Shown one piece after another: positions 1-57,320 of a stretch of DNA of 57,320 nucleotides. The translations under genes and the position numbers were made by a program. Positions within the stretch are counted from its first letter, which is position 1. The number at the start of each line of letters is the position of its first letter. This DNA comes from a virus: IMG/VR virus record IMGVR_UViG_3300042691_028406, positions 1 through 57,320 of that record. One strand, written 5' to 3'. The notes under the pieces were generated by a model. The model worked only from the letters and a program-made list of their open reading frames with translations. It did no database searches and was not told the DNA's origin.

Positions 1-391
1 CTGCCTTTAGATAAGAGAGTGTTTTCTTGAATTGCAATAATCTGTTAATGCCTAAATTTACACACATATTCGCCAACACACGCTGAACAACCTCCGGTGA
101 CGAATCAAACCAACTAAGGTTTTTTCTTAGGTCTTTGAGTACGTCGTCAATGTCGTTATCCAATAAATACATTGCATCATCGTGTGTTATGCCGTGTTCC
201 AACAAAAAAGAAATGATACCTTCTTTTGTCGTTTGTTTTATACCAAGAAAAAAACACTCGTCTTTTGTTAGTCCTTTGTCATCAATATTGCGACCGACAC
301 CCACTGTAAATTTTCCTGCGGGGCATCTGTAAGGATGAAGTTTCAGCCCTTCATCTTCTATTAATTGTCGAACAAGTAACTCTCTATTCAT
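1..391 (-). CDS. Endolysin, GH24 phage-type lysozyme (partial)
   Basis: Read from the ATG at 391, the reverse strand encodes about 130 residues before the window edge cuts off the C-terminus. Residues 10-32 carry the GH24 muramidase signature: Glu14, then eight residues, Cys23, then five residues, Thr29. This is the E-(8)-(D/C)-(5)-T catalytic spacing known from P22 and T4-type lysozymes. GxGxN follows, as in that family. The enzyme would cleave peptidoglycan between MurNAc and GlcNAc at the end of infection. No signal peptide is seen, so a holin is expected to release it. It is divergent from the early-type gene at 519. Confidence 0.88.
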   Translation of the reverse strand, partial: MNRELLVRQLIEDEGLKLHPYRCPAGKFTVGVGRNIDDKGLTKDECFFLGIKQTTKEGIISFLLEHGITHDDAMYLLDNDIDDVLKDLRKNLSWFDSSPEVVQRVLANMCVNLGINRLLQFKKTLSYLKA

Positions 392-462
392 ATCTTACAG
401 GCATTAGGCTACAAATATAAACAAAAAACTTTGGTTTTTGTGTTGTATAGCACATACATAAG

Positions 463-494
463 TTTGTTTGTTTGATTATTGTGGTTTATATTTG
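463..494 (+). promoter_or_regulatory. Bacteroidetes-type promoter (TTTG-N20-TATATTTG)
   Basis: TTTG at 463-466 and TATATTTG at 487-494, followed by C, match the -33/-7 consensus of Bacteroidetes primary-sigma promoters with 20 bp spacing. It lies 25 bp upstream of the ATG at 519 and fixes that start. Confidence 0.75.
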
Positions 495-518
495 CATAAA
501 CATTTAATAATTAAAATC

Positions 519-749
519 ATGGATAAATCAAAAGTAAAAGGTATTATTGATTTTTGCATAGACTATAAAGAAAGAGGCAACTATTCAGCCATTAAACGTG
601 AATTTAGCGTTGCATCTAAAATGATAGGATTTATGACAATGGGTAGCTGTTACCCTTATTTCGAGCTAGACGAAGAAGATATGGATTATCTTCATAATAA
701 ATATTCTAAAATATTAAAAGAGCAAGCATCTGAAATTGCACAGAAATAG
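519..749 (+). CDS. Small early protein, unknown function
   Basis: 76 aa. The start was placed at 519 because a promoter -7 box ends at 494; the open frame upstream has only a TTG. The protein is mixed-charge with a Lys-rich N-terminus and an acidic DEED segment near residue 55, and no membrane segment. I do not recognise a family. It is the first gene of the rightward early-type block. Confidence 0.6.
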   Translation: MDKSKVKGIIDFCIDYKERGNYSAIKREFSVASKMIGFMTMGSCYPYFELDEEDMDYLHNKYSKILKEQASEIAQK

Positions 750-750
750 A

Positions 751-782
751 TTTGCACAAACAAAAAATGTTTTGTTACTTTG
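751..782 (+). promoter_or_regulatory. Bacteroidetes-type promoter (TTTG-N20-TTACTTTG)
   Basis: TTTG at 751-754 and TTACTTTG at 775-782, 20 bp apart. The -7 box has T instead of A at position 2. It begins just after the stop of the 519 gene and would give a leader of about 130 nt before the gene at 917. Confidence 0.6.
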
Positions 783-916
783 TGTCCATATACAAACCGA
801 GTTGAACGGTTCGGGTATTGGCGATGCCCCGTAATTGAAAAACAAAAGTTTAACAGCGCATCCATACCAATACAAAACACGAATAAAAAAATGGATTACA
901 AGAAACCGCAAACTAA

Positions 917-1438
917 ATGAAAAAATGTTCTTTTGAAGGATGCAAAAACAATCAATTCGGTGGTGGTTTTTGTTTACGCCACCAACATAAACGTACAGAC
1001 AAGCTAAAACAGGGACAAAACAAGCTCTACAATCAACGATCTGTCAAAAGCAATACAAAAGTACCACCAAAACAAAAAAGTGGCTTTAAACATGAATTAC
1101 AGTGTTCTTTCGGGTTTGTTAACCAACAACAGATGTTTGATTTTGTTTGGAGTACACGCCCTCATGTTTGTATGTTTACCGGATTAGATTTGGACTTGGT
1201 TCCAAAATATCAATACACTTGGATGTTCATGCACATTTTAAGAAAGGGTAAATATCCGTTATGGAAATACAACCCTGACAACATCGTACTTGGACACCCA
1301 AACTTTCATCTAGCTGCGGATAATTTCACAGAAGAAGAAAGAATAAAACATCCTAATTGGAATTTTAATTTGTGGTTTGATTTAGTTGAACAGAAGAAAG
1401 AAGAATATAAAAAGTTTCTTTTGGACAATATGCTCTAA
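917..1438 (+). CDS. HNH/NinG-like putative nuclease with N-terminal zinc ribbon
   Basis: 173 aa. The N-terminus has a Cys-rich knuckle (CxxxxC at residues 4-9, C19 and H22), followed by a basic linker. The C-terminal half has PHVCMFTG (about 91-98), then HILRKGKYP and NPDNIVLGHPNFH (about 118-143). This order of Cys, then His-x-L-x-KG-x-YP, then NPDN and a late His resembles phage NinG/HNH-type nucleases, which cut branched or double-stranded DNA. A role in recombination or packaging fits the nearby resolvase gene at 2953, but the family call is by motif only. Confidence 0.5.
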   Translation: MKKCSFEGCKNNQFGGGFCLRHQHKRTDKLKQGQNKLYNQRSVKSNTKVPPKQKSGFKHELQCSFGFVNQQQMFDFVWSTRPHVCMFTGLDLDLVPKYQYTWMFMHILRKGKYPLWKYNPDNIVLGHPNFHLAADNFTEEERIKHPNWNFNLWFDLVEQKKEEYKKFLLDNML

Positions 1439-1453
1439 AACATACAACTAAAT

Positions 1454-1484
1454 TTTGTTGTTTAAAAACAAACAGTTATTTTTG
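1454..1484 (+). promoter_or_regulatory. Bacteroidetes-type promoter (TTTG-N19-TATTTTTG)
   Basis: TTTG at 1454-1457 and TATTTTTG at 1477-1484 with 19 bp spacing, 22 bp before the ATG at 1507. The A-rich leader AACTTTAAAA also occurs before the gene at 5034. Confidence 0.75.
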
Positions 1485-1506
1485 TTTAAACTTTAAAAGT
1501 AAAAAT

Positions 1507-1809
1507 ATGCTACACATTACACAAAACTATTACCTAGATGTTTGTCCTGAGTGTTTCATCCTTCAAGAGAAATATATCACACCGGAGATGAACGAGAAAA
1601 CAGGAAAGCCAAACAAAAAAGCTGGCGAGGTTGTTTGGCGCAACCAATCGTTTCACCCAAAACACGAAGATGTTGTTCGTAAACTTATGACTCTTGGTCT
1701 GCGTCACGCAGTAGAAGGAGAAACACGTGTGTTTTTTGACATGATACAGGAGGTACAACAGAAGTTTGACGAGATGATTAAGCTTAAACGTGGTTATGAG
1801 CGTCGGTGA
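1507..1809 (+). CDS. Unknown early protein with one Cys pair
   Basis: 100 aa, no family recognised. A CPEC motif lies at residues 13-16 without a clear second metal-binding pair. The C-terminal third is a charged helix. It is the first gene of a compact operon running to 3468. Its end overlaps the next reading frame by 14 bp, which suggests translational coupling. Confidence 0.6.
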   Translation: MLHITQNYYLDVCPECFILQEKYITPEMNEKTGKPNKKAGEVVWRNQSFHPKHEDVVRKLMTLGLRHAVEGETRVFFDMIQEVQQKFDEMIKLKRGYERR

Positions 1810-2056
1810 TCTAAACGCACTCTATTGGAAAATACTACGTGCTTATTGTTTGTATTGTGATGTTCCAAAAGAATGCCTTGAAGATATTGTAGATGAGCTT
1901 CACAAAGGATTTAAGACCTTGTTCGAAGTAAAATCTATTTCTAAAGGCAGCATAACAAAACAACAAATGCACGAGTATGTTCAGAAGGTACAAATGATTT
2001 TAGCAAGGGAGTATGGATTTTCGCTTGATCAAGACGAAGAATTAAAATTTAACTAA
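1796..2056 (+). CDS. Unknown small early protein
   Basis: 86 aa from the ATG at 1796; a GTG two codons earlier is a less likely start. The protein is predicted mostly helical, Cys-containing in the first 30 residues and acidic at the end. It overlaps the preceding gene. No known domain recognised. Confidence 0.55.
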   Translation: MSVGDLNALYWKILRAYCLYCDVPKECLEDIVDELHKGFKTLFEVKSISKGSITKQQMHEYVQKVQMILAREYGFSLDQDEELKFN

Positions 2057-2067
2057 TAATTTATATC

Positions 2068-2550
2068 ATGGTAGGAAAAGTAATTAAACTAGAGTATGTA
2101 GATAGTTACACCGGACAAAACGGAGAACTGTTTAATTTTGCAGTGTTAATCGAAAACGACAAAACACCGTATTTTGTTTCTGTAAAAGACAAAGACAAAC
2201 CCGGCATATCTGTCGGAGATGATTTGGATTTTACTGTTGTAGAGTACGACAAGTCAGAAGACAAAAAACAGCACAAACGTGCTTCTATTGGTGGTAAACA
2301 GGTCGATTTGATTAAGATTAAAAAGAACCAACCCAAACCATCGTTTGGTGGTGCTGGTGGTGGAAAAGGCTACGTTAAAACAAAAGAACAAGAACTAAAT
2401 CAACTATTGGGGATCTGCGCTTCGTATTCGAAAGATTTAATTTGTCATCGCACAACAATTGGGAACGGGAAAGATCATAAAGAGTTGGCGAAAATTCACG
2501 TGGAGATGACAACTGATATTTTTAACGGATTAAAAGACTTAATTCAGTAA
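2068..2550 (+). CDS. Putative OB-fold single-stranded-DNA-binding-like protein
   Basis: 160 aa. Residues 1-85 alternate short hydrophobic strands with charged turns, starting with GKVIKLEYVDS and including a VGDDLDFTV strand, as in OB-fold nucleic-acid binders. A Gly/Lys-rich linker (about 91-105, with GGAGGGKG) follows. The last 50 residues look helical. Its place just before small genes and a RuvC-like resolvase fits a replication or recombination accessory role. Assignment is by pattern, not by a recognised family. A second, clearer SSB-like gene lies at 43325. Confidence 0.4.
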   Translation: MVGKVIKLEYVDSYTGQNGELFNFAVLIENDKTPYFVSVKDKDKPGISVGDDLDFTVVEYDKSEDKKQHKRASIGGKQVDLIKIKKNQPKPSFGGAGGGKGYVKTKEQELNQLLGICASYSKDLICHRTTIGNGKDHKELAKIHVEMTTDIFNGLKDLIQ

Positions 2551-2738
2551 TGATAAGTAATTTCCTCAAGGGACAAAAAGCAGCGAGACTTGGGTTTGGT
2601 GTTTCTTTGTGTATGCTAGATGGAGAGGCACGTAAGGAGTGGATGGAAGGATACAAAAGTTACAAACCAGAACCAAGTGTTGCTTTTGATGCACAAAAAG
2701 TAAGTGAAGAATTTGCATTAAAACATTTTAAAGATTAA
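2550..2738 (+). CDS. Unknown small protein
   Basis: 62 aa. Its ATG shares one base with the previous stop (TAATG), so translation is probably coupled. Basic N-terminus, acidic C-terminus, no membrane segment. No family recognised. Confidence 0.5.
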   Translation: MISNFLKGQKAARLGFGVSLCMLDGEARKEWMEGYKSYKPEPSVAFDAQKVSEEFALKHFKD

Positions 2739-2742
2739 CAAA

Positions 2743-2940
2743 ATGGCAAAAGTAAATAAAAAACATCTAGTTATTGGAGACTTATATTATTTCGACGAGA
2801 ATAATGATTGTTATGGATATTTCATTGGGTACGACACCGATGGTGATGTGTATTTTTATCCATGTGGATATCATCCATATGTGGAAGACACAGATGGCAC
2901 AATCAATCTGTTTTCAGCCGCTGAATATGAAGAAGTCTAA
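2743..2940 (+). CDS. Unknown small acidic, Tyr-rich protein
   Basis: 65 aa, rich in Tyr, Asp and Gly. The strand pattern (LVIGDLYYF, GYFIGYD, VYFYP) suggests a small beta barrel. It sits five bases after the preceding stop in the same operon. No family recognised. Confidence 0.5.
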   Translation: MAKVNKKHLVIGDLYYFDENNDCYGYFIGYDTDGDVYFYPCGYHPYVEDTDGTINLFSAAEYEEV

Positions 2941-2952
2941 CCAACAAAACAA

Positions 2953-3468
2953 ATGGACTTTGTTATGAAAACATATCTAGGTATTGATCCGGGAAAGGGG
3001 TCATTTATTTGTACCATAGCAGACGATATTGTTTCATTCGATAAAATACCCATGATCGGTACGGAAACTGATTTAAAGGCATTAAATGAGATATTCTCTA
3101 GCTATCAAATTGGATTCCCAAAAGACAACATACATGCAGTATTAGAAGATGTTCATTCAATATTCGGCTCTTCGGCTAAATCAAATTGGGAATTTGGAAA
3201 GATTAATGGAATGTTAGAGGCTTTATTAGTTGCAAATGGCATCCCATACACAAAGGTTCAGCCTAAGCGTTGGCAGAAGCAAATGTGGGAAGGCATTCCA
3301 ATTCAAACCAATGCAGATGGGAAAACAGACACAAAAGCCACTTCTTTGTTGGCTGCCCAGAGACTATATCCAATGGTTGATCTACGCAAGAGTGAACGAG
3401 CAAAGAAACCAGACCACAATAAGGTTGATGCTCTTTTGATTGCTGAATATTGTAGGAGAAACTTTTAA
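2953..3468 (+). CDS. RuvC-like Holliday junction resolvase
   Basis: 171 aa, close to the usual RuvC length; a second ATG at 2965 is possible. Three features of the RuvC/RNase H-like nuclease fold are visible: YLGIDPG at about 7-13 with the first catalytic Asp, LEDVHS at about 64-69 with the catalytic Glu, and DHNKVDALLIAEYC near the end with the C-terminal acidic residues. It would cleave branched intermediates produced by recombination or packaging. It is the last large gene of the operon starting at 1507. Confidence 0.82.
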   Translation: MDFVMKTYLGIDPGKGSFICTIADDIVSFDKIPMIGTETDLKALNEIFSSYQIGFPKDNIHAVLEDVHSIFGSSAKSNWEFGKINGMLEALLVANGIPYTKVQPKRWQKQMWEGIPIQTNADGKTDTKATSLLAAQRLYPMVDLRKSERAKKPDHNKVDALLIAEYCRRNF

Positions 3469-3522
3469 CAAAAAAAGGAGTTCCTTTTAGTAAGTTGTAT
3501 AAAAGAATAGGAGATATTTAAA

Positions 3523-3645
3523 ATGATTCACATCATTTATACATTTAGAGGCAATGTTTATCAGGCTGAAAAGAATTGGTCTTTTAAACACGCAGAAGAT
3601 GTTTTAACAAGAATGGGATGTGAGTATTGGGAAATTGGAATTTAA
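3523..3645 (+). CDS. Small ORF, 40 aa, unknown
   Basis: ATG at 3523, preceded by AATAGGAGATA, which has a Shine-Dalgarno-like AGGAG about 10 bases upstream. It encodes 40 residues with a Trp/Phe-rich centre. The RBS-like site and lack of overlap with other genes support expression; the product is unrecognised. Confidence 0.4.
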   Translation: MIHIIYTFRGNVYQAEKNWSFKHAEDVLTRMGCEYWEIGI

Positions 3646-3668
3646 TGCTAAATAACACACAAAAACAT

Positions 3669-3699
3669 TTTGTAGTTTGATAAAAACAAACTATCTTTG
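3669..3699 (+). promoter_or_regulatory. Bacteroidetes-type promoter (TTTG-N19-TATCTTTG)
   Basis: TTTG at 3669-3672 and TATCTTTG at 3692-3699, 19 bp apart, in a 205-bp gap after the 40-aa ORF. It would drive the 52-aa ORF at 3851 and the RNA that follows, ending at the terminator at 4345. I see no other gene between 3646 and 3850. Confidence 0.7.
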
Positions 3700-3850
3700 T
3701 TGTGTTAGTTCATTGAAATAAACAAACGGCTTTTGTTGTTTTAGTCTGTGAATGTGTTTGTTGATATGAGAACACAAAAATACTTGCAAGTTAACAGGAA
3801 CAAAAACAATAATTGCTGTTTGTTTTTAAAAACTTAAAAACTAAAACTAA

Positions 3851-4009
3851 ATGAAACCATTTGATTGGGATAAGGTGTCAAAAAACAATGAAGTTATCGA
3901 ACTTATAAAACAAAAAATTGAGATTGAGAAAAAAATAAGAGCTATTGAAAAAATGGCATTGGTTAAGTTTGAACTTGAATGTTTGGCTACTGAAGACATT
4001 GTAAAATAA
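3851..4009 (+). CDS. Small coiled-coil-like protein, 52 aa
   Basis: ATG at 3851 after an A-rich leader. The 52-residue product has a Lys/Glu/Ile heptad-like run across residues 14-40, so it is probably a single helix or short coiled coil. It is directly upstream of the structured RNA region and shares its promoter. No family recognised. Confidence 0.45.
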   Translation: MKPFDWDKVSKNNEVIELIKQKIEIEKKIRAIEKMALVKFELECLATEDIVK

Positions 4010-4131
4010 AAGAAAGTGTGAGTTTGTTTTTCTAGTACTGGTAGTTTGCATATCCACTAGGAAGGCGGGTTAATCAAGCGTTAACTTTGGCTGAGACTAA
4101 AAGCAAACAAAAACAACTCACCTTTTTAAAA

Positions 4132-4201
4132 CACGGATTAAGCTCTATGGGTAAGAGTAGCAGGTCGCCACTGCCAGATGGTTCGAGTCCATCATCCGTG
4201 A
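4132..4201 (+). tRNA. tRNA-like element, isotype undetermined
   Basis: CACGGAT (4132-4138) pairs perfectly with ATCCGTG (4194-4200) as a 7-bp acceptor stem. GATGG-TTCGAGT-CCATC is a canonical T arm, and GCTC/GAGT with a GGG-containing loop fits a D arm. The anticodon arm is only four clean pairs (GCAG/CTGC). Its loop GTCGCCA would put CGC after U33. The variable loop is only 1-2 nt and there is one extra base before the D stem. At 70 nt with these defects it may be a decayed tRNA or a tRNA-like domain of a larger RNA. CCA is not encoded. Confidence 0.5.
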
Positions 4202-4344
4202 CAAAAGTAAAGACGTGTGAAATGAACTCTCGACCTTGTTGTGTCTTCGGGAGTGAAGGGTTAGATGTCTTAGCGGATCATAGCGTGACACGTCGGGTAG
4301 GAATACCATTTTCATACACGCAAATCTAATCAATGACACACATC
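4202..4344 (+). ncRNA. Structured non-coding RNA downstream of tRNA-like element
   Basis: No convincing ORF. GACGTGT (4212-4218) pairs with ACACGTC (4288-4294). Inside lies CTCTC...GGGAG with a UUCG sequence. GGTA-GGAA-TACC just after forms a GNRA-type hairpin only on the + strand. GCGTG and CACGC further extend pairing. The region ends at the strong terminator at 4345, so it is probably the 3' part of a + strand transcript from 3699. Class unknown. Confidence 0.45.
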
Positions 4345-4366
4345 AAAGGGCGAGAGCCCTTTTTTT
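4345..4366 (+). terminator. Intrinsic terminator
   Basis: AAAGGGC-GAGA-GCCCTTT stem-loop with a GNRA loop and seven T on the + strand, 20 bp before the gene at 4386. Confidence 0.9.
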
Positions 4367-4385
4367 AACCTTTAAAAATAAATGT

Positions 4386-4979
4386 ATGAATAGTGATTTT
4401 TTATTTATAGAGGACGTTGTTAGCGATGTATTCGAGAGGAATAAGGGATGGGCTAATGAGCGATCTAAAAAAATGGAGTTTGTTGAGCCTCGTCAGGTAG
4501 CTCATTGGGTGCTGTATTACTTTACGAAACATCAACTAAGAAACATAGCTTTTTATTTTGGGAGAAGATCACACGATGTTGTTATTCACTCCGTGAGAAT
4601 AGTTAACGACAGGTTGCAGGTTGACTACTCTTTTGCCTGTAAGATAAGGACTATTATTGATCATATCGAATCCAAAGGATACAGTCTGTTATACAAATAC
4701 GGACGTGTTATCCTAGAGGAAAGACAACAAACGCTTCGTTTTGTTACTAACTATGCTAAAAAACCAAGGCAAAGAAGTGTTGATTTAGTTGTCACCCCTA
4801 ATCTTGTTCAAAGGTTAATAAAAGAACGAAATATATTTTTGTCGGGGTACGATGTGTTGAAGAAAAAGAAAAGACGCATTGAACGAACAACAGACTTAGA
4901 CAAGGTTATTACACTGGCAAAAGAAATATCAGCCATTGAAATAAAAATGAAAGAACGTGCTTTACAGCACATAAAATAA
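4386..4979 (+). CDS. DnaA domain IV-like DNA-binding protein
   Basis: 197 aa. Residues 35-90 resemble the DNA-binding domain IV of the replication initiator DnaA: EPRQVAHW, then LRNIAFYFGRRSHDVVIHSV, then a helix with DYSFACKI. In DnaA the corresponding segment is the GRDHTTV signature of the helix-turn-helix. There is no AAA+ ATPase domain. The C-terminal 100 residues are basic and helical. A free-standing domain of this kind could bind the phage origin or compete with host DnaA at DnaA boxes. No cluster of DnaA boxes was seen in the window. Confidence 0.62.
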   Translation: MNSDFLFIEDVVSDVFERNKGWANERSKKMEFVEPRQVAHWVLYYFTKHQLRNIAFYFGRRSHDVVIHSVRIVNDRLQVDYSFACKIRTIIDHIESKGYSLLYKYGRVILEERQQTLRFVTNYAKKPRQRSVDLVVTPNLVQRLIKERNIFLSGYDVLKKKKRRIERTTDLDKVITLAKEISAIEIKMKERALQHIK

Positions 4980-4980
4980 T

Positions 4981-5011
4981 TTTGTTTGTGTTTGTTTGTT
5001 GTGTATATTTG
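4981..5011 (+). promoter_or_regulatory. Bacteroidetes-type promoter (TTTG-N19-TATATTTG)
   Basis: TTTG at 4981-4984 and TATATTTG at 5004-5011, 19 bp apart, followed by C and by the AACTTTAAAA leader. It sits directly after the DnaA-like gene and fixes the start of the next gene at 5034. Confidence 0.75.
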
Positions 5012-5033
5012 CTTAAACTTTAAAACCAAAAAT

Positions 5034-5261
5034 ATGAAAGCTATTGGTGTTATTTTAACGGGGATACTGATGTTTGTGTTTGTTGTTATTCCATTGGCAT
5101 GTATGTCATATATTGGAGGGGAAAATGGAATTAATTTGGTGGAAACTAATTTTGGGGTATTTGTTGGTATATTTTTCTCTACAATATCATCTGGTGGTAT
5201 TTGGATGATAATGTGTGCTAAGTTTTATGAGTGGTTTATGTCAAGAGTAAAAGAAGACTAA
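5034..5261 (+). CDS. Two-TM small membrane protein
   Basis: 75 aa from the ATG at 5034, which follows the promoter. Two hydrophobic spans (about residues 4-25 and 38-60) flank a short polar loop; the tail is basic and acidic. It could be a superinfection or membrane-modifying early protein, but nothing in the sequence shows which. Confidence 0.6.
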   Translation: MKAIGVILTGILMFVFVVIPLACMSYIGGENGINLVETNFGVFVGIFFSTISSGGIWMIMCAKFYEWFMSRVKED

Positions 5262-5262
5262 C

Positions 5263-5430
5263 ATGGACGAAATAATAAGAAACATTTCATTCAAGGCATA
5301 TCAGTATCAGATAAGCCATGATACCACTCCTGTTACTCTCACTACTGCATGGATAGATGGAGCAACATCATCCGAAGCAGAAAAATATTGGTTTACTATT
5401 TTCAAAGAAAGACAAAATGGGAATAATTGA
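5263..5430 (+). CDS. Unknown 55-aa protein
   Basis: ATG at 5263, two bases after the previous stop. It encodes 55 residues with a polar, Thr/Ser-rich centre and an aromatic C-terminal segment. Tight spacing within the operon supports it; no family recognised. Confidence 0.45.
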   Translation: MDEIIRNISFKAYQYQISHDTTPVTLTTAWIDGATSSEAEKYWFTIFKERQNGNN

Positions 5431-5518
5431 TAATGATTTGGTTGACGAAGCAGCCAATAAATTTTCAGAAACATATTGGAAGCAGACATCGGATTATATA
5501 AAAACATCCACATTTTAA
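5417..5518 (+). CDS. Unknown 33-aa peptide
   Basis: ATG at 5417 overlaps the end of the 55-aa gene by 14 bp in another frame. The 33-residue product is acidic then polar. Overlap in operon order is typical of coupled phage genes, but the short length keeps this tentative. Confidence 0.3.
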   Translation: MGIIDNDLVDEAANKFSETYWKQTSDYIKTSTF

Positions 5519-5690
5519 AATGGGGTTGCGTTTGCAGAACAACAACTAAAAAACACGTTATTTTGTTTTGTTTAATGCAACCAAGTCCAAATATATACAA
5601 TAAACAAGAAATAAACAACTTTTGTTGTTTTGTGGGTGTTTGTACTTAAAAACAAAAATAATTGATCGTAGTGTCTAAAAACCAAGTAAA

Positions 5691-5828
5691 ATGAAAGATA
5701 AATACACAAAAGAACAGGTTGTCGAGTTTTGTAGATACATTCTGAGAACTGAATACGCAGAAGACCTTGATGAAGAAACAACAACAGAATTGTTTGATTT
5801 GTGGATAGAAAGTAAGAAGCCGGATTAA
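5691..5828 (+). CDS. Unknown small acidic protein, 45 aa
   Basis: ATG at 5691, 45 residues, strongly acidic (DLDEETTTELFDLW). The stop lies inside the bidirectional terminator that separates it from the convergent fibre operon. The gap 5519-5690 holds no other gene that I can support. Confidence 0.5.
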   Translation: MKDKYTKEQVVEFCRYILRTEYAEDLDEETTTELFDLWIESKKPD

Positions 5829-5846
5829 ATGTCCGGCTTCTGTTTT
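5816..5846. terminator. Bidirectional terminator between convergent operons
   Basis: GAAGCCGGA (5816-5824) pairs with TCCGGCTTC (5832-5840), a 9-bp stem, followed by TGTTTT on the + strand. It overlaps the ends of the 5691 (+) and 5845 (-) genes. Confidence 0.7.
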
Positions 5847-7281
5847 ACTTGCTGTATTCTGTTCGACTTCCGATGGTGTCTAATCTCAGGTGGATGTCGG
5901 CGGAAGTTACGGATACTGTCCCTGTGTATGGGTCTACACCAAACAAACCACTTGCGTTGGTGGTGTCTCTACATAGTCTAAACTGAAGTATATCCGAGAT
6001 GCCATATCCAACAGGTGCAGAGATTGCTACTCCATTAGCTATCTGGTTTAGTGTTCCACTAACATAAGTAAACACAGGGGTGTTACACTTCAATGGTGTC
6101 CACGCTGTTGTCTTTGCCCCTCCATTCTTCTGCCACCTATAATAAAACAAGAAATTAGGTATATTGTTGTTGGCTTGTTCAAAATGGATGTGTGGCTTAA
6201 TGTCTGTTCCTGCCATCCACTTATGGGTCATCTGGTATGTGAAGTAGGCATAGTCTGTTGTGGTGGCTGCGTTGGTATAGTCTATAGAGTTCTCTGCGTC
6301 ATTAACAGTAACACGAGTGCCTACGGTTTTTGTTCTTGTTATGTCGCTTGTAAGGTCATCGTACACGGTGGCTAAACCTACCATCTTTAGTGTGCCGTCT
6401 GTTTCAAACTCTGTGTAGTCTGAAACACCTCCTATCTTTAGTGTTGGTAGGTGTCCTATGTTGTAATCAAAGTCAAATACTCCCGTTGATTGATGCCACA
6501 CAGGTATTTGTCCTAGAGTAGTAAGTGGTGTTCCATTTACGTCAGCCAGTTCCGTCATCTTTGACTCTACGTGTAGCTGTAGTTCTACTACTCCAACGGT
6601 GGCTGACTTGACTGTTACTATCCCGATTTTTACTGCACGAGTTGGCGCTGTTGGCATCGTTGCTGTCCATTTGCCGGGATTTAGTGGGTCTACCCACAAC
6701 GTATCGCCTTCATTGTAAGCATTTGTATTCAGCCCACGAACCTTCCCCCCATTTTTTGTTATTCGTCCTACTTGGTTGTTGTTGATCGTAGCTACTGTGA
6801 CCATTCCGATGACAGCCTTGGCGAGATCGTCGTCTGTTGCATCACACAAAACAACGGCTGTTTTTGTTGACGCTGCTCCGGTAACTGAAACGATGTCTCC
6901 GTTGACAATAGCTGATCCTTCTAGGTTCAGATAATAATCAAATGGCTCTTGGTTTACCTGTATAATGCCACCATCAGGGATACCGAAGGCGAGAGTGTCG
7001 TTATCTACATCCCAGAACATCTCTCTCTCTAAAGGCGTAACCGTTGGAGTGTCATTAAAGATAACAGATTCTGCCGTTAAGGAATGAGTTCCTAAATCTA
7101 CATCTAGGATAGCTCCAGAATACGGTACTCCGGTAGCTGGGTCAACTGTTGCGTGTTTATACTTGTCTGCTGCCGTATCGAAGTATATGACTGCTCCATC
7201 TACCCTATCGGTATCGTCAACAACCTTCCCTGAAAGGGTGTTATCAACAATTAATATGTTTTTGTTGTTTGCTCTGCTCAT
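5845..7281 (-). CDS. Putative tail fibre / virion appendage protein
   Basis: 478 aa, last gene of the leftward fibre operon. The product is Thr/Val/Asp/Gly-rich with few Cys, and looks beta-structured throughout. Residues 1-230 contain small-domain repeats (for example EGDTLWVDP, VTGAAST) seen in phage head-decoration or fibre shafts. Residues 340-470 resemble a C-terminal jelly-roll-like receptor domain (KPHIHFEQ, FYYRWQKNGG). The order after two FISUMP fibre genes supports an appendage role. The exact family is not recognised. Confidence 0.55.
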   Translation of the reverse strand: MSRANNKNILIVDNTLSGKVVDDTDRVDGAVIYFDTAADKYKHATVDPATGVPYSGAILDVDLGTHSLTAESVIFNDTPTVTPLEREMFWDVDNDTLAFGIPDGGIIQVNQEPFDYYLNLEGSAIVNGDIVSVTGAASTKTAVVLCDATDDDLAKAVIGMVTVATINNNQVGRITKNGGKVRGLNTNAYNEGDTLWVDPLNPGKWTATMPTAPTRAVKIGIVTVKSATVGVVELQLHVESKMTELADVNGTPLTTLGQIPVWHQSTGVFDFDYNIGHLPTLKIGGVSDYTEFETDGTLKMVGLATVYDDLTSDITRTKTVGTRVTVNDAENSIDYTNAATTTDYAYFTYQMTHKWMAGTDIKPHIHFEQANNNIPNFLFYYRWQKNGGAKTTAWTPLKCNTPVFTYVSGTLNQIANGVAISAPVGYGISDILQFRLCRDTTNASGLFGVDPYTGTVSVTSADIHLRLDTIGSRTEYSK

Positions 7282-7283
7282 GT

Positions 7284-8597
7284 CTATATGTTATTTGTAT
7301 CATCCGAGTAGGCGCATAAAGCACCCGTAGTTAGTGCAGCCCACGTTGCGTTTGCTATTGGGGTATATACTCCACCGTCATAGCCTGAGATATAAGAACC
7401 ATCACGGTATTTTGTTTCTGCTAAGTTGTCTGCTAAATATGCAACTCCATTTATGGTAACCACACGATAAATCTTTCCGTCGTTACCTGTATATGATGTT
7501 GGCGTTCCTGCCCCTGTATAAATAAGTCTTATAGGCAGTCCGTCAGTTTTAAATCTTAGATCATTTGATAGTGCTGAATCAAGATTGCGAACTATGTTTA
7601 CAGCATATAGATATGATCCTGCATCCGTTGCAGTCATTAATAAAGTACTTTCGTTTATGGATTGGAATATTCCATTTGTACCTTGTCTTATACCGCTTCC
7701 ACGTACGTTAAGCTGAGAAGAATTATCGCATCCGGCAGATTGAGAGTTCCAATATACCAATCCTGTTTCCTTCATGTGTCCTCCCGCAACAGTGCTTCCT
7801 CCTAGATATATTATTAGTGTATCGTACTGTGTTTTAGTCAAAACAACCCAATCATCAGAACTTGTTAATCGGCTTCCTGTTCCTGTGTTTGTAATAGTAT
7901 TATTATAACTACATCTTGCACCAGTCGTTAAAGCAGCCCAAGCGGTGTTGTCTCTTACTTCTGGAATAGCATCACCATTGCGGTATTTGGTTTCCATTAG
8001 GTTTTCAGAAAGCCATTCCTGTGTGCCAATACAAACAGTTTGGTATATGCGATTGTCGTTACCAACGTAGGTTCCTGTTTGTCCGTGGGTGAGGGTGGTT
8101 GAGTCTTTTATTAAGCGAACAGAATATCCCATGTCTTTGTCTTCAGACACAGATGTATATAAATTACTTGCGTTGTAAGTTAAGTAACTTGCTTTTGCCT
8201 GTGTTCCTGAACTTTCATTTGTCCAAAACCAAGACTGTTCTTTTATGGCAGCACTACTTCCACTTATTCCGCTTCTCAATCCAGCCCCCTTGCCATTAAA
8301 TCCAACTTCGTTAGTTGCTCCTGTGTTAGGGCTAAACCAATATGTTGTCCCCACTCCCTTTAATTTACCTCCGGCAACAGAGCTTCCTCCCAAATAAGAA
8401 TATAACACAAACCATTCGGTTGAAGACGGGACATGCCATCCACTGCTTGCAATGTTTTTACTATCAGTAGCAGCATACCAATTATATAAATACCCATATT
8501 CTACAGTTTGTGGTTCTGTGGCTGCATACCAATTATACAACAATCCGTATTTGATTGGTGTGAATAGATTGGGCTTCTTGTGATATAATATATACAT
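7284..8597 (-). CDS. FISUMP-domain adhesin / tail fibre protein
   Basis: 437 aa. Two FISUMP-type units (Fibrobacter succinogenes major paralogous domain, C-type-lectin-like fold) are visible. Each has GWHVP or a variant, YLGG-x-x-VAGG, a YW-x-S motif, an RGSG or KGAG turn and a closing VRLI, then a GNDG-x-IY, ETKYR-x-G, AALTTGA segment. The YNWYAAT motif is duplicated at residues 22-28 and 39-45. FISUMP domains are found in Bacteroidetes/Fibrobacteres surface proteins; here they would bind host glycans. The ATG shares a base with the upstream stop (TAATG). Confidence 0.72.
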   Translation of the reverse strand: MYILYHKKPNLFTPIKYGLLYNWYAATEPQTVEYGYLYNWYAATDSKNIASSGWHVPSSTEWFVLYSYLGGSSVAGGKLKGVGTTYWFSPNTGATNEVGFNGKGAGLRSGISGSSAAIKEQSWFWTNESSGTQAKASYLTYNASNLYTSVSEDKDMGYSVRLIKDSTTLTHGQTGTYVGNDNRIYQTVCIGTQEWLSENLMETKYRNGDAIPEVRDNTAWAALTTGARCSYNNTITNTGTGSRLTSSDDWVVLTKTQYDTLIIYLGGSTVAGGHMKETGLVYWNSQSAGCDNSSQLNVRGSGIRQGTNGIFQSINESTLLMTATDAGSYLYAVNIVRNLDSALSNDLRFKTDGLPIRLIYTGAGTPTSYTGNDGKIYRVVTINGVAYLADNLAETKYRDGSYISGYDGGVYTPIANATWAALTTGALCAYSDDTNNI

Positions 8598-11500
8598 TAT
8601 ACAGTCCTTTTTATTTTTAATTTACCTCTTAATACAGTTGGGCTCCCAGTGTATCCAGTGCTTGTAACAATAGAAACCCTGTCACCAAGAACGACTGTAT
8701 TAGCCCCCGTGCTTGATGTTTCATCGACAGATGTGTCAACGGTAAGGCTGCTTAATGAAGTTACTGCTGTTGAACCAATTTTAACAGCAACTCCTGTTAA
8801 AGTACCATTATCTGTTTCTAATATAGCAGATTCAATAGTGTAACCGAACACAGCCTTAATATCAAGAGTGTATGTTTGTGCTGTTCCTGCTGTTACATCA
8901 TTAAAATCAAAGGAAATATGGTCTATCAGAGCAAGATCATCAGTCATTGCAACCGTTCCATCTTTATCTGGAAAAGTAGCTGTACGATTATCAGTTAAAG
9001 CTGCATTGGTAATTGTAAGGCTTTTGTCTGCTGCACCTAAAGCAACATCAATGATTATTTTCCCTGTTGTGCTATCACTGTCAACGGCAAAAGTATTGGA
9101 GGTTGTTCCAGTGTCAGTATTTGGGGTATGTAAGGATGCTACTTGTGATGCTGTTAAATGCTGATAGTCACCTTTATTTAACCCCTGAAGTAGATTGTGC
9201 TGTTTAATGGTTTCGACTATCTTGCCGCTACCTCCATTTGACTCATCATTGTCGTAATAACACATTGCACCCGTCGTCAGTGCTGACCATGCTGAATTAT
9301 CGGAGACTATTGGTATTGTCGAGCCATCCCGATATTTCGTTTCATTTAAGTTATCTGCCACCCAAGTTTGAGTTCCAATAGTTACGGTTCGATACACCTT
9401 TCCGTCATTACCTATATATGATGTGGGAGAACCGGAATCTGCGACAAGACGTACAGATGTGCCATCTTTTAAGCTGTTAGGAGACGCATAAGTCCATGTG
9501 TAATTAATTTCAGAAGAATTGTACAACATGGCGATACCTAAAGGATTTCCTAATAATACAGTATTAGTCCCCCAAAAATAGCCAACATATTTTAAGTCAA
9601 AAAAACTTCCAGAATAAGACCTCCCCCCACTGCCTCTGGCGTTAAACCCACTTGAATTATCTGCTCCTGTATTGGGAGACTCCCAATATGCAGTGCCAGT
9701 TTCCTTGAGCTTACCTCCTGCGACTGAATCGCCTCCAAGATATGAAACAAGAGTTTGTATTTCTGATACTGTTGGTACGTGCCAACCCGTATTGGCAATG
9801 TTTCTACTATCTGTTACAGCGTACCAATTATATAAAGCACCATGTTCTATGTTCGCCACTACTCCAGATGGGTCGTATATGGTTAGCACCTGATTTTCAT
9901 CAATACTTGCATTATCAGCAGAACCAGAATCAATTGTCACTGGAACGTGTGGGTGAACCTCTATCGGATGAAACCCCCTTGCACCAAAAACATCAGTTCC
10001 GTAGTAACTAAGTGGGTCTGGTGCAGCCACGTCTCCTACTAATTGAATTGGATCACCAACGCTTCCATTCCCATCAACCGAATGGTCTGTGGATACCGTA
10101 TTTGACATTGGAGTGCCATTAGTAGCACTCTCAACTAAACCCTTAGCGTTTACTGTTATTGTTGCATTGGTATAGGTTCCTGCCACTGCACCTGAATCTT
10201 CCATTGCGTGTGTGTGGCTTGTTGCTGTTCTGGCATTAGTTGTTGTTTTGGATATGCTAGATGGTGTCCCTAGAATAACTTGTCCAGTAGATGTAATTTC
10301 CGAGAAGTCCATCCCATCACCTGCTGTTACACTTGTTACTGTGCCTGAAGGATAATCAGGTAGTTCAAATGCGGTAATCTCGTGTCCTAGGTCTATCTCC
10401 AACAACAACCCTTCTGGTACGCCTGTTCCTATGTACTGACGAACATTACCCAACGCATAGGTTGGTTCTTCTTCTATTAACCCTGCTGTATCAACCGATA
10501 AGAAATAAGGTACTCCGTTGGAGTATGGGTTGGGGTTAATGCTCAAAATACCTGCATATTGATAGGTGAATGTGTTGGGGGATGTAACATCAACAACAAC
10601 ACCTAATGTTCCTGCGTTAGCCGGTTCGTCTGCCTGTGCCTTAACCCACAGTTCTGTTACAGGGTCTAAACGAATAGCGTCTAATTCAGCTAATCCATGT
10701 AACGCCTGTGAAACACTTACTATTTCAGGAATAGAAGTCAACCCACTAAAATAAGAAGTATCTATTGATATAACGCCACTTGCCGGAGCGTACTGTACAG
10801 GATAGGTAGCCGATATAGCTGCCCTAACATCTGAGACAGTTACAGGGTCGTGGTAGAGTGTCCCGCTTGGCTCATCGTACACTAGCGAATCAATACCACT
10901 CGCCATCTCAACAACAGAAATAGCTGCTCTTACTTTTGCGTCTGTATAGTATTCGTTGATAGAACCTTCAGCTAGGTTATCGGTGGTAAAAGGAGTTAAA
11001 CTAACTGTTGGTGTTAGTGTGTCATTGGGGTCATCATGTACCCACGTAATACCTGTTCCATCTTGAATGAAGTCAGCAGTGGTGTCACGCACGAATTCAG
11101 CATCATTTCCTGCGTGTGAATAGATCAACGACCTCTCATAGTCTGTTATTACCTGCCCACTACCTGCGTCTGTTATAAGGTCTAAAACTGCCTTATTTGA
11201 GTGTGTATGACGTGCTGCTGTGTTTAGATCAAGATTGGTCTTATCGGTAGCAGTGAAGTGCTTGTTGGTTGTTCCTTCGGTAATGTCATCGAGGTCGTCT
11301 GCTGTCTTGTCGAAAGCGTTAGTTACCTGATCGGCTGAGTAGTCTCCTGTTTCTGCTACTACATCGCCTACTCTTCCAAATACAGATGTTACAGGGAAAT
11401 CTACTGTGTCTTCCCAAGCTAATGCGCCTAGAGATAAAAATATAGTTGTTCCGTCTGACAGGTTTGCTTGAAGCCTATTTGTTGCCGTCTCTCTTTGAAA

Positions 11501-11644
11501 TGACTCAACATAGATGTCATCCACATAATCAAACACCCCTGCTGTGTTGTTCCATTTTAGTATCTTGCCGTCTTCTGTAATAAGTGGACTACGAAAAGAA
11601 CCATCTATCTTTAGGAACTGTTTAATTTGTCTTATCTCCATCAT
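8597..11644 (-). CDS. Large tail fibre protein with FISUMP module
   Basis: 1015 aa. The N-terminus is probably the virion-binding part. Residues 100-550 are long, low-complexity beta-rich shaft with repeated phage-fibre phrases (DKTNLDLNTAARHTH, VTSVTAGDGMDF, NARTATSHTH). One FISUMP unit lies at about 610-790 (YNWYAVTDS, GWHVPT, YLGG, ARGSGGRS, then ETKYRDGS and ALTTGAMC). A C-terminal 200-residue beta domain follows. It would be the main host-range fibre and is coupled to the next gene, which carries further copies of the same lectin-like unit. Confidence 0.75.
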   Translation of the reverse strand: MMEIRQIKQFLKIDGSFRSPLITEDGKILKWNNTAGVFDYVDDIYVESFQRETATNRLQANLSDGTTIFLSLGALAWEDTVDFPVTSVFGRVGDVVAETGDYSADQVTNAFDKTADDLDDITEGTTNKHFTATDKTNLDLNTAARHTHSNKAVLDLITDAGSGQVITDYERSLIYSHAGNDAEFVRDTTADFIQDGTGITWVHDDPNDTLTPTVSLTPFTTDNLAEGSINEYYTDAKVRAAISVVEMASGIDSLVYDEPSGTLYHDPVTVSDVRAAISATYPVQYAPASGVISIDTSYFSGLTSIPEIVSVSQALHGLAELDAIRLDPVTELWVKAQADEPANAGTLGVVVDVTSPNTFTYQYAGILSINPNPYSNGVPYFLSVDTAGLIEEEPTYALGNVRQYIGTGVPEGLLLEIDLGHEITAFELPDYPSGTVTSVTAGDGMDFSEITSTGQVILGTPSSISKTTTNARTATSHTHAMEDSGAVAGTYTNATITVNAKGLVESATNGTPMSNTVSTDHSVDGNGSVGDPIQLVGDVAAPDPLSYYGTDVFGARGFHPIEVHPHVPVTIDSGSADNASIDENQVLTIYDPSGVVANIEHGALYNWYAVTDSRNIANTGWHVPTVSEIQTLVSYLGGDSVAGGKLKETGTAYWESPNTGADNSSGFNARGSGGRSYSGSFFDLKYVGYFWGTNTVLLGNPLGIAMLYNSSEINYTWTYASPNSLKDGTSVRLVADSGSPTSYIGNDGKVYRTVTIGTQTWVADNLNETKYRDGSTIPIVSDNSAWSALTTGAMCYYDNDESNGGSGKIVETIKQHNLLQGLNKGDYQHLTASQVASLHTPNTDTGTTSNTFAVDSDSTTGKIIIDVALGAADKSLTITNAALTDNRTATFPDKDGTVAMTDDLALIDHISFDFNDVTAGTAQTYTLDIKAVFGYTIESAILETDNGTLTGVAVKIGSTAVTSLSSLTVDTSVDETSSTGANTVVLGDRVSIVTSTGYTGSPTVLRGKLKIKRTV

Positions 11645-11646
11645 AT

Positions 11647-12246
11647 CTAGCTAGGCATTGCGTAGGGCTGACCCCACCATTTAATTTCAAACTTCCATCC
11701 GGCAGACAATGGGTATTCTCCTGTCCATGTAAGTGTTGTTCCAACTATCGTATAACTGTCATCGAAGATTGGGTCTGCATCATTCAGCGTAAGAGTAATA
11801 CTATCCGTATCTACCTGTGATACCTCAAATGGAACTTGGAATGTATCGTCTCCATCGTCAATAACCAACCACGTGTAGCTCTGTGCAGTAGGTATGATAG
11901 CCCCTGATTTAAGTACAACAACGGCTTCTCCTGCCCCAAGTGCATCTGATTCGGAACCAACCTGCACAGCAAAATCTTCAATATCCAACAACTGAGCATA
12001 GTCGTATTCGTGTATGTTATAAATAACAGCGCTTAGTTGGTCTGCTGTGAGTTCTGTGTCTGCACCGTTAAGCTGATAGAACTCCAATACAGCTACCTGT
12101 GAACGGATAAAACAGGCGTTACGTGCGTGTTCGTCTGCCTGTTTAGTGTCACCTACCGCATACTTATCAATCATTGCTGATGTTAAGTAATCAGCTATTG
12201 TTTTTCCTAGGCTAATAGCCTGTGTTATATCATAGCTTGTTGGCAT
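11647..12246 (-). CDS. Structural protein, fibre-attachment candidate
   Basis: 199 aa. Residues 1-85 are helical, beginning DITQAISLGKTIADYL; residues 90-199 are beta-rich with DDGDDTFQVPF and a Trp-rich end. It lies three bases before the large fibre gene and overlaps the upstream gene by 17 bp. A helical anchor plus beta domain immediately upstream of the fibre suggests an adaptor. No family recognised. Confidence 0.5.
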   Translation of the reverse strand: MPTSYDITQAISLGKTIADYLTSAMIDKYAVGDTKQADEHARNACFIRSQVAVLEFYQLNGADTELTADQLSAVIYNIHEYDYAQLLDIEDFAVQVGSESDALGAGEAVVVLKSGAIIPTAQSYTWLVIDDGDDTFQVPFEVSQVDTDSITLTLNDADPIFDDSYTIVGTTLTWTGEYPLSAGWKFEIKWWGQPYAMPS

Positions 12247-12781
12247 AATTATTTGCTAAAAAGTCGTATATCTTCCTCCACTTATTTTCTCTTGGAATAC
12301 TTATAACAGAACTAAGGTAGTCTAGTTGAGTTATAGCAGCAAGGTCTCCTGTTGCGCTACGGTTAGCTTGATAGAACGTTTCTAGTGGGACAGATACGTT
12401 AGACAAACTCTCCATGATTATCTTCTTAATATAAAAATAAGAGTCTATTGCTGTTTGTGTTTCTACGACAGACCCACCATCTACGTGTAGCTGTAGGGTA
12501 TAGAAGTTATCTGGAAGATAGTTGGCGGGATAGTATAAGCGTGTATCTGACATTTGAATGGTCACTGTATTGCCTGCAAGGAAATCAGTTTTCTCTTGTG
12601 GAGTAAATGCCACTACTTTTAAGGGTGTTACCTTGTCTGTACCAAAAAAATAAAGTGATATTGCGGTGACACTACCTGTGCCCATCTCTCCACCAACGCC
12701 CCAAGCCGTGCCGTTATCCTGAATTGCAACTGATCTGAAATCTGCTGATCTGGTTGCTGTGAACAATATTGTTAAAGCCAT
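12230..12781 (-). CDS. Structural protein, first gene of fibre operon
   Basis: 183 aa. Beta-rich N-terminal two thirds (residues 1-110, for example FTATRSADF, GTGSVTAISLYFF), helical C-terminus. A TATCTTTG late-type box at 12808-12815 stands 27 bp upstream, so this gene probably begins the transcript that carries the fibres. The family is not recognised; virion role inferred from position. Confidence 0.5.
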   Translation of the reverse strand: MALTILFTATRSADFRSVAIQDNGTAWGVGGEMGTGSVTAISLYFFGTDKVTPLKVVAFTPQEKTDFLAGNTVTIQMSDTRLYYPANYLPDNFYTLQLHVDGGSVVETQTAIDSYFYIKKIIMESLSNVSVPLETFYQANRSATGDLAAITQLDYLSSVISIPRENKWRKIYDFLANNYANKL

Positions 12782-12807
12782 ATCTTGTCTTATTATTAAT
12801 AATAAAA

Positions 12808-12815
12808 CAAAGATA
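12808..12815 (-). promoter_or_regulatory. Late-type promoter box TATCTTTG
   Basis: Reverse-strand TATCTTTG upstream of the fibre operon. No TTTG is found 19-21 bp further upstream, unlike the early-type promoters. Confidence 0.6.
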
Positions 12816-12865
12816 CAATTTTTTATTGTGGTTTATTTTTGGAGTAAATACGAGACGCATGGACA

Positions 12866-12889
12866 TAAAAAAGGAGGCTATTGCCTCCT
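12866..12889 (-). terminator. Intrinsic terminator
   Basis: On the - strand AGGAGGC-AATA-GCCTCCT is followed by six T. It ends the transcript of the gene at 12894 and insulates the cassette region from the fibre operon. Confidence 0.88.
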
Positions 12890-12893
12890 AATA

Positions 12894-13118
12894 TTAAAAT
12901 GGACAGTATTCTATTTTTGGTTTTCTAATTAATGTTTTTAGTTTTGTTGTTGAAACAAACTGTTTGCCAAACCAATATCCAATACTGCCAGAATTATAAG
13001 ATTGTTTTAATTTTCTGTTTGTTCTTAAATTATAAAGATGTTTATCTGAACCAAACCCATAATGTTCAAATCCTAAAATAATCCAACGAATTTCAATGGT
13101 ATAAGTTATTGATTTCAT
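12894..13118 (-). CDS. Small protein with NUMOD4-like core
   Basis: 74 aa. The middle reads GFEHYGFGSDKHLYNLRT, a pattern similar to the GYE-x-Y-x-IS start of NUMOD4 homing-endonuclease modules, with a basic remainder and no HNH motif. It could be a free DNA-binding module or a remnant. It is the last gene before the terminator at 12866 and lies directly after the half attC-like site at 13156. Confidence 0.45.
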   Translation of the reverse strand: MKSITYTIEIRWIILGFEHYGFGSDKHLYNLRTNRKLKQSYNSGSIGYWFGKQFVSTTKLKTLIRKPKIEYCPF

Positions 13119-13155
13119 TGTATCTATTCATTGGTGTCATTGCGTATATTAAATT

Positions 13156-13164
13156 GTTAGTGGC
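13156..13164 (-). repeat. Orphan attC-like half site (R'' box)
   Basis: On the - strand GCCACTAAC is the exact complement of GTTAGTGGC at the start of the same cassette (13371-13379). No partner arm follows before the gene at 13118, so the last attC-like site seems truncated. Confidence 0.5.
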
Positions 13165-13168
13165 AAGG

Positions 13169-13345
13169 CTAAGAAGCGATACCGACTAACCAAATTGGAC
13201 AAAATATAAGCCAGTACAAAAATCTTTCTTGTAAACTAACAGCTAAATTGTCTTTTCCTATCGTTTTACAATCATTCCTCCAAATCAGATAGAATGGTAT
13301 GAAAAGAACGATTTGCAATAATACACATATCAATATTTTGTCCAT
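13169..13345 (-). CDS. Two-TM small membrane protein in cassette D
   Basis: 58 aa from the ATG at 13345. Two hydrophobic spans (ILICVLLQIVLFIPFYLIW near residues 4-22, and FLYWLIFCPIWLVGI near the end) flank a short basic loop. The stop lies five bases before the orphan half site. Position between attC-like sites makes it the only gene of one cassette. Function unknown. Confidence 0.5.
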   Translation of the reverse strand: MDKILICVLLQIVLFIPFYLIWRNDCKTIGKDNLAVSLQERFLYWLIFCPIWLVGIAS

Positions 13346-13370
13346 TTTGTTTCAATTTGTGAAAAGCCCA

Positions 13371-13467
13371 GCCACTAACAGCAAGTAGGCAATAGTGCTG
13401 AAACATTCTCGGTTAATATTTTAATTTATAGTAAGCACCATCGCCTACTTGCAAACCGTTATAGGGT
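13371..13467 (-). repeat. attC-like recombination site 4
   Basis: Reading the - strand: R'' ACCCTATAAC (13467-13458), a long arm ending GCAAGTAGGC, a variable loop, the complementary arm GCCTACTTGC, then R' GTTAGTGGC (13379-13371). The arms pair over about 18 positions with mismatches. The site follows the stop of the gene at 13470 by three bases, as cassettes do. Length 97 bp. Confidence 0.68.
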
Positions 13468-13469
13468 AT

Positions 13470-13658
13470 TTAAGAAGACAGCACAACTACTTCTTCATCT
13501 AATCCCCACATATTAGGCTGTATTTTTTTGAAATCGGTTATATAAACATTTTCAATAAAACTATTAAGTTCTGATTCATGCTGGTCGTGGTCTTTAAATG
13601 CTACAATTGCCTTTTTCGGCATTTTTTGTAATTTTTTAATTAATTGTTCGACAGTCAT
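13470..13658 (-). CDS. Unknown small protein in cassette A
   Basis: 62 aa from the ATG at 13658; upstream in-frame codons to 13718 would need a TTG start and would run through the attC-like arm. It begins MTVEQLIKKLQKMP, which looks like a small helical protein, and ends with an acidic beta segment. Flanked by GTTATAGGGT and ACCCTATAAC. No family recognised. Confidence 0.55.
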   Translation of the reverse strand: MTVEQLIKKLQKMPKKAIVAFKDHDQHESELNSFIENVYITDFKKIQPNMWGLDEEVVVLSS

Positions 13659-13674
13659 ATATATTAAATAAAAC

Positions 13675-13814
13675 ACCCTATAACCCTGTATAAATTCAAG
13701 TTGGGGCTTTGTTAGCAACTTGAAACAGTTGTGTTACTTATGTCGTTTTGTGCAGGTTGACATGGCATCACACTTTAATCCCAACCTGAAATTTATACAG
13801 ATACCGTTAGCCGT
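13675..13814 (-). repeat. attC-like recombination site 3
   Basis: On the - strand: R'' ACGGCTAAC (13814-13806), arm ATCTGTATAAATTTCAGG ending in GGTTGGG, loop, complementary arm CCCAACTTG then AATTTATACAG, R' GTTATAGGGT (13684-13675). Roughly 20 paired positions with a one-base bulge, which resembles the extrahelical base of attC. Length 140 bp. Confidence 0.75.
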
Positions 13815-14113
13815 CAGTTTAAACGTTCAACCTCGAAAGTTTCGGTTTCTAAAACAGATGAAGGGTTAAACTGAGTTATAAAATAAACATGAATAGCTCT
13901 ACTCATTTGTTCGTAGCTTAATTCATAATTGAATATGCTTTTAGCTTCATCAAAAACACGTTTACAAATGGCTTCGTTACTATTTCTAAAGTCATTAATT
14001 GACATACTTTGTTTACAATTAATCGTTTTAGAATAGATACATAATGTCGAATGAGCAAAATATATCATTAATCGGTACATTTCGCTTAAATCTGTTTGGC
14101 ATACTTGTTTCAT
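13814..14113 (-). CDS. Unknown protein in cassette B
   Basis: 99 aa. Helical, Cys-containing N-terminal half, Glu-rich end. Its TGA stop overlaps the R'' box of attC-like site 3, and about 40 bp separate the GTTAGCCG boundary from its ATG, which is the usual cassette arrangement. No recognised family, no promoter seen. Confidence 0.55.
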   Translation of the reverse strand: MKQVCQTDLSEMYRLMIYFAHSTLCIYSKTINCKQSMSINDFRNSNEAICKRVFDEAKSIFNYELSYEQMSRAIHVYFITQFNPSSVLETETFEVERLN

Positions 14114-14153
14114 ATTATTTTGATTTAATGTTATTTACTAAAATAAAACCGAA

Positions 14154-14289
14154 CGGCTAACCAACGGTATAAAACAGTTGGGCATCCGTGGTTATTCGAG
14201 CGTATCATTACGTTTCAAATGTTGTGGCATTTTGATAAGTCAGTACTTCGCAGTCCCAGCCGATTTCATACCGTCAGGCGTTATGCGCA
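14154..14289 (-). repeat. attC-like recombination site 2
   Basis: On the - strand: R'' TGCGCATAAC (14289-14280), arm GACGGTATGAAATCGG plus CTGGG, loop, complementary arm GCCCAACTG then TTTTATACCGT, R' GTTAGCCG (14161-14154). CGGTAT/ATACCG and GGG/CCC arms pair with small bulges. Length 136 bp. Confidence 0.72.
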
Positions 14290-14291
14290 AA

Positions 14292-14669
14292 CTAATCCGC
14301 ATCATCGACAAATACCAAGTCGGACACTAGATTTGCGTTTTGAAAAATATTTCCACAGACTAAGTGTAAATTTCCAATCGTATGAGCAACATCAAATCGT
14401 TTATGATTCCATTTTCCATAATGCTCTGTACTGCCATAGTCGGTAATAAATTTACCATTAAATTTTCTAACAACACAATATTCTCCAGTATCTACATTTT
14501 TAAAAATATCGCCTTCAAATACCATTGTATCTTCAATATCGTCCATCCCTACCCATTCCATTACATATCCCTTTCCTAAAAATGGGCTGCCTTTATATGT
14601 CCATACTCCAGACATTTTATTTCTCTTTTCATTCCAAAATCTGAATCTGAAATCAGAAAGTCTGCGCAT
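14292..14669 (-). CDS. YopX-like protein in cassette C
   Basis: 125 aa from the ATG at 14669; an in-frame ATG at 14711 adds 14 residues that would be encoded by the preceding attC-like arm. The YopX-family layout is visible: FRFRFWNEKRNKM at the start, GKGYVMEWVGMDD, then VFEGDIFKN, a short beta hairpin, and HTIGNLH near the end. YopX-like proteins are common in phages and mobile DNA with unclear function. The start codon ATG is itself part of the boundary GTTATGCGC, so translation may depend on whatever lies upstream. Confidence 0.68.
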   Translation of the reverse strand: MRRLSDFRFRFWNEKRNKMSGVWTYKGSPFLGKGYVMEWVGMDDIEDTMVFEGDIFKNVDTGEYCVVRKFNGKFITDYGSTEHYGKWNHKRFDVAHTIGNLHLVCGNIFQNANLVSDLVFVDDAD

Positions 14670-14796
14670 AACAATATGTTTATGCAATTGTGGGTTTTGT
14701 GGTGTATTCATCTGTATTACTGTTTATTAAGTTATTACTATTTTGAAAGTGCAGTGGTTTCTAGTCCACAACTGCACAAACACCAACCGTTATGAC
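14664..14796 (-). repeat. attC-like recombination site 1
   Basis: On the - strand: R'' GTCATAAC (14796-14789), arm TGTTTGTGCAGTTGTGG, loop, complementary arm CCACAATTGCATAAACA, R' GTTATGCGC (14672-14664). The arms pair over 17 positions with two G-T type pairs. No gene with a matching GTTATGAC start is seen upstream, so its original cassette body is missing. Length 133 bp. Confidence 0.7.
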
Positions 14797-14853
14797 AACA
14801 AAACTACAAAATAAAACAAAACAATGCAAGTTTTTTTGTGTGTTATAAAACAC

Positions 14854-14878
14854 AAAAAGAGCAGCCGTAGCTGCCCCT
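14854..14878 (-). terminator. Intrinsic terminator
   Basis: GGCAGC-TACG-GCTGC on the - strand followed by TCTTTTTG; it ends the transcript of the gene at 14904 upstream of the cassette array. Confidence 0.8.
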
Positions 14879-14903
14879 TGGTGAATATATAGTGAGAGTT
14901 GGG

Positions 14904-15311
14904 TTACTCCGTGCTGCCTCGGTGTTCTTCCTCAAAAAAGGCTTTTATTAATTGTTGGGATTGAAGGTCGGTCTTGTACTTCTCATCGTGGGTGATCTCG
15001 TACAACTGTGTGCGCTTCCACGAGTCCTCCATCATGTGTACGGCTAGGGCATCTACCTTTTGAACAAAGATACGATATATCTCGTCTTTAGGCATATACT
15101 TGTTAGCTAATGTTCCCTCTAGATTAGATGTCCTTACGTGTATGTCTACAAATGAATACAGGAATGGAATAATACATATTCCTGCAACAACCCAAAGGGT
15201 TTTTATTGTTTTGTTTAATCTTACGGCTGCCATGTTTGCCTCGGCTACCGAGTGTTTTGCGTCTTGTATGAGCTCCCTTAGTTCTTCTGCAATTAATTTT
15301 ATATCTTCCAT
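14904..15311 (-). CDS. Single-TM protein, putative lysis accessory
   Basis: 135 aa from the ATG at 15311; a TTG four codons earlier is possible. Helical cytoplasmic-type N-terminus (IKLIAEELRELIQ), one membrane span at about 37-55 (LWVVAGICIIPFLYSFV), then a long hydrophilic helical tail. It lies next to a two-TM protein. Such a pair suggests holin/spanin-type functions, but no lysis family is recognised and the endolysin is at the other side of the map. Confidence 0.45.
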   Translation of the reverse strand: MEDIKLIAEELRELIQDAKHSVAEANMAAVRLNKTIKTLWVVAGICIIPFLYSFVDIHVRTSNLEGTLANKYMPKDEIYRIFVQKVDALAVHMMEDSWKRTQLYEITHDEKYKTDLQSQQLIKAFFEEEHRGSTE

Positions 15312-15335
15312 AATAGCTTTCAAGCCTTTAAGAGA

Positions 15336-15677
15336 TTATTGTTCTTGTTTATCTGATTTAACTCCTGCTCGCATCTCAATCACTTTCTGAAATGCTTTTG
15401 GCGCAAATGCTGCTGCCAATAAGATTAATAGCACCCACTCTTCAAACATCTTTAGTTCTCCAACCAAAACATTAAAACTCTGTTCTGAGATAACGTTATT
15501 TGTACGCATTAGAACGAATTTATCGAAGTGTGATTCGTAGGATAGGTAAGACCCCCCTGCGTAGAGAAATGCGCTTATAAGGGCTATAAATGACATTATA
15601 CGCATCGTGGATGTTGTTATCTTCCCCGATGGTAGCTCTTCCTGAAAAACACCAATATCTGACTTCCTTCTTGCCAT
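15336..15677 (-). CDS. Putative holin-like two-TM protein
   Basis: 113 aa. Two hydrophobic spans (about 27-47, MSFIALISAFLYAGG, and 80-98, WVLLILLAAAFAP) with a charged Lys-rich C-terminus, a topology shared by many phage holins. It is immediately downstream of the beta-helix gene and upstream of a single-TM gene. Role inferred from topology and location only. Confidence 0.45.
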   Translation of the reverse strand: MARRKSDIGVFQEELPSGKITTSTMRIMSFIALISAFLYAGGSYLSYESHFDKFVLMRTNNVISEQSFNVLVGELKMFEEWVLLILLAAAFAPKAFQKVIEMRAGVKSDKQEQ

Positions 15678-15684
15678 ATCTGTA

Positions 15685-17673
15685 TTATATCAAGCCGGGT
15701 CTATTACCAACCATGCCCGCTTTCCCCCCTGACATCCCCGGTCTTTTTACCCCCTGAGATGGTGCAGGAGCAGGATTTGGGTCTTTTAAGAATATATAGC
15801 TAGAATAGGCAGGAATAGCAACAATCCCCACTTTCTTAACTCCTTCCATATCTACGGCAGGCCAACTCAAAGCTGTATTTTTTGGGGATGCTGTTTCGTT
15901 ATACATGAACTGAGCATCGCTTTCTGATACAATAGAGACAGGAGAGCCGACTGCATCTGTATCTGTACCAGAAAGCGTCTTCCACTCTGCTAATGTTTTA
16001 TTTCCCCCTATACCCAAAGCCATAGCATAAATTGTGGTAGCGTCACTTATTGGTCTTGCATAGATATTGCCTGAAAAGGAGAATGTATTCCATCTTGAGG
16101 CATATCCTGTATATATGGTCTGATACCACAGTGTTTTTTGGCTCGCTGATTTTGCAACGAAAATATTATTGGTTGCTGTAATGTTATACATTAAGTCCTC
16201 ATTGATGTAGTTCTGCAACATCAATTGAGTTAACCCACAATCAAAAACAGTGTTACCTGTTACAATTATATCGTGAGAACGGTGAATAAATATCCCATTC
16301 ACGGCACACGAAGCAACCAAATTATTCTTTACTTCAATATTTGAGCTAGTAGCATCAAGATAAATACCGCTACCATCTGATGTATCAATAACATTGCTTT
16401 CAATTACAAAGGCAGAACGAAGGCCATAACAGTAAATTGAACCGTGATCATCATTCCAAACACAAGTATTGTAAATATAATTATTCTTAACCAGTCCTGT
16501 TAATACATCAGATGAAACAAATATCCCGTTTGTCCCTGTATTCTGGATATTATTACCGATTACTGTGGCATTGTCTCTTGCAGCAACAATGGCAGACGTA
16601 CCACTCCAACCATAATTACCCTGCCCGATAATTATTGAGTTGTTTAAAATAGTGTTATTGCTTATAGTTGCATTTACACCAACTGTCATTATGCTAATTC
16701 GATTGCAATAATTGAACGTTGAGTTATTGATTGTTGCGTACTGACCATCAATGTAGGCCCCATCTGAACCGGCAAAGGAAATGGAACTATTTTGAACAGT
16801 TACGTTGTGGCAATTAGAATCTGCTAAAATAGCTTGTTTTATTGAACCCGTTAAAGACAGACCGTCAATGGTGATATAAGTTTTTGCTGAATTTACCTTT
16901 ATTAAGTTATTCAGGGTTGATACTTTTACGGTCTTGGAGGTTGGGTCAACTACGCCAAAGTACATATAAAATTTACCCGTTCCAGCATAGTCATGATACC
17001 ATTCCCCGTACTGATCTAAAGTTTTTAGATCATTTTGAATAAAGTATTTGTTGGGTGCGGAAGCACTCATGTTGGAACCACTGACAATCGTATAGGTAAG
17101 AGTGTTTGTGGTATGGTTAGTTATTAAATCCCTTTCTATCCGATAATCATTTTTATATATGACAGCCTCGGCTCCAGTCCAGTTTGGTGTTCCTGTTAAT
17201 TCATTGTCTGTTATTGATACATATCCAGAAGCCGATTCATAAGTTAAAAATGTTGAATTTGGGTAACGCCCCATACCATATTGAACACCATCAATCGTTA
17301 CCATGTTTGTTTGGGATTCAGCGGTGATGACTTTCGAATAAATCCCCCCACCTTCATTTGTCCACCCTGACGTTATAGTGGTAAATCCCGTTATTGTTGG
17401 AGTTGCGCCAGTTCCGTATGTAGTGTAAACAATTGGGCTACCAACCGAGCCAGAATAAGCAGCAATCAGCGTCCCATACCATCCATCACCTTTTTTAAAT
17501 GCAACTGTATCTCCGGCAGTTAATGTAAGAGCATTAACTGCCGTTATCGTTTGCTTTGGTAGCAATGATGTTAATCCACTGTTTGCATCGCTTCCTGTTG
17601 CCGATATATAGTACTTAGTGGCATGACTTTCTAATGAAACCAATAATAATACGGTAAATAGTATATTTTTCAT
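15685..17673 (-). CDS. Secreted-type right-handed beta-helix protein (pectate-lyase-like)
   Basis: 662 aa. Residues 1-18 (MKNILFTVLLLVSLESHA) look like a Sec signal peptide, unusual for a virion protein. YYISATGSDANSGLT next is the typical DUF1565/PbH1 start of polysaccharide-lyase-like beta helices. Residues 230-520 contain repeated short coils such as ISNNTILNNS, VIGNNIQNTGTNGIF and IEVKNNLV, the PbH1 pattern. The tail is Gly/Pro/Ala-rich (PNPAPAP, RPGMSGG). It may degrade host capsule or exopolysaccharide as a tailspike or secreted depolymerase. Substrate unknown. Confidence 0.68.
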   Translation of the reverse strand: MKNILFTVLLLVSLESHATKYYISATGSDANSGLTSLLPKQTITAVNALTLTAGDTVAFKKGDGWYGTLIAAYSGSVGSPIVYTTYGTGATPTITGFTTITSGWTNEGGGIYSKVITAESQTNMVTIDGVQYGMGRYPNSTFLTYESASGYVSITDNELTGTPNWTGAEAVIYKNDYRIERDLITNHTTNTLTYTIVSGSNMSASAPNKYFIQNDLKTLDQYGEWYHDYAGTGKFYMYFGVVDPTSKTVKVSTLNNLIKVNSAKTYITIDGLSLTGSIKQAILADSNCHNVTVQNSSISFAGSDGAYIDGQYATINNSTFNYCNRISIMTVGVNATISNNTILNNSIIIGQGNYGWSGTSAIVAARDNATVIGNNIQNTGTNGIFVSSDVLTGLVKNNYIYNTCVWNDDHGSIYCYGLRSAFVIESNVIDTSDGSGIYLDATSSNIEVKNNLVASCAVNGIFIHRSHDIIVTGNTVFDCGLTQLMLQNYINEDLMYNITATNNIFVAKSASQKTLWYQTIYTGYASRWNTFSFSGNIYARPISDATTIYAMALGIGGNKTLAEWKTLSGTDTDAVGSPVSIVSESDAQFMYNETASPKNTALSWPAVDMEGVKKVGIVAIPAYSSYIFLKDPNPAPAPSQGVKRPGMSGGKAGMVGNRPGLI

Positions 17674-18455
17674 TATTTTAAAATTATTGCCCCGGAGAAT
17701 GATGCTCCAGCAGTCATGTTTGAATAGGTTTCAGAAGATGGTATGGCGGTTTGGTTATTTTTATAACCACCCAAATAATGACCATAAATATTTGCAGCTA
17801 GTGAATTTATAGTCCCATACTGATACAATGAAGGTGCTGTTGTTTGCGCACTAGAATTATAAATCATAGCGACTGCATAAAATCCAGGAGATAAAGTCTG
17901 CGGAGTAAATGTTTTAGTGTACAGACCACTAGCTGTCTGACTCCACATTGCTCCATCGTTGGCCGTTTCTATGATTTTTGTATAGGTTTTAGTGTTTTTA
18001 TTATATGAAAATAATGCAATGCCATTATAATTATCGGGTGTATATACCCCAGATGTTCCAACCATATACTGAAATGCGCTGACTTGTATTGTATCGGTCA
18101 CCTCATATAAGTGGTAATAACAAAAGCCATCAGAAAGAGCAATAGTCCCAGTCAGCGTTGACCACGCAGCAACTGGAGTAATAATATTTAGCCCTGTTAG
18201 GCTTTGAATTGACCGTTCAAATCTACCCCTAGAAAGTTGGTTGTTTAATGAATCTATTTCTTCTTTAAAGTAAATACTATCTCTTAATTGCCAACCATCT
18301 GCTACTTTAACAAACGTAGTGTCTGCTTGTGTCTTTGCGTAGTACTTAGCGTCTGATTGTGTCTTCGTGTAGTAGTTGACACCGCCTGCTCCAATTAGCA
18401 CCGCTAAAAGGACACCAATAAGTACTTTTGTATATATATTCCAAAGTGTCTTCAT
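17673..18455 (-). CDS. N-terminally anchored structural/fibre-like protein
   Basis: 260 aa. Residues 9-28 form one hydrophobic span (VLIGVLLAVLIGAGGVNYY), then a coiled segment with repeated YYTKTQSD / YYAKTQAD. A beta-rich domain occupies residues 85-260. It overlaps the beta-helix gene by one base. The membrane anchor and YAKTQAD repeats suggest a trimeric stalk, perhaps displaying the domain at the envelope. Family not recognised. Confidence 0.5.
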   Translation of the reverse strand: MKTLWNIYTKVLIGVLLAVLIGAGGVNYYTKTQSDAKYYAKTQADTTFVKVADGWQLRDSIYFKEEIDSLNNQLSRGRFERSIQSLTGLNIITPVAAWSTLTGTIALSDGFCYYHLYEVTDTIQVSAFQYMVGTSGVYTPDNYNGIALFSYNKNTKTYTKIIETANDGAMWSQTASGLYTKTFTPQTLSPGFYAVAMIYNSSAQTTAPSLYQYGTINSLAANIYGHYLGGYKNNQTAIPSSETYSNMTAGASFSGAIILK

Positions 18456-18460
18456 CTTCT

Positions 18461-19804
18461 CTATGATTTAATATAGTTGAAAGTTAATGGAGTTGGGTCT
18501 GGTGCGTTCACCGTTGGGTCTGGGTTAAATCCAAACACAATAGTTCCCGTTGATGGGGTTGCAGTATAGTCTACGCCACGAGTAAGAACAACCTGATTAT
18601 AAACTACTGACTCTGAATCAGCCAAAAATGCACTTGTGGTGGTAAACGTATCGTTAGTCCCCGTATATTCACCAACCTTAGCTGCTTCCCCAACTACGAT
18701 ATCAGCTAATGCTAATGAGTAGCCGGGGGTATTCATGGTATCTAATTGCGCCTTTAGATCGAATAATCCTGTACTTGCTGGGGCTGCAATGTCGGCATAC
18801 TTAAACTCAGTTGACTCTTTGCCCTTATATCCAGTTGAGTTTGTTGCTCCCTGATTAAAAACAATAACGTTTCTGTTTGTGTCAGCTACGATGGAGAATG
18901 CCCCTTTTGCATATGAATCCTGCCGTACAAGCTTCGTTGCTGCTCCGGTGGAGCTAACTGTTGCCGTGATAGAACCAAGCCCTGTGTCGTCTGTATTGTG
19001 TGGGTCTGGGGCTGCCACAGTACCGCCAATAACATGTGTGAGTTTTATTGTTCCATCTTCGTTGTCCAGAATCTGGATTGAATTTGCCCAAGACAGTGCA
19101 TCCAACACAGCAACAACATTGGCTGCGTTTTCAACGTTTGTATCGCCTGTTGCAATGCTTATCATCTGTGTTACGCCATCTCCTGCGGCTGTAATGAAAG
19201 CTGCTCCAGAAGGTGTTGTGCCGTCTGCATCTACGTCAAACCACAAACCCATTGGGATGCCGTAGGCATTTTCTATTACTACGTAGTCCCCTTGGGTGAT
19301 GCCCGCCAATCCCTCTACGTCAGTTACAGATGAGATACTCCCTGCGCCTGAGTCGTCTGCATTGAATCCTAAAAAGTCTCCTGCCCAACCAACAATATCT
19401 TGGTCTATTGTTAGCGTTCCGTCTCCATTATCAGTAACGGTTATGTCGGTCATTCCAGCTTCTGCATCAATAGCCGTCTTAACCAATGCAGCGTTCTGAA
19501 TAGCTGTTCCTCCGGTTACGATGTTGGTCTCTATCTGGTAATCGGTATTTGTGTACACGACACCAGTTGGGGCTGTTCCTGCTGCATCAATGTCCAACCA
19601 AACAGCAGCAGTTTTTTGTGCTGATGCGCTATAGATAACGATATGGTCAGCTTGTGTTGCTGCGGCTGTTGCAGGTATGGTAATAGTGTGTTTCCCATAC
19701 TCTCCCGTAGCAGGAATAGTTAGTGTTTCGACATGAGGGGCTCCTTTGTCATTGTGATACCCAACCAAAATAGCCGAAGTATTGTCTGTGAATGTGATAC
19801 TCAT
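18461..19804 (-). CDS. Beta-rich virion protein, fibre or tail candidate
   Basis: 447 aa. Ala/Thr/Asp/Gly-rich with three loose repeats of about 90-110 residues, each containing a phrase such as DNGDGTLTID, DNEDGTIKLTH and a DAAGTAPTGVVY-like segment. No Cys, no TM. Follows the giant internal protein and a TATCTTTG box, so it begins a late transcript. Virion role is inferred from composition and position. Confidence 0.5.
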   Translation of the reverse strand: MSITFTDNTSAILVGYHNDKGAPHVETLTIPATGEYGKHTITIPATAAATQADHIVIYSASAQKTAAVWLDIDAAGTAPTGVVYTNTDYQIETNIVTGGTAIQNAALVKTAIDAEAGMTDITVTDNGDGTLTIDQDIVGWAGDFLGFNADDSGAGSISSVTDVEGLAGITQGDYVVIENAYGIPMGLWFDVDADGTTPSGAAFITAAGDGVTQMISIATGDTNVENAANVVAVLDALSWANSIQILDNEDGTIKLTHVIGGTVAAPDPHNTDDTGLGSITATVSSTGAATKLVRQDSYAKGAFSIVADTNRNVIVFNQGATNSTGYKGKESTEFKYADIAAPASTGLFDLKAQLDTMNTPGYSLALADIVVGEAAKVGEYTGTNDTFTTTSAFLADSESVVYNQVVLTRGVDYTATPSTGTIVFGFNPDPTVNAPDPTPLTFNYIKS

Positions 19805-19830
19805 CTCTCTGTGTTTTTTACGTTATAGTG

Positions 19831-19838
19831 CAAAGATA
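19831..19838 (-). promoter_or_regulatory. Late-type promoter box TATCTTTG
   Basis: Reverse-strand TATCTTTG 27 bp upstream of the gene at 19804, only two bases after the T-run of the terminator at 19841. No -33 TTTG. Confidence 0.6.
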
Positions 19839-19840
19839 AT

Positions 19841-19873
19841 AAAAAAAACCACAGCCGTTTTTTGGCTGTGGTT
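19841..19873 (-). terminator. Intrinsic terminator
   Basis: AACCACAGCC pairs with GGCTGTGGTT, followed by a T-run on the - strand. It ends the internal-protein operon. Confidence 0.92.
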
Positions 19874-19895
19874 AACAAATGGTTGGGTGTTTGGG

Positions 19896-22800
19896 TTATT
19901 CTATTTGTGTAGACTCTAATGGATTTCCTGTTGATATAAGGTACATTTCAGCGATGGCTAACTTGCGTGAGTCTTCCCATGCGTCCTTCAACATTTCTTT
20001 TGTTTGTTCTTTATCTTTGTCAAGGGTTTTGATTGCCATTGCTTTTTCCTTGAAGATAGAGCCTACCTTCTTATTATATTCTGTCCAGAATGCACCTTCT
20101 TCGTCATTCCCTTCTACAAGTTTCCTTTTTTTGTTTATGCTACCATCTTTCTCCATAACAATAAAAGTTGTTTCTTTAAATGATGGTTGTGGTCTGAAGT
20201 AGCCAATATCTTCTACCATCCACTTTGTAAGCTCTGCGTTCTTACCCCTTACCTTGGTGCTAATAACAGCGTCAGCAGGGCTCTGCAATGGAATATTGTC
20301 CCCAAACAAATCAATTGCTTCTACTTTACCTGCAAAATTGCGTCCGACAAAAGGAACTCTATCTGCAAACTTCTCTGACAGCGTCACCCCCTCTATATCT
20401 GCTCTGTCTGAAACAATACCAAATAACTTATCTATGTCGTCAAATACTCTTGGAGATACAAATCCACCACCAATCATAGATGTCATTTTTGCTAGTTTGT
20501 CTGTAAAAGAATCTACCCCTTCAAACACCAATGACCCCATAGTGTCAAATGCTGAAGAAATACCAGACATAGGAGTTGAGAACAAGACCTGACCAATACT
20601 GAATAATACTCCGTTGCCATATAAGTAGGCAAATGAGTCTTCCGAGTCATTATATAACTGCTGATCTCTCGCCCATCCTATCGGAGATAAGATCATGTTC
20701 AGAGGATAGATGTATTGATAGCTGATTGAGAAGTCTCCTATCTGGATACTCCAAGGTTTCCATCCTGCCTGACGTAGTTGCTTATTCTTTTCGAAATCTC
20801 CTGTTCCGTTCCCTGTTATGCGGATAAGTCCGTTTTCAGGGTCGTCACCACCTGTGAGCGCATAGGCTAATGAAGCGATAGCTGCCGTGTAGAATATCTT
20901 GCGAACAATGATTTTTCTTTCTTCTGCTGACATCTCACGAATGAACTTTCCACTGGCTCCTTTTTTGTTTAGAACAAACGTTCCGTATTTACCTGTTGTG
21001 GCTCGTATTCCTGCAATTATAGGATTCCAATTTAAGTTCCTAGTTGCAATGTTGGTGATGATTCGTGTAAACGGAACAACCTTTTGTAGTGGTTTTATGG
21101 TTATCTTATCTGTGGGGTGTGTTGACAAGACAAATTTATTGCCAGACTTGACAATCACAGGCTTGCTGAATGTGGCTCCAAAGTTGTTGGCAACATTTGT
21201 AACGACTCCCATGACCCATCCCAATGTTCCGTATGGGTTTATATTACCAACTGCCTCTAGGGAAATACGTCTTGCATCTTCTACCATATCAACAGGACGC
21301 ATCTCGTCCATTAACTCGAATGTGCGTTGGATGCGCTGTCTCTCTGAATAGCCTGTCTGATTCTTGCCTTCTTCTGCCTGAATCTTCTTATAGTCTTCTG
21401 ATTCTTGATCTACTGTTTTTTTAATGATCTCTTGATCTTCAGGCGTAATACGAAGCAGTTCGTCAATCTTTCGATTCAGTGCTTCTTTCTCTTTCTTTGT
21501 TAGCCTGCGTCCGGCTTCTTTACGTGCTTTTGAATAGGCTGCATCGGTGATAAGAACATCAATCATTGATTCATACGCAAGAGTTCCTGCAAAAGCATCA
21601 TTCGCCATCATAATATCAAAAAATATGTTTTGATATCTCGACAGTGCTTTTATTGCACCCCACTGTAACTTGTTTTTAACAAGTGGGTCTTTTGTTTCCA
21701 AGACACGTTTTGATAACTTTGGTGTCTCTTGCCCAAAATCAAAAGGATGGTTTCCTGTTTCAAGAGTGTATTTAAGGTTAGACCATGCTCTTCCTGTTAC
21801 GGCTCTTCCTATTGCATTGCGAAGTCTTGCTCTCTTGAATGGACTTGTTCCTGCAATAATCATTGGTTCCACTAATGCTGCTGTATTAGCATCGAGAAGG
21901 TTCTTTAGCTGCGTACCAGAGCCCGATAAGACATTGGCGTACCATATACCATCTATGAGTTCATTCCAATCCATGCCCTGAAGATTTGCGATATAAGCAA
22001 GTAATTTTTGCTTTTCCTCATATCGCATTGCTTCTCCTTTAATGCGCTGAATCTTCTTGTGTTTGTCAATGATGTAATCCACATCTTCTTCCGTGAGCTT
22101 TGGTATCCCCCACATGTCGGCAAATGCTTCTCTAAACTCAGCATTATCGAAAGCCCCAATCCTAGTGAAATATAAAACCTGATCAGCTCCTTTTAATTGT
22201 TTTGCGGTAGCTGCTCTTTTGCCTTTCTCTGTAAACTTCTTAACAACCTTCGATACTCTATCTGCTAACAGGGTTTCAAAAGTGCTGTCAACAGCATTAG
22301 AAAGTATTTTTGCTTCACTATCTGTAAGACCCGCTTTTTCTATGAGTGACTTCTTCAGGTCTTCTTTTATAGCTCCCCTACGGTCATAGTGGTCTCTAAC
22401 TATCTCTGCAACGTCCATGTCTCGTTCTGATATCTCTTTGCGAACGAGGTCTTTTATCAGTTTATCAGAGAACACTAACTCAGTAGCATTTTTATAGGCT
22501 TTCTCTACTCTTTCAATAGCCGTAGCCTTGCCTTCATCGGACAGATTCTTATCTTCTTGTATTTTGCTTATAGCATAGTCTTTTGCCTCAGTCCATGCCT
22601 TTTTATATTCTCTGCTTTCTTTTATTGCCAAAGATAGTTTTTCTATATCCGACATCTTCTCTGTCTTCTTCCTATCTAGTTGTGTCTCCCTGAATTTAGC
22701 AAACAAAGTGTCAACCATTATTTTTATTGGGTCTTTGGCTGGTGCTTTCTTGTCGATAACATCACCAAATATCCTTTGTGCTAACATGTCGGCAGCTTCT

Positions 22801-25800
22801 CCTAATTCTCTTTCTTCCTGATACTGAGAAAAAGGAACTCCGTTGTATGTTTCTGGTATAAGTTTTTTAAGATCACTGTCCTTAACTTCTACGCCAACCT
22901 GATCAAATACTTTTTTAAGTTTCTTAATTAGTTTGTCTGTTTGATATATTCCCTCTTCTATGTATGTGGCAGCAATACGTCCTCCGTATTCAATGTCAAC
23001 CTGCGTTAATCCGGGGATAATGACAGAATATGTGTTTTCTCCGCTTTCTCTTGCTTTCTTCCACTGATCAATGAGAGAAGATCGTTTCTTGCGTATCTCT
23101 TGAATCTTAGTGTCTACGTTTTTTTGTTTAGGCGGAACTACTTTCTTTATCGTTGCATCTACGGCTTCCTTGCGAGCCTTGCCCAATTCTTCTTTGGCTA
23201 GGTTCTCAACTCGCTTAAACCGTTTTTTCTCCATCTCGTTAGTTCTTGATGCGTCCATTCCGAGTTGAGCCATTCTTGCAAGTGTATATCCACCTAGTCT
23301 TGTCATAACCATGTTACTTCCAAAGAAAGATTCATCTCGACCTGCTTCTGTTGCAAATTCATCCTGAATGAACTTCATGGTGTCTTTAATGTCAGATACC
23401 ACATCGTTAGCTTCTTTGTCTTTGCCTTTAGATTTAAGTTCGTTTACTCGTGCATCCATCTTGTCAATCAATAGAATGCCAATGGCTGTTCTTATTCGTC
23501 TTGATACGTTGTTGTCACGCATTGTGCGTAGAGCATCTTCCTCTGAGTTGTTGTCAACGATAGATCGTGCTGCTGCTTCAACCTCAGAATGACTTTCTGG
23601 TTTATAAGAGTACAATCCTTGCTCCCTGAACTTCGCCTGTGCTTCTTCTGAGTATTTTTTACCCCAAGCCCATCTTATTCCCAGCCTAGAGTCTTTCGCT
23701 TCGTTATCGCCTAACTCGCTTACTCTTTTTCTCTTTGGGGCTTCCACCCTGTCTTTCGCATCGTCCCCCAAACGAATGCGTCCTTTCTCTCCTTTGACCA
23801 CCCCTTGTGCTTGTTGGCCTGCTTGAGAAGCTGTCGTTCTAATTCCTTCGGCATAACCTTCTTCTTCTAGTGTTTCATTAATCAACTCATCAGAAATGTC
23901 ATGTCCTGCTTTGGAGAAGTAATCCTTAATAGCCATTGCAAGCTGTTCGGCTTTTACTTCTCCTTTCAGGATCAATCCTCGTGCAACCTTCCTTACAGCA
24001 TCTTTTACTTTTACTCTCTGTTCGCCTGTAAGAGAAAGTTTTGTCCCCAGAAGGTCTGCTATGTCAGATAGCCCTTCCGATAATAAAGCGTCTGCCTCTT
24101 CGTTCTTTTTTAGCAGCTTTTCTTTCCGCCCTTCTTTCCGCCCTTGGGCTTCATCGCTGGTTTCTTTGCCATTTTCTTGTTGTTTTACTTGTTTAACTTC
24201 TATTATCTGTTCCTGTAAGGGAATGTTTTGTTTGATTGTAGATGGCTGCTGTTTTCGCTGTTGTTCTGTTAAATTTACTCTTGAAATCTCATCTAATTTT
24301 CTTTTAACAAAAGATGCTGCGTCTGACTCAGAAAAACCATCTGACTCAAATTCTTTTTGAATCCCTCTAAGTAACTCCTTGAACGTTCCTCCGTTTTCTA
24401 TATAAACTCTTGCTGCCTCCCTAAGCATTAATCCATCAGCATACCAAGTGCTAGGATTACCAAAAAATGATTTTTTAAAATCAGACTTGGCCTCTTCAAT
24501 AGAGACATTTTTGGAATATCTTTCAACAACCTCAAGAACTTCATTGGCATCACGGTTCTCTATATAAGAACCAAAACCATTTGGTTTTTCTTTGTTTTTC
24601 TTTTTAAGAGACTGTATGATATTTTTTATTTCACTTAACGGTGACAATATTACGCTATGCCATTCTCTTTTCTCCAACTCCCTGTCTATGTCCCTAAATA
24701 GTTTTTTATCTAAATCTACATTGCTGGCCTCTATATCTGACTGTATTTTCTCCAAAGAGTCTGTATCTGTATTTAAAATATCTACCTGTTCTCCATCCAC
24801 CCCACCAACAACAACATCTTGTTTTGTTTGTTTTAAGACTTCTTTTTGTTCAGGTGATACGATTGGTTCTTTTTGCGGAGATGGTGGCTCTACTGGCTCA
24901 GAAATAGCCTCTATGGGCTTAATTGCTTCCTCTTTTGGCTCGGTCTTGCTTCCCTGTTCGGCAGCAACAGAAACAACCTCTTCTTTTTGTTTTTGTTCGT
25001 CAACAACACTTGGTTCTTTTTGTTTTTCTTTTTCGTACAGGTCGCTGACAACAGCCATTGTTGATCCGTCTGGTATCTTAACCCCCTTCGAGTCTAAATA
25101 GTCTACCTTGGCCTGATCTTCGGTGGATACTTCTTCCATAGTGCCGACTGTGGGTGTCTGCGCTCTATCTTCAACAGCACTAACAACATTGGATTTTGTT
25201 TTCTTTTCTACATAACGAATAATGTTTCCTGCTGCTTCGGCTGGCCTATCTCCTAGTGTTCTGTCTTTGGCGTGGTCTTCCACAATGCGACCAACTAAGT
25301 CGTATTGTGCTTTTAGGGTTAGCTTCTGATCGTCTAATACCTGATCTATCTCACTTCTTATGCCTGAAGGTAAGAGTTTTCCTATTCTGTTTAACTGAAC
25401 GTCATCGTACTTCTTGACTCCATAACTTACCAATCCGGCAGGCGCAGTCATCACGGCAATAGAGCCAATAAGCTCTGCGTTCTTTTTTACGTTCCAATAG
25501 TCATTCCAAAATTTGTCAAAGTTATTGTAGTCTAGTGGTGCTGTCATCAGCTCACCTATTTTCTCTTCTGCTGTTTCCTCTGCGGTAGATGCCAATATGC
25601 CAACAAGTCCTTTGTCTGTGTGCATATTAACTCCCAACCGACCCATGAAGTTATCTACAGCTCCAACGGTGGCTTTATCCCAAGGATTTCTTAAAAATAT
25701 TCTTTCTGTAAAGTTTTCTGAAAATGTTCTGTAATAGTTCTCGAAGAGCGACTCTCCAAAATTTTTACCTTTTGAAACATCTTCGGCTATGCCCTTGTAG

Positions 25801-26858
25801 AATGTCGGCATAGAGCCCACCTGAATGCCTGTTTGCGCCATCTTAGCCGCCAACCCAACGCCCATCTTTTTTGCTCTTGAGATAGCTGCTCCCTCTGCTG
25901 CTTTTGCAACTAATCCTTTAGTTATTGCTTTTGATGCGCCTGCTCCAATGCCTCCTGTCAACAAGAACTCTCCTGTGAATCCGAGTGATTCACCTGCCAT
26001 CTTTCCAATATTAAACGCAGATGGACTAAGTTCTTCAAGTTCTTTTATCTTATTGCCATTGTCTACCAATGCCTGAGCAAGTATTTTTTCTCCTTCGTCA
26101 AACGATACGTTCTCTCCACGATCAAGAGCTTCTAACTTAACATTAAGGTCTTTTATTGCATCATTTTGCTTCAGGCGATCAAACAGTTCAAAATACCCAC
26201 GACCATAATCTTCTAGCCCTTTTTTTAGTCCTGTGCCTAAATTGCCTGCTATTGTCCTTTGAGAATAATCACTAACAACCCGATCTGTTTCTTTTGTTTT
26301 GTCTATAAGCATCCGAATGGCAGTTATCTTATTGTCTTCTTTTTCTGCCATAGGATTTTCTCTTAGAATCCTTGTGTATTCCGAGAGTGCCTGATTATAT
26401 TGTTCTGGTGTTTGTGCCGCCAATGGATTTGGAAGCTGAACGCCTCCTGTTAGTTCTGCTCTTTTCCTGTCTACATAGGAAGCAAACTTATCCTCTATTG
26501 GTCTTTCTGCCTTGCTTAGTCCTTCTGATATTGACTTGACGACACCAACAGGTTGCTCTTGGTATCCTTCGGTTAAAAGCCCCATGAAGTTTGGAACTTC
26601 TTCTTTTTTCTGTTCTGCCTGAAATGAAAGGATTTCTTTCGATTGCGGTAACTCTGGAGCAATTACTTCCGTATCTTGCAGAAACTCACGATCTGGCGTA
26701 CTTGACAAAGAAGGTGAAACGCCAGATTCTCCAACACCAACAACAGACTCTTCTTTTTTTTTTATTGGTTCCTCAATGTCTGGAAGAGCAGAATAGTCTA
26801 TCTGCGATGGCACTTCTGCAATGTCTGGAAGTTTATTGTAATCTACTTTTTCTTGCAT
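19896..26858 (-). CDS. Giant internal virion protein (2320 aa, gp16-like role)
   Basis: 2320 aa, the largest gene. N-terminal 50 residues repeat DYNKLPDI / DYSALPDI. Residues 300-480 contain several Ala/Gly-rich hydrophobic helices (LLTGGIGAGASKAITKG). Residues 550-1050 are charged and low-complexity (PPSPQKEPIVSPEQKE). The rest is helical, with hydrophobic stretches near 2010-2030 (FYTAAIASLAYALTGG). Proteins of this size just after the head operon are typical ejected internal proteins that span the cell envelope. No lysozyme-type catalytic motif or RNA polymerase DxDGD motif was found. The order 253, 537, 2320 aa mirrors gp14-gp15-gp16 of T7. Confidence 0.6.
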   Translation of the reverse strand: MQEKVDYNKLPDIAEVPSQIDYSALPDIEEPIKKKEESVVGVGESGVSPSLSSTPDREFLQDTEVIAPELPQSKEILSFQAEQKKEEVPNFMGLLTEGYQEQPVGVVKSISEGLSKAERPIEDKFASYVDRKRAELTGGVQLPNPLAAQTPEQYNQALSEYTRILRENPMAEKEDNKITAIRMLIDKTKETDRVVSDYSQRTIAGNLGTGLKKGLEDYGRGYFELFDRLKQNDAIKDLNVKLEALDRGENVSFDEGEKILAQALVDNGNKIKELEELSPSAFNIGKMAGESLGFTGEFLLTGGIGAGASKAITKGLVAKAAEGAAISRAKKMGVGLAAKMAQTGIQVGSMPTFYKGIAEDVSKGKNFGESLFENYYRTFSENFTERIFLRNPWDKATVGAVDNFMGRLGVNMHTDKGLVGILASTAEETAEEKIGELMTAPLDYNNFDKFWNDYWNVKKNAELIGSIAVMTAPAGLVSYGVKKYDDVQLNRIGKLLPSGIRSEIDQVLDDQKLTLKAQYDLVGRIVEDHAKDRTLGDRPAEAAGNIIRYVEKKTKSNVVSAVEDRAQTPTVGTMEEVSTEDQAKVDYLDSKGVKIPDGSTMAVVSDLYEKEKQKEPSVVDEQKQKEEVVSVAAEQGSKTEPKEEAIKPIEAISEPVEPPSPQKEPIVSPEQKEVLKQTKQDVVVGGVDGEQVDILNTDTDSLEKIQSDIEASNVDLDKKLFRDIDRELEKREWHSVILSPLSEIKNIIQSLKKKNKEKPNGFGSYIENRDANEVLEVVERYSKNVSIEEAKSDFKKSFFGNPSTWYADGLMLREAARVYIENGGTFKELLRGIQKEFESDGFSESDAASFVKRKLDEISRVNLTEQQRKQQPSTIKQNIPLQEQIIEVKQVKQQENGKETSDEAQGRKEGRKEKLLKKNEEADALLSEGLSDIADLLGTKLSLTGEQRVKVKDAVRKVARGLILKGEVKAEQLAMAIKDYFSKAGHDISDELINETLEEEGYAEGIRTTASQAGQQAQGVVKGEKGRIRLGDDAKDRVEAPKRKRVSELGDNEAKDSRLGIRWAWGKKYSEEAQAKFREQGLYSYKPESHSEVEAAARSIVDNNSEEDALRTMRDNNVSRRIRTAIGILLIDKMDARVNELKSKGKDKEANDVVSDIKDTMKFIQDEFATEAGRDESFFGSNMVMTRLGGYTLARMAQLGMDASRTNEMEKKRFKRVENLAKEELGKARKEAVDATIKKVVPPKQKNVDTKIQEIRKKRSSLIDQWKKARESGENTYSVIIPGLTQVDIEYGGRIAATYIEEGIYQTDKLIKKLKKVFDQVGVEVKDSDLKKLIPETYNGVPFSQYQEERELGEAADMLAQRIFGDVIDKKAPAKDPIKIMVDTLFAKFRETQLDRKKTEKMSDIEKLSLAIKESREYKKAWTEAKDYAISKIQEDKNLSDEGKATAIERVEKAYKNATELVFSDKLIKDLVRKEISERDMDVAEIVRDHYDRRGAIKEDLKKSLIEKAGLTDSEAKILSNAVDSTFETLLADRVSKVVKKFTEKGKRAATAKQLKGADQVLYFTRIGAFDNAEFREAFADMWGIPKLTEEDVDYIIDKHKKIQRIKGEAMRYEEKQKLLAYIANLQGMDWNELIDGIWYANVLSGSGTQLKNLLDANTAALVEPMIIAGTSPFKRARLRNAIGRAVTGRAWSNLKYTLETGNHPFDFGQETPKLSKRVLETKDPLVKNKLQWGAIKALSRYQNIFFDIMMANDAFAGTLAYESMIDVLITDAAYSKARKEAGRRLTKKEKEALNRKIDELLRITPEDQEIIKKTVDQESEDYKKIQAEEGKNQTGYSERQRIQRTFELMDEMRPVDMVEDARRISLEAVGNINPYGTLGWVMGVVTNVANNFGATFSKPVIVKSGNKFVLSTHPTDKITIKPLQKVVPFTRIITNIATRNLNWNPIIAGIRATTGKYGTFVLNKKGASGKFIREMSAEERKIIVRKIFYTAAIASLAYALTGGDDPENGLIRITGNGTGDFEKNKQLRQAGWKPWSIQIGDFSISYQYIYPLNMILSPIGWARDQQLYNDSEDSFAYLYGNGVLFSIGQVLFSTPMSGISSAFDTMGSLVFEGVDSFTDKLAKMTSMIGGGFVSPRVFDDIDKLFGIVSDRADIEGVTLSEKFADRVPFVGRNFAGKVEAIDLFGDNIPLQSPADAVISTKVRGKNAELTKWMVEDIGYFRPQPSFKETTFIVMEKDGSINKKRKLVEGNDEEGAFWTEYNKKVGSIFKEKAMAIKTLDKDKEQTKEMLKDAWEDSRKLAIAEMYLISTGNPLESTQIE

Positions 26859-26859
26859 A

Positions 26860-28473
26860 CTATTCTACGATTTTATATTGAGAACCAAAAGCGTCTTGTA
26901 TTTGTTTTTTTGTATAGGATTTACCCTTTGCCTTATTATAGGCAGAAACAGAAAGCTCTGGAAGCGTTTGTTGTGATGATGCTCCCCTGTCAACATACTG
27001 TTCCAATGGAACGCCTCTTACTTTTACCTTCGGAAACATAATAGCCACTGCTGGTTTGTTTTCGTTTAGTGGTGCTTCAAAAACGGCTTCTGCTTTTGGG
27101 TCTTTAAACTTAGTGTATCTTACTTCCATTGGAACTTCACTGCTGCCTGTAAATGGGAGTTTCTTGTCTACAACAACTGTTCCTTTCAGCGTTATCCCAT
27201 CTTCGTTTTCTTCCAATGATACATTTTTAAATCCTTCAACTGGTCGATCTCCGGTATAAGCCCCCTTCAAAATAGTCTCCTGTCTTGTGGGGTTGCTCAG
27301 TGTCGCCATTGTATCTGCGTTGTACTCCCCATCTATTTTAGGTGGAGTTATTGATCCTTCTTTAATAAACAAAGGCTTACCGTCTTTCATGGCAAATCCG
27401 CCTGTTCCTTTCAATATAACAACGCCCTTGTCAACGTCAACACCAAGCAGACTTGCTTTGTTTTGGTCTAACTGAACGGTTTCTCCTGTATCAAGGTTCT
27501 TTGCTTTGTTGATAAAGAAGTTCCTATCAACCTGTGATACGTCAGAAGGAATCTGAACCATATTGTATTTGTTCTTTCCATACTCATATGGAGATGGGGT
27601 GTAGTCTCTTGCGTTTTTATCTACCCCACCACCGCCGGAACCACCACTTCTAGGCCTAAAGCCCGTGAGGTCTGGTTTTATTGCGGTCTCTATAATCTGC
27701 GACATCTCATTAATCATGTCGTCCTTTGACTTCCATCTAGTGCTGGCTCCTTCATTAAACAAGAAGTCGTCGCTTTCCATTAAACGACCAACCTGTTCTC
27801 TTACTTTTTGTGGGTCTGCTGCCGACATTCCGGGGGCTGTTGACTTAATGGCTCCCTGAACTAACGGAAGTATCTCTGCGGCTCTCTTCTGAATCAAAAC
27901 AGAAACAGGTGGAGTTGGCGGTTGTGTTGCCATATAAAAGGCTGACACATCTAAGTCGTAGTTTGGGTCTGACATCTTCCGATCAAGCTCTGCTTGTTGT
28001 TTATTCCACTTGGCTTTTTCTTCAGGTGTCTTCAATTGATTATACATAGAAGCGGCCTCTTTTTGGTACACTCCGAAAGCATCACGAAGCGATTTATCTC
28101 GCATGGTCTGATTGATCAACCCTTGCTTTTCTTCCTGCATTTTCAACATTTCAGGCCAATTCTCGCTTCCTATCTTCCCATTTGTGCGCCTAGAAAAGTC
28201 AGCCAACTTGCTCATCAGTTTACTAGAGTCTTCTGCAAATCGCTGTGCCAACTTCTTGCTAAGAAAATCATGCTTTATAGGCATGGCAAGTTCTAACGCA
28301 GCTTTCTCGTTGCGAACGTATTCGTCATGCTTCCATTGTTTCTCTTGCTCTATTTCTTTTAAACGATTAGCTATTTCAGTTTTCTGCAATGCCTGAATCC
28401 CTGCTGTCATGTCTGGAAGAACAGTTGGAGCGTATCCCATTGCCCCTAGCGGGTTATCTATTCCGAATGCCAT
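26860..28473 (-). CDS. Internal virion protein (gp15-like role)
   Basis: 537 aa, no TM. Residues 30-175 are a long charged helical region (EIEQEKQWKHDEYVRNEK, KTPEEKAKWNKQQAELDRK). A Gly-rich linker (GGSGGGG) lies near 280. A mixed beta domain follows to the end. It ends one base before the giant protein starts. Late box and terminator directly upstream. Role inferred from size, order and helical make-up; there is no sequence family that I recognise. Confidence 0.5.
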   Translation of the reverse strand: MAFGIDNPLGAMGYAPTVLPDMTAGIQALQKTEIANRLKEIEQEKQWKHDEYVRNEKAALELAMPIKHDFLSKKLAQRFAEDSSKLMSKLADFSRRTNGKIGSENWPEMLKMQEEKQGLINQTMRDKSLRDAFGVYQKEAASMYNQLKTPEEKAKWNKQQAELDRKMSDPNYDLDVSAFYMATQPPTPPVSVLIQKRAAEILPLVQGAIKSTAPGMSAADPQKVREQVGRLMESDDFLFNEGASTRWKSKDDMINEMSQIIETAIKPDLTGFRPRSGGSGGGGVDKNARDYTPSPYEYGKNKYNMVQIPSDVSQVDRNFFINKAKNLDTGETVQLDQNKASLLGVDVDKGVVILKGTGGFAMKDGKPLFIKEGSITPPKIDGEYNADTMATLSNPTRQETILKGAYTGDRPVEGFKNVSLEENEDGITLKGTVVVDKKLPFTGSSEVPMEVRYTKFKDPKAEAVFEAPLNENKPAVAIMFPKVKVRGVPLEQYVDRGASSQQTLPELSVSAYNKAKGKSYTKKQIQDAFGSQYKIVE

Positions 28474-28492
28474 AGTATCTGTTTATTTGAAA

Positions 28493-28500
28493 CAAAGATA
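28493..28500 (-). promoter_or_regulatory. Late-type promoter box TATCTTTG
   Basis: Reverse-strand TATCTTTG 20 bp upstream of the gene at 28473 and directly after the T-run of the terminator at 28502. Confidence 0.6.
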
Positions 28501-28501
28501 C

Positions 28502-28535
28502 AAAAAAAACCATACCTGTTTTATTGGGTATGGTT
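28502..28535 (-). terminator. Intrinsic terminator
   Basis: AACCATACC pairs with GGTATGGTT, then eight T on the - strand. It follows the T5orf172 gene at 28587. Confidence 0.92.
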
Positions 28536-28586
28536 TTACAAACATTAAACGTATAATACAATACAAGTTAGTTCATGTTTTTTTGT

Positions 28587-29288
28587 TTAATAAAAACTAA
28601 ATCCTTGAATTGTCATTATAGTGTCAATTTCCATTATATCATAATAATCTAAACTAAACCATTCACCATTTGTGTTTTTATTTTTAAATTTATTTTGTAG
28701 ATAAGCCTCGGCTCTATAGGCATATTTAGATGGATATATCTTGTAAATAACACACTTAAACGGATTTCCTGTTTGAATGCCAATCAACCGTTTTTTTACA
28801 TCATTTGAAACACCAATTTTATATAAGTTTGTGTTTTCTACATTTATAATGTATAAATTATCATTCTCATTTATTTTTTTATTTGGAAACAATATTTCGT
28901 CTCCTATGGAATCTATGCTCACGTAGCAGTTTTCTTCTATTGATCCATGTTCCGTCCTTATGGGAGATAGTTCTTTATCTAAAAAAATTCCTTCTACTAG
29001 TGGCATAGCATTCCATCTCCATTGGTCTGTTGTTTTCTTTCTGTAAAACTTTGTTGAAACAACCTTTACGGCAAATGAATTTTTATAATTAATACATCCA
29101 TCCATATCGAAATGTCTCTTTATTCTAGCTTCTTTTTTTAGGAGATAAACCTTTCCTTTTTGGGGAAATAGTTTTTTTATTTCTTTATCGTTTTTTATGA
29201 AAAATTCCTCTATTTTTTTACTGTGATTTATTAGTTTATTTTCTATATCTACCATTTCAGACTCTAGCTCTCTAAGGTGATCAATCAT
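28587..29288 (-). CDS. T5orf172/GIY-YIG-type putative homing endonuclease
   Basis: 233 aa. Residues 1-60 form a coiled coil (LRELESEMVDIENKLINHS) and 60-130 a beta domain. Residues 140-225 match the T5orf172 (MUG113) version of the GIY-YIG fold: LYIINVENTNLYKIGVS, then KKRLIGIQTGNPF, YRAEAYLQNKFKNK and GEWFSL. The gene stands alone between two virion genes with its own early-type promoter at 29312 and terminator at 28502, as expected for a mobile endonuclease gene. Confidence 0.72.
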   Translation of the reverse strand: MIDHLRELESEMVDIENKLINHSKKIEEFFIKNDKEIKKLFPQKGKVYLLKKEARIKRHFDMDGCINYKNSFAVKVVSTKFYRKKTTDQWRWNAMPLVEGIFLDKELSPIRTEHGSIEENCYVSIDSIGDEILFPNKKINENDNLYIINVENTNLYKIGVSNDVKKRLIGIQTGNPFKCVIYKIYPSKYAYRAEAYLQNKFKNKNTNGEWFSLDYYDIMEIDTIMTIQGFSFY

Positions 29289-29311
29289 AGTTTAAAGTTT
29301 TAATAATACAA

Positions 29312-29343
29312 CAAAACTACATATTTGTTTTTTGAAGTGCAAA
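29312..29343 (-). promoter_or_regulatory. Bacteroidetes-type promoter (TTTG-N20-TAGTTTTG)
   Basis: On the - strand TTTG (29343-29340), 20 bp, TAGTTTTG (29319-29312), 24 bp before the ATG at 29288. Early-type architecture inside a late region. Confidence 0.68.
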
Positions 29344-29368
29344 TAATTCGATGTGTTTTTCAGCATAC

Positions 29369-29403
29369 AAAAAAAAAGACTCAACGTTTTTTGTGTTGAG
29401 TCT
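29369..29403 (-). terminator. Intrinsic terminator
   Basis: AGACTCAAC pairs with GTTGAGTCT, then a T-run on the - strand. It ends the gene at 29425. Confidence 0.92.
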
Positions 29404-29424
29404 GAAAAATAGTGTTATGCAATA

Positions 29425-30186
29425 TTACTCTGGTAGTCCAAAATTAAAACCTTCGTTTAACGCCCATGCGTTTTGTTGTTGCGCCAATGGCACACGATAA
29501 CCCATAACACTTTGGTTTAGCTGTGGGGTTGGGGGCATGGCTGCCTGTGTGTTCATCTTTGCCAATACTTCAGATGGTGCTCTTGTGAATGCTCTGTTAG
29601 CTCCTGTCTTATTGCCTTGAAGAGAATTAAGGTATTGTTGGTTTGCAAATAAAGACATTCCAGACTGCAACGCCGAACCTATGTTTTGGCTTCCGGCTGC
29701 ACCCATAGCTGATGCTTTGTTTAGCTGTGCCTGAACAGGATAAAGTGTTTTATACTGCCACATTTTTTCTTGGTATGGGGCAAGTTGCATTAGAGTATTA
29801 CCATAAATCTGTTGCCTGCGCTCATAATCTTGGGATGCTGCAAGATCAATCTGCCTCTGATTCGCCTGTTGTTGTGCATATGACTGAACTGTTGCTGCTA
29901 AAACCTGAGATGGAGTTGATGCTGCTCTCTTAGCCGCTCCAACAGATTGTGCTGTTCCTGCCGCTAAATTTTCCTCCATCACATCCTGTCCAGCCAAGCG
30001 AGAACCCTGTGCATTTCTTGCAGCTAAATTAACTGCTGATGTCATTCCGCTTGGCACTGTATAGCTATTTGCATCATACCTAGCCATTGCGTCTTTTGCC
30101 AGTTTACTCGACCTAAGTGTTTGGTATAGTCCCAAGCCAGCTTGTGATGCTGCGATTGCTGCTGGAATTAATAATGGTAATGGCAT
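29425..30186 (-). CDS. Internal virion protein (gp14-like role)
   Basis: 253 aa. The first 25 residues are hydrophobic (LPLLIPAAIAASQAGLGLY). The rest is Ala/Gln/Ser-rich and helical (VQSYAQQQANQRQIDLAASQ) with the small-residue composition seen in T7 gp14-type ejected proteins. It is the first of three internal-protein candidates on the late strand. It has its own TATCTTTG box. No enzymatic motif. Confidence 0.55.
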   Translation of the reverse strand: MPLPLLIPAAIAASQAGLGLYQTLRSSKLAKDAMARYDANSYTVPSGMTSAVNLAARNAQGSRLAGQDVMEENLAAGTAQSVGAAKRAASTPSQVLAATVQSYAQQQANQRQIDLAASQDYERRQQIYGNTLMQLAPYQEKMWQYKTLYPVQAQLNKASAMGAAGSQNIGSALQSGMSLFANQQYLNSLQGNKTGANRAFTRAPSEVLAKMNTQAAMPPTPQLNQSVMGYRVPLAQQQNAWALNEGFNFGLPE

Positions 30187-30212
30187 ATCTTTGTCATATT
30201 ATTCTTTAACAA

Positions 30213-30220
30213 CAAAGATA
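30213..30220 (-). promoter_or_regulatory. Late-type promoter box TATCTTTG
   Basis: Reverse-strand TATCTTTG, 27 bp upstream of the gene at 30186; no -33 TTTG. Confidence 0.58.
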
Positions 30221-30229
30221 CATAAATTT

Positions 30230-31363
30230 CTAATAAAATTTATTTGGATCGTGCGTGGTGGTATAATTTAAAAAGCATTCGGTAGAAGACCCAGCAAATG
30301 GAATTTTAGGAGTATACTTGTCTTTTAATTTGAATCTATGAAATTTATTTTCTAAATTATATATGTATTCCCTATCTGTAGATATCACTAGTCTTATTAT
30401 TTCATATTCGTATGGCATGTGTACTCTCTGTTTATATCTTTTTTTTAAGCCATTAGACGTTATTCCAAATTTATAAAAAGATTCATTGTCATTAAAACAA
30501 CGAATAATATAAAATGTTGCTATTTTGTTCGCACATTTTTTAATCCATGCAGACCTTGAAAAACCCAAATCATCAATCCTGCATTTATTGCATCCTTTTC
30601 CGTTCAGGTGTCCATTTGCTTTTTGCCAAAACGATCCGTGAATTGGGCATATAATTTCTATCTTAGAGCAAGAGTTTACATATACTGCCTTTGAGTAGTC
30701 ATATTTATTCCCATGAGTTTTAACGGCCTTTTCTATAAAAACATTTATATCCCTTTTTTCAGAATTACATTTTGGACATTTTCCTGAACCCTGAATATGA
30801 TTTGATGCCCATGTTGTATATTCTCCGTGTATCCTACACAAAATATTAATCCTGTTAGAATATCTTGTAAATATAGTTTTAGAATAATCATATGTGTCCC
30901 CATGTATTTCAACACATTTTTCTATAAACATCAAATTTGATATCGTTCTACTATTTGATGAAATTTCTGTTGCACACTTTGGACAATCACATCCCCATAA
31001 GTGCATCTTTGGTTTTTGTTTAAATACTCCGTGACGTCTGCAAATTATAGAAACTTCATTTAGACAAGTTTCATATTCGACTAGAGAATATTCATACCGA
31101 TCACCATGAATTGCTATTGATTTTTCAATAAACGTATCTGTATTACTTCTTGTTTTACTTCCATTTAATTTTCTTGCGCAAGTATAACATCCACATCCAT
31201 TTAAATGAGATGATGGAGTTTGATAAAATTCACCATGAATTGGACATATTATGGTAACTTTTGTTTTAGACGAAATATACTTTGTTTTTGAATAATTGTA
31301 TTTATCTCCGTGAGTTTTATTGGCTTTTTCAATAAACCATTCTGTTGTTTTAAATTTTGCCAT
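30230..31363 (-). CDS. DUF723-repeat GIY-YIG putative homing endonuclease
   Basis: 377 aa from the ATG at 31363. Four repeats of about 65 residues each have F-x-EK-x-x-x-x-HG-x-x-Y-x-YS, then a C-x2-HG-x-F motif and a closing C-x2-C (YTC, PKC, PKC, NKC). This is the DUF723 zinc-ribbon pattern. The C-terminal 110 residues resemble a GIY-YIG domain (FYIIRCFNDNESFYKFGIT, then KKRYKQRVHMPYEYEII). Repeats probably bind target DNA and the C-terminus would cut it. It interrupts the virion gene series between 29425 and 31497. Confidence 0.75.
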   Translation of the reverse strand: MAKFKTTEWFIEKANKTHGDKYNYSKTKYISSKTKVTIICPIHGEFYQTPSSHLNGCGCYTCARKLNGSKTRSNTDTFIEKSIAIHGDRYEYSLVEYETCLNEVSIICRRHGVFKQKPKMHLWGCDCPKCATEISSNSRTISNLMFIEKCVEIHGDTYDYSKTIFTRYSNRINILCRIHGEYTTWASNHIQGSGKCPKCNSEKRDINVFIEKAVKTHGNKYDYSKAVYVNSCSKIEIICPIHGSFWQKANGHLNGKGCNKCRIDDLGFSRSAWIKKCANKIATFYIIRCFNDNESFYKFGITSNGLKKRYKQRVHMPYEYEIIRLVISTDREYIYNLENKFHRFKLKDKYTPKIPFAGSSTECFLNYTTTHDPNKFY

Positions 31364-31439
31364 TATCAATGTTTTCTACAAAACAAATATAAACAAAAAA
31401 TGTGAAGATTAAAAATAAATTAACCTATTTTTATTAACA

Positions 31440-31473
31440 AAAAAACCCACACTTGTTTTTTTGTGTGGGTTTT
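31440..31473 (-). terminator. Intrinsic terminator
   Basis: AAACCCACAC pairs with GTGTGGGTTT, then a T-run on the - strand. It ends the head operon after the gene at 31497. Confidence 0.92.
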
Positions 31474-31496
31474 GATATACAAAAACAATGTTTGTT

Positions 31497-32570
31497 TTAT
31501 TCTGTCTTCCCTGCTACCAACAATAAACTAACATCAATGGGTCGTTTGTCTTTGTTCTCGATGTAGAACTTAGTAGCTCTTTCTATTAACTCATCATGTG
31601 TTCCCTTGCCTGATTCGCCTACTGTGGGTAGCCATTTTTTCAGTACTCCGTAGTCTACCTTGTCAAACTCAATCTCGTCTACTTGGTATTTCAATAAACG
31701 AAGTAATTCGTTTTTGCGGTCTGGGGTTGCAGTGAAATGCTTAAACAATTCGTTTGTTCGTTTAATAGAGCTCATTGCGTCACCCAAATCAACCTGAATG
31801 ATTTTCTTAATTCGAATGCCTTCTTCGTTCGCATAGTACCAAACTGACTCTACTTCGTCAAATTTAATCTTCCCTGCGTCAATAGCTTCCTGAACAAGGG
31901 CTCTTGTGTTTGTTGACTCGTCCATGTCGATTGCTTTAATGAAAGCATCGGAGTTACGGAAGGTATCGAAGGTCTTGTCTGCAATCTCGATGATATCTTT
32001 CAATCTCAAGGCAACTTGTGCTTTTGTCATCTTATCCACATTGCTTACACCAAAAGCCTGTGCAATGCGTCGCATTGTTGGTTCTTGTACCGGAGACAGG
32101 TCGTCCATCAACATAAACACAATACGTGAGTTTTTAGCCATCTCTGTTGCTCTCTGATCGGCTTCTTTTAGCTCATTTACAACGAAAATACGACCATTTT
32201 TTGCTGCGGTGCACAGAAACATCAGGAAAAAGACTTTATCTTTGTCTGCCGTGTCTACGGTGAGTTCTCTAGTAATAAAAATAGGTGTAGTGTCGTATTC
32301 TTTTTCTCCGTTCTGAAGAATCTTTGGTGGCTTCTCGCAATATACCCAGAAGTCGTTGTCGTCTCCTTCTGCATTCTTGCTTGTGATCTGTGTTGGGATG
32401 GTTTGTGTGCGGTCGTATTCAGTGTACCCTGTTGGGTTGATGATTGGTTTGTCGTGTGTTCGGAATACGATGTTTTTCTTTCCTTTAAGGAATCCCTCAA
32501 ACTCTTCCTTTACCTTTAGATAAAGTGGCTCTTCGGATAGTTTTACTTTCTGATGATTCTTAAATAACAT
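31497..32570 (-). CDS. Virion-associated protein downstream of capsid, unknown
   Basis: 357 aa. N-terminal 110 residues beta-rich with DFWVYCEKPP; the middle is helical and acidic with KIKFDEVESVWYYANEEGIR. No Walker or protease motif. Directly downstream of the capsid gene beyond a partial terminator, so expressed late. Could be a head-completion or packaged protein; I do not recognise the family. Confidence 0.5.
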   Translation of the reverse strand: MLFKNHQKVKLSEEPLYLKVKEEFEGFLKGKKNIVFRTHDKPIINPTGYTEYDRTQTIPTQITSKNAEGDDNDFWVYCEKPPKILQNGEKEYDTTPIFITRELTVDTADKDKVFFLMFLCTAAKNGRIFVVNELKEADQRATEMAKNSRIVFMLMDDLSPVQEPTMRRIAQAFGVSNVDKMTKAQVALRLKDIIEIADKTFDTFRNSDAFIKAIDMDESTNTRALVQEAIDAGKIKFDEVESVWYYANEEGIRIKKIIQVDLGDAMSSIKRTNELFKHFTATPDRKNELLRLLKYQVDEIEFDKVDYGVLKKWLPTVGESGKGTHDELIERATKFYIENKDKRPIDVSLLLVAGKTE

Positions 32571-32598
32571 ATGCTTGGAATTTGTGTGTCTTTAAACA

Positions 32599-32644
32599 AA
32601 AAAAAGGTCGGAGCCCAACTAGCGGAACTAGTCAGAACTCCGAC
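32599..32644 (-). terminator. Terminator/attenuator after the capsid gene
   Basis: GTCGGAG (32607-32613) pairs with CTCCGAC (32638-32644), with an inner ACTAG/CTAGT stem, and is followed by a T-run on the - strand. It may reduce expression of the downstream 357-aa gene relative to the capsid protein. Confidence 0.72.
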
Positions 32645-32657
32645 AAGAATTATACTA

Positions 32658-34073
32658 CTATGCTTCCTTGCGAACTTGGATGCACTGGTTAATATTGGTG
32701 AAGATTAACATAGGTTCGGTCAACATATCTACGGTCATACCGTCGTATGCGTTCAGTGGCTTATACTGTTTGAAGCCGTTCATACCAACGATTTCTCCCA
32801 ATACACGGGTACGATCTTCACCGTCGCCACCCAAGAATCGCAGTTCAAGGTTGTTCAAGGCTACTTGGTTGTTCATAGAACCAATGCTTACTTTAGCTTT
32901 AGCTGTTGGCATCATAAACCCTGCGTTAGACAGTTCGTATTCTGCGTTGCCCAAAGAGAAAGGATTACTCAATGATTTCAGTTTCACTTTGTGGAAGCGA
33001 ACGCCATTACGGTTAACTACCTGTGCTTGGAATCCAAGTTCGGTCATGTTACGCAACAGGTCTGAACCACCTGAGTATTCTTTTACATAGTCCAAGTCAG
33101 CCTGATCGGTATCGTCGAACAGTGCGCTGCCCATAGCGAAGATGATTTCTTTTGTAGAAGCACCCTGAGACTCCATAAGATTCTTAGCAGTTACGTAGTC
33201 TCCGTTCACAAATGAACCTGAGTACCACAACTGTTGTCCACGTTCGTCTAACGATTTCCAAATACCGTCACCTGACAATACTTTGTTGCTCCCGCCAAAC
33301 TGTGATGTCTGTACCAAAGATGCGTTATCATTGGCTGTTCCCAAGAAGATGTAGTTATTCAACTGGTCATCTAACAAGAACTCCATGTCAATCAACGCTT
33401 TGTTGAATACACCAATCTGAACTCCGTTTTCCGAGTAAACAGGTTCCCAATTTTTCTGTGCTAATACGCCACCTTCAAAACCTACGTGTTCACGAAGAAT
33501 AGTGGTGTTAAACTCACGGGTGAAGTGGGCTTGGGTTGTTCCGGTAACTGCACCTGAACCCGGAGCCATCTGAATCGGGCCGAGTGACAGCTTGGTAGCT
33601 GTTGGAACTTCTACTGCGATCTGTGAACCAGTAACCTGTGGACGAGCAGTGAAGGTGTAGTCACCAGCACTACCTGAACGAGACACTACCTGATAAGGAG
33701 CAGGTACATTAAACCCAGAAGGTTGATACTTCTGTGGAATATAAACAACCTGCCATACACGTACTGTTGGGTTGCCGGAAGCATCGTAGTCGCCTGCTGC
33801 GATTTTGAAGGTTACGTCAGCATTGGCTGATCCTGTTGAGATTGCTCCGTTAAGCGTGATGGTAGCTTTGATGTTCCCTTTTTCCCATAATTTCATGGAA
33901 CGTGTAGAAACTAAACCTTTGCGGCTTGGCATCCATAAGAAGTCGAGGATATCGAAATCCCGACCATAGGTGCTATACAAATCAGGAAGGTACTGTGGTT
34001 TTAACTGAGCTGAGTGAATGCCCAACCACGTATTGTTATAGTTACCTTCTACTCTTACATAATTATCTGCCAT
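32658..34073 (-). CDS. Major capsid protein candidate
   Basis: 471 aa. Location downstream of scaffold-like and portal genes, size, and Gly/Ala/Asn-rich mixed beta composition fit a HK97-fold capsid protein. The N-terminus has an Asn/Tyr-rich arm (DNYVRVEGNYNN); a DDQLNNYIFLGT segment near 230 and AKVSIGSMNNQV near 395 are typical of the beta domains. The strong terminator-like structure directly downstream fits high expression. No sequence family was verified. Confidence 0.65.
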   Translation of the reverse strand: MADNYVRVEGNYNNTWLGIHSAQLKPQYLPDLYSTYGRDFDILDFLWMPSRKGLVSTRSMKLWEKGNIKATITLNGAISTGSANADVTFKIAAGDYDASGNPTVRVWQVVYIPQKYQPSGFNVPAPYQVVSRSGSAGDYTFTARPQVTGSQIAVEVPTATKLSLGPIQMAPGSGAVTGTTQAHFTREFNTTILREHVGFEGGVLAQKNWEPVYSENGVQIGVFNKALIDMEFLLDDQLNNYIFLGTANDNASLVQTSQFGGSNKVLSGDGIWKSLDERGQQLWYSGSFVNGDYVTAKNLMESQGASTKEIIFAMGSALFDDTDQADLDYVKEYSGGSDLLRNMTELGFQAQVVNRNGVRFHKVKLKSLSNPFSLGNAEYELSNAGFMMPTAKAKVSIGSMNNQVALNNLELRFLGGDGEDRTRVLGEIVGMNGFKQYKPLNAYDGMTVDMLTEPMLIFTNINQCIQVRKEA

Positions 34074-34093
34074 TTTTAATGAATTTTAAATTG

Positions 34094-35239
34094 TTATTTC
34101 CCTCTTGGCTTTTCCAATCCCATCAGCTTCCACATATCTGTTGCTTTATTACTTACAGGCTTAACAACAGTTGTCTGTTTATCGGGGTCTGTATCGTTAT
34201 GCAACTTGGAGTGAATAGCCTTATCGTGTTCTGCAATAATCTGGTTTTTGTGTCTCTTTAAAATCTGTGGTAAGTTTTCCTTTAGATAAAAGTCTTTTGC
34301 TTCTTCCACTAATCCTTTGATATTCTCAGGCGTTGGGTCGATGCCTTTCCCCTTGATGACTTCTGCCAATGCGTCTTTCAACCCATTACGATAGTCGTCA
34401 TCAATGGCTTCTTTATAAAGTACGTCGTTACCGTCTTTGATTTCAATGAAATCTACCTTACTTATTACAGAATCAATCTTTCCGTCCCACTTTGTCATAT
34501 CGTACTCTACTGCCTGATGTGGCTGTATTTCCTGAAGAATAGATTCTATGTCTTTAAGCGGTTGAGGTATCTGCACACTATCTCGTAACGCTACGATATT
34601 TTGTGCTGCCTTCTCCGCCCTGATGTTAATCTGATTCTTCTGCGCTGTGGTGAGGTCTTCCAACTGAAAGTCTGCGTCAATACCAAGCTCTGCCAACAAC
34701 GTCTCCCGTGCTCCGGCTTCCCCGCCTACGAGTCTTTTGTGGCTTACCTGCATGTCTAACACAATCAAATCAAGTGGATTTGCGTTTTCTACATCTACAG
34801 TGAAAATCTTTCCTGCAACGTCCTTGTTGACTGACGGATTTGATTTCAATAATAGATTCTTTTTAAACTCGGCCTCTTCTGCAAAGAACGATTGAGGGTC
34901 TTGAATCTGCTTTACTATTTCAATTAACTTTTGTTCTCGTGCTTTTATGGTGTCATTTTGTGACCGCAGAGCCTCTATCTCTTCCGTCTTGGTATTCGCA
35001 CCAAAAATAGATTTAACTTCGTCTACGCTTCTGTAATTGGTCTCAAATGACTTATTAAACTCTTCCAACCAACCAGCAGGTTTTGTTTCTATTGGTGGCG
35101 GTGGTGTATCTGTCGGTGTTTCGGTTGGAGTCTCAGCCGGAGTCTCTTCCGGCGTCTCCTCTGTTTGGAAGAAATCCTTATAGACAGATAAATCTTCTGC
35201 TCCTAGGATATCTACTACTTCTTCTGTTTCGTTTGTCAT
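34094..35239 (-). CDS. Scaffolding protein candidate
   Basis: 381 aa. Acidic and Pro/Thr-rich N-terminus with repeated ETPTETP and PPPPIE (about 24-50). A long predicted coiled coil lies at 75-105 (KTEEIEALRSQNDTIKAREQ). The helical remainder ends Lys/Thr-rich. This composition and its place between portal and capsid genes match phage scaffolding proteins. No protease motif found. Confidence 0.6.
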   Translation of the reverse strand: MTNETEEVVDILGAEDLSVYKDFFQTEETPEETPAETPTETPTDTPPPPIETKPAGWLEEFNKSFETNYRSVDEVKSIFGANTKTEEIEALRSQNDTIKAREQKLIEIVKQIQDPQSFFAEEAEFKKNLLLKSNPSVNKDVAGKIFTVDVENANPLDLIVLDMQVSHKRLVGGEAGARETLLAELGIDADFQLEDLTTAQKNQINIRAEKAAQNIVALRDSVQIPQPLKDIESILQEIQPHQAVEYDMTKWDGKIDSVISKVDFIEIKDGNDVLYKEAIDDDYRNGLKDALAEVIKGKGIDPTPENIKGLVEEAKDFYLKENLPQILKRHKNQIIAEHDKAIHSKLHNDTDPDKQTTVVKPVSNKATDMWKLMGLEKPRGK

Positions 35240-35303
35240 AACTTAATAACTTGGAATGTGTGTTTACAAATTTACTAATAATATTTTTTATTGTTTTTTG
35301 TCC

Positions 35304-37736
35304 CTACATCATAGGCTGTTGTACTGGTTGTTGCTGTAATGGTGGTTGCGCTCCTATCGGCTGTCCGTCAATGGTAGTGTCTGGTGCTGGTGGGTTTGTT
35401 GGAAAGACTAATCCTCCTGTACCGCCTGTGGCTTGGGTTTCTTTAATTTTATTGGCACTCTTAATATTTTCCAACCAAGCGTCGTAGTAGAACTTACCTT
35501 CATTGATGGCGTTGGTCTTCTCTACTTCTACCTGTGCATTTTGAATATCTACTTGCGCCTTTAGAGCAATACCTTCTTGTTGCCCCTGAATATTCTGTTG
35601 TGCTGCTGCCTGTGCTGATGCTTGGGCTGCTTCGTCTGCCTTGCGTAATGAGTAGCGGATATAATCTTCGATCTCTACCATATCTGCGCCTTCCTTGATT
35701 CTGCGTGTTATATACATCGCATCTGGGATAGTCAGTCCTGTTACTCCGTTTCTCCCGTTTGATAGTGCTGTATCTATGTAAACTTTCAGCACGGCTAGGT
35801 CTTCTTCGGTTGGCCTTGCTTTCAGTTTTGTACCAAAACGAACACCTTTGCCTTCGGCTTCTATTAGTGTCTGAATGCCCATCTTCCCAATTACGCTTGC
35901 GTAGCGTTCTCTCACGGTTGGGCTGTTGCGCAGGTCTAGCTGCACTCTCATCAATAAATCCAAACTAGCGTCTTCTTTTAGTTTAAACACCTTATCGTAG
36001 ATGTTTTTTATTGGTGCGCCTGATGAGCTAACCGACATCTCTGTTACAGCCTTCCCTGCTCTTGGGTCTGCTGTTGAACCCAATGCCACAGGGTTGATAC
36101 CCGTTATCTCTTCAATCATGCGTGAGTTGGCATCCATAGCCATGATCAGATCGTTGATGGCTGTTCCCATACCGTTAGGCATGAACTGTGCTGGCTGACC
36201 TACTGATTGGTTTGGTAAGTGTCTTTGTCTCCTTGAGTAGATTAGGTTACCTGTTATGCGGTGCATCTTGATGATATCCCAAGGATTTAGCTTTTCGCCT
36301 CCTCCTCCTGCCATTCCTGTCAGTGCTTCCCATTCGTATAGGTATCCTGCCTTTACTGCGCTTGCTTTTGCATCTTGAAACTTCAGCCAATTTAGTTGGA
36401 AGTCATCCAACACAGGGACTAACTGTTCTACTAAACTCTGTTCTGTTTTCCCTTTAAGAAAGTGAAACGACAGTAAGGATTGATTTTTCTCTCTTCTAGG
36501 CTGATTTGGCTTTTCTCCCCAATCATAGATGATGTCGGTGTCAACAATCCATTTACACTGATAAACTTTGTGTAGTTTTGTTTCTTCGTATTGTTTGTTG
36601 GCTGACAGGTTTTCTCCCTGAACATACTCACGTACTCGTTGCTGTCCAAACCTGTTCTCGTATCTTACCTTGCGATCTACTTCTACGTCTATCCACTCTA
36701 CGTCCATAACAGGAACTTTAAAGAAACCACATTTAAGGTCTATTTCTGTTTGTTCTGTTATCTCATATTCGGGTGTCCATTGTGGATTACCGTACATACC
36801 TGCGTAGCGTGAGGCTACCGACTGAATCTCGGTGACATCAATGCCATAGGACTGCAACCTATATGCCGGAATGAATGTCAACTCGTAGGCATAAGAAGAA
36901 TCCCTAAAATCATTGTGTTTTGAGTGTTGGATGCCCGACCACGATGGGTCACACCAACGAACCATCTCCTTGCCTATTTCTCTGTCGTAATAAACCCTAA
37001 ACCCTGCTATATTGAGTGCGGTGAAGTCATTAATTACTTTTTCTACAAGTTCGTCATCGTTCGATATATTCCAAGCATCTTTAATTACCTTCTCGCCTTC
37101 TTTAGCGTAGTTGAGTTTAAAGCCCCCGTTGGCTTCTTCTAGTTCTAGGTCGGTAATCGTATCGTAGCGTTTTTCGGGTGGAGAATATGGCACTCCTGCG
37201 GCCTGTGACAGTTGACTCATCATGTCGATGATGTCTCTCTGTGATTGAACGTAGGCTAACCATTTACGTTGGTCTTGTTCGGCAATAGAGTTCTCATCAA
37301 TACATTCGATGTTGATGTTGTACATGTTGCCATAAAAACCGCTTTGTATTTTGTTCATAATCTTTGGCATGGGTGAAAGGACTTTCCACTCCATGTGTGC
37401 CATTGCTTTACGAGCAAACTCTTTTACGTCGAACTTACGGTCTGTCCCTCCTCCGATGTCTCCTCCTTCATTGTTGAACGTTGCGTTTGTACCAGATGCA
37501 GAGCCTAAAAAATAAGGCATGTATTTTTGTTCTGCCTGCTTGCCTGCCTGATACGCACGCAGCTCCTCGTAATACATTCGGGAGCCATACTTGGTGGCAT
37601 CAATGCCTCGCACGTAGTTTGAGAAGATATACTGTACTTTTTCAAGCGTATAGTCTCTTGTTACTTTCCCTTTGTTGGTTGGGCTAGGATATGCTCCATC
37701 TTTGCCGTATTTGTCCTCGAATGATTGTGTTGCCAT
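35304..37736 (-). CDS. Portal protein
   Basis: 810 aa from the ATG at 37736, two bases after the terminase stop. Large size, helical and charged. It has KAVTEMSVSSSGAPIKNIYD near 570 and a Gln/Ala-rich C-terminus (AQASAQAAAQQNIQGQQ) that fits portal barrel and crown regions. Order terminase-portal-scaffold-capsid is the classic head operon. It would form the dodecameric DNA channel. Confidence 0.72.
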   Translation of the reverse strand: MATQSFEDKYGKDGAYPSPTNKGKVTRDYTLEKVQYIFSNYVRGIDATKYGSRMYYEELRAYQAGKQAEQKYMPYFLGSASGTNATFNNEGGDIGGGTDRKFDVKEFARKAMAHMEWKVLSPMPKIMNKIQSGFYGNMYNINIECIDENSIAEQDQRKWLAYVQSQRDIIDMMSQLSQAAGVPYSPPEKRYDTITDLELEEANGGFKLNYAKEGEKVIKDAWNISNDDELVEKVINDFTALNIAGFRVYYDREIGKEMVRWCDPSWSGIQHSKHNDFRDSSYAYELTFIPAYRLQSYGIDVTEIQSVASRYAGMYGNPQWTPEYEITEQTEIDLKCGFFKVPVMDVEWIDVEVDRKVRYENRFGQQRVREYVQGENLSANKQYEETKLHKVYQCKWIVDTDIIYDWGEKPNQPRREKNQSLLSFHFLKGKTEQSLVEQLVPVLDDFQLNWLKFQDAKASAVKAGYLYEWEALTGMAGGGGEKLNPWDIIKMHRITGNLIYSRRQRHLPNQSVGQPAQFMPNGMGTAINDLIMAMDANSRMIEEITGINPVALGSTADPRAGKAVTEMSVSSSGAPIKNIYDKVFKLKEDASLDLLMRVQLDLRNSPTVRERYASVIGKMGIQTLIEAEGKGVRFGTKLKARPTEEDLAVLKVYIDTALSNGRNGVTGLTIPDAMYITRRIKEGADMVEIEDYIRYSLRKADEAAQASAQAAAQQNIQGQQEGIALKAQVDIQNAQVEVEKTNAINEGKFYYDAWLENIKSANKIKETQATGGTGGLVFPTNPPAPDTTIDGQPIGAQPPLQQQPVQQPMM

Positions 37737-37737
37737 G

Positions 37738-40092
37738 TTACCAATAATATGCTTGTTCGATATCGTAATTGAACTCATTTTCTTCTTCTACTATCTTGCC
37801 GTACTGTGATTTTGCTCCCAATTTAGCACACATAGACGCTGCAAGTAAGTCAAATTTTGTCATTTCTTCGATTGAGTTAATACCCTTCCACTCTAATAGT
37901 AAATCTTCGTGTCTTTCTCTCTTGCCGTGAATAGAGATGTGTGTTCTTAACTCATTAAACCCTTCTTGTTTTGATCGTTCCAATGATGTCACCCCGGGGT
38001 CTCTGTTAACAACGTATTGTCCGTTTTTAAGTGTCATCCCATATTTCAGGTATCCGTCGTATCCCCACTCGTGAAACTTCTCCCAAACAATACGCACGTT
38101 TATTTCAGGGAAACACATTGCCCCAAAATAGATACATGCTTTTAGCACGTCTTCTGTGTATTTTATGTTGTCTGATTCCCTGTACCTATAAGTGAGCACA
38201 AAGCGTTCGCTTTCCCATTCTGATGCTGGCTTGTCGTCTGGGTCTATCATCGTGTCTCTGTGCCAGAATATAGCTATACCTCCGTCTGACCCTTTGCTTG
38301 CTGTCTTGCCACTCTTCCCATTGTTATCAGCTATTCTAGCCTGTGTCTCTGTCTTGAAGTTAAAGGGGTCAGCTCCACACGTAAACCTATTGGGATATTT
38401 TGGCCTGAAGGTGGGAATATCTTCTCCGGTTACAGGGTCTGTAAACGAGTCTTTGATGATCTGGTTAGCCTCGCCATCTGGTAACATCTTTGATATCCAA
38501 AACTTACCAGATATTGGGTTTGGTATTAGCTTAACGACGCTTCTGAACCTATTGCCTGTCCATTCCAAATCAAATCGTTCTGCGCCTCCGCCTCTACTTA
38601 ACTCGGCTAGTCGCTTATCAAGAATGTCAATGTCGAATCCTATGTCTCCTGCTCCACCAATCCATGAATCATCATAACACAAAGGGAACTGTTTCTTTTT
38701 CATTCGATAGGTTACCATTGCCTCTGGATCACGCTTGCTATCGTTTAATAACTGTTTCCTTTCTGCCTCTAGAGTAATGGTTGAGGTTGTCTTGTATCCC
38801 ATCTTCTTATGTGCATCGCTGAGTGTCTTCCCACACACGCTGCCTCCATATGGATCAATATAACCTGCTAGTCCTTCGTCGGCTGGTATAAATAACCTAA
38901 ATAACCCAGAACGGGTTTGACCCGTTTCTTTGTTTCTTTTATAGAAGCTAGAGTCGTCCAACAGCCCCTTGAATGCCTTCCCTCCGGCTGCTAGTTCTTC
39001 TGCTGTTGACGGTTGATATTCCCATCCAAAAATAATGGTTCCGTTTCCTTCGGAGATACAGTGCTGCACTACTCCGTGTCGCTCACGAACATCTAGCTTT
39101 TCGCACTTACCGGACTCATCAACCAAAATAGCCCATAGTTTTTTACCGTCATAGAACGACGCTTCTGCGGTTCCCGCTGCCGTAACTGCGTTCTCTAATG
39201 AATCAACACCAATCTCGTTTGATGGTGTGTTGTTTTCAATAGATTTTGGGTTTGTGTTTGACTTGGTGAGTGGCTTTAAAAACATTGGCATCTTGTTCCA
39301 TGAAGGGATCATTTTCTTCTTCATATGTGCCTCTGCATTATCCCCACTCATACTCATGACCCCAAAGCCGTCAGTGCCTCTTCGCACTGCGGTTATCCAC
39401 CAACCCATAACCAACCCTTTGTTTGTGTTGCCGGAACGACGGTGTTTATTCTGACCAACGCCAAAAGATGTTCTGTTTGGCATTTCGATCATGTCATATG
39501 TTCCGTCTTCGTTGGATATGGCATATCCGTCTTTATCTAAATTGGCGAATGTTTCTTTTGTTGTCCATGAGTAGTGAAAGAATATAAATTCCTTACGATC
39601 TCTATCACGATAATCAGGATAGAACTGACCGTCTATCTTCCAAAAGTTTAAATAGAAGTAGTGTGCGCCTGTAATGTAAGTTGGCTTCCCATTACAGAAA
39701 AACCAATACCCATTTAGGTAATGCCACCACACATTTTTAATCCACTTTATTTCTTCAGCGTAATAGTCGGACTTATCTTGTAATATTTCCCAGAATTTAC
39801 GCTGAACCTTATAGTAGGTTATAGTGTATGATTTATCGTCATTTGCCTTATCGTTTACTTCCTTTAGTGCGATCTGCTCCAATCGTGCTAATTTATACGG
39901 AAGTTCATGCCGTTTGAATCTTTGATCTTTTGCCGGAAGTCCATATCCATCTATCAACTCCAATGGTGGTGGGTTGGGAAGTTTCAGCCTTATCGGTTTT
40001 AACGCAGGGTCGTTATCGTGATACAACACCGTTGCATCTGGCGAAACATATTCGTGTGCGTATTTACTTATCTCCTGCGAACTTAATTTCAT
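37738..40092 (-). CDS. Terminase large subunit
   Basis: 784 aa. The ATPase domain has an atypical Walker A region (RRSGNTNKG near 207-215) and Walker B LWAILVDESGK (about 317-327). The nuclease part begins near 520 with FTCGADPFNF; later acidic residues include IVWEKFHEWGYD and KFDLLAASM. It would cut and translocate DNA into the prohead. The gene overlaps the upstream gene by 29 bp. Confidence 0.78.
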   Translation of the reverse strand: MKLSSQEISKYAHEYVSPDATVLYHDNDPALKPIRLKLPNPPPLELIDGYGLPAKDQRFKRHELPYKLARLEQIALKEVNDKANDDKSYTITYYKVQRKFWEILQDKSDYYAEEIKWIKNVWWHYLNGYWFFCNGKPTYITGAHYFYLNFWKIDGQFYPDYRDRDRKEFIFFHYSWTTKETFANLDKDGYAISNEDGTYDMIEMPNRTSFGVGQNKHRRSGNTNKGLVMGWWITAVRRGTDGFGVMSMSGDNAEAHMKKKMIPSWNKMPMFLKPLTKSNTNPKSIENNTPSNEIGVDSLENAVTAAGTAEASFYDGKKLWAILVDESGKCEKLDVRERHGVVQHCISEGNGTIIFGWEYQPSTAEELAAGGKAFKGLLDDSSFYKRNKETGQTRSGLFRLFIPADEGLAGYIDPYGGSVCGKTLSDAHKKMGYKTTSTITLEAERKQLLNDSKRDPEAMVTYRMKKKQFPLCYDDSWIGGAGDIGFDIDILDKRLAELSRGGGAERFDLEWTGNRFRSVVKLIPNPISGKFWISKMLPDGEANQIIKDSFTDPVTGEDIPTFRPKYPNRFTCGADPFNFKTETQARIADNNGKSGKTASKGSDGGIAIFWHRDTMIDPDDKPASEWESERFVLTYRYRESDNIKYTEDVLKACIYFGAMCFPEINVRIVWEKFHEWGYDGYLKYGMTLKNGQYVVNRDPGVTSLERSKQEGFNELRTHISIHGKRERHEDLLLEWKGINSIEEMTKFDLLAASMCAKLGAKSQYGKIVEEENEFNYDIEQAYYW

Positions 40093-40759
40093 CTACCTTA
40101 TATGCTTGTAATTCGTTGTCAACCCACTTCGCATAACTACTCCAATCGTCAGGCACGTTGTCCGAGTCAGCAACATATTGAGATACTTTTTCTGGTGAAC
40201 AATCTAGGTCTTTTGTGGCTTCCTTATAAATGACTTCTAGTACAGGAAGTGCCTCTCCTTTTCCACCTATTAATTCGCCTGTAAGTGAATCTATTCTTTC
40301 CGTAAGCTGATCTAATGCCTGAATAACCTCTTTTGTCTTATAGGCTCCATTCATTACCCTTCCTATCTCCATGTAGTAGATATGCTCATAGGCGCATCTT
40401 TGACTCCACTTTGGATTGTTCTGCATGGTAAGATACTTGAGAAGCATAGAGTTTACGTCCCTGTTCTTCCCCTCCATGATGTGCTCAATCGGACGATCAA
40501 ACTTTCCATCTCTATCTCTCTTAAATCCAGCCATCTCCATTGACACAGCCTTGCGCAACGGCAGACTGCGTACCTCTCTCCACAGTGGACTGTCGGCATC
40601 GTACATCAGTATAACATAGCGAATAATGCCTTTAACAGAAAGTCTATATGGGTTATGAATGTTAAACTCAGGTATGGTCTTGGTTAACTCGAACAGGTCT
40701 GATCGCTTTGGGTCAATCAAGCATCTGGAAGTATCAAGACTCTCTAATTTCAATTCCAT
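40064..40759 (-). CDS. Putative terminase small subunit or packaging accessory
   Basis: 231 aa from the ATG at 40759; upstream in-frame codons use a TTG. Helical, charged, with KAVSMEMAGFKRDRDGKFD and a C-terminal DWSSYAKW. Directly upstream of and overlapping the large terminase gene, where the small subunit normally lies. No helix-turn-helix clearly seen, so this is positional inference. TATCTTTG box upstream. Confidence 0.45.
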   Translation of the reverse strand: MELKLESLDTSRCLIDPKRSDLFELTKTIPEFNIHNPYRLSVKGIIRYVILMYDADSPLWREVRSLPLRKAVSMEMAGFKRDRDGKFDRPIEHIMEGKNRDVNSMLLKYLTMQNNPKWSQRCAYEHIYYMEIGRVMNGAYKTKEVIQALDQLTERIDSLTGELIGGKGEALPVLEVIYKEATKDLDCSPEKVSQYVADSDNVPDDWSSYAKWVDNELQAYKVDEIKFAGDK

Positions 40760-40779
40760 GTAGTGTGTTTTTCTTAACA

Positions 40780-40787
40780 CAAAGATA
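40780..40787 (-). promoter_or_regulatory. Late-type promoter box TATCTTTG
   Basis: Reverse-strand TATCTTTG, 21 bp before the start of the packaging/head operon and just after tandem terminators. Confidence 0.62.
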
Positions 40788-40793
40788 ATCAAA

Positions 40794-40855
40794 ATAAAAA
40801 AAGCCCTTTCTTGGGGCTATTAATGAAAAAGCCCCGATCTTGTTAGACCGAGGCT
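40794..40855 (-). terminator. Tandem intrinsic terminators
   Basis: Two - strand hairpins: AGCCTCG...CGGGGCT (40855-40830, with a U-G pair only on this strand) then T5, and AGCCCC-AAGAAA-GGGCT (40818-40802) then T7. Together they separate the gene at 40901 from the head operon. Confidence 0.85.
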
Positions 40856-40900
40856 GAACTTTAAAACTAAAAAACCAAAAACAAATGGAAAACTTTTTGT

Positions 40901-41629
40901 TTAGCTTTCTATAGTGACAGTAACCGTAAAGGTGCGTGTGCTGCCATTGGCCGCAGTTACAACGTAGGCAACTGGACTTGTAAAGTTGTTTGTGGTTGTG
41001 CCACTAACCTGTAATGTTGAACTTACCTTAGCCGATGCGCCTGTGCTTAGTGTGAACGAGGCAACAAGTGCTGTTACTGTCGTTGCTGCCGGAACAGCAA
41101 TGGCTATTGTGTTTGCAGCGTAGTCGATAGTGCCTGTGCGATCTCCACCTGTAAATGCGCTATTCAAGCTATCCAAAAACTTATAGGTTAGGATATTCGC
41201 CACGCCGCTTAATTGATCTAACGACAAATTAACCTGATAAGTTACTTTAGAGAATGCAGAAGAGTACACTTCCAACCACGATTTTGCTGCATCATCAGGA
41301 TCAGCCCAACCAAAACCAACATCTTTTTGATGGATTGTTATTGTTTGTGCGTAGTCTTCAATTTTAGCTCCTACTTTCTTTTTCAAGGCAGGAAGAGAGA
41401 GTGGTACATCGTAGCCAACAATCAAAGCATCAACCGTTGCTTTTGTTTCGTCAACTTTGTATTCGGTGAACGATTCTCTATCGAACTTTGGATTACGTGT
41501 GTAATAGAAGATAGAGTCGTTAGAGTCTGCTTTTAACTCAGCAATCTGATCTGTGTTGAACAGATATGATTTTGTTGCCGACAGGTCAGTGCGGTTAATT
41601 TTTTTTGTGGTGAGCTTTGCTAGTGCCAT
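40901..41629 (-). CDS. Late structural protein with Ig-like C-terminal domain
   Basis: 242 aa. Residues 1-165 form an alpha/beta domain of unknown type with KVDETKATVDALIVGYD. Residues 168-242 look like a beta-sandwich seen in Bacteroidetes surface proteins: IAIAVPAAT, LVASFTLSTGASAKV, SPVAYVVTAANGST and RTFTVTVTI. Ig-like add-ons on phage capsid or tail proteins are known to aid weak carbohydrate binding. Single-gene transcript with its own late box and double terminator suggests high output. Confidence 0.55.
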   Translation of the reverse strand: MALAKLTTKKINRTDLSATKSYLFNTDQIAELKADSNDSIFYYTRNPKFDRESFTEYKVDETKATVDALIVGYDVPLSLPALKKKVGAKIEDYAQTITIHQKDVGFGWADPDDAAKSWLEVYSSAFSKVTYQVNLSLDQLSGVANILTYKFLDSLNSAFTGGDRTGTIDYAANTIAIAVPAATTVTALVASFTLSTGASAKVSSTLQVSGTTTNNFTSPVAYVVTAANGSTRTFTVTVTIES

Positions 41630-41662
41630 GATCTTTCAAGATTTTAATTGTTATTAACACAA

Positions 41663-41670
41663 CAAAGATA
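41663..41670 (-). promoter_or_regulatory. Late-type promoter box TATCTTTG
   Basis: Reverse-strand TATCTTTG 34 bp upstream of the gene at 41629; no -33 TTTG. Confidence 0.6.
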
Positions 41671-41690
41671 CGAATTATTTTTTTATTGTG

Positions 41691-41897
41691 TTAATGTAGC
41701 TCTTTTAAGATTCTATCAAAGTCCTCCACAGTTAAACCATATTTAAACTCATTAGCATCTTTCATTATCTTTTGATATGTTCCAACACCAAAATCTTCGT
41801 TTATGTGTTTTTCGTCAGCATGTTCTATAGACACATCAAAGATTGTCTCTTTTTGTTTGTCTGATAGTGGGTCTAAATATTCAAGTGTGTCTTCCAT
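41691..41897 (-). CDS. Unknown small acidic protein
   Basis: 68 aa, highly acidic, helical. It lies at the end of a small-gene operon; its start is three bases after the stop of the next gene upstream. No family recognised. Confidence 0.5.
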   Translation of the reverse strand: MEDTLEYLDPLSDKQKETIFDVSIEHADEKHINEDFGVGTYQKIMKDANEFKYGLTVEDFDRILKELH

Positions 41898-41900
41898 GTC

Positions 41901-42122
41901 TTAAACAATCATATCCGCCATTTTAATAAAATCTTCTGCCATCTTCATTAACTCCTCCGGCTCAGTAAAAGACCAATTGGTTATTGGTTTTAGGCAGTAC
42001 ATCCTTCCGTTCATGCCTTCTAGGGCTACAAAACGAATGAACTGGTCTTCTGCTGTTACTCCGTCTTCAGCTAGTGCTTTCTGATCAAAGATGTAACTGA
42101 ATGTTTCCAGTCTTCCTTCCAT
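41901..42122 (-). CDS. Unknown small protein
   Basis: 73 aa. Mixed alpha/beta, Met-rich C-terminal helix (MKMAEDFIKMADMIV). One-base overlap with the gene upstream (TAATG), indicating coupling. Not recognised. Confidence 0.5.
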   Translation of the reverse strand: MEGRLETFSYIFDQKALAEDGVTAEDQFIRFVALEGMNGRMYCLKPITNWSFTEPEELMKMAEDFIKMADMIV

Positions 42123-42334
42123 TATTTTTTAGGTAGTTTACCTTCCTTTAGAAAGAGGTATATTTCATTTGCTTCCTTCAGGTTGTCTGGCTTCAGTTTA
42201 ACGGCTTCTAGCTTCAGCTTAATATCGAGTTCGTCTGCGTGTCCACCCGAATAGGCTAACGACTGCAACGCTTGTTTTAGTTGCTCTACTTTTGATTCTA
42301 AATCTTTAAATCTTTGTTCTTCTACTCTGTTCAT
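42122..42334 (-). CDS. Small coiled-coil protein
   Basis: 70 aa. Residues 5-26 have a heptad pattern (FKDLESKVEQLKQALQSL); the rest is Lys/Leu-rich. Likely a dimeric helix in the operon with the GroES-like genes. Function unknown. Confidence 0.5.
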   Translation of the reverse strand: MNRVEEQRFKDLESKVEQLKQALQSLAYSGGHADELDIKLKLEAVKLKPDNLKEANEIYLFLKEGKLPKK

Positions 42335-42338
42335 GTTT

Positions 42339-43028
42339 TTAATCTTCTAAATATCCTAATATTTCATAATTTTGGCAAATGATGTACTTCTTGCCATCAA
42401 AAAACAAGTATGGTTCTTGTTCTAAGTGCCTAACTGCATATCCGTGAAGGATGACCTCCATGCCAACTTTCAGGTCTGGGCAGTCTTCTTTGTCGTGTTC
42501 GTATTCATAGTTATTTTTGCCAATATAAGCCACTTTTGCAAAAAGGTTATCTTCCATGCGCTGCTCGAAAGATAATGCCTTTACGGTCTTAATAATGGGC
42601 TCTAATAGGACATTCCCGTTCAGCATTATCACTTCTTCTCCTCGCTTGGCTAGATATAGGTCTTCATATGATAGAACCATGAATTTTCTGCCTTTAAAAG
42701 ATAGTTTCTCGCAGTCTTGAGACATCATTCCATAAAACCATACCTTATCTCCGATACGAACATCCATGTCTGTCTTCCACGACATAGCCGTGCTGTCCTG
42801 CTCCCAATCAATTAATTTCTCAGGAAGCAGAACAACCGTGCCATTGCGTACTGAGTATGGACTAACCTCCCATGATGGATCAATAGCTAACTTCAATCCT
42901 GACTTTGTTTCAATCGACTCATAAATAAACGCATCTACCTCGACCAACACTCGATTGTTAAACAACTTCCCCTCTAAGCTACCAATCTCATCGGCTATTA
43001 GCCTTGTTCCGAATATCTCTCTGTCCAT
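42339..43028 (-). CDS. Tandem GroES-like protein
   Basis: 229 aa, read as two successive GroES-type beta barrels. Unit 1 (about 20-125): NNRVLVEVDA, a mobile-loop-like stretch around KSGLKLAIDP, RNGTVVLLP, VRIGDKVWFYG, FMVLSYEDLYLA. Unit 2 (about 130-229): MLNGNVLLEPI, FAKVAYIGK, LKVGMEVILHG, KYIICQNYEILGYL. GroES monomers are single barrels of about 95 aa, so this would be a covalent dimer. The start overlaps the single GroES-like gene by 31 bp. Possible co-chaperonin for capsid folding, as T4 gp31. Fold assignment is by pattern. Confidence 0.58.
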   Translation of the reverse strand: MDREIFGTRLIADEIGSLEGKLFNNRVLVEVDAFIYESIETKSGLKLAIDPSWEVSPYSVRNGTVVLLPEKLIDWEQDSTAMSWKTDMDVRIGDKVWFYGMMSQDCEKLSFKGRKFMVLSYEDLYLAKRGEEVIMLNGNVLLEPIIKTVKALSFEQRMEDNLFAKVAYIGKNNYEYEHDKEDCPDLKVGMEVILHGYAVRHLEQEPYLFFDGKKYIICQNYEILGYLED

Positions 43029-43306
43029 ACATACAGTAATTCGTTTCTATCGTACATCTTGTATTTGCCTTTCGCATCGTCAGTGAGAACCGTAACACCT
43101 GAGTTCTTACTTACAACACAAAAATCCCCAACAGAGTATTCTGTTTCGTTTTTTGGTGCTGCAACAATCGTTCCGGTGTAGTCGGTCTCTTTAGTTGCTG
43201 TCGGTGGAATAATGATTCCACTTGCTGTAACGTTATCCGGTATTGACAACAAAACCAAAAAACGTTTATTTGCTGTGTTTACTTTCTTCCCTCTTATTGT
43301 AATCAT
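42998..43306 (-). CDS. GroES-like co-chaperonin
   Basis: 102 aa, the normal GroES length. Motif order matches Cpn10: KRFLVLL, mobile-loop region VTASGIIIPPTATKET, YTGTIVAAP, YSVGDFCVVSKNSG, YDRNELLYVW at the C-terminal strand. It would cap the host GroEL. It is directly downstream of the SSB-like gene and overlaps the tandem GroES-like gene. Confidence 0.65.
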   Translation of the reverse strand: MITIRGKKVNTANKRFLVLLSIPDNVTASGIIIPPTATKETDYTGTIVAAPKNETEYSVGDFCVVSKNSGVTVLTDDAKGKYKMYDRNELLYVWTERYSEQG

Positions 43307-43324
43307 GTGATTATTAGTTAGTTG

Positions 43325-43690
43325 CTAAAATGGAAGGTCGTCTTCTTCTGGTTGAGATGCGCCTAATGAACTTGGAGTATAGGTTGTGCTTCCGGCATCT
43401 GCATCAAGATTAATGCTAACCAATGAAATGTTATGAAACCACTTAGTTACTCCGTCTTTTGTCCAAGGTCTTGATGTTGCATTGTACTCGACAATAACGT
43501 GGTCTCCAATGCTTAGGTTTTGTACTTGGTCTACCTTGTCGTTAAATGCAGTTAAGCATAGTTGGTTTTTGTATTTATCTCCCCACTCAATTGCTACGTC
43601 TAATTTGCGCCAATCTCGGCCATTTGATCCTGAAGTTCCAGATTCTACACTGCCAATTGAAATAATTTTTCCTGAATCTTTACAAGCCAT
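43325..43690 (-). CDS. DUF3127-like single-stranded DNA-binding protein with SSB-type tail
   Basis: 121 aa. The OB-like body resembles Bacteroidetes DUF3127: KIISIGSVESG, WRKLDVAIEWG, LCLTAFNDKVD, SIGDHVIVEYNATSR. A Ser/Pro linker then ends EEDDLPF. This acidic tip with terminal Pro-Phe is the form that bacterial SSB uses to recruit host repair and replication proteins. It would coat phage ssDNA and could dock host SSB partners. It is the gene after the HNH insertion at 43706. Confidence 0.68.
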   Translation of the reverse strand: MACKDSGKIISIGSVESGTSGSNGRDWRKLDVAIEWGDKYKNQLCLTAFNDKVDQVQNLSIGDHVIVEYNATSRPWTKDGVTKWFHNISLVSINLDADAGSTTYTPSSLGASQPEEDDLPF

Positions 43691-43705
43691 AATTTTGTTT
43701 TTTTT

Positions 43706-44311
43706 TTAGTTTAATAACTTATTATTTTCAACGTCTATATCGTATCTCCATATGAATCCACCTGCATGACTATGTTTATGTCTTTTCAGCGCACATGAAG
43801 AGATATTCCCCTCATTAATTCCTGTAGAATTATGTGCATCAACAGTGCTGTCAAAAACAGCAACAAATTCTCCTTGTCTCGTAAACTGATATGTTTTCTT
43901 ACTATTATTATGGTCTGCACCAAATCTACCAAGATTGGGGGCAATAGCAAGTCCTGTTTTATATGCGTGTATTGTATTCTCTGAGTGAGTCACCCATTCT
44001 AGGTTTGACACATCGTTGTTCGTCTTTATCCCATCTTTATGGTTTACGCATCGTTTGTTTTCTATGTTTTCAATAAACGCCTCTGCAACAAGCCTATGAA
44101 CAAAAAATCTTTTCTTTACTCCGTCTTTATATAAATAAACAGTTGGATATCCGAATTTATTTATAAACTGAGTCAAAGTAGCCTGTTTTTTTCTGCTGTG
44201 AAGAGATTTGTCTTTATTAAAGATATCTCTACTTTTACTTAGTACGATGCCGGTGTCACTAACAATATATGACCCTTCATATCCTACTACGTCTCTAAAT
44301 CCATTCTCCAT
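43706..44311 (-). CDS. NUMOD4/HNH homing endonuclease
   Basis: 201 aa. NUMOD4 start (GYEGSYIVSDTG, residues 10-21), HNH core VHRLVAEAFI then NHKDGIKTNNDVSNLEWVTH (about 72-110, with the catalytic His and Asn), and a NUMOD1-like C-terminus (FVAVFDSTVDAHNSTGINEG). The architecture is that of free-standing phage homing endonucleases. It separates the SSB-like gene from the gene at 44316. Confidence 0.88.
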   Translation of the reverse strand: MENGFRDVVGYEGSYIVSDTGIVLSKSRDIFNKDKSLHSRKKQATLTQFINKFGYPTVYLYKDGVKKRFFVHRLVAEAFIENIENKRCVNHKDGIKTNNDVSNLEWVTHSENTIHAYKTGLAIAPNLGRFGADHNNSKKTYQFTRQGEFVAVFDSTVDAHNSTGINEGNISSCALKRHKHSHAGGFIWRYDIDVENNKLLN

Positions 44312-44315
44312 ATAT

Positions 44316-44831
44316 TTATCCTTTCAGTCTAAAACTGTCAATAATTTGCACCCCATTGTTGAGAAACTTATTTCGTTCTATCACCAATAAGTACCCATTT
44401 CCTTTTTCTATATCTTTTATTTTGTTTGTCTCGTAGTCCTTGTCAACGAAGAATAGGTTTGATTTCTGGTCTCCTTGTTCTCTGTCTTCAAAGTATAATG
44501 TTTCATCTGTTGCCTCTAATGTAATGTTCTTGATGGTGTATTTCTTTCTGTGCACAACCTTCACATCACTACAAAAACAAGCAATTATTGCTTTGTTGTA
44601 TTTTGAGTCCAATAGTTCTTTTATTGAATCAAACAAACACAACGTACCGTATTTTTTTGTTTTTATTGTTCGCTGTCTATCTAACTGTGGAATCTCAAAT
44701 ATGGCTTGATGGTTATTATCCACAATAAACCTATTTTTGATTGTTACAGTAGGAATATTCAGACATAGCATGTGAGATATTTCCTGCTCAACCAACAAAT
44801 CAGATTCTTCTTGTGTTTTTGCTATTAGCAT
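44316..44831 (-). CDS. Unknown protein, 171 aa
   Basis: 171 aa from the ATG at 44831; two further upstream codons start with TTG. Mixed alpha/beta, charged, with IIACFCSDVKVVHRKKYTIK in the centre. No TM or known motif. The sequence TTATCCACA occurs inside it at 44716 but alone. First gene of the operon with the GroES/SSB genes; TATCTTTG box at 44921. Confidence 0.5.
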   Translation of the reverse strand: MLIAKTQEESDLLVEQEISHMLCLNIPTVTIKNRFIVDNNHQAIFEIPQLDRQRTIKTKKYGTLCLFDSIKELLDSKYNKAIIACFCSDVKVVHRKKYTIKNITLEATDETLYFEDREQGDQKSNLFFVDKDYETNKIKDIEKGNGYLLVIERNKFLNNGVQIIDSFRLKG

Positions 44832-44920
44832 ATGCAAGTTAGTGAAAATTAATCAACTGTGCAAGTTTTTTGTAACAAATGTTTTTCTAAACTGTTACAA
44901 TATTTGTGAATTTCTCTTGG

Positions 44921-44928
44921 CAAAGATA
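44921..44928 (-). promoter_or_regulatory. Late-type promoter box TATCTTTG
   Basis: Reverse-strand TATCTTTG followed by C, 90 bp upstream of the gene at 44831 and 9 bases after the terminator T-run; only a weak TTG at -33. Confidence 0.55.
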
Positions 44929-44936
44929 GACACAAA

Positions 44937-44967
44937 AAACGAGAGCACCAAGTTTTTTTTGATGCTC
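44937..44967 (-). terminator. Intrinsic terminator
   Basis: GAGCA pairs with TGCTC across an A-rich loop, then CTCGTTTTTTG on the - strand. It ends the neck operon (44991). Confidence 0.72.
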
Positions 44968-44990
44968 TTCAACATATATGCCGTGAAAGT

Positions 44991-45605
44991 TTAGTTGCTT
45001 ACCCCATCAGACGAGCTGTCGAGAAATTTCTTGCTTGAGAAGAGGCTTTTTGCCACTATACTTACAAATTCCGAAACACGTCCACTAGGGATGGGGACAT
45101 CCTCAGTCCACGAATACTCAACAAAAGAAGGTATTAGTTTTATTTGTACCTTGCGTATGTTCTGAGATGCGTAGTCAAAGTTAATAAACTTGATTCTACT
45201 AACTCCATCTAAAACATACAGTGTTTTGTCGTAGTAACGTGAAACGTCGGAATCAACAAACAAATCAACATCTTCGTTTGTTGTTGGTATGAGCTTACGG
45301 TTTGAGCCAACTCCACGAACTAATTTTATTCCTGCGTTTTGGGGTAATTGGCAAACTTTAGCAGGAAGCGTAGCGTAATATTCTTTTGATGTTGAGTTAA
45401 ACTGTACATCTACCGAGTCGTAGCTTTTAACAAAGAAGTCCATAGATTGACTATCCTTTAAAAGAAGGAATAGTAAATCAGACCACATGTTATCTGTGGC
45501 GAGTTCTATTTCCTTTGGAGACACCCTGCGAAGGTCATCTGCTATTCCGGCTCCGTTTTCGGTAGCTTGTCTTCGAATTAGTTCGATTAATTTTGACTTG
45601 ATCAT
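44991..45605 (-). CDS. Head-tail connector/neck protein candidate
   Basis: 204 aa. Helical N-terminus (SKLIELIRRQATENG) and a beta-rich middle (DVQFNSTSKEYYATLP, VLDGVSRIKFINFDY). The layout resembles short-tailed-phage adaptor proteins. Four bases downstream of the gene at 45609. No specific family recognised. Confidence 0.45.
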   Translation of the reverse strand: MIKSKLIELIRRQATENGAGIADDLRRVSPKEIELATDNMWSDLLFLLLKDSQSMDFFVKSYDSVDVQFNSTSKEYYATLPAKVCQLPQNAGIKLVRGVGSNRKLIPTTNEDVDLFVDSDVSRYYDKTLYVLDGVSRIKFINFDYASQNIRKVQIKLIPSFVEYSWTEDVPIPSGRVSEFVSIVAKSLFSSKKFLDSSSDGVSN

Positions 45606-45608
45606 ATC

Positions 45609-46358
45609 TTATGCTCCTTCTTTTTGAATTTTATCTGCCACCTGAAATACATCGGCACGAGATGTGTTAACTCCCATGTTCTTTAAAATTATCCATGCCA
45701 TCTCAATAGCACAGTCGGCTGACCACTCATGCTCAACAGTGAGTGATGTTACGGTTGTACCTGCTGTCTGTCCTGCTGAACCCGTTTCGCCTGAAGCTAA
45801 AAGATGTGTTGCTCCTTCCTCCAAAATAATAATTTCTCCATTTGCATCAATGTAAAAGTCTGTCACCGGAGTCACAGGGTAACGGTAGAAAATCAGCGTA
45901 GCTGTCGTTATTGTTGTTGGGTAAATATACATAGAACTTCCGATGATTTCTGCTGCCGGAAAGTATGCGTCAGGTGTGTCGATTGCGTTATTGAGTCTTC
46001 TTGACATCTCTGAGCTGTTTAGCATCTCAACAGGTTCGTATGCGCCTGATACTCGTGCTGACTCATATCTAAAATAATCGTTTGGTAGACTTCCAATGCC
46101 TGAAGAAAAAGATATATTCTGCTTTTTTTTAAACTGAATTACCTGATCATCCGCAATTGTACTTAGTCCTTTTTGCCTGCGTGAGATCGGTGCTCCCAAA
46201 TTATAATCGTTGCTCAATCCAAGTTTCTCTTTAAGCAAAACAACATTTGCCATTTTGGAGTTGAGGTTGAAGTCGTCTATGTTCATATAGCCAGACCTCT
46301 GCTCTTTGTTAACGAGATAGCGGCATAAACTGTATATATCTGAATTTTTAAAAGCCAT
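45609..46358 (-). CDS. Head-tail adaptor/neck protein candidate
   Basis: 249 aa. Helical start (DIYSLCRYLVNKEQRSGYM), ISFSSGIGSLPNDYFRY near 80, beta-rich centre, helical end with CAIEMAWIILKNMG. The N-terminal helices plus L-P-x-D-Y segment also occur in the + strand protein at 56385, suggesting related neck functions. Late box upstream. Confidence 0.5.
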   Translation of the reverse strand: MAFKNSDIYSLCRYLVNKEQRSGYMNIDDFNLNSKMANVVLLKEKLGLSNDYNLGAPISRRQKGLSTIADDQVIQFKKKQNISFSSGIGSLPNDYFRYESARVSGAYEPVEMLNSSEMSRRLNNAIDTPDAYFPAAEIIGSSMYIYPTTITTATLIFYRYPVTPVTDFYIDANGEIIILEEGATHLLASGETGSAGQTAGTTVTSLTVEHEWSADCAIEMAWIILKNMGVNTSRADVFQVADKIQKEGA

Positions 46359-46379
46359 GACATTTTATTTTTATCTTAT

Positions 46380-46387
46380 CAAAGATA
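46380..46387 (-). promoter_or_regulatory. Late-type promoter box TATCTTTG
   Basis: Reverse-strand TATCTTTG 22 bp upstream of the neck operon; no -33 TTTG at the expected distance. Confidence 0.6.
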
Positions 46388-46423
46388 ATAAATAAAAACA
46401 AAGTTTTGTTTTGGTTTGTTTAT

Positions 46424-46464
46424 GAAAAAAAAAGCACCACGCTTGACGGAACGTAGTGCTAACC
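46424..46464 (-). terminator. Intrinsic terminator
   Basis: AGCACTACG...CGTGGTGCT stem on the - strand followed by eight T. It ends the gene at 46535. Confidence 0.85.
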
Positions 46465-46534
46465 TTAATGCTATGCGAAAAACTGTAAGTGTAATACAAT
46501 ACAAAACTACAAAATAAAAATGATATATCAAAAT

Positions 46535-46753
46535 TTATTCTTCTGTTTTTTCTTCTTCTTTTAAGATTTCTTCTGGCTCTTCAAAATCAACTAATTCTTG
46601 TTCTATTACAAAATCAATGATAAAATCAATAACGTCCGATGGTGTAATTAGAAATGCTTGATCATTTAGTTCGTCTGGATTAAATCCTTTGTTGTAAATC
46701 ATGTGTGTAGTAACTGCGCACAATAACTCTCTCTCGTTTTTAAATGTTGTCAT
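46535..46753 (-). CDS. Unknown small acidic protein
   Basis: 72 aa. The C-terminal half is very acidic (EEPEEILKEEEKTEE). The N-terminus is mixed. Its start overlaps the end of the interrupted frame at 46740. Not recognised. Confidence 0.5.
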   Translation of the reverse strand: MTTFKNERELLCAVTTHMIYNKGFNPDELNDQAFLITPSDVIDFIIDFVIEQELVDFEEPEEILKEEEKTEE

Positions 46754-46928
46754 AATTGTTGTTTTTATTTTTTCGTTGTAAATACTCTTCTGTTTGCCAA
46801 AGTTTAAGTTCTTTTCTTAGGTTTTTCCTTTCTTCAGAAATTGACATATGACCTATTTTTTCTTTAAAGTCAGTAAGTTTTTCTGGTTCTACTCGTAGAT
46901 ATTCAAAAATTTAAGTTAATGTTCCCAT
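46740..46928 (-). pseudogene. Interrupted small ORF with early in-frame TAA
   Basis: On the - strand ATG at 46928 is followed after five codons by TAA (46913-46911). The same frame then stays open for 56 codons to 46740. It has coding-like, Lys/Glu-rich sequence (KLTDFKEKIGHMSISEERK). An internal ATG would still give 36 aa. The shape fits a gene broken near its start or one re-initiating internally. Confidence 0.4.
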
Positions 46929-46938
46929 GTTTTTTATA

Positions 46939-47310
46939 CTAATTATTGCCTGAAGAAAAATGTCCTTTATAGATATAGTCTTTAAGGTCGCCTTCAATTC
47001 TAAACCATTCTCCTTTTGTTTTGTATCTACTAAAAACCTTATGAAACCATTTCTCCTTTTTTAAATCACCAACGACCTTCTTATGAATTATGAGTCTATA
47101 TGGATAGCAAGTTTGAATTTCCTTTAGTCTTTTCTCTGGATTTAAGCTATATCCTATCTTGCAAACCTTTTGCTCATAGTTCACAATAAAATAAACAAAT
47201 CCTTTATTTTTTGTTGCATTTTTAATCTTTGCAATAGTTTGTTTTTCGTAAAGATCATCAACACTTATTCTATTACATCTATGTTTTTTTATTTGTTTAT
47301 TATTACTCAT
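46939..47310 (-). CDS. T5orf172/GIY-YIG-type putative endonuclease
   Basis: 123 aa. Residues 32-110 match the T5orf172 (MUG113) fold: GFVYFIVNYEQKVCKIGYS, then PEKRLKEIQTCYPYR, KKEKWFHKVFSRYKTKGEWF. The N-terminus is basic. Its ATG is just downstream of the structured RNA that follows tRNA-Thr on the same strand, so it is probably co-transcribed. GIY-YIG genes often ride next to structured or self-splicing RNAs; no intron core was recognised here. Confidence 0.7.
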   Translation of the reverse strand: MSNNKQIKKHRCNRISVDDLYEKQTIAKIKNATKNKGFVYFIVNYEQKVCKIGYSLNPEKRLKEIQTCYPYRLIIHKKVVGDLKKEKWFHKVFSRYKTKGEWFRIEGDLKDYIYKGHFSSGNN

Positions 47311-47670
47311 TTTAGTTAACTTACCTTGCTTTTGTTAGATTCTGATGTTATAAGAAGACACACTTATCCCCTAAGGGGAAAATGGGTCTTCTCTTGCTTC
47401 CGTTGAGTTCTTCAGTCACGCAAAGACACCGCTACTTACGCACGTAAAGCGGTCTATCGGCATATACAGAATGTGCGTTCTGTGATGGCAGTGATCCGAT
47501 AAATCAGCAATAATAACTTTAGCCCTTAGCTAAATTTTTATTCCTGTCCCTCACTTTGGTGTTATTGCCAACCCCCTTCTTTTTTAGAGATTCCTTCTAC
47601 ACCTTAGAGCCTATGGGTATGAAACGAGTTTTCAGACGTATAGTTCCCCATAGAGATTATAAATAATCTG
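47311..47670 (-). ncRNA. Large structured non-coding RNA downstream of tRNA-Thr
   Basis: About 360 nt with no ORF but many nested stems: CTATGGG/CCCATAG (47653-47611), TTTAGC/GCTAAA (47534-47518), TATCGG/CCGATA (47501-47455) enclosing ACAGAA/TTCTGT, ACCGCT/AGCGGT (47453-47428) with inner TTAC/GTAA, and AGAAGAC/GTCTTCT (47392-47353) enclosing TCCCC/GGGGA. It is read from the same strand as the tRNA. Its tRNA-linked phage context recalls the large RNAs GOLLD and ROOL, but no sequence match can be claimed. Confidence 0.6.
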
Positions 47671-47743
47671 AGCTTGATTACGGGATCGAACCGCAGACCT
47701 TCTGAGTACAAAACAGACGCTCTACCGACTGAGCTAATCAAGC
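47671..47743 (-). tRNA. tRNA-Thr (anticodon TGT)
   Basis: 73 nt in full cloverleaf order: acceptor GCTTGAT/ATCAAGC (7/7), T8 A9, D arm GCTC-AGTCGGTA-GAGC, anticodon stem TCTG/CAGA (a T-T mismatch at 31-39), loop TTTGTAC giving anticodon TGT with A37, five-base variable loop, T arm TGCGG-TTCGATC-CCGTA. Discriminator T, no CCA. It reads ACA codons. It lies directly after a terminator-like hairpin and before the structured RNA. Confidence 0.88.
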
Positions 47744-47745
47744 AT

Positions 47746-47856
47746 AAAAAAAACCAACCCGATTGCCATTGGTTTGTGCGAAGAAACGATGCGGCAGTAG
47801 CTCGGATTGGTTGTTAGTATTTTAATGTCTTTAATTATCATTTCTTCGCATTTACA
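47746..47856 (-). ncRNA. Leader RNA / attenuator before tRNA-Thr
   Basis: Downstream of the promoter at 47863. TGCGAAGAAA (47850-47841) pairs with TTTCTTCGCA (47786-47777). AACCAATCCGA (47812-47802) pairs with TCGGGTTGGTT (47762-47752) using a U-G pair that exists only on this strand. These two long stems interleave. AAACCAA (47775-47769) can instead pair with TTGGTTT (47757-47751) to form a hairpin that runs into eight T. Mutually exclusive structures and a T-run suggest a terminator-controlled leader or a short separate RNA. Confidence 0.55.
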
Positions 47857-47862
47857 ACACAA

Positions 47863-47894
47863 CAAAAATACGAAATGTTTTTGATATATGCAAA
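47863..47894 (-). promoter_or_regulatory. Bacteroidetes-type promoter (TTTG-N20-TATTTTTG)
   Basis: On the - strand TTTG (47894-47891), 20 bp, TATTTTTG (47870-47863). It is the only full match upstream of the tRNA and structured RNA. Confidence 0.7.
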
Positions 47895-48483
47895 TGTGTT
47901 AACTCACAAAAACACAACAAGATAACTTTTTTGTGTGTTTTAAAAATGTGTGTTGAACGTCATTTTTTATCACCAACACGGCAGTTTCGTTTGTTTTTTG
48001 CCAACGACGTTATACTTTTCTCTTCAGGCAATTTCACCTATACCCCAAAACACCAACAGGTGATTTTTTTGTGTTTGGCTAATATATTATTCAAAGCAAA
48101 CAATACACGATGTTTTTAGTTAATATTTTGTCCAATTTTTTTACGTAATAAACTTAATAATCTTTGTTCTAGAATGAATTATCATTCATTTCGCATTGTT
48201 TTCAGTTATAGTGATAATATGCAAACAAAATACACTTTTGTTGGTTTAGTGGAAAATATTTGAAATTTGAAAATCACTAACGAGCTGCAATATACCCCGA
48301 AATTAGTAGTTTATTGCAAACACATTAAAAATGTTTTGTTTTTTGTACTGTGAGTACAAAAAAACAAACAAAAATAAAGTTGTGTTTTTTTGACACGTAG
48401 AGCGATTATTTTCTCGAAGTGGATAGTTTATATGTTTTTGTAGAGAAAGTGGCTTAAAACTACCGTACAGTATCTAAAACAAA
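47895..48483. other. AT-rich non-coding stretch with isolated structures
   Basis: No coding region I can support. It contains a + strand terminator-like hairpin TCACCT/AGGTGA with seven T (48034-48070), an AATGAAT/ATTCATT palindrome (about 48173-48190), and an 11-bp perfect inverted repeat TTTTTTGTACT/AGTACAAAAAA (48339-48363). Homopolymer A/T runs are common. It may hold operators or an origin, but nothing decisive is seen. Confidence 0.4.
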
Positions 48484-48512
48484 CAAAAAACCCAGACTTT
48501 TGATCTGGGTTT
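48484..48512 (-). terminator. Intrinsic terminator
   Basis: AAACCCAGA pairs with TCTGGGTTT (9 bp), followed by six T on the - strand. It closes the structured RNA at 48520. Confidence 0.88.
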
Positions 48513-48519
48513 GGTTTTT

Positions 48520-48715
48520 AAACTCTTTCGAGTCGACCAAGTGATGCTATCACAAGGGTTGCTATTTTAAAGTGCCGACTAGGAGCTAAGTCCTAGAGGG
48601 CACTTTTATCAGGCTTCCTCTACCCGATGCGTCTGGTTGTGGTTTTTAATTATTGTCGTTAACGGGCGACACCGCCGAGGCCAGCTTCACCATAAACTCT
48701 TAAAAGGATTATGAA
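48520..48715 (-). ncRNA. Structured RNA between small-protein operon and terminator
   Basis: No ORF. Stems: AAAGTGCC/GGCACTTT (48606-48569) enclosing CTAGGA/TCCTAG, GTGAT/ATCAC (48553-48541), GGCG/CGCC (48676-48665), and ACTC-GAAA-GAGT (48533-48522), whose loop is a GNRA only on the - strand. A strong terminator follows at once. It could be a 3' regulatory RNA of the 48725-52040 operon or an independent RNA. Class not recognised. Confidence 0.52.
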
Positions 48716-48724
48716 TACAAAAAA

Positions 48725-48928
48725 TTAATAATTGTTTTGGTTGGTTGTGGAGGCATTAATACCTTGTTCGAACCAAGGCTTTGCCACAACATATTCGTCT
48801 GGCGTTGTGTATTTGTATATCTTTTCAGCTAAATCAAACAAAGCCTTGCTTTTGTTTTCTATTTCCATAGTAGCAATTACTTTAGCTGCATACTTAATAC
48901 AATCTAATTTTAGTTTTTGTGTGTTCAT
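48725..48928 (-). CDS. Unknown small protein
   Basis: 67 aa, helical, Lys/Ala-rich N-terminus, Asn-rich end. Its start overlaps the previous gene by four bases (ATGA). Last protein gene before the structured RNA at 48520. Not recognised. Confidence 0.5.
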   Translation of the reverse strand: MNTQKLKLDCIKYAAKVIATMEIENKSKALFDLAEKIYKYTTPDEYVVAKPWFEQGINASTTNQNNY

Positions 48929-49212
48929 GTTAAATGGTGAAAATTTATACCAATCTCTTTTAACTTACCAGAGGTGCTTATTTTATAGCGATATACTGTT
49001 CTGTCGTCACTAAAATAAACAACTCCTTGTTTTTGTCTTGCTTTCTTTATCTCTTCCTTTAAAAGAAGAATGTTTTCTTTTTGTGGTTTTTCGTTGAATA
49101 GGTGTGCTAGTTTTGGAACTAACTTCTTAACGTCTTCAACCGTGTACCACTCAACTTTTCCGGCAGCAATAGGAACCTTGCCTTCTACCGCCTCTTCCTC
49201 GTGATATATCAT
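48925..49212 (-). CDS. Unknown small protein
   Basis: 95 aa. Acidic start, Lys-rich helix (LLLKEEIKKARQKQG), then a beta-hairpin-like end (VVYFSDDRTVYRYKIS). ATGA overlaps on both sides place it firmly in the operon. Not recognised. Confidence 0.52.
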   Translation of the reverse strand: MIYHEEEAVEGKVPIAAGKVEWYTVEDVKKLVPKLAHLFNEKPQKENILLLKEEIKKARQKQGVVYFSDDRTVYRYKISTSGKLKEIGINFHHLT

Positions 49213-50012
49213 TTTCTCTTTACTACATCGTTTAGAGAATAAATACGTTTATGACCAACATCGTACTTTCTATTGTATTCTCTGTCATACAAATAACAAA
49301 ATACTCCGTTGTTGTTTAGATCGGTAAAGTTAGAATAACAATCGTCAATAAATAAATCAACTCCTATGTTTTTTATCACGTCAACTTTTGATGATTGGAC
49401 AACATGAACGGGGACGCATGGAAATCCATTTTTCTCAATCCACTCTTCGCACCACTCAACAGGAACGTATCTATTAGTTACATATGCTACAGGTTCAAAT
49501 GGTAATTTTTCTGCATCAACCAATGGATTTAAGTTAACCCAAAAATCTTTATTGTCATAAAGCTCTCTGTGTCGTTTAGTCCAAGTGTAAGAAAACAACC
49601 AATGCTTGTTTGTGTATTCCATACCAACATAGTCGCAGAATGCAGTAGCATAGTCGGCTAATACGCCATCAATGTCTAATGCTACACGTTTATCAAAGAA
49701 CGTGTTCTTTCTGTCATCTCCTTGTGGATATATTCTATAATAAGCAGATAAAAAGTGAGCATTAGCCTGAAGATGATCAATATGGTATAATAAATCCTCC
49801 TGATCAAAATCTTCTCCCGACTCTATAGCCGCCAAGTGTCTTTTTAACGATGGTATAACCTTAGACCAAGGCATACCGTCCTCCCAATTGCGATCACCGT
49901 ATTTATCTGCGCCTTTAGACAAAACTTCTACTAATCCTCTAAGTGCATCTGGATGCAGCAGATCATATCTTAGTTTTCCTTCATTGAATCTTTTTCCTTC
50001 TCCTGTTGCCAT
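49209..50012 (-). CDS. dATP/dGTP diphosphohydrolase-like domain fused to HAD 5'-nucleotidase
   Basis: 267 aa, two domains. Residues 1-95 resemble the MazG-like dGTP_diPhyd_N family: GKRFNEGKLRYDLL, GADKYGDRNWEDG, then RHLAAIESGEDFD and DHLQANAHFL with the helix-borne acidic and His residues. Residues 105-267 look like a HAD-type 5'(3')-nucleotidase: ALDIDGVLADY (DxD), VAYVTNR, SKVDVIKNIG and LFIDDCYSN. The order suggests dNTP to dNMP and then to nucleoside, shaping nucleotide pools. Substrates are not shown by the sequence. Confidence 0.68.
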   Translation of the reverse strand: MATGEGKRFNEGKLRYDLLHPDALRGLVEVLSKGADKYGDRNWEDGMPWSKVIPSLKRHLAAIESGEDFDQEDLLYHIDHLQANAHFLSAYYRIYPQGDDRKNTFFDKRVALDIDGVLADYATAFCDYVGMEYTNKHWLFSYTWTKRHRELYDNKDFWVNLNPLVDAEKLPFEPVAYVTNRYVPVEWCEEWIEKNGFPCVPVHVVQSSKVDVIKNIGVDLFIDDCYSNFTDLNNNGVFCYLYDREYNRKYDVGHKRIYSLNDVVKRK

Positions 50013-50016
50013 GTTT

Positions 50017-50271
50017 TTAGTTTAAGTGTATCATGTTAATCATACTATTACCAACTCTATCTGCCATATCTTCATCTGCGTACTTCTGCATCATTTCTTC
50101 TATTTCTTCAGCAGTCACATCACAAATAATAGGCACTTCTTCTAAATAGAACCCCCAAGCTCTCCAATCTAGTTTCTCGTCTGGGTCTCTGTTGTCCTTT
50201 ACAAAAATAAAAACAAATCGTTTTGTTTTTAGTAGCAGATATGCTATTTTAAGTTTCTTTAGGAATGTCAT
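50017..50271 (-). CDS. Unknown protein with hydrophobic N-terminus
   Basis: 84 aa. Residues 8-25 are moderately hydrophobic (IAYLLLKTKRFVFIFV); the rest is acidic. Overlaps the HNH gene upstream by four bases (ATGA). Not recognised. Confidence 0.45.
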   Translation of the reverse strand: MTFLKKLKIAYLLLKTKRFVFIFVKDNRDPDEKLDWRAWGFYLEEVPIICDVTAEEIEEMMQKYADEDMADRVGNSMINMIHLN

Positions 50272-50669
50272 AGTGTAATGTGTTTTTTTCTTGCTTTACT
50301 AACACTTCCCCTTCTGCTGTTTTCTGAATGGGTTACAAACTCCATGTTTTCTACGAAATATCCAAGAGATGAGTCTATTCTATCTACGCTTGGAGTTAAC
50401 TTCCTTTGGTATCCACTCTCCTCCCATGACCTAAATAAATCATGGAATGTTTTATTTGACTCAGCCCACTCATAAAACAACTCTCTGTTTAAAATTGATT
50501 TGTTTGAATACAAGTGATATTTTTGTCTTTGAACTCCTGACACTCTGCTCTCCATGTTACGATACAATCTCATTAAAAATCCACGCTTTGTTTTTTCGTA
50601 TTTATGCGTGGCGAGATTACCATTAGCCTTTCTTCTTTCTCTCTGCCTTTTTAATTGTTCCTCTGTCAT
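50268..50669 (-). CDS. Free-standing HNH-type endonuclease
   Basis: 133 aa. Basic N-terminus (QRERRKANGN), helical middle, and near residues 92-115 SVDRIDSSLGYFVENMEFVTH, followed by SENSRRG. This is the D-R-I-D...N-x-x-x-V-T pattern of a common phage HNH variant. Inserted between the phosphoesterase and the gene at 50017, with overlapping ends. Confidence 0.65.
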   Translation of the reverse strand: MTEEQLKRQRERRKANGNLATHKYEKTKRGFLMRLYRNMESRVSGVQRQKYHLYSNKSILNRELFYEWAESNKTFHDLFRSWEESGYQRKLTPSVDRIDSSLGYFVENMEFVTHSENSRRGSVSKARKKHITL

Positions 50670-50671
50670 AT

Positions 50672-51574
50672 CTAGTATCTTTTACATCCATAAATAAAAT
50701 GCGAATTTACTACATTTATAGGCTCTACAAAGAAGTCTTTTTCTGTGAGGTGAACCAATGCAAAGCTGTTAGCCCAACTCTCTCTCATCGTTCTAGGAGC
50801 ATACGAAAAACAGGCAGCATTTATGTCACCCATAAATCCTATATTCCAAGATGCAAACTTACCCTCTCTGTACATCTGCTCTCTGTGTGTATGAACAAAC
50901 ATTGAGTTTCTTCTAAGTGTATCTAAGTGCTTCTTCGCAACGTGAATATTATAATAATATCCATGAAACACCTGAAGCGATCCAAGCTCAATGTAGTCGT
51001 TCTGATAGTCTTCGTAAACTGAGTATCCTCTTTCAATCAACTTCATTGCTTTTGTTGGATTCAAAAGATCACCGTACTTGCTGTTGTTTACATCTGCCTT
51101 CCATCTGTGGTATCTATTGCAGTGGTTACCCCACAAATAGAACTTCTGACAATCTTCCTTTAGAATGGAGTCAATTTCGTCTAACACCACATTTGCTGCA
51201 TTATACTCATCTTCCAATGTTATACCTGTGTGCGACATTTTACCACGCTCATACTCACCAAGGCTTCCTGCATCAATGAAGTCTCCTGCTATCACAAATC
51301 CATCTGGATTTACGTCACGTACAAGCGATTTAAAGCCACTATAAAGTGTTTTGTTATGAAATGGTACATGCCAACATCCAGATACGATATAGGTCTTAAT
51401 TTGTGACTTCCTGATCTCGATAGGGTCTATCTGATCAAAATTATCAAGTATTCCTCTGTATGTCCTAGCCAATGACTCAGAAACACCAAGAATCTCAGAT
51501 ATCTCTGCTCTTGATAGTGTCTTTTGGTAGGACAACAACAAATCCAAATCTTTTTTGTTTATTCGGTTACTCAT
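50672..51574 (-). CDS. Metallophosphoesterase with N-terminal HTH
   Basis: 300 aa. Residues 18-40 look like a helix-turn-helix (SRAEISEILGVSESLARTY). The calcineurin-like core follows: SGCWHVPFH, GDFIDAGSL, LWGNHCNR (GNH signature), VFHGYYYN and VHTHRE with the metal-binding His/Asp residues. Could act on nucleic acids or cyclic nucleotides; the HTH suggests DNA binding. Phage homologues are common, with few known substrates. Confidence 0.68.
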   Translation of the reverse strand: MSNRINKKDLDLLLSYQKTLSRAEISEILGVSESLARTYRGILDNFDQIDPIEIRKSQIKTYIVSGCWHVPFHNKTLYSGFKSLVRDVNPDGFVIAGDFIDAGSLGEYERGKMSHTGITLEDEYNAANVVLDEIDSILKEDCQKFYLWGNHCNRYHRWKADVNNSKYGDLLNPTKAMKLIERGYSVYEDYQNDYIELGSLQVFHGYYYNIHVAKKHLDTLRRNSMFVHTHREQMYREGKFASWNIGFMGDINAACFSYAPRTMRESWANSFALVHLTEKDFFVEPINVVNSHFIYGCKRY

Positions 51575-51575
51575 C

Positions 51576-52040
51576 CTATTTGTTTTGGTTTTCTAATTCT
51601 TTTCTCTCACGCTCTCTGCGCTGTTTTTCTTCCTCTCCTTCGATGAACTTCTCCATAACAGGAGCCAACACATAAGAAAGTTCTTTTTTTGTGTTTATGG
51701 TTGATTCTGCACCGTCCTCAATGACAACAAAGTTACGAAGTTTTCTTGTTGAGGTTAGTTTGTATTCGCTAAGGTACTGATCCATACACTTAACTATTTC
51801 CTCTAGGATAAACTTGTATTCATATCTCTTTGTGAAATAAGAGAATTGTTCTAGCTGATCTATTAGCCAACTATAAAGAAGAGTGTTTAATACTTTAGAG
51901 TGTGACGAGACTCTTTTCTGATCAAGAACGCCTGCCCTATATCCCATCTCATATATCTTTTCAATCTGATCGTTGATCTCGTGGTCTGTGATTAGATTAA
52001 ACTTTATATCGGAAGAGATGGCTTTTAAATTATCTGCCAT
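51576..52040 (-). CDS. Unknown helical protein
   Basis: 154 aa. Helical, with aromatic FSYFTKRYEYKFILEE in the middle and a charged coiled C-terminus (EGEEEKQRRERERKELE). First gene of the - strand operon that reaches 48725; promoter at 52074. Not recognised. Confidence 0.5.
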   Translation of the reverse strand: MADNLKAISSDIKFNLITDHEINDQIEKIYEMGYRAGVLDQKRVSSHSKVLNTLLYSWLIDQLEQFSYFTKRYEYKFILEEIVKCMDQYLSEYKLTSTRKLRNFVVIEDGAESTINTKKELSYVLAPVMEKFIEGEEEKQRRERERKELENQNK

Positions 52041-52073
52041 AAATAAAAAAGTTTAATTATTGTTTTATATTAT

Positions 52074-52105
52074 CAAAATTAATAATTATTTTGCTTATTT
52101 CCAAA
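52074..52105 (-). promoter_or_regulatory. Bacteroidetes-type promoter (TTTG-N20-TAATTTTG)
   Basis: On the - strand TTTG (52105-52102), 20 bp, TAATTTTG (52081-52074), 34 bp before the ATG at 52040. Half of a divergent promoter pair. Confidence 0.72.
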
Positions 52106-52153
52106 CATTTACACGATTATTTTTCATTGTATGCTAAAAAACACATGGTTTTT

Positions 52154-52185
52154 TTTGGTTGTTTGGATAAATGGTGGTACTTTTG
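52154..52185 (+). promoter_or_regulatory. Bacteroidetes-type promoter (TTTG-N20-TACTTTTG)
   Basis: TTTG at 52154-52157, 20 bp, TACTTTTG at 52178-52185, 23 bp before the ATG at 52209. Drives the replication operon. Confidence 0.72.
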
Positions 52186-52208
52186 TTTCACATTAAAACT
52201 AAAATAAA

Positions 52209-52904
52209 ATGGATAAATCACAGGTAAACGCAATTGTCTTTTTAGACATTGAAACCGTTCCTAGCACAGACAGTTTCACATGGGAAAAACCACCAAGGTA
52301 TTTGGTTGGGAAACATGGATCATTAAAAGACCCAGAAAAAATCAAAGAGTGGGAAGATCAGAAGTATAAAGAGCTTTGCAATAAGGCCAAAGAAGATGCA
52401 GAGAAGGAATGGAGATCGGAGTCGTTGAAACCATACAAGGGTCGTATTTTTTGTATATCCTATGCTATTGGAGATGGAGAAGTAAAGACTATCAACTTTC
52501 TTAAAGGCGAAAAAGAAATGCTTTTAGAACTCTATAAAGATATAGCTCCATACAGAACGCTAAACTTTGTTGGAGTAAACGTAGAAGAATTTGACCTTTT
52601 GTTTTTATTTCACAGATCGCTGCACTTCTCGCTAATGCCATTAGCAAATCTAATTCGTTCTGATAAAGGATACAGTAAGGACAGAAATTGGGACGTTATG
52701 TTTATGGCAAGTGGTGGGCTAGCTTGGAAATACAGAATAAGTCTAGACAATCTATGTGCCCTTTTAAACATTGAAACGAGTAAAGATGATATCAATGGTT
52801 CAGAGGTCTTGGATACCTACCTTAAAGCAGAATATGATCGTATATGCACATACTGTGCTAAAGATGTTGACCGCACAAGAAGAATCTTTTATATTTTAAA
52901 ATAA
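52209..52904 (+). CDS. DnaQ/PolB-like 3'-5' exonuclease
   Basis: 231 aa. Exo I FLDIETVP (12-19) supplies DxE. Exo II is in LNFVGVNVEEFDLLFLFHRS (about 117-136) with an Asp. Exo III is YCAKDVDRT near 218-226 with the C-terminal Asp. A Glu/Lys-rich insertion follows Exo I. This is the DEDD exonuclease fold of PolB-type predicted proofreading enzymes, here without a polymerase. First gene of the replication operon. Confidence 0.72.
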   Translation: MDKSQVNAIVFLDIETVPSTDSFTWEKPPRYLVGKHGSLKDPEKIKEWEDQKYKELCNKAKEDAEKEWRSESLKPYKGRIFCISYAIGDGEVKTINFLKGEKEMLLELYKDIAPYRTLNFVGVNVEEFDLLFLFHRSLHFSLMPLANLIRSDKGYSKDRNWDVMFMASGGLAWKYRISLDNLCALLNIETSKDDINGSEVLDTYLKAEYDRICTYCAKDVDRTRRIFYILK

Positions 52905-53059
52905 TGAAACCGACAATTAAGTTTTTGTTGAACATTCTCCGATGGATACTGATATTCATAAACACATGGATATTGGTTATTGTAACAATAACAAACTTCT
53001 TTTATTATTTGTTGGAAGAAGCAATTGAATCATTATATAGGAAGATACACTATGAATAA
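52904..53059 (+). CDS. Small single-TM protein
   Basis: 51 aa. ATG shares a base with the exonuclease stop (TAATG). Strongly hydrophobic residues 15-37 (ILIFINTWILVIVTITNFF) with basic ends. Probably membrane-inserted; function unknown. Confidence 0.5.
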   Translation: MKPTIKFLLNILRWILIFINTWILVIVTITNFFYYLLEEAIESLYRKIHYE

Positions 53060-53372
53060 ATTTGAACATCAAAGAAGAACAGAGTTCTTATCAGACTTAA
53101 GGGATTTGGCAGATCAATACGGATGGACATTAGACGAAGCCATAGACATTATCGGATTTAAACAAAAAACAAACAATGATTTGTTGTTGGAGCAAGCTAA
53201 AGAAAAATACACCGTTGGTGTTGTTTTTTATCCACTAAACAGAGACAGAAAACAAATGATTCTCGACGAAGGAGAGCCTTATTGGTTTGCTGATGGCATA
53301 TGGATAAACACACAAAGCGACACGGCTTGCTGTGTGTTTACAGACAATAAATGGGCAAAGATTATTAAATAA
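53052..53372 (+). CDS. Unknown replication-operon protein
   Basis: 106 aa from the ATG at 53052, which overlaps the previous stop by eight bases. Helical start (RRTEFLSDLRDLADQYGW), mixed end with Trp-rich AKI. No recognised family. Confidence 0.5.
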   Translation: MNKFEHQRRTEFLSDLRDLADQYGWTLDEAIDIIGFKQKTNNDLLLEQAKEKYTVGVVFYPLNRDRKQMILDEGEPYWFADGIWINTQSDTACCVFTDNKWAKIIK

Positions 53373-53386
53373 CAAAAACTATAACA

Positions 53387-54490
53387 ATGAAATTTAAAAT
53401 TCAAGCATCTGTTTTATCAAAAAAGTTAGACAACCTGCATAAGATTAGCAGAACAAAAACAACACTTCATATTTTGGATTATTTTAAGGTTGATGTGTCA
53501 GACGATTCGGTAATGATTACGGCAAGCGACCTTGATGTGACGCTTATCACAAAAGTAATGCCTGAAGAAGTAAGCGAAGTTGGGTCTACTTGTGTTCTTG
53601 CTGATAAGTTCGCTGAGATCGTAAAGAAAGTAGGCGACGTAATGTTAACCATCTCTATTCAAGGCAATAATGCAGTAGTTAAGTCTAAGTCAGGAACATT
53701 CAAGATTCCATGCGTATCAGCAGAAGACTTTCCAATGGTTCGTGAACCGGAAGATGAAACACCAATAACAATAAAATCATCTGTTGTAGTTGCCGGAATA
53801 GATAAGACCTCATTTGCCGCATACAAAGGAGAGATGGAGCCTGCAATATCCGGTATCCTAGCAGACTTTAAGTCAGGGAAGACAGCGTTTGTGGCAACAG
53901 ACAAAAACGTTATTGGTGTTGTTTATTCTGACACAGTATCTTCTTTCGATAGGTCTGTTATTTTAACTCCAAAATTGGCAAGCACACTTGCATTAGTACT
54001 GTCACAATCAGAAACAGATGTTGATGTTTTGTTTGACGACAAGAACGTAAGGATTGAAACAGCCGATAGCGTAGTGTACGGAAAGCTGATAGAAGCCAAC
54101 TACCCAAACTATGCTCCTGTTATCAGTCAGTCAGTAAACGCTATCTTCTCTGTCAATACAGATGAGTTTTTGAAGTCAATAGACCGAGTAATGGCTTTCT
54201 GTCCAGAAACAACAAAACTAGTTCAGGTTTCTGTTTTAGTTGGCAGTGTAGCTATTTCGGGAGAAGATATAGACTTTAGCTTATCGGCAGAAGAATCAGT
54301 AGACTGTGATAACAAAGAAGGCAACGGTATCTTTTTAATCAATGCAAGATACCTGTGTAATATCCTTCAGAGGATTAAAACAGAAAAAGTAGAGATTTCT
54401 TTTTCAGATAAACACAACATTGTTTATTTTAATCCAATAGACACCAACGATGATTATATGTTTGCATTAACTAAACTAGCAAGGTTATGA
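53387..54490 (+). CDS. dnaN: DNA polymerase sliding clamp (beta clamp/DnaN-like)
   Basis: 367 aa, near the 366-375 usual for bacterial beta clamp. It begins MKFKIQASVLSKKL, as DnaN does. ITASDLDVTL, FKIPCVSAEDFP (end of domain 1), ISGILADFKSGKTAFVATD (start of the domain 2 core) and ARYLCNILQRI near the C-terminus follow in DnaN order. It would tether the replicative polymerase to phage DNA. No polymerase or clamp loader lies in the window. Confidence 0.85.
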   Translation: MKFKIQASVLSKKLDNLHKISRTKTTLHILDYFKVDVSDDSVMITASDLDVTLITKVMPEEVSEVGSTCVLADKFAEIVKKVGDVMLTISIQGNNAVVKSKSGTFKIPCVSAEDFPMVREPEDETPITIKSSVVVAGIDKTSFAAYKGEMEPAISGILADFKSGKTAFVATDKNVIGVVYSDTVSSFDRSVILTPKLASTLALVLSQSETDVDVLFDDKNVRIETADSVVYGKLIEANYPNYAPVISQSVNAIFSVNTDEFLKSIDRVMAFCPETTKLVQVSVLVGSVAISGEDIDFSLSAEESVDCDNKEGNGIFLINARYLCNILQRIKTEKVEISFSDKHNIVYFNPIDTNDDYMFALTKLARL

Positions 54491-54714
54491 CACAAACACC
54501 AAAAGAAAAAGCAGAAGAACTAGTTGGTAAATACATGTCTTTGTTGGAATATGAACTTCCCGCAACGTGGCACGTTTATCTTATCAAGAAGTGCGCTTTA
54601 ATTGCAGTTGATGAAATGCTAAATGAATATCCAAGTCAATGTCCAAAAGATAGCTATGAAATGGAAAGGCATATATTTTGGAACCAAGTAAAACAAGGAC
54701 TAGAGAAACTATGA
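54487..54714 (+). CDS. Unknown small protein
   Basis: 75 aa. Helical and charged with one Trp-containing middle (LPATWHVYLIKK). ATGA overlaps at both ends. Not recognised. Confidence 0.5.
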   Translation: MTQTPKEKAEELVGKYMSLLEYELPATWHVYLIKKCALIAVDEMLNEYPSQCPKDSYEMERHIFWNQVKQGLEKL

Positions 54715-54884
54715 AACTAGAAACAAAACAAACAGAGGTTAGGTTGGTTGCAGAAAGCGACATAGATAAGTTTTATTTAGAGAACTTCTTTAAAACAAAC
54801 AAACGTTTGTATTTGTCTAAAGACTATGAGTTTGGAACAGATGAAACATTTTCTGTTACGTTAACACATCAAAAACCAGAATGA
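54711..54884 (+). CDS. Unknown small protein
   Basis: 57 aa from the ATG at 54711, overlapping the previous stop as ATGA. Beta-rich, with LVAESDIDKFYLENFF. Not recognised. Confidence 0.45.
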   Translation: MKLETKQTEVRLVAESDIDKFYLENFFKTNKRLYLSKDYEFGTDETFSVTLTHQKPE

Positions 54885-55747
54885 GTCTAATTGACGAAAT
54901 AAAACAAATAGATATTGTTAGTTTTTTAGAAGCCAGAGGCTTTAAAGGTGCTGTACGGGGACATAGAGTTTGGTTTATGTCCCCTGCAAGACCTGAAGAA
55001 ACAAAACCAAGTTTTTGTGTTTTCGTTAACTCAAACAGATGGGTTGATTACGGAGCAGAAAACAGAACAGGCGATATTTTGGATTTAGTTCAGCAACTTG
55101 AAGGATGCGACACAAAGACGGCTGTAGAAATTCTTAAAAAACAAACAGATTCTATTCGTTTTGAGCCAATAGACATACCTACAGAGCCGTTGTTGACAGT
55201 TTCTTCCGTGTATGATAGTTTTATTAGTCCAGACCTGATAATGTACCTTAAATCACGCAAAATACCAAAAGAGATTTATTCTAGGTTTACAAAAGAGGCG
55301 CATTATTGGTTTAAGGATTCACCGGATAAAAAATATAGGGCTGTCGGATTTAAAAACGATTCTGGTGGGTGGGAACTTCGAAACGGAATTGGTCATAAGT
55401 ATGCTACGTCGCCAAAAGACTCAACTACGTTTTTAGTTGGAAGTTCTAGTTGCTGTATTTTAGAGGGGATGTTTGATTTCCTTTCTGCTGTTACTTACTT
55501 TGGAGAATCATTCCTAGATAACGACATATATGTAGCGAATGGACTTGGGCTTATTTATAGAAATTTAGATAAAATATCTAGGTACAAAATTGTTAATATC
55601 TACCTTGATAAAGGAAAAGGCGCGGACGCAACGGTTGACTTAATACGATCAAGGATGCACGACGGTGTTGTTGTAGATCATCGTTATCTTTTCGATGAGC
55701 AATCGAAGGATTTCAATGAATTTTGGTGTAATTTAAATAAAAAATAA
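54881..55747 (+). CDS. Primase-like toprim protein
   Basis: 288 aa. Residues 10-70 have the CHC2-like fold of DnaG (SFLEARGFKG, then WFMSPARPEETKPSF, WVDYGAENRTGDILDLV) but lack the zinc Cys residues. Residues 180-250 carry a Toprim domain: CILEGMFDFLSAV (conserved Glu) and IYLDKGKGADAT in place of LDND-x-AG. The type is known from phages and Bacteroidetes conjugative elements. It could make replication primers. ATGA overlap with the gene before. Confidence 0.75.
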   Translation: MSLIDEIKQIDIVSFLEARGFKGAVRGHRVWFMSPARPEETKPSFCVFVNSNRWVDYGAENRTGDILDLVQQLEGCDTKTAVEILKKQTDSIRFEPIDIPTEPLLTVSSVYDSFISPDLIMYLKSRKIPKEIYSRFTKEAHYWFKDSPDKKYRAVGFKNDSGGWELRNGIGHKYATSPKDSTTFLVGSSSCCILEGMFDFLSAVTYFGESFLDNDIYVANGLGLIYRNLDKISRYKIVNIYLDKGKGADATVDLIRSRMHDGVVVDHRYLFDEQSKDFNEFWCNLNKK

Positions 55748-56307
55748 TGGAAGAAGAAATTTGGGTTCCAATAATTGGTTATGAAGATAGGTATCATATA
55801 AGTAATTTTGGTAGAGTTAAAACAATATTTAAATATGTTACTAAAATAAAAAAACCACATATAGACGGAGGTGGATATTTATCTATTAATTTATATAATA
55901 ACTATTCATTTAAAGCAAAGACAATACACAGACTAGTTGCAGAAGCTTTTATACCAAATCCTGATAGCAAAAAGACAGTTAATCACAAGAATGGCATAAA
56001 AATAGACAATAGGGTGGAGAATCTAGAATGGATGACTCTTCGAGAAAACTGTTTGCATGAATTTGAAATTGGGCTTAAAAAACCAAGTTGTATAGGTAGA
56101 TTTAATGAAAAACATCCAACTAGTCGGACTATATACCAATATTCAAATAGTGGAGAATATATAGGATCGTTCCCAAGTGTATCAGAGGCAGGAAGAATAA
56201 CAAAAGGGAGAATTGGAAATATATGGTCTTGCGCTAATTCAATGAACCCGAATAAGTCTTCATATGGATATAAGTGGAGTTTTGAAAAAGTTGATGTTTA
56301 TAGATAA
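55747..56307 (+). CDS. NUMOD4/HNH homing endonuclease
   Basis: 186 aa. NUMOD4 (WVPIIGYEDRYHISNFGRV), HNH core (HRLVAEAFIPNP, then NHKNGIKIDNRVENLEWMT), and a NUMOD1-like C-terminus (YIGSFPSVSEAGRITKG). Same architecture as the gene at 43706. It starts inside the primase stop (TAATG) and precedes the operon terminator. Confidence 0.88.
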   Translation: MEEEIWVPIIGYEDRYHISNFGRVKTIFKYVTKIKKPHIDGGGYLSINLYNNYSFKAKTIHRLVAEAFIPNPDSKKTVNHKNGIKIDNRVENLEWMTLRENCLHEFEIGLKKPSCIGRFNEKHPTSRTIYQYSNSGEYIGSFPSVSEAGRITKGRIGNIWSCANSMNPNKSSYGYKWSFEKVDVYR

Positions 56308-56325
56308 ATACGGACAATGCAAGAG

Positions 56326-56354
56326 AAGAGGCAATAAAAAAGCCTCTTTTTTTT
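56326..56354 (+). terminator. Intrinsic terminator
   Basis: AAGAGGC pairs with GCCTCTT, then nine T. It ends the replication operon 19 bp after the HNH stop. Confidence 0.88.
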
Positions 56355-56357
56355 TGT

Positions 56358-56365
56358 TATCTTTG
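56358..56365 (+). promoter_or_regulatory. Late-type promoter box TATCTTTG
   Basis: TATCTTTG directly after the terminator T-run, 19 bp before the ATG at 56385; no -33 TTTG. Same box as on the - strand virion operons. Confidence 0.6.
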
Positions 56366-56384
56366 TTGTAAATAATGTAATAAC

Positions 56385-57098
56385 ATGGATCAAAATAGAT
56401 TTACCACAATACGTGAGGTTGTCAACAAGGCAAGGATGATCGGTAATATTCCTGAGATTAAAGACCCTGCTTGTGTTCAGCTTTGCATCAACGGAATGAA
56501 AGACCTGTCGCTGTTCGCACTTCCACATAAACAGGTTGTTAAGCTTGATGTTGACTCAATGGGTCGCATCTATCTACCAAAAGACTACCTTATGTTTTTG
56601 GCTGTTGGTGTGCCGCTGAACGGGTATCTTTATACCTTCACACGCAATAACTCAATTGTTCAGACAACGACTGAAACATATTCATACGAGGCTTTCGACA
56701 CAGCCTACGGAGAGGGGCAGGAGATTCCTTTTTCTATGTTTTATCAGTACGGCCAGCCGGGTGGAATAAACGAAACATACTTTGTCATTAACGAGCGTCG
56801 TGGGTTCATTCAGCTTACTTCTTTCACTGGAAGTCAAGCAACTCTACACTATGTATCTTCAGGCATATCAGACAATCCAGAAGGCGTAGAGATACCCAAA
56901 ACGGCAGAAGAAGCACTGATCGCTTATATTTTGTGGATGGTAGTAGCTTATGACGTAACCATCCCGCTTGCAGAACGCAGAGAGCGTGAACGCTTGTACG
57001 GAGAAGCCCTAAAAGACATAGCATTGATTTATGCTCCTACGGCACAAGAGATAATGGATCATTTCTATTCTACCACGTACCAAACAATTAAACGATGA
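56385..57098 (+). CDS. Neck/tail tubular-like structural protein
   Basis: 237 aa. Helical start (FTTIREVVNKARMIGN), then KLDVDSMGRIYLPKDYLMF and beta strands, and a helical end (AEEALIAYILWMVVAYD, then RRERERLYGEALKDI). Helices first, L-P-x-D-Y in the centre and a final helical pair recall the - strand protein at 45609 and short-tailed-phage tail-tube or adaptor proteins. First gene of a late operon on the + strand. Confidence 0.5.
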   Translation: MDQNRFTTIREVVNKARMIGNIPEIKDPACVQLCINGMKDLSLFALPHKQVVKLDVDSMGRIYLPKDYLMFLAVGVPLNGYLYTFTRNNSIVQTTTETYSYEAFDTAYGEGQEIPFSMFYQYGQPGGINETYFVINERRGFIQLTSFTGSQATLHYVSSGISDNPEGVEIPKTAEEALIAYILWMVVAYDVTIPLAERRERERLYGEALKDIALIYAPTAQEIMDHFYSTTYQTIKR

Positions 57099-57320
57099 AG
57101 AGTCAGACCATTCGTTTTGAGAAGATGAACTCAGACATAGCACCCAAGTTCTTGCCTGAAGGTAGTTATATCTCTATGCAGAACTGTCGTCCAAACAACA
57201 CAAACTCAGGTGCTGGTTTTATTGTTGAGAACATACCTTCTACGTTGGCTGTAACTCCACCTTCATTTGGGCAGTCTGTGGTTCGCATAGGTGGGTGTCT
57301 GGACTACAAAAGAACAAGCA
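57095..57320 (+). CDS. Structural protein, N-terminal part (truncated by window end)
   Basis: 75 residues visible. ATG overlaps the preceding stop (ATGA). Begins with TIRFEKMNSDIAPKFLPEG and continues to RPNNTNSGAGFIVENIPSTL. This Asn/Gly-rich start recalls neck or stabilisation proteins of crAss-like phages, though no match was tested. It continues past the window. Confidence 0.45.
   Translation, partial: MKSQTIRFEKMNSDIAPKFLPEGSYISMQNCRPNNTNSGAGFIVENIPSTLAVTPPSFGQSVVRIGGCLDYKRTS

Follow-up and report, generated by a model that had tools for sequence, protein, structure and literature searches.

An attI-anchored array of integron-type cassettes in a Bacteroidota phage, probably mobilised in trans by a host recombinase lacking the IntI-specific domain

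The window analysed here, 57,320 nucleotides of the IMG/VR virus record IMGVR_UViG_3300042691_028406, belongs to a Bacteroidota phage and contains four integron-type cassettes in an attI-anchored array; a host recombinase without the IntI-specific domain probably moves them in trans. As judged from sequence, the four palindromes of the array are real recombination sites of the integron type. Phage integron arrays have been regarded as strays from bacterial integrons. Phages appear instead to run integrons of their own, whose recombinase would escape current integron finders. More broadly, phages and their Bacteroidota hosts may well share an undescribed integron class built on a compact recombinase without the IntI domain, of which phages have their own version with its own attI and a private set of cassettes whose genes face attI. 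Phages without a recombinase would keep a host-type attI and use the host enzyme to trade genes, many of them for DNA modification.

Organisation of the array

Read on the + strand, the array runs from 13156 to 14791 and consists of four cassettes that start from a bare GTT (13156) and end with a complete site (14791). The start is marked by a putative attI-like core, TTGCGTATATTAAATT|GTT (13141–13158, + strand), in which the GTT at 13156 is the first of the array (GTT0), and a stem scan detected no stem upstream of it (best score 5.2). All four palindromic sites claimed in a first-pass annotation are present, with AAC-to-GTT spans of 13377–13460, 13682–13808, 14159–14282 and 14670–14791. They are 84–127 nt long and combine constant GTT/AAC boxes with asymmetric spacers, so that each reads on the + strand as AAC, 1–3 nt, stem, loop, stem, 5 nt and GTT.

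Cassette D (13156–13460, + strand) has the start box GTTAGTGGC, the R'' box GCCACTAAC at 13371–13379 and a stem score of 14.0; in its attC-type site 1 (13377–13460, + strand) the spacers beside AAC and GTT are 1 and 5 nt. Its gene (13169–13345, − strand), the stop of which lies 13 nt from the cassette's own GTT, encodes a small hydrophobic protein of 58 aa that has no match in Pfam and no known function. Cassette C (13458–13808, + strand; start box GTTATAGGG, R'' CCCTATAAC, stem score 15.0) ends in attC-type site 2 (13682–13808, + strand), with spacers of 1 and 5 nt, and carries a gene (13470–13658, − strand) for a 62-aa protein belonging to PHROG 6161, a phage protein of unknown function (E = 9.1e-10). 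Cassette B (13806–14282, + strand; start box GTTAGCCGT, R'' ACGGCTAAC, stem score 11.7) ends in attC-type site 3 (14159–14282, + strand), with spacers of 2 and 5 nt, and Pfam and PHROG give no clear family for its 99-aa product (13814–14113, − strand). Cassette A (14280–14791, + strand; start box GTTATGCGC, R'' GCGCATAAC, stem score 10.9) ends in attC-type site 4 (14670–14791, + strand), with spacers of 3 and 5 nt. Its gene (14292–14615, − strand) encodes a YopX-family protein of 107 aa from the ATG at 14615; a further ATG lies upstream at 14669, inside the R'' box, and a scan from that start matches Pfam PF09643 (E = 4.6e-6). The cargo of the array is hence one protein of the YopX family, one of PHROG 6161 and two of unknown kind. 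For the last GTT box, GTTATGACA, at the end of the array, no partner was found over the 1.7 kb downstream. All of these genes point toward attI, in the same direction as the neighbouring phage genes. Rfam has no match in the array; its sole match in the window is a tRNA, and a tRNA-Thr gene (anticodon tgt) is located at 47670–47743.

Reality of the sites

The two ends of every cassette pair exactly within that cassette (GTTAGTGGC with GCCACTAAC, GTTATAGGGT with ACCCTATAAC, GTTAGCCGT with ACGGCTAAC and GTTATGCGCA with TGCGCATAAC), which bears out in all four an earlier claim that each cassette start is complementary to its own R'' box. The complementarity between GTT start box and own R'' box extends across 9–10 nt; counted as consecutive bases beyond GTT/AAC, with a maximum of 7 scored, it amounts to 6, 7, 6 and 7 in cassettes D, C, B and A. 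The window accordingly contains at least two palindromic attC-type sites together with small ORFs, G|TT boundaries and own-end complementarity. By eye, the R boxes are CACTAAC, CTATAAC, GGCTAAC and GCATAAC on one side and GTTATAG, GTTAGCC, GTTATGC and GTTATGA on the other; only AAC and GTT are invariant, and the full consensus RYYYAAC/GTTRRRY does not hold in the window.

Sites were detected with a custom stem scanner and shuffle controls, the scanner being preferred to a covariance model because the loop lengths of the sites differ widely. Against dinucleotide shuffles of the window, two real stems score at least 14 (0 shuffled) and three score at least 13 (0.17 shuffled), while three sites are linked by cassette-end complementarity in the window and none in its shuffles. 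Ordinary terminators, or hairpins of another kind between phage genes, would suit the long stems of the palindromes and their position among small co-directional genes, but this explanation is effectively ruled out. The palindromes have fixed GTT/AAC boxes and asymmetric spacers, complementary cassette ends never arise in shuffles (201 linked site pairs in the 1.44 Mb of 154 array-pattern viral loci plus the window, as against 0 in 2.89 Mb of shuffled sequence), and two related phage arrays, L207 and L274, differ by exact cassette units, a difference that holds unless it stems from assembly errors. Elsewhere in the window, at 4882–5000 and 5614–5720, there are two further AAC...GTT hairpins with scores of 12–13; the asymmetry of their spacers is reversed, no cassettes are linked to them, and they are possibly terminators.

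Polarity of the array and inversion of its genes

Since only the + strand reading yields four complete cassettes, the genes of the window lie backwards relative to the sites, and all four are inverted with respect to site polarity. The palindromes had been described as each following a small gene on the − strand. Read in gene direction, they do not: the site at 14670–14791 has no preceding gene, and gene D (13169–13345) is followed only by the bare, stemless box GCCACTAAC. A reading in which gene direction sets array direction was rejected, for one site then becomes an orphan and one cassette is left without a stem, both in the window and in the Flavobacterium phage hattifnatt9-1, and it is contradicted by the counts of bare GTT at viral array ends. 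A bare GTT partner stands at the polarity start in 39 of the 49 viral array ends with room for it; a partner AAC box stands at the far end in 10 of 47.

In the window, and nearly always in the phage arrays, the attC-type site does not lie at the 3' side of the gene. Among distinct phage cassette ORFs of at least 70 aa, 139 are inverted and 7 codirectional, as against 3 inverted and 34 along the polarity among distinct chromosomal cassette ORFs (Fisher p = 1e-26); counted by cassette, genes follow the polarity in 38 of 42 from Bacteroidota chromosomal arrays. The window array, then, is no fragment of an ordinary bacterial integron: inversion of the genes is what nearly all phage arrays show and the chromosomal ones do not, and the opposite facing of phage genes suggests that the cassette pools of phages and hosts are largely separate. 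A similar site class also occurs in linked arrays on contigs of Marinimicrobia, Dehalococcoidia and Omnitrophota (L039, L043 and L066), and in L043 and L066 the genes have the normal direction.

Distribution among phages

Arrays of the window's type are common in Bacteroidota phages. The exact pattern of the site class matches 33 IMG/VR contigs and 36 genome contigs, a second site pattern has at least 120 matches, and the stem scanner finds 66 arrays in viral loci; the viral contigs are partly redundant, so that these counts are not all independent events. The isolated phage hattifnatt9-1 has the same layout as the window, with eight linked sites in the locus examined (L002) and a ninth in the full genome, and Polaribacter phage P12002L (L167, 38087–38935) has a methyltransferase cassette of the same layout, again with the gene inverted. 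The presence of such an array in a lytic-looking phage, thought unusual at first, is consequently nothing of the kind: there are dozens in Bacteroidota phages, and integrase-less arrays (CALINs) in virulent phages are already reported by Qi et al. (2023, Front Microbiol, PMC9892861).

A distant DNA search of phage genomes returned just two short matches, both of them homologous sites, and window site 1 has sequence in common with site 3 of hattifnatt9-1. No relatives of the window phage were found among the viral contigs with the cassette B protein, a tail-side neighbour protein and the terminase as queries. No site of the window's class was found in the actinobacterial phage TJE1. A huge uncultured phage (LR756500.1, 462 kb) has a cassette-like unit (L003, 2076–3130) whose site matches window site 3 over 49 nt with 92% identity. 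The leader GGGCTTNTCACAAATTNAAAC, between R'' and start codon, is common to cassette D (13320–13378) and a hattifnatt9-1 cassette (L002, 2990–3040) and may be an expression signal.

Gain, loss and exchange of cassettes

The first-pass annotation proposed comparing relatives of the window phage for gain or loss at exact GTT boundaries. In the wider phage family such a change is seen between L207 (IMGVR_UViG_3300031963_002624) and L274 (IMGVR_UViG_3300032092_000370), related phage arrays from different metagenomes that are 100% identical in their shared stretches. L274 has two cassettes more. One of these sits exactly at the bare GTT0, the first or attI position, where the flank AGCGAGTA|GTTATAAGC is replaced by AGCGAGTA|GTTAGTGGC...G|TTATAAGC; the other lies inside the array, and where it is absent L207 has a chimeric site. 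Arrays with no other relationship also have single cassettes in common, bounded by GTT and R'' (L036/L174, 92%; L008/L282, 97%). Such comparisons of sequence point to recombination of the cassettes, and in relatives of the window phage the predicted empty site is ...GCGTATATTAAATTG|TTATGACAACAAAAC.

Homologous recombination at repeated palindromes, with no site-specific recombinase, could likewise spread arrays through mosaic phage genomes, in which sites share sequence between phages (window site 1 and hattifnatt9-1 site 3 among them). It is a very improbable explanation, as the junctions fall at G|TT with different sites on either side, the L274 insertion took place at a bare, stemless GTT, and arrays lie at a fixed distance from recombinase genes.

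Recombinases of phages

Many array-bearing Bacteroidota phages encode their own tyrosine recombinase of about 277 aa. With three phage recombinases as tblastn queries, 10 array-bearing viral loci were found to carry this compact enzyme adjoining the array. A profile built from the phage recombinases gave 296 viral loci, of which 80 were kept and 66 had enough upstream sequence; cassettes lie directly upstream with the expected polarity in 56 of these 66, as compared with 1, 0 and 2 of 66 in the three control directions. The distance from GTT0 to the recombinase start codon is 51–54 nt in 30 loci and 68 nt in 7, and GTT0 is often preceded by TACATATA in the recombinase-bearing phages. Upstream of these recombinases, 129 ORFs are inverted and 1 is not. 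The catalytic residues R, K, H, R, H and Y are conserved. In a tree the phage recombinases form a single clade with a modest support of 0.70, on which no weight is placed.

Recombinases of Bacteroidota chromosomes

In several Bacteroidota genomes a tyrosine recombinase related to the integron-integrase model, though below its cut-off, is found at contig ends. Homologues (E ≤ 1e-60) occur in 91 of the 197 sampled Bacteroidia genomes, and, if the proposal is right, integrons would be present in a large share of Bacteroidota, where previous surveys record hardly any; the one complete integron that IntegronFinder 2.0 names for Bacteroidetes proper is that of Salinibacter ruber M1 (PMC9024848). Where the chromosomal context is complete, the recombinase stop is followed after 90–131 nt by a bare GTT0 and an array that agrees with those of phages in site type and polarity (six arrays), with the recombinase gene transcribed toward attI. 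A cassette was detectable in 10 of the 20 contexts fetched, some contigs stopping just past the gene. Large arrays beside a recombinase without the IntI patch are present in Bacteroidota chromosomes at L144, L154, L155, L157, L160, L162 and others, and a conserved chromosomal attI, TNGCGNNTATAAACNA|GTT, lies about 100 nt after the recombinase stop.

The IntI-specific domain, located near patch III and regarded as a defining feature of IntI (PMC9668308), is present in Vibrio IntIA but in none of the 32 recombinases, from chromosomes and phages, that were aligned with it. The chromosomal enzymes keep the tyrosine-recombinase residues. Both groups fall below the cut-off of TIGR02249, and their best family match is the XerA-like 'tyrosine recombinase/integron integrase' of NCBIfam (NF040815), which covers Xer-type enzymes generically; its cut-off of 220 bits is passed by the chromosomal query (225) and not by the phage enzymes (189–198). 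The solved structures closest by sequence are XerA-type enzymes, followed by Vibrio IntI4. The IntI family model was rejected as evidence by itself, every genome having matched it, controls included; given this lack of specificity, the analysis relied on linkage to arrays.

The attI of the window and the enzyme that acts there

No recombinase was found in the window by tblastn with the three phage enzymes that had matched 10 other loci, and there is no intI gene adjacent to the array as in a complete classical integron; the description 'without integrase' is therefore true of this 57-kb record, which may be a fragment. A weight matrix trained solely on 23 chromosomal Bacteroidota attI sequences places the window GTT0 at rank 6 among the 2638 GTTs of the window, its score of 2.9 being weaker than those of the best phage examples (12–14). 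With the same matrix, the start box ranks first in the locus in 12 of 42 recombinase-less phage arrays and within the top 5% in 24, as against 2 of 12 loci that have their own recombinase or are close copies of such loci. Because the window has no recombinase and its attI resembles the chromosomal type, action of a host enzyme in trans is most likely. On the simplest reading, the phage has retained an attI of host type and depends on the host recombinase; this is the least certain step, since the chromosomal matrix does not fit hattifnatt9-1 or several further arrays without a recombinase, which may use another enzyme.

The array could instead have been built by a phage-encoded recombinase of the same family, now lost or missing from what may be a fragmentary record, rather than by the host chromosomal enzyme. 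In favour of this are the 10 array-bearing viral loci with an adjoining recombinase and the same inverted cassettes at most phage recombinase loci (56 of 66). It is nevertheless unlikely, given that the GTT0 flank of the window is of the chromosomal attI type and lacks the TACATATA motif, and that the complete phage hattifnatt9-1 also has an array, with one partial recombinase match in its genome that falls inside the terminase gene.

Capture by an integron integrase acting in trans had been proposed at the outset. The action in trans is likely to stand, whereas the enzyme concerned is probably not a classical IntI. A plain CALIN of ordinary bacterial integron cassettes, served by classical IntI in trans, gains some credence from the recombination of phage-borne attC sites by IntI1, including one of two tested from phage P12002L (Qi et al. 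2023, PMC9892861). It is improbable all the same, for complete classical integrons are very rare in Bacteroidetes (IntegronFinder 2.0, PMC9024848), the recombinases linked to the arrays lack the IntI domain, and phage cassette genes are inverted relative to the polarity while chromosomal ones are not.

With a host recombinase in trans, the mechanism would be as follows. On the + strand an attI-like site, TTGCGTATATTAAATT|GTT, precedes cassettes built as G|TT-gene-AAC-stem-loop-G|TT, and the pairing ends of each (GTTAGTGGC and GCCACTAAC in cassette D) would mark it as having once been a circle. Recombination at G|TT would let cassettes enter and leave, new ones joining at attI, and the sites would presumably serve as substrates when folded as single strands. 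The enzyme would be a tyrosine recombinase of an integron-like family without the IntI-specific domain, encoded in some relatives by the phage, about 50 nt from attI, and in Bacteroidota by the chromosome, about 100 nt before the host attI. For the window array the host enzyme, acting in trans, would be the most likely source.

Relation to known integrons

Classical integrons, which consist of IntI, attI and attC (class 1, Vibrio), have in common with the present arrays circular cassettes, G|TT boundaries, folded palindromic sites, anchoring at attI and insertion at the first position. Here, in contrast, the recombinase lacks the IntI-specific domain, the R boxes are reduced to the GTT/AAC core and the phage genes are inverted. 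The chromosomal integrons of Treponema (Wu et al. 2013, PMC3607928) resemble those of Bacteroidota in the direction of the integrase gene, which reads toward attI and the cassettes; the Treponema enzyme is treated as an integron integrase, whereas the Bacteroidota enzymes are XerA-like and without the IntI patch. In the available part of Qi et al. 2023 (PMC9892861), the phage CALINs are like the window array in being integrase-less attC arrays of small genes and methyltransferases in lytic phages; what sets the present system apart is the patch-less phage recombinase, the phage attI beside a native recombinase, the consistent inversion of genes and the connection with a chromosomal recombinase of Bacteroidota, none of which that part describes. 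In the literature outside preprints and most subscription journals, no prior description was found of patch-less recombinases linked to such arrays, of phage-native attI platforms or of inverted phage cassettes, and the integron-like system of the window is widespread and apparently undescribed.

Among the largest proteins encoded by cassettes elsewhere are DNA methylases, a member of the Mom family, a D12 adenine methylase and a protein with a PAPS-reductase domain. This cargo would be consistent with protection from restriction, and the richness of the phage pool in DNA-modification genes (methylases, Mom) suggests that phages trade counter-defence genes. If so, phages would have a dedicated route for swapping genes, and it becomes possible to test directly whether folded attC sites are substrates for a recombinase that lacks the IntI patch. 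Phage P12002L, already used in IntI1 assays and carrying an inverted cassette of the same layout, is a ready experimental control.
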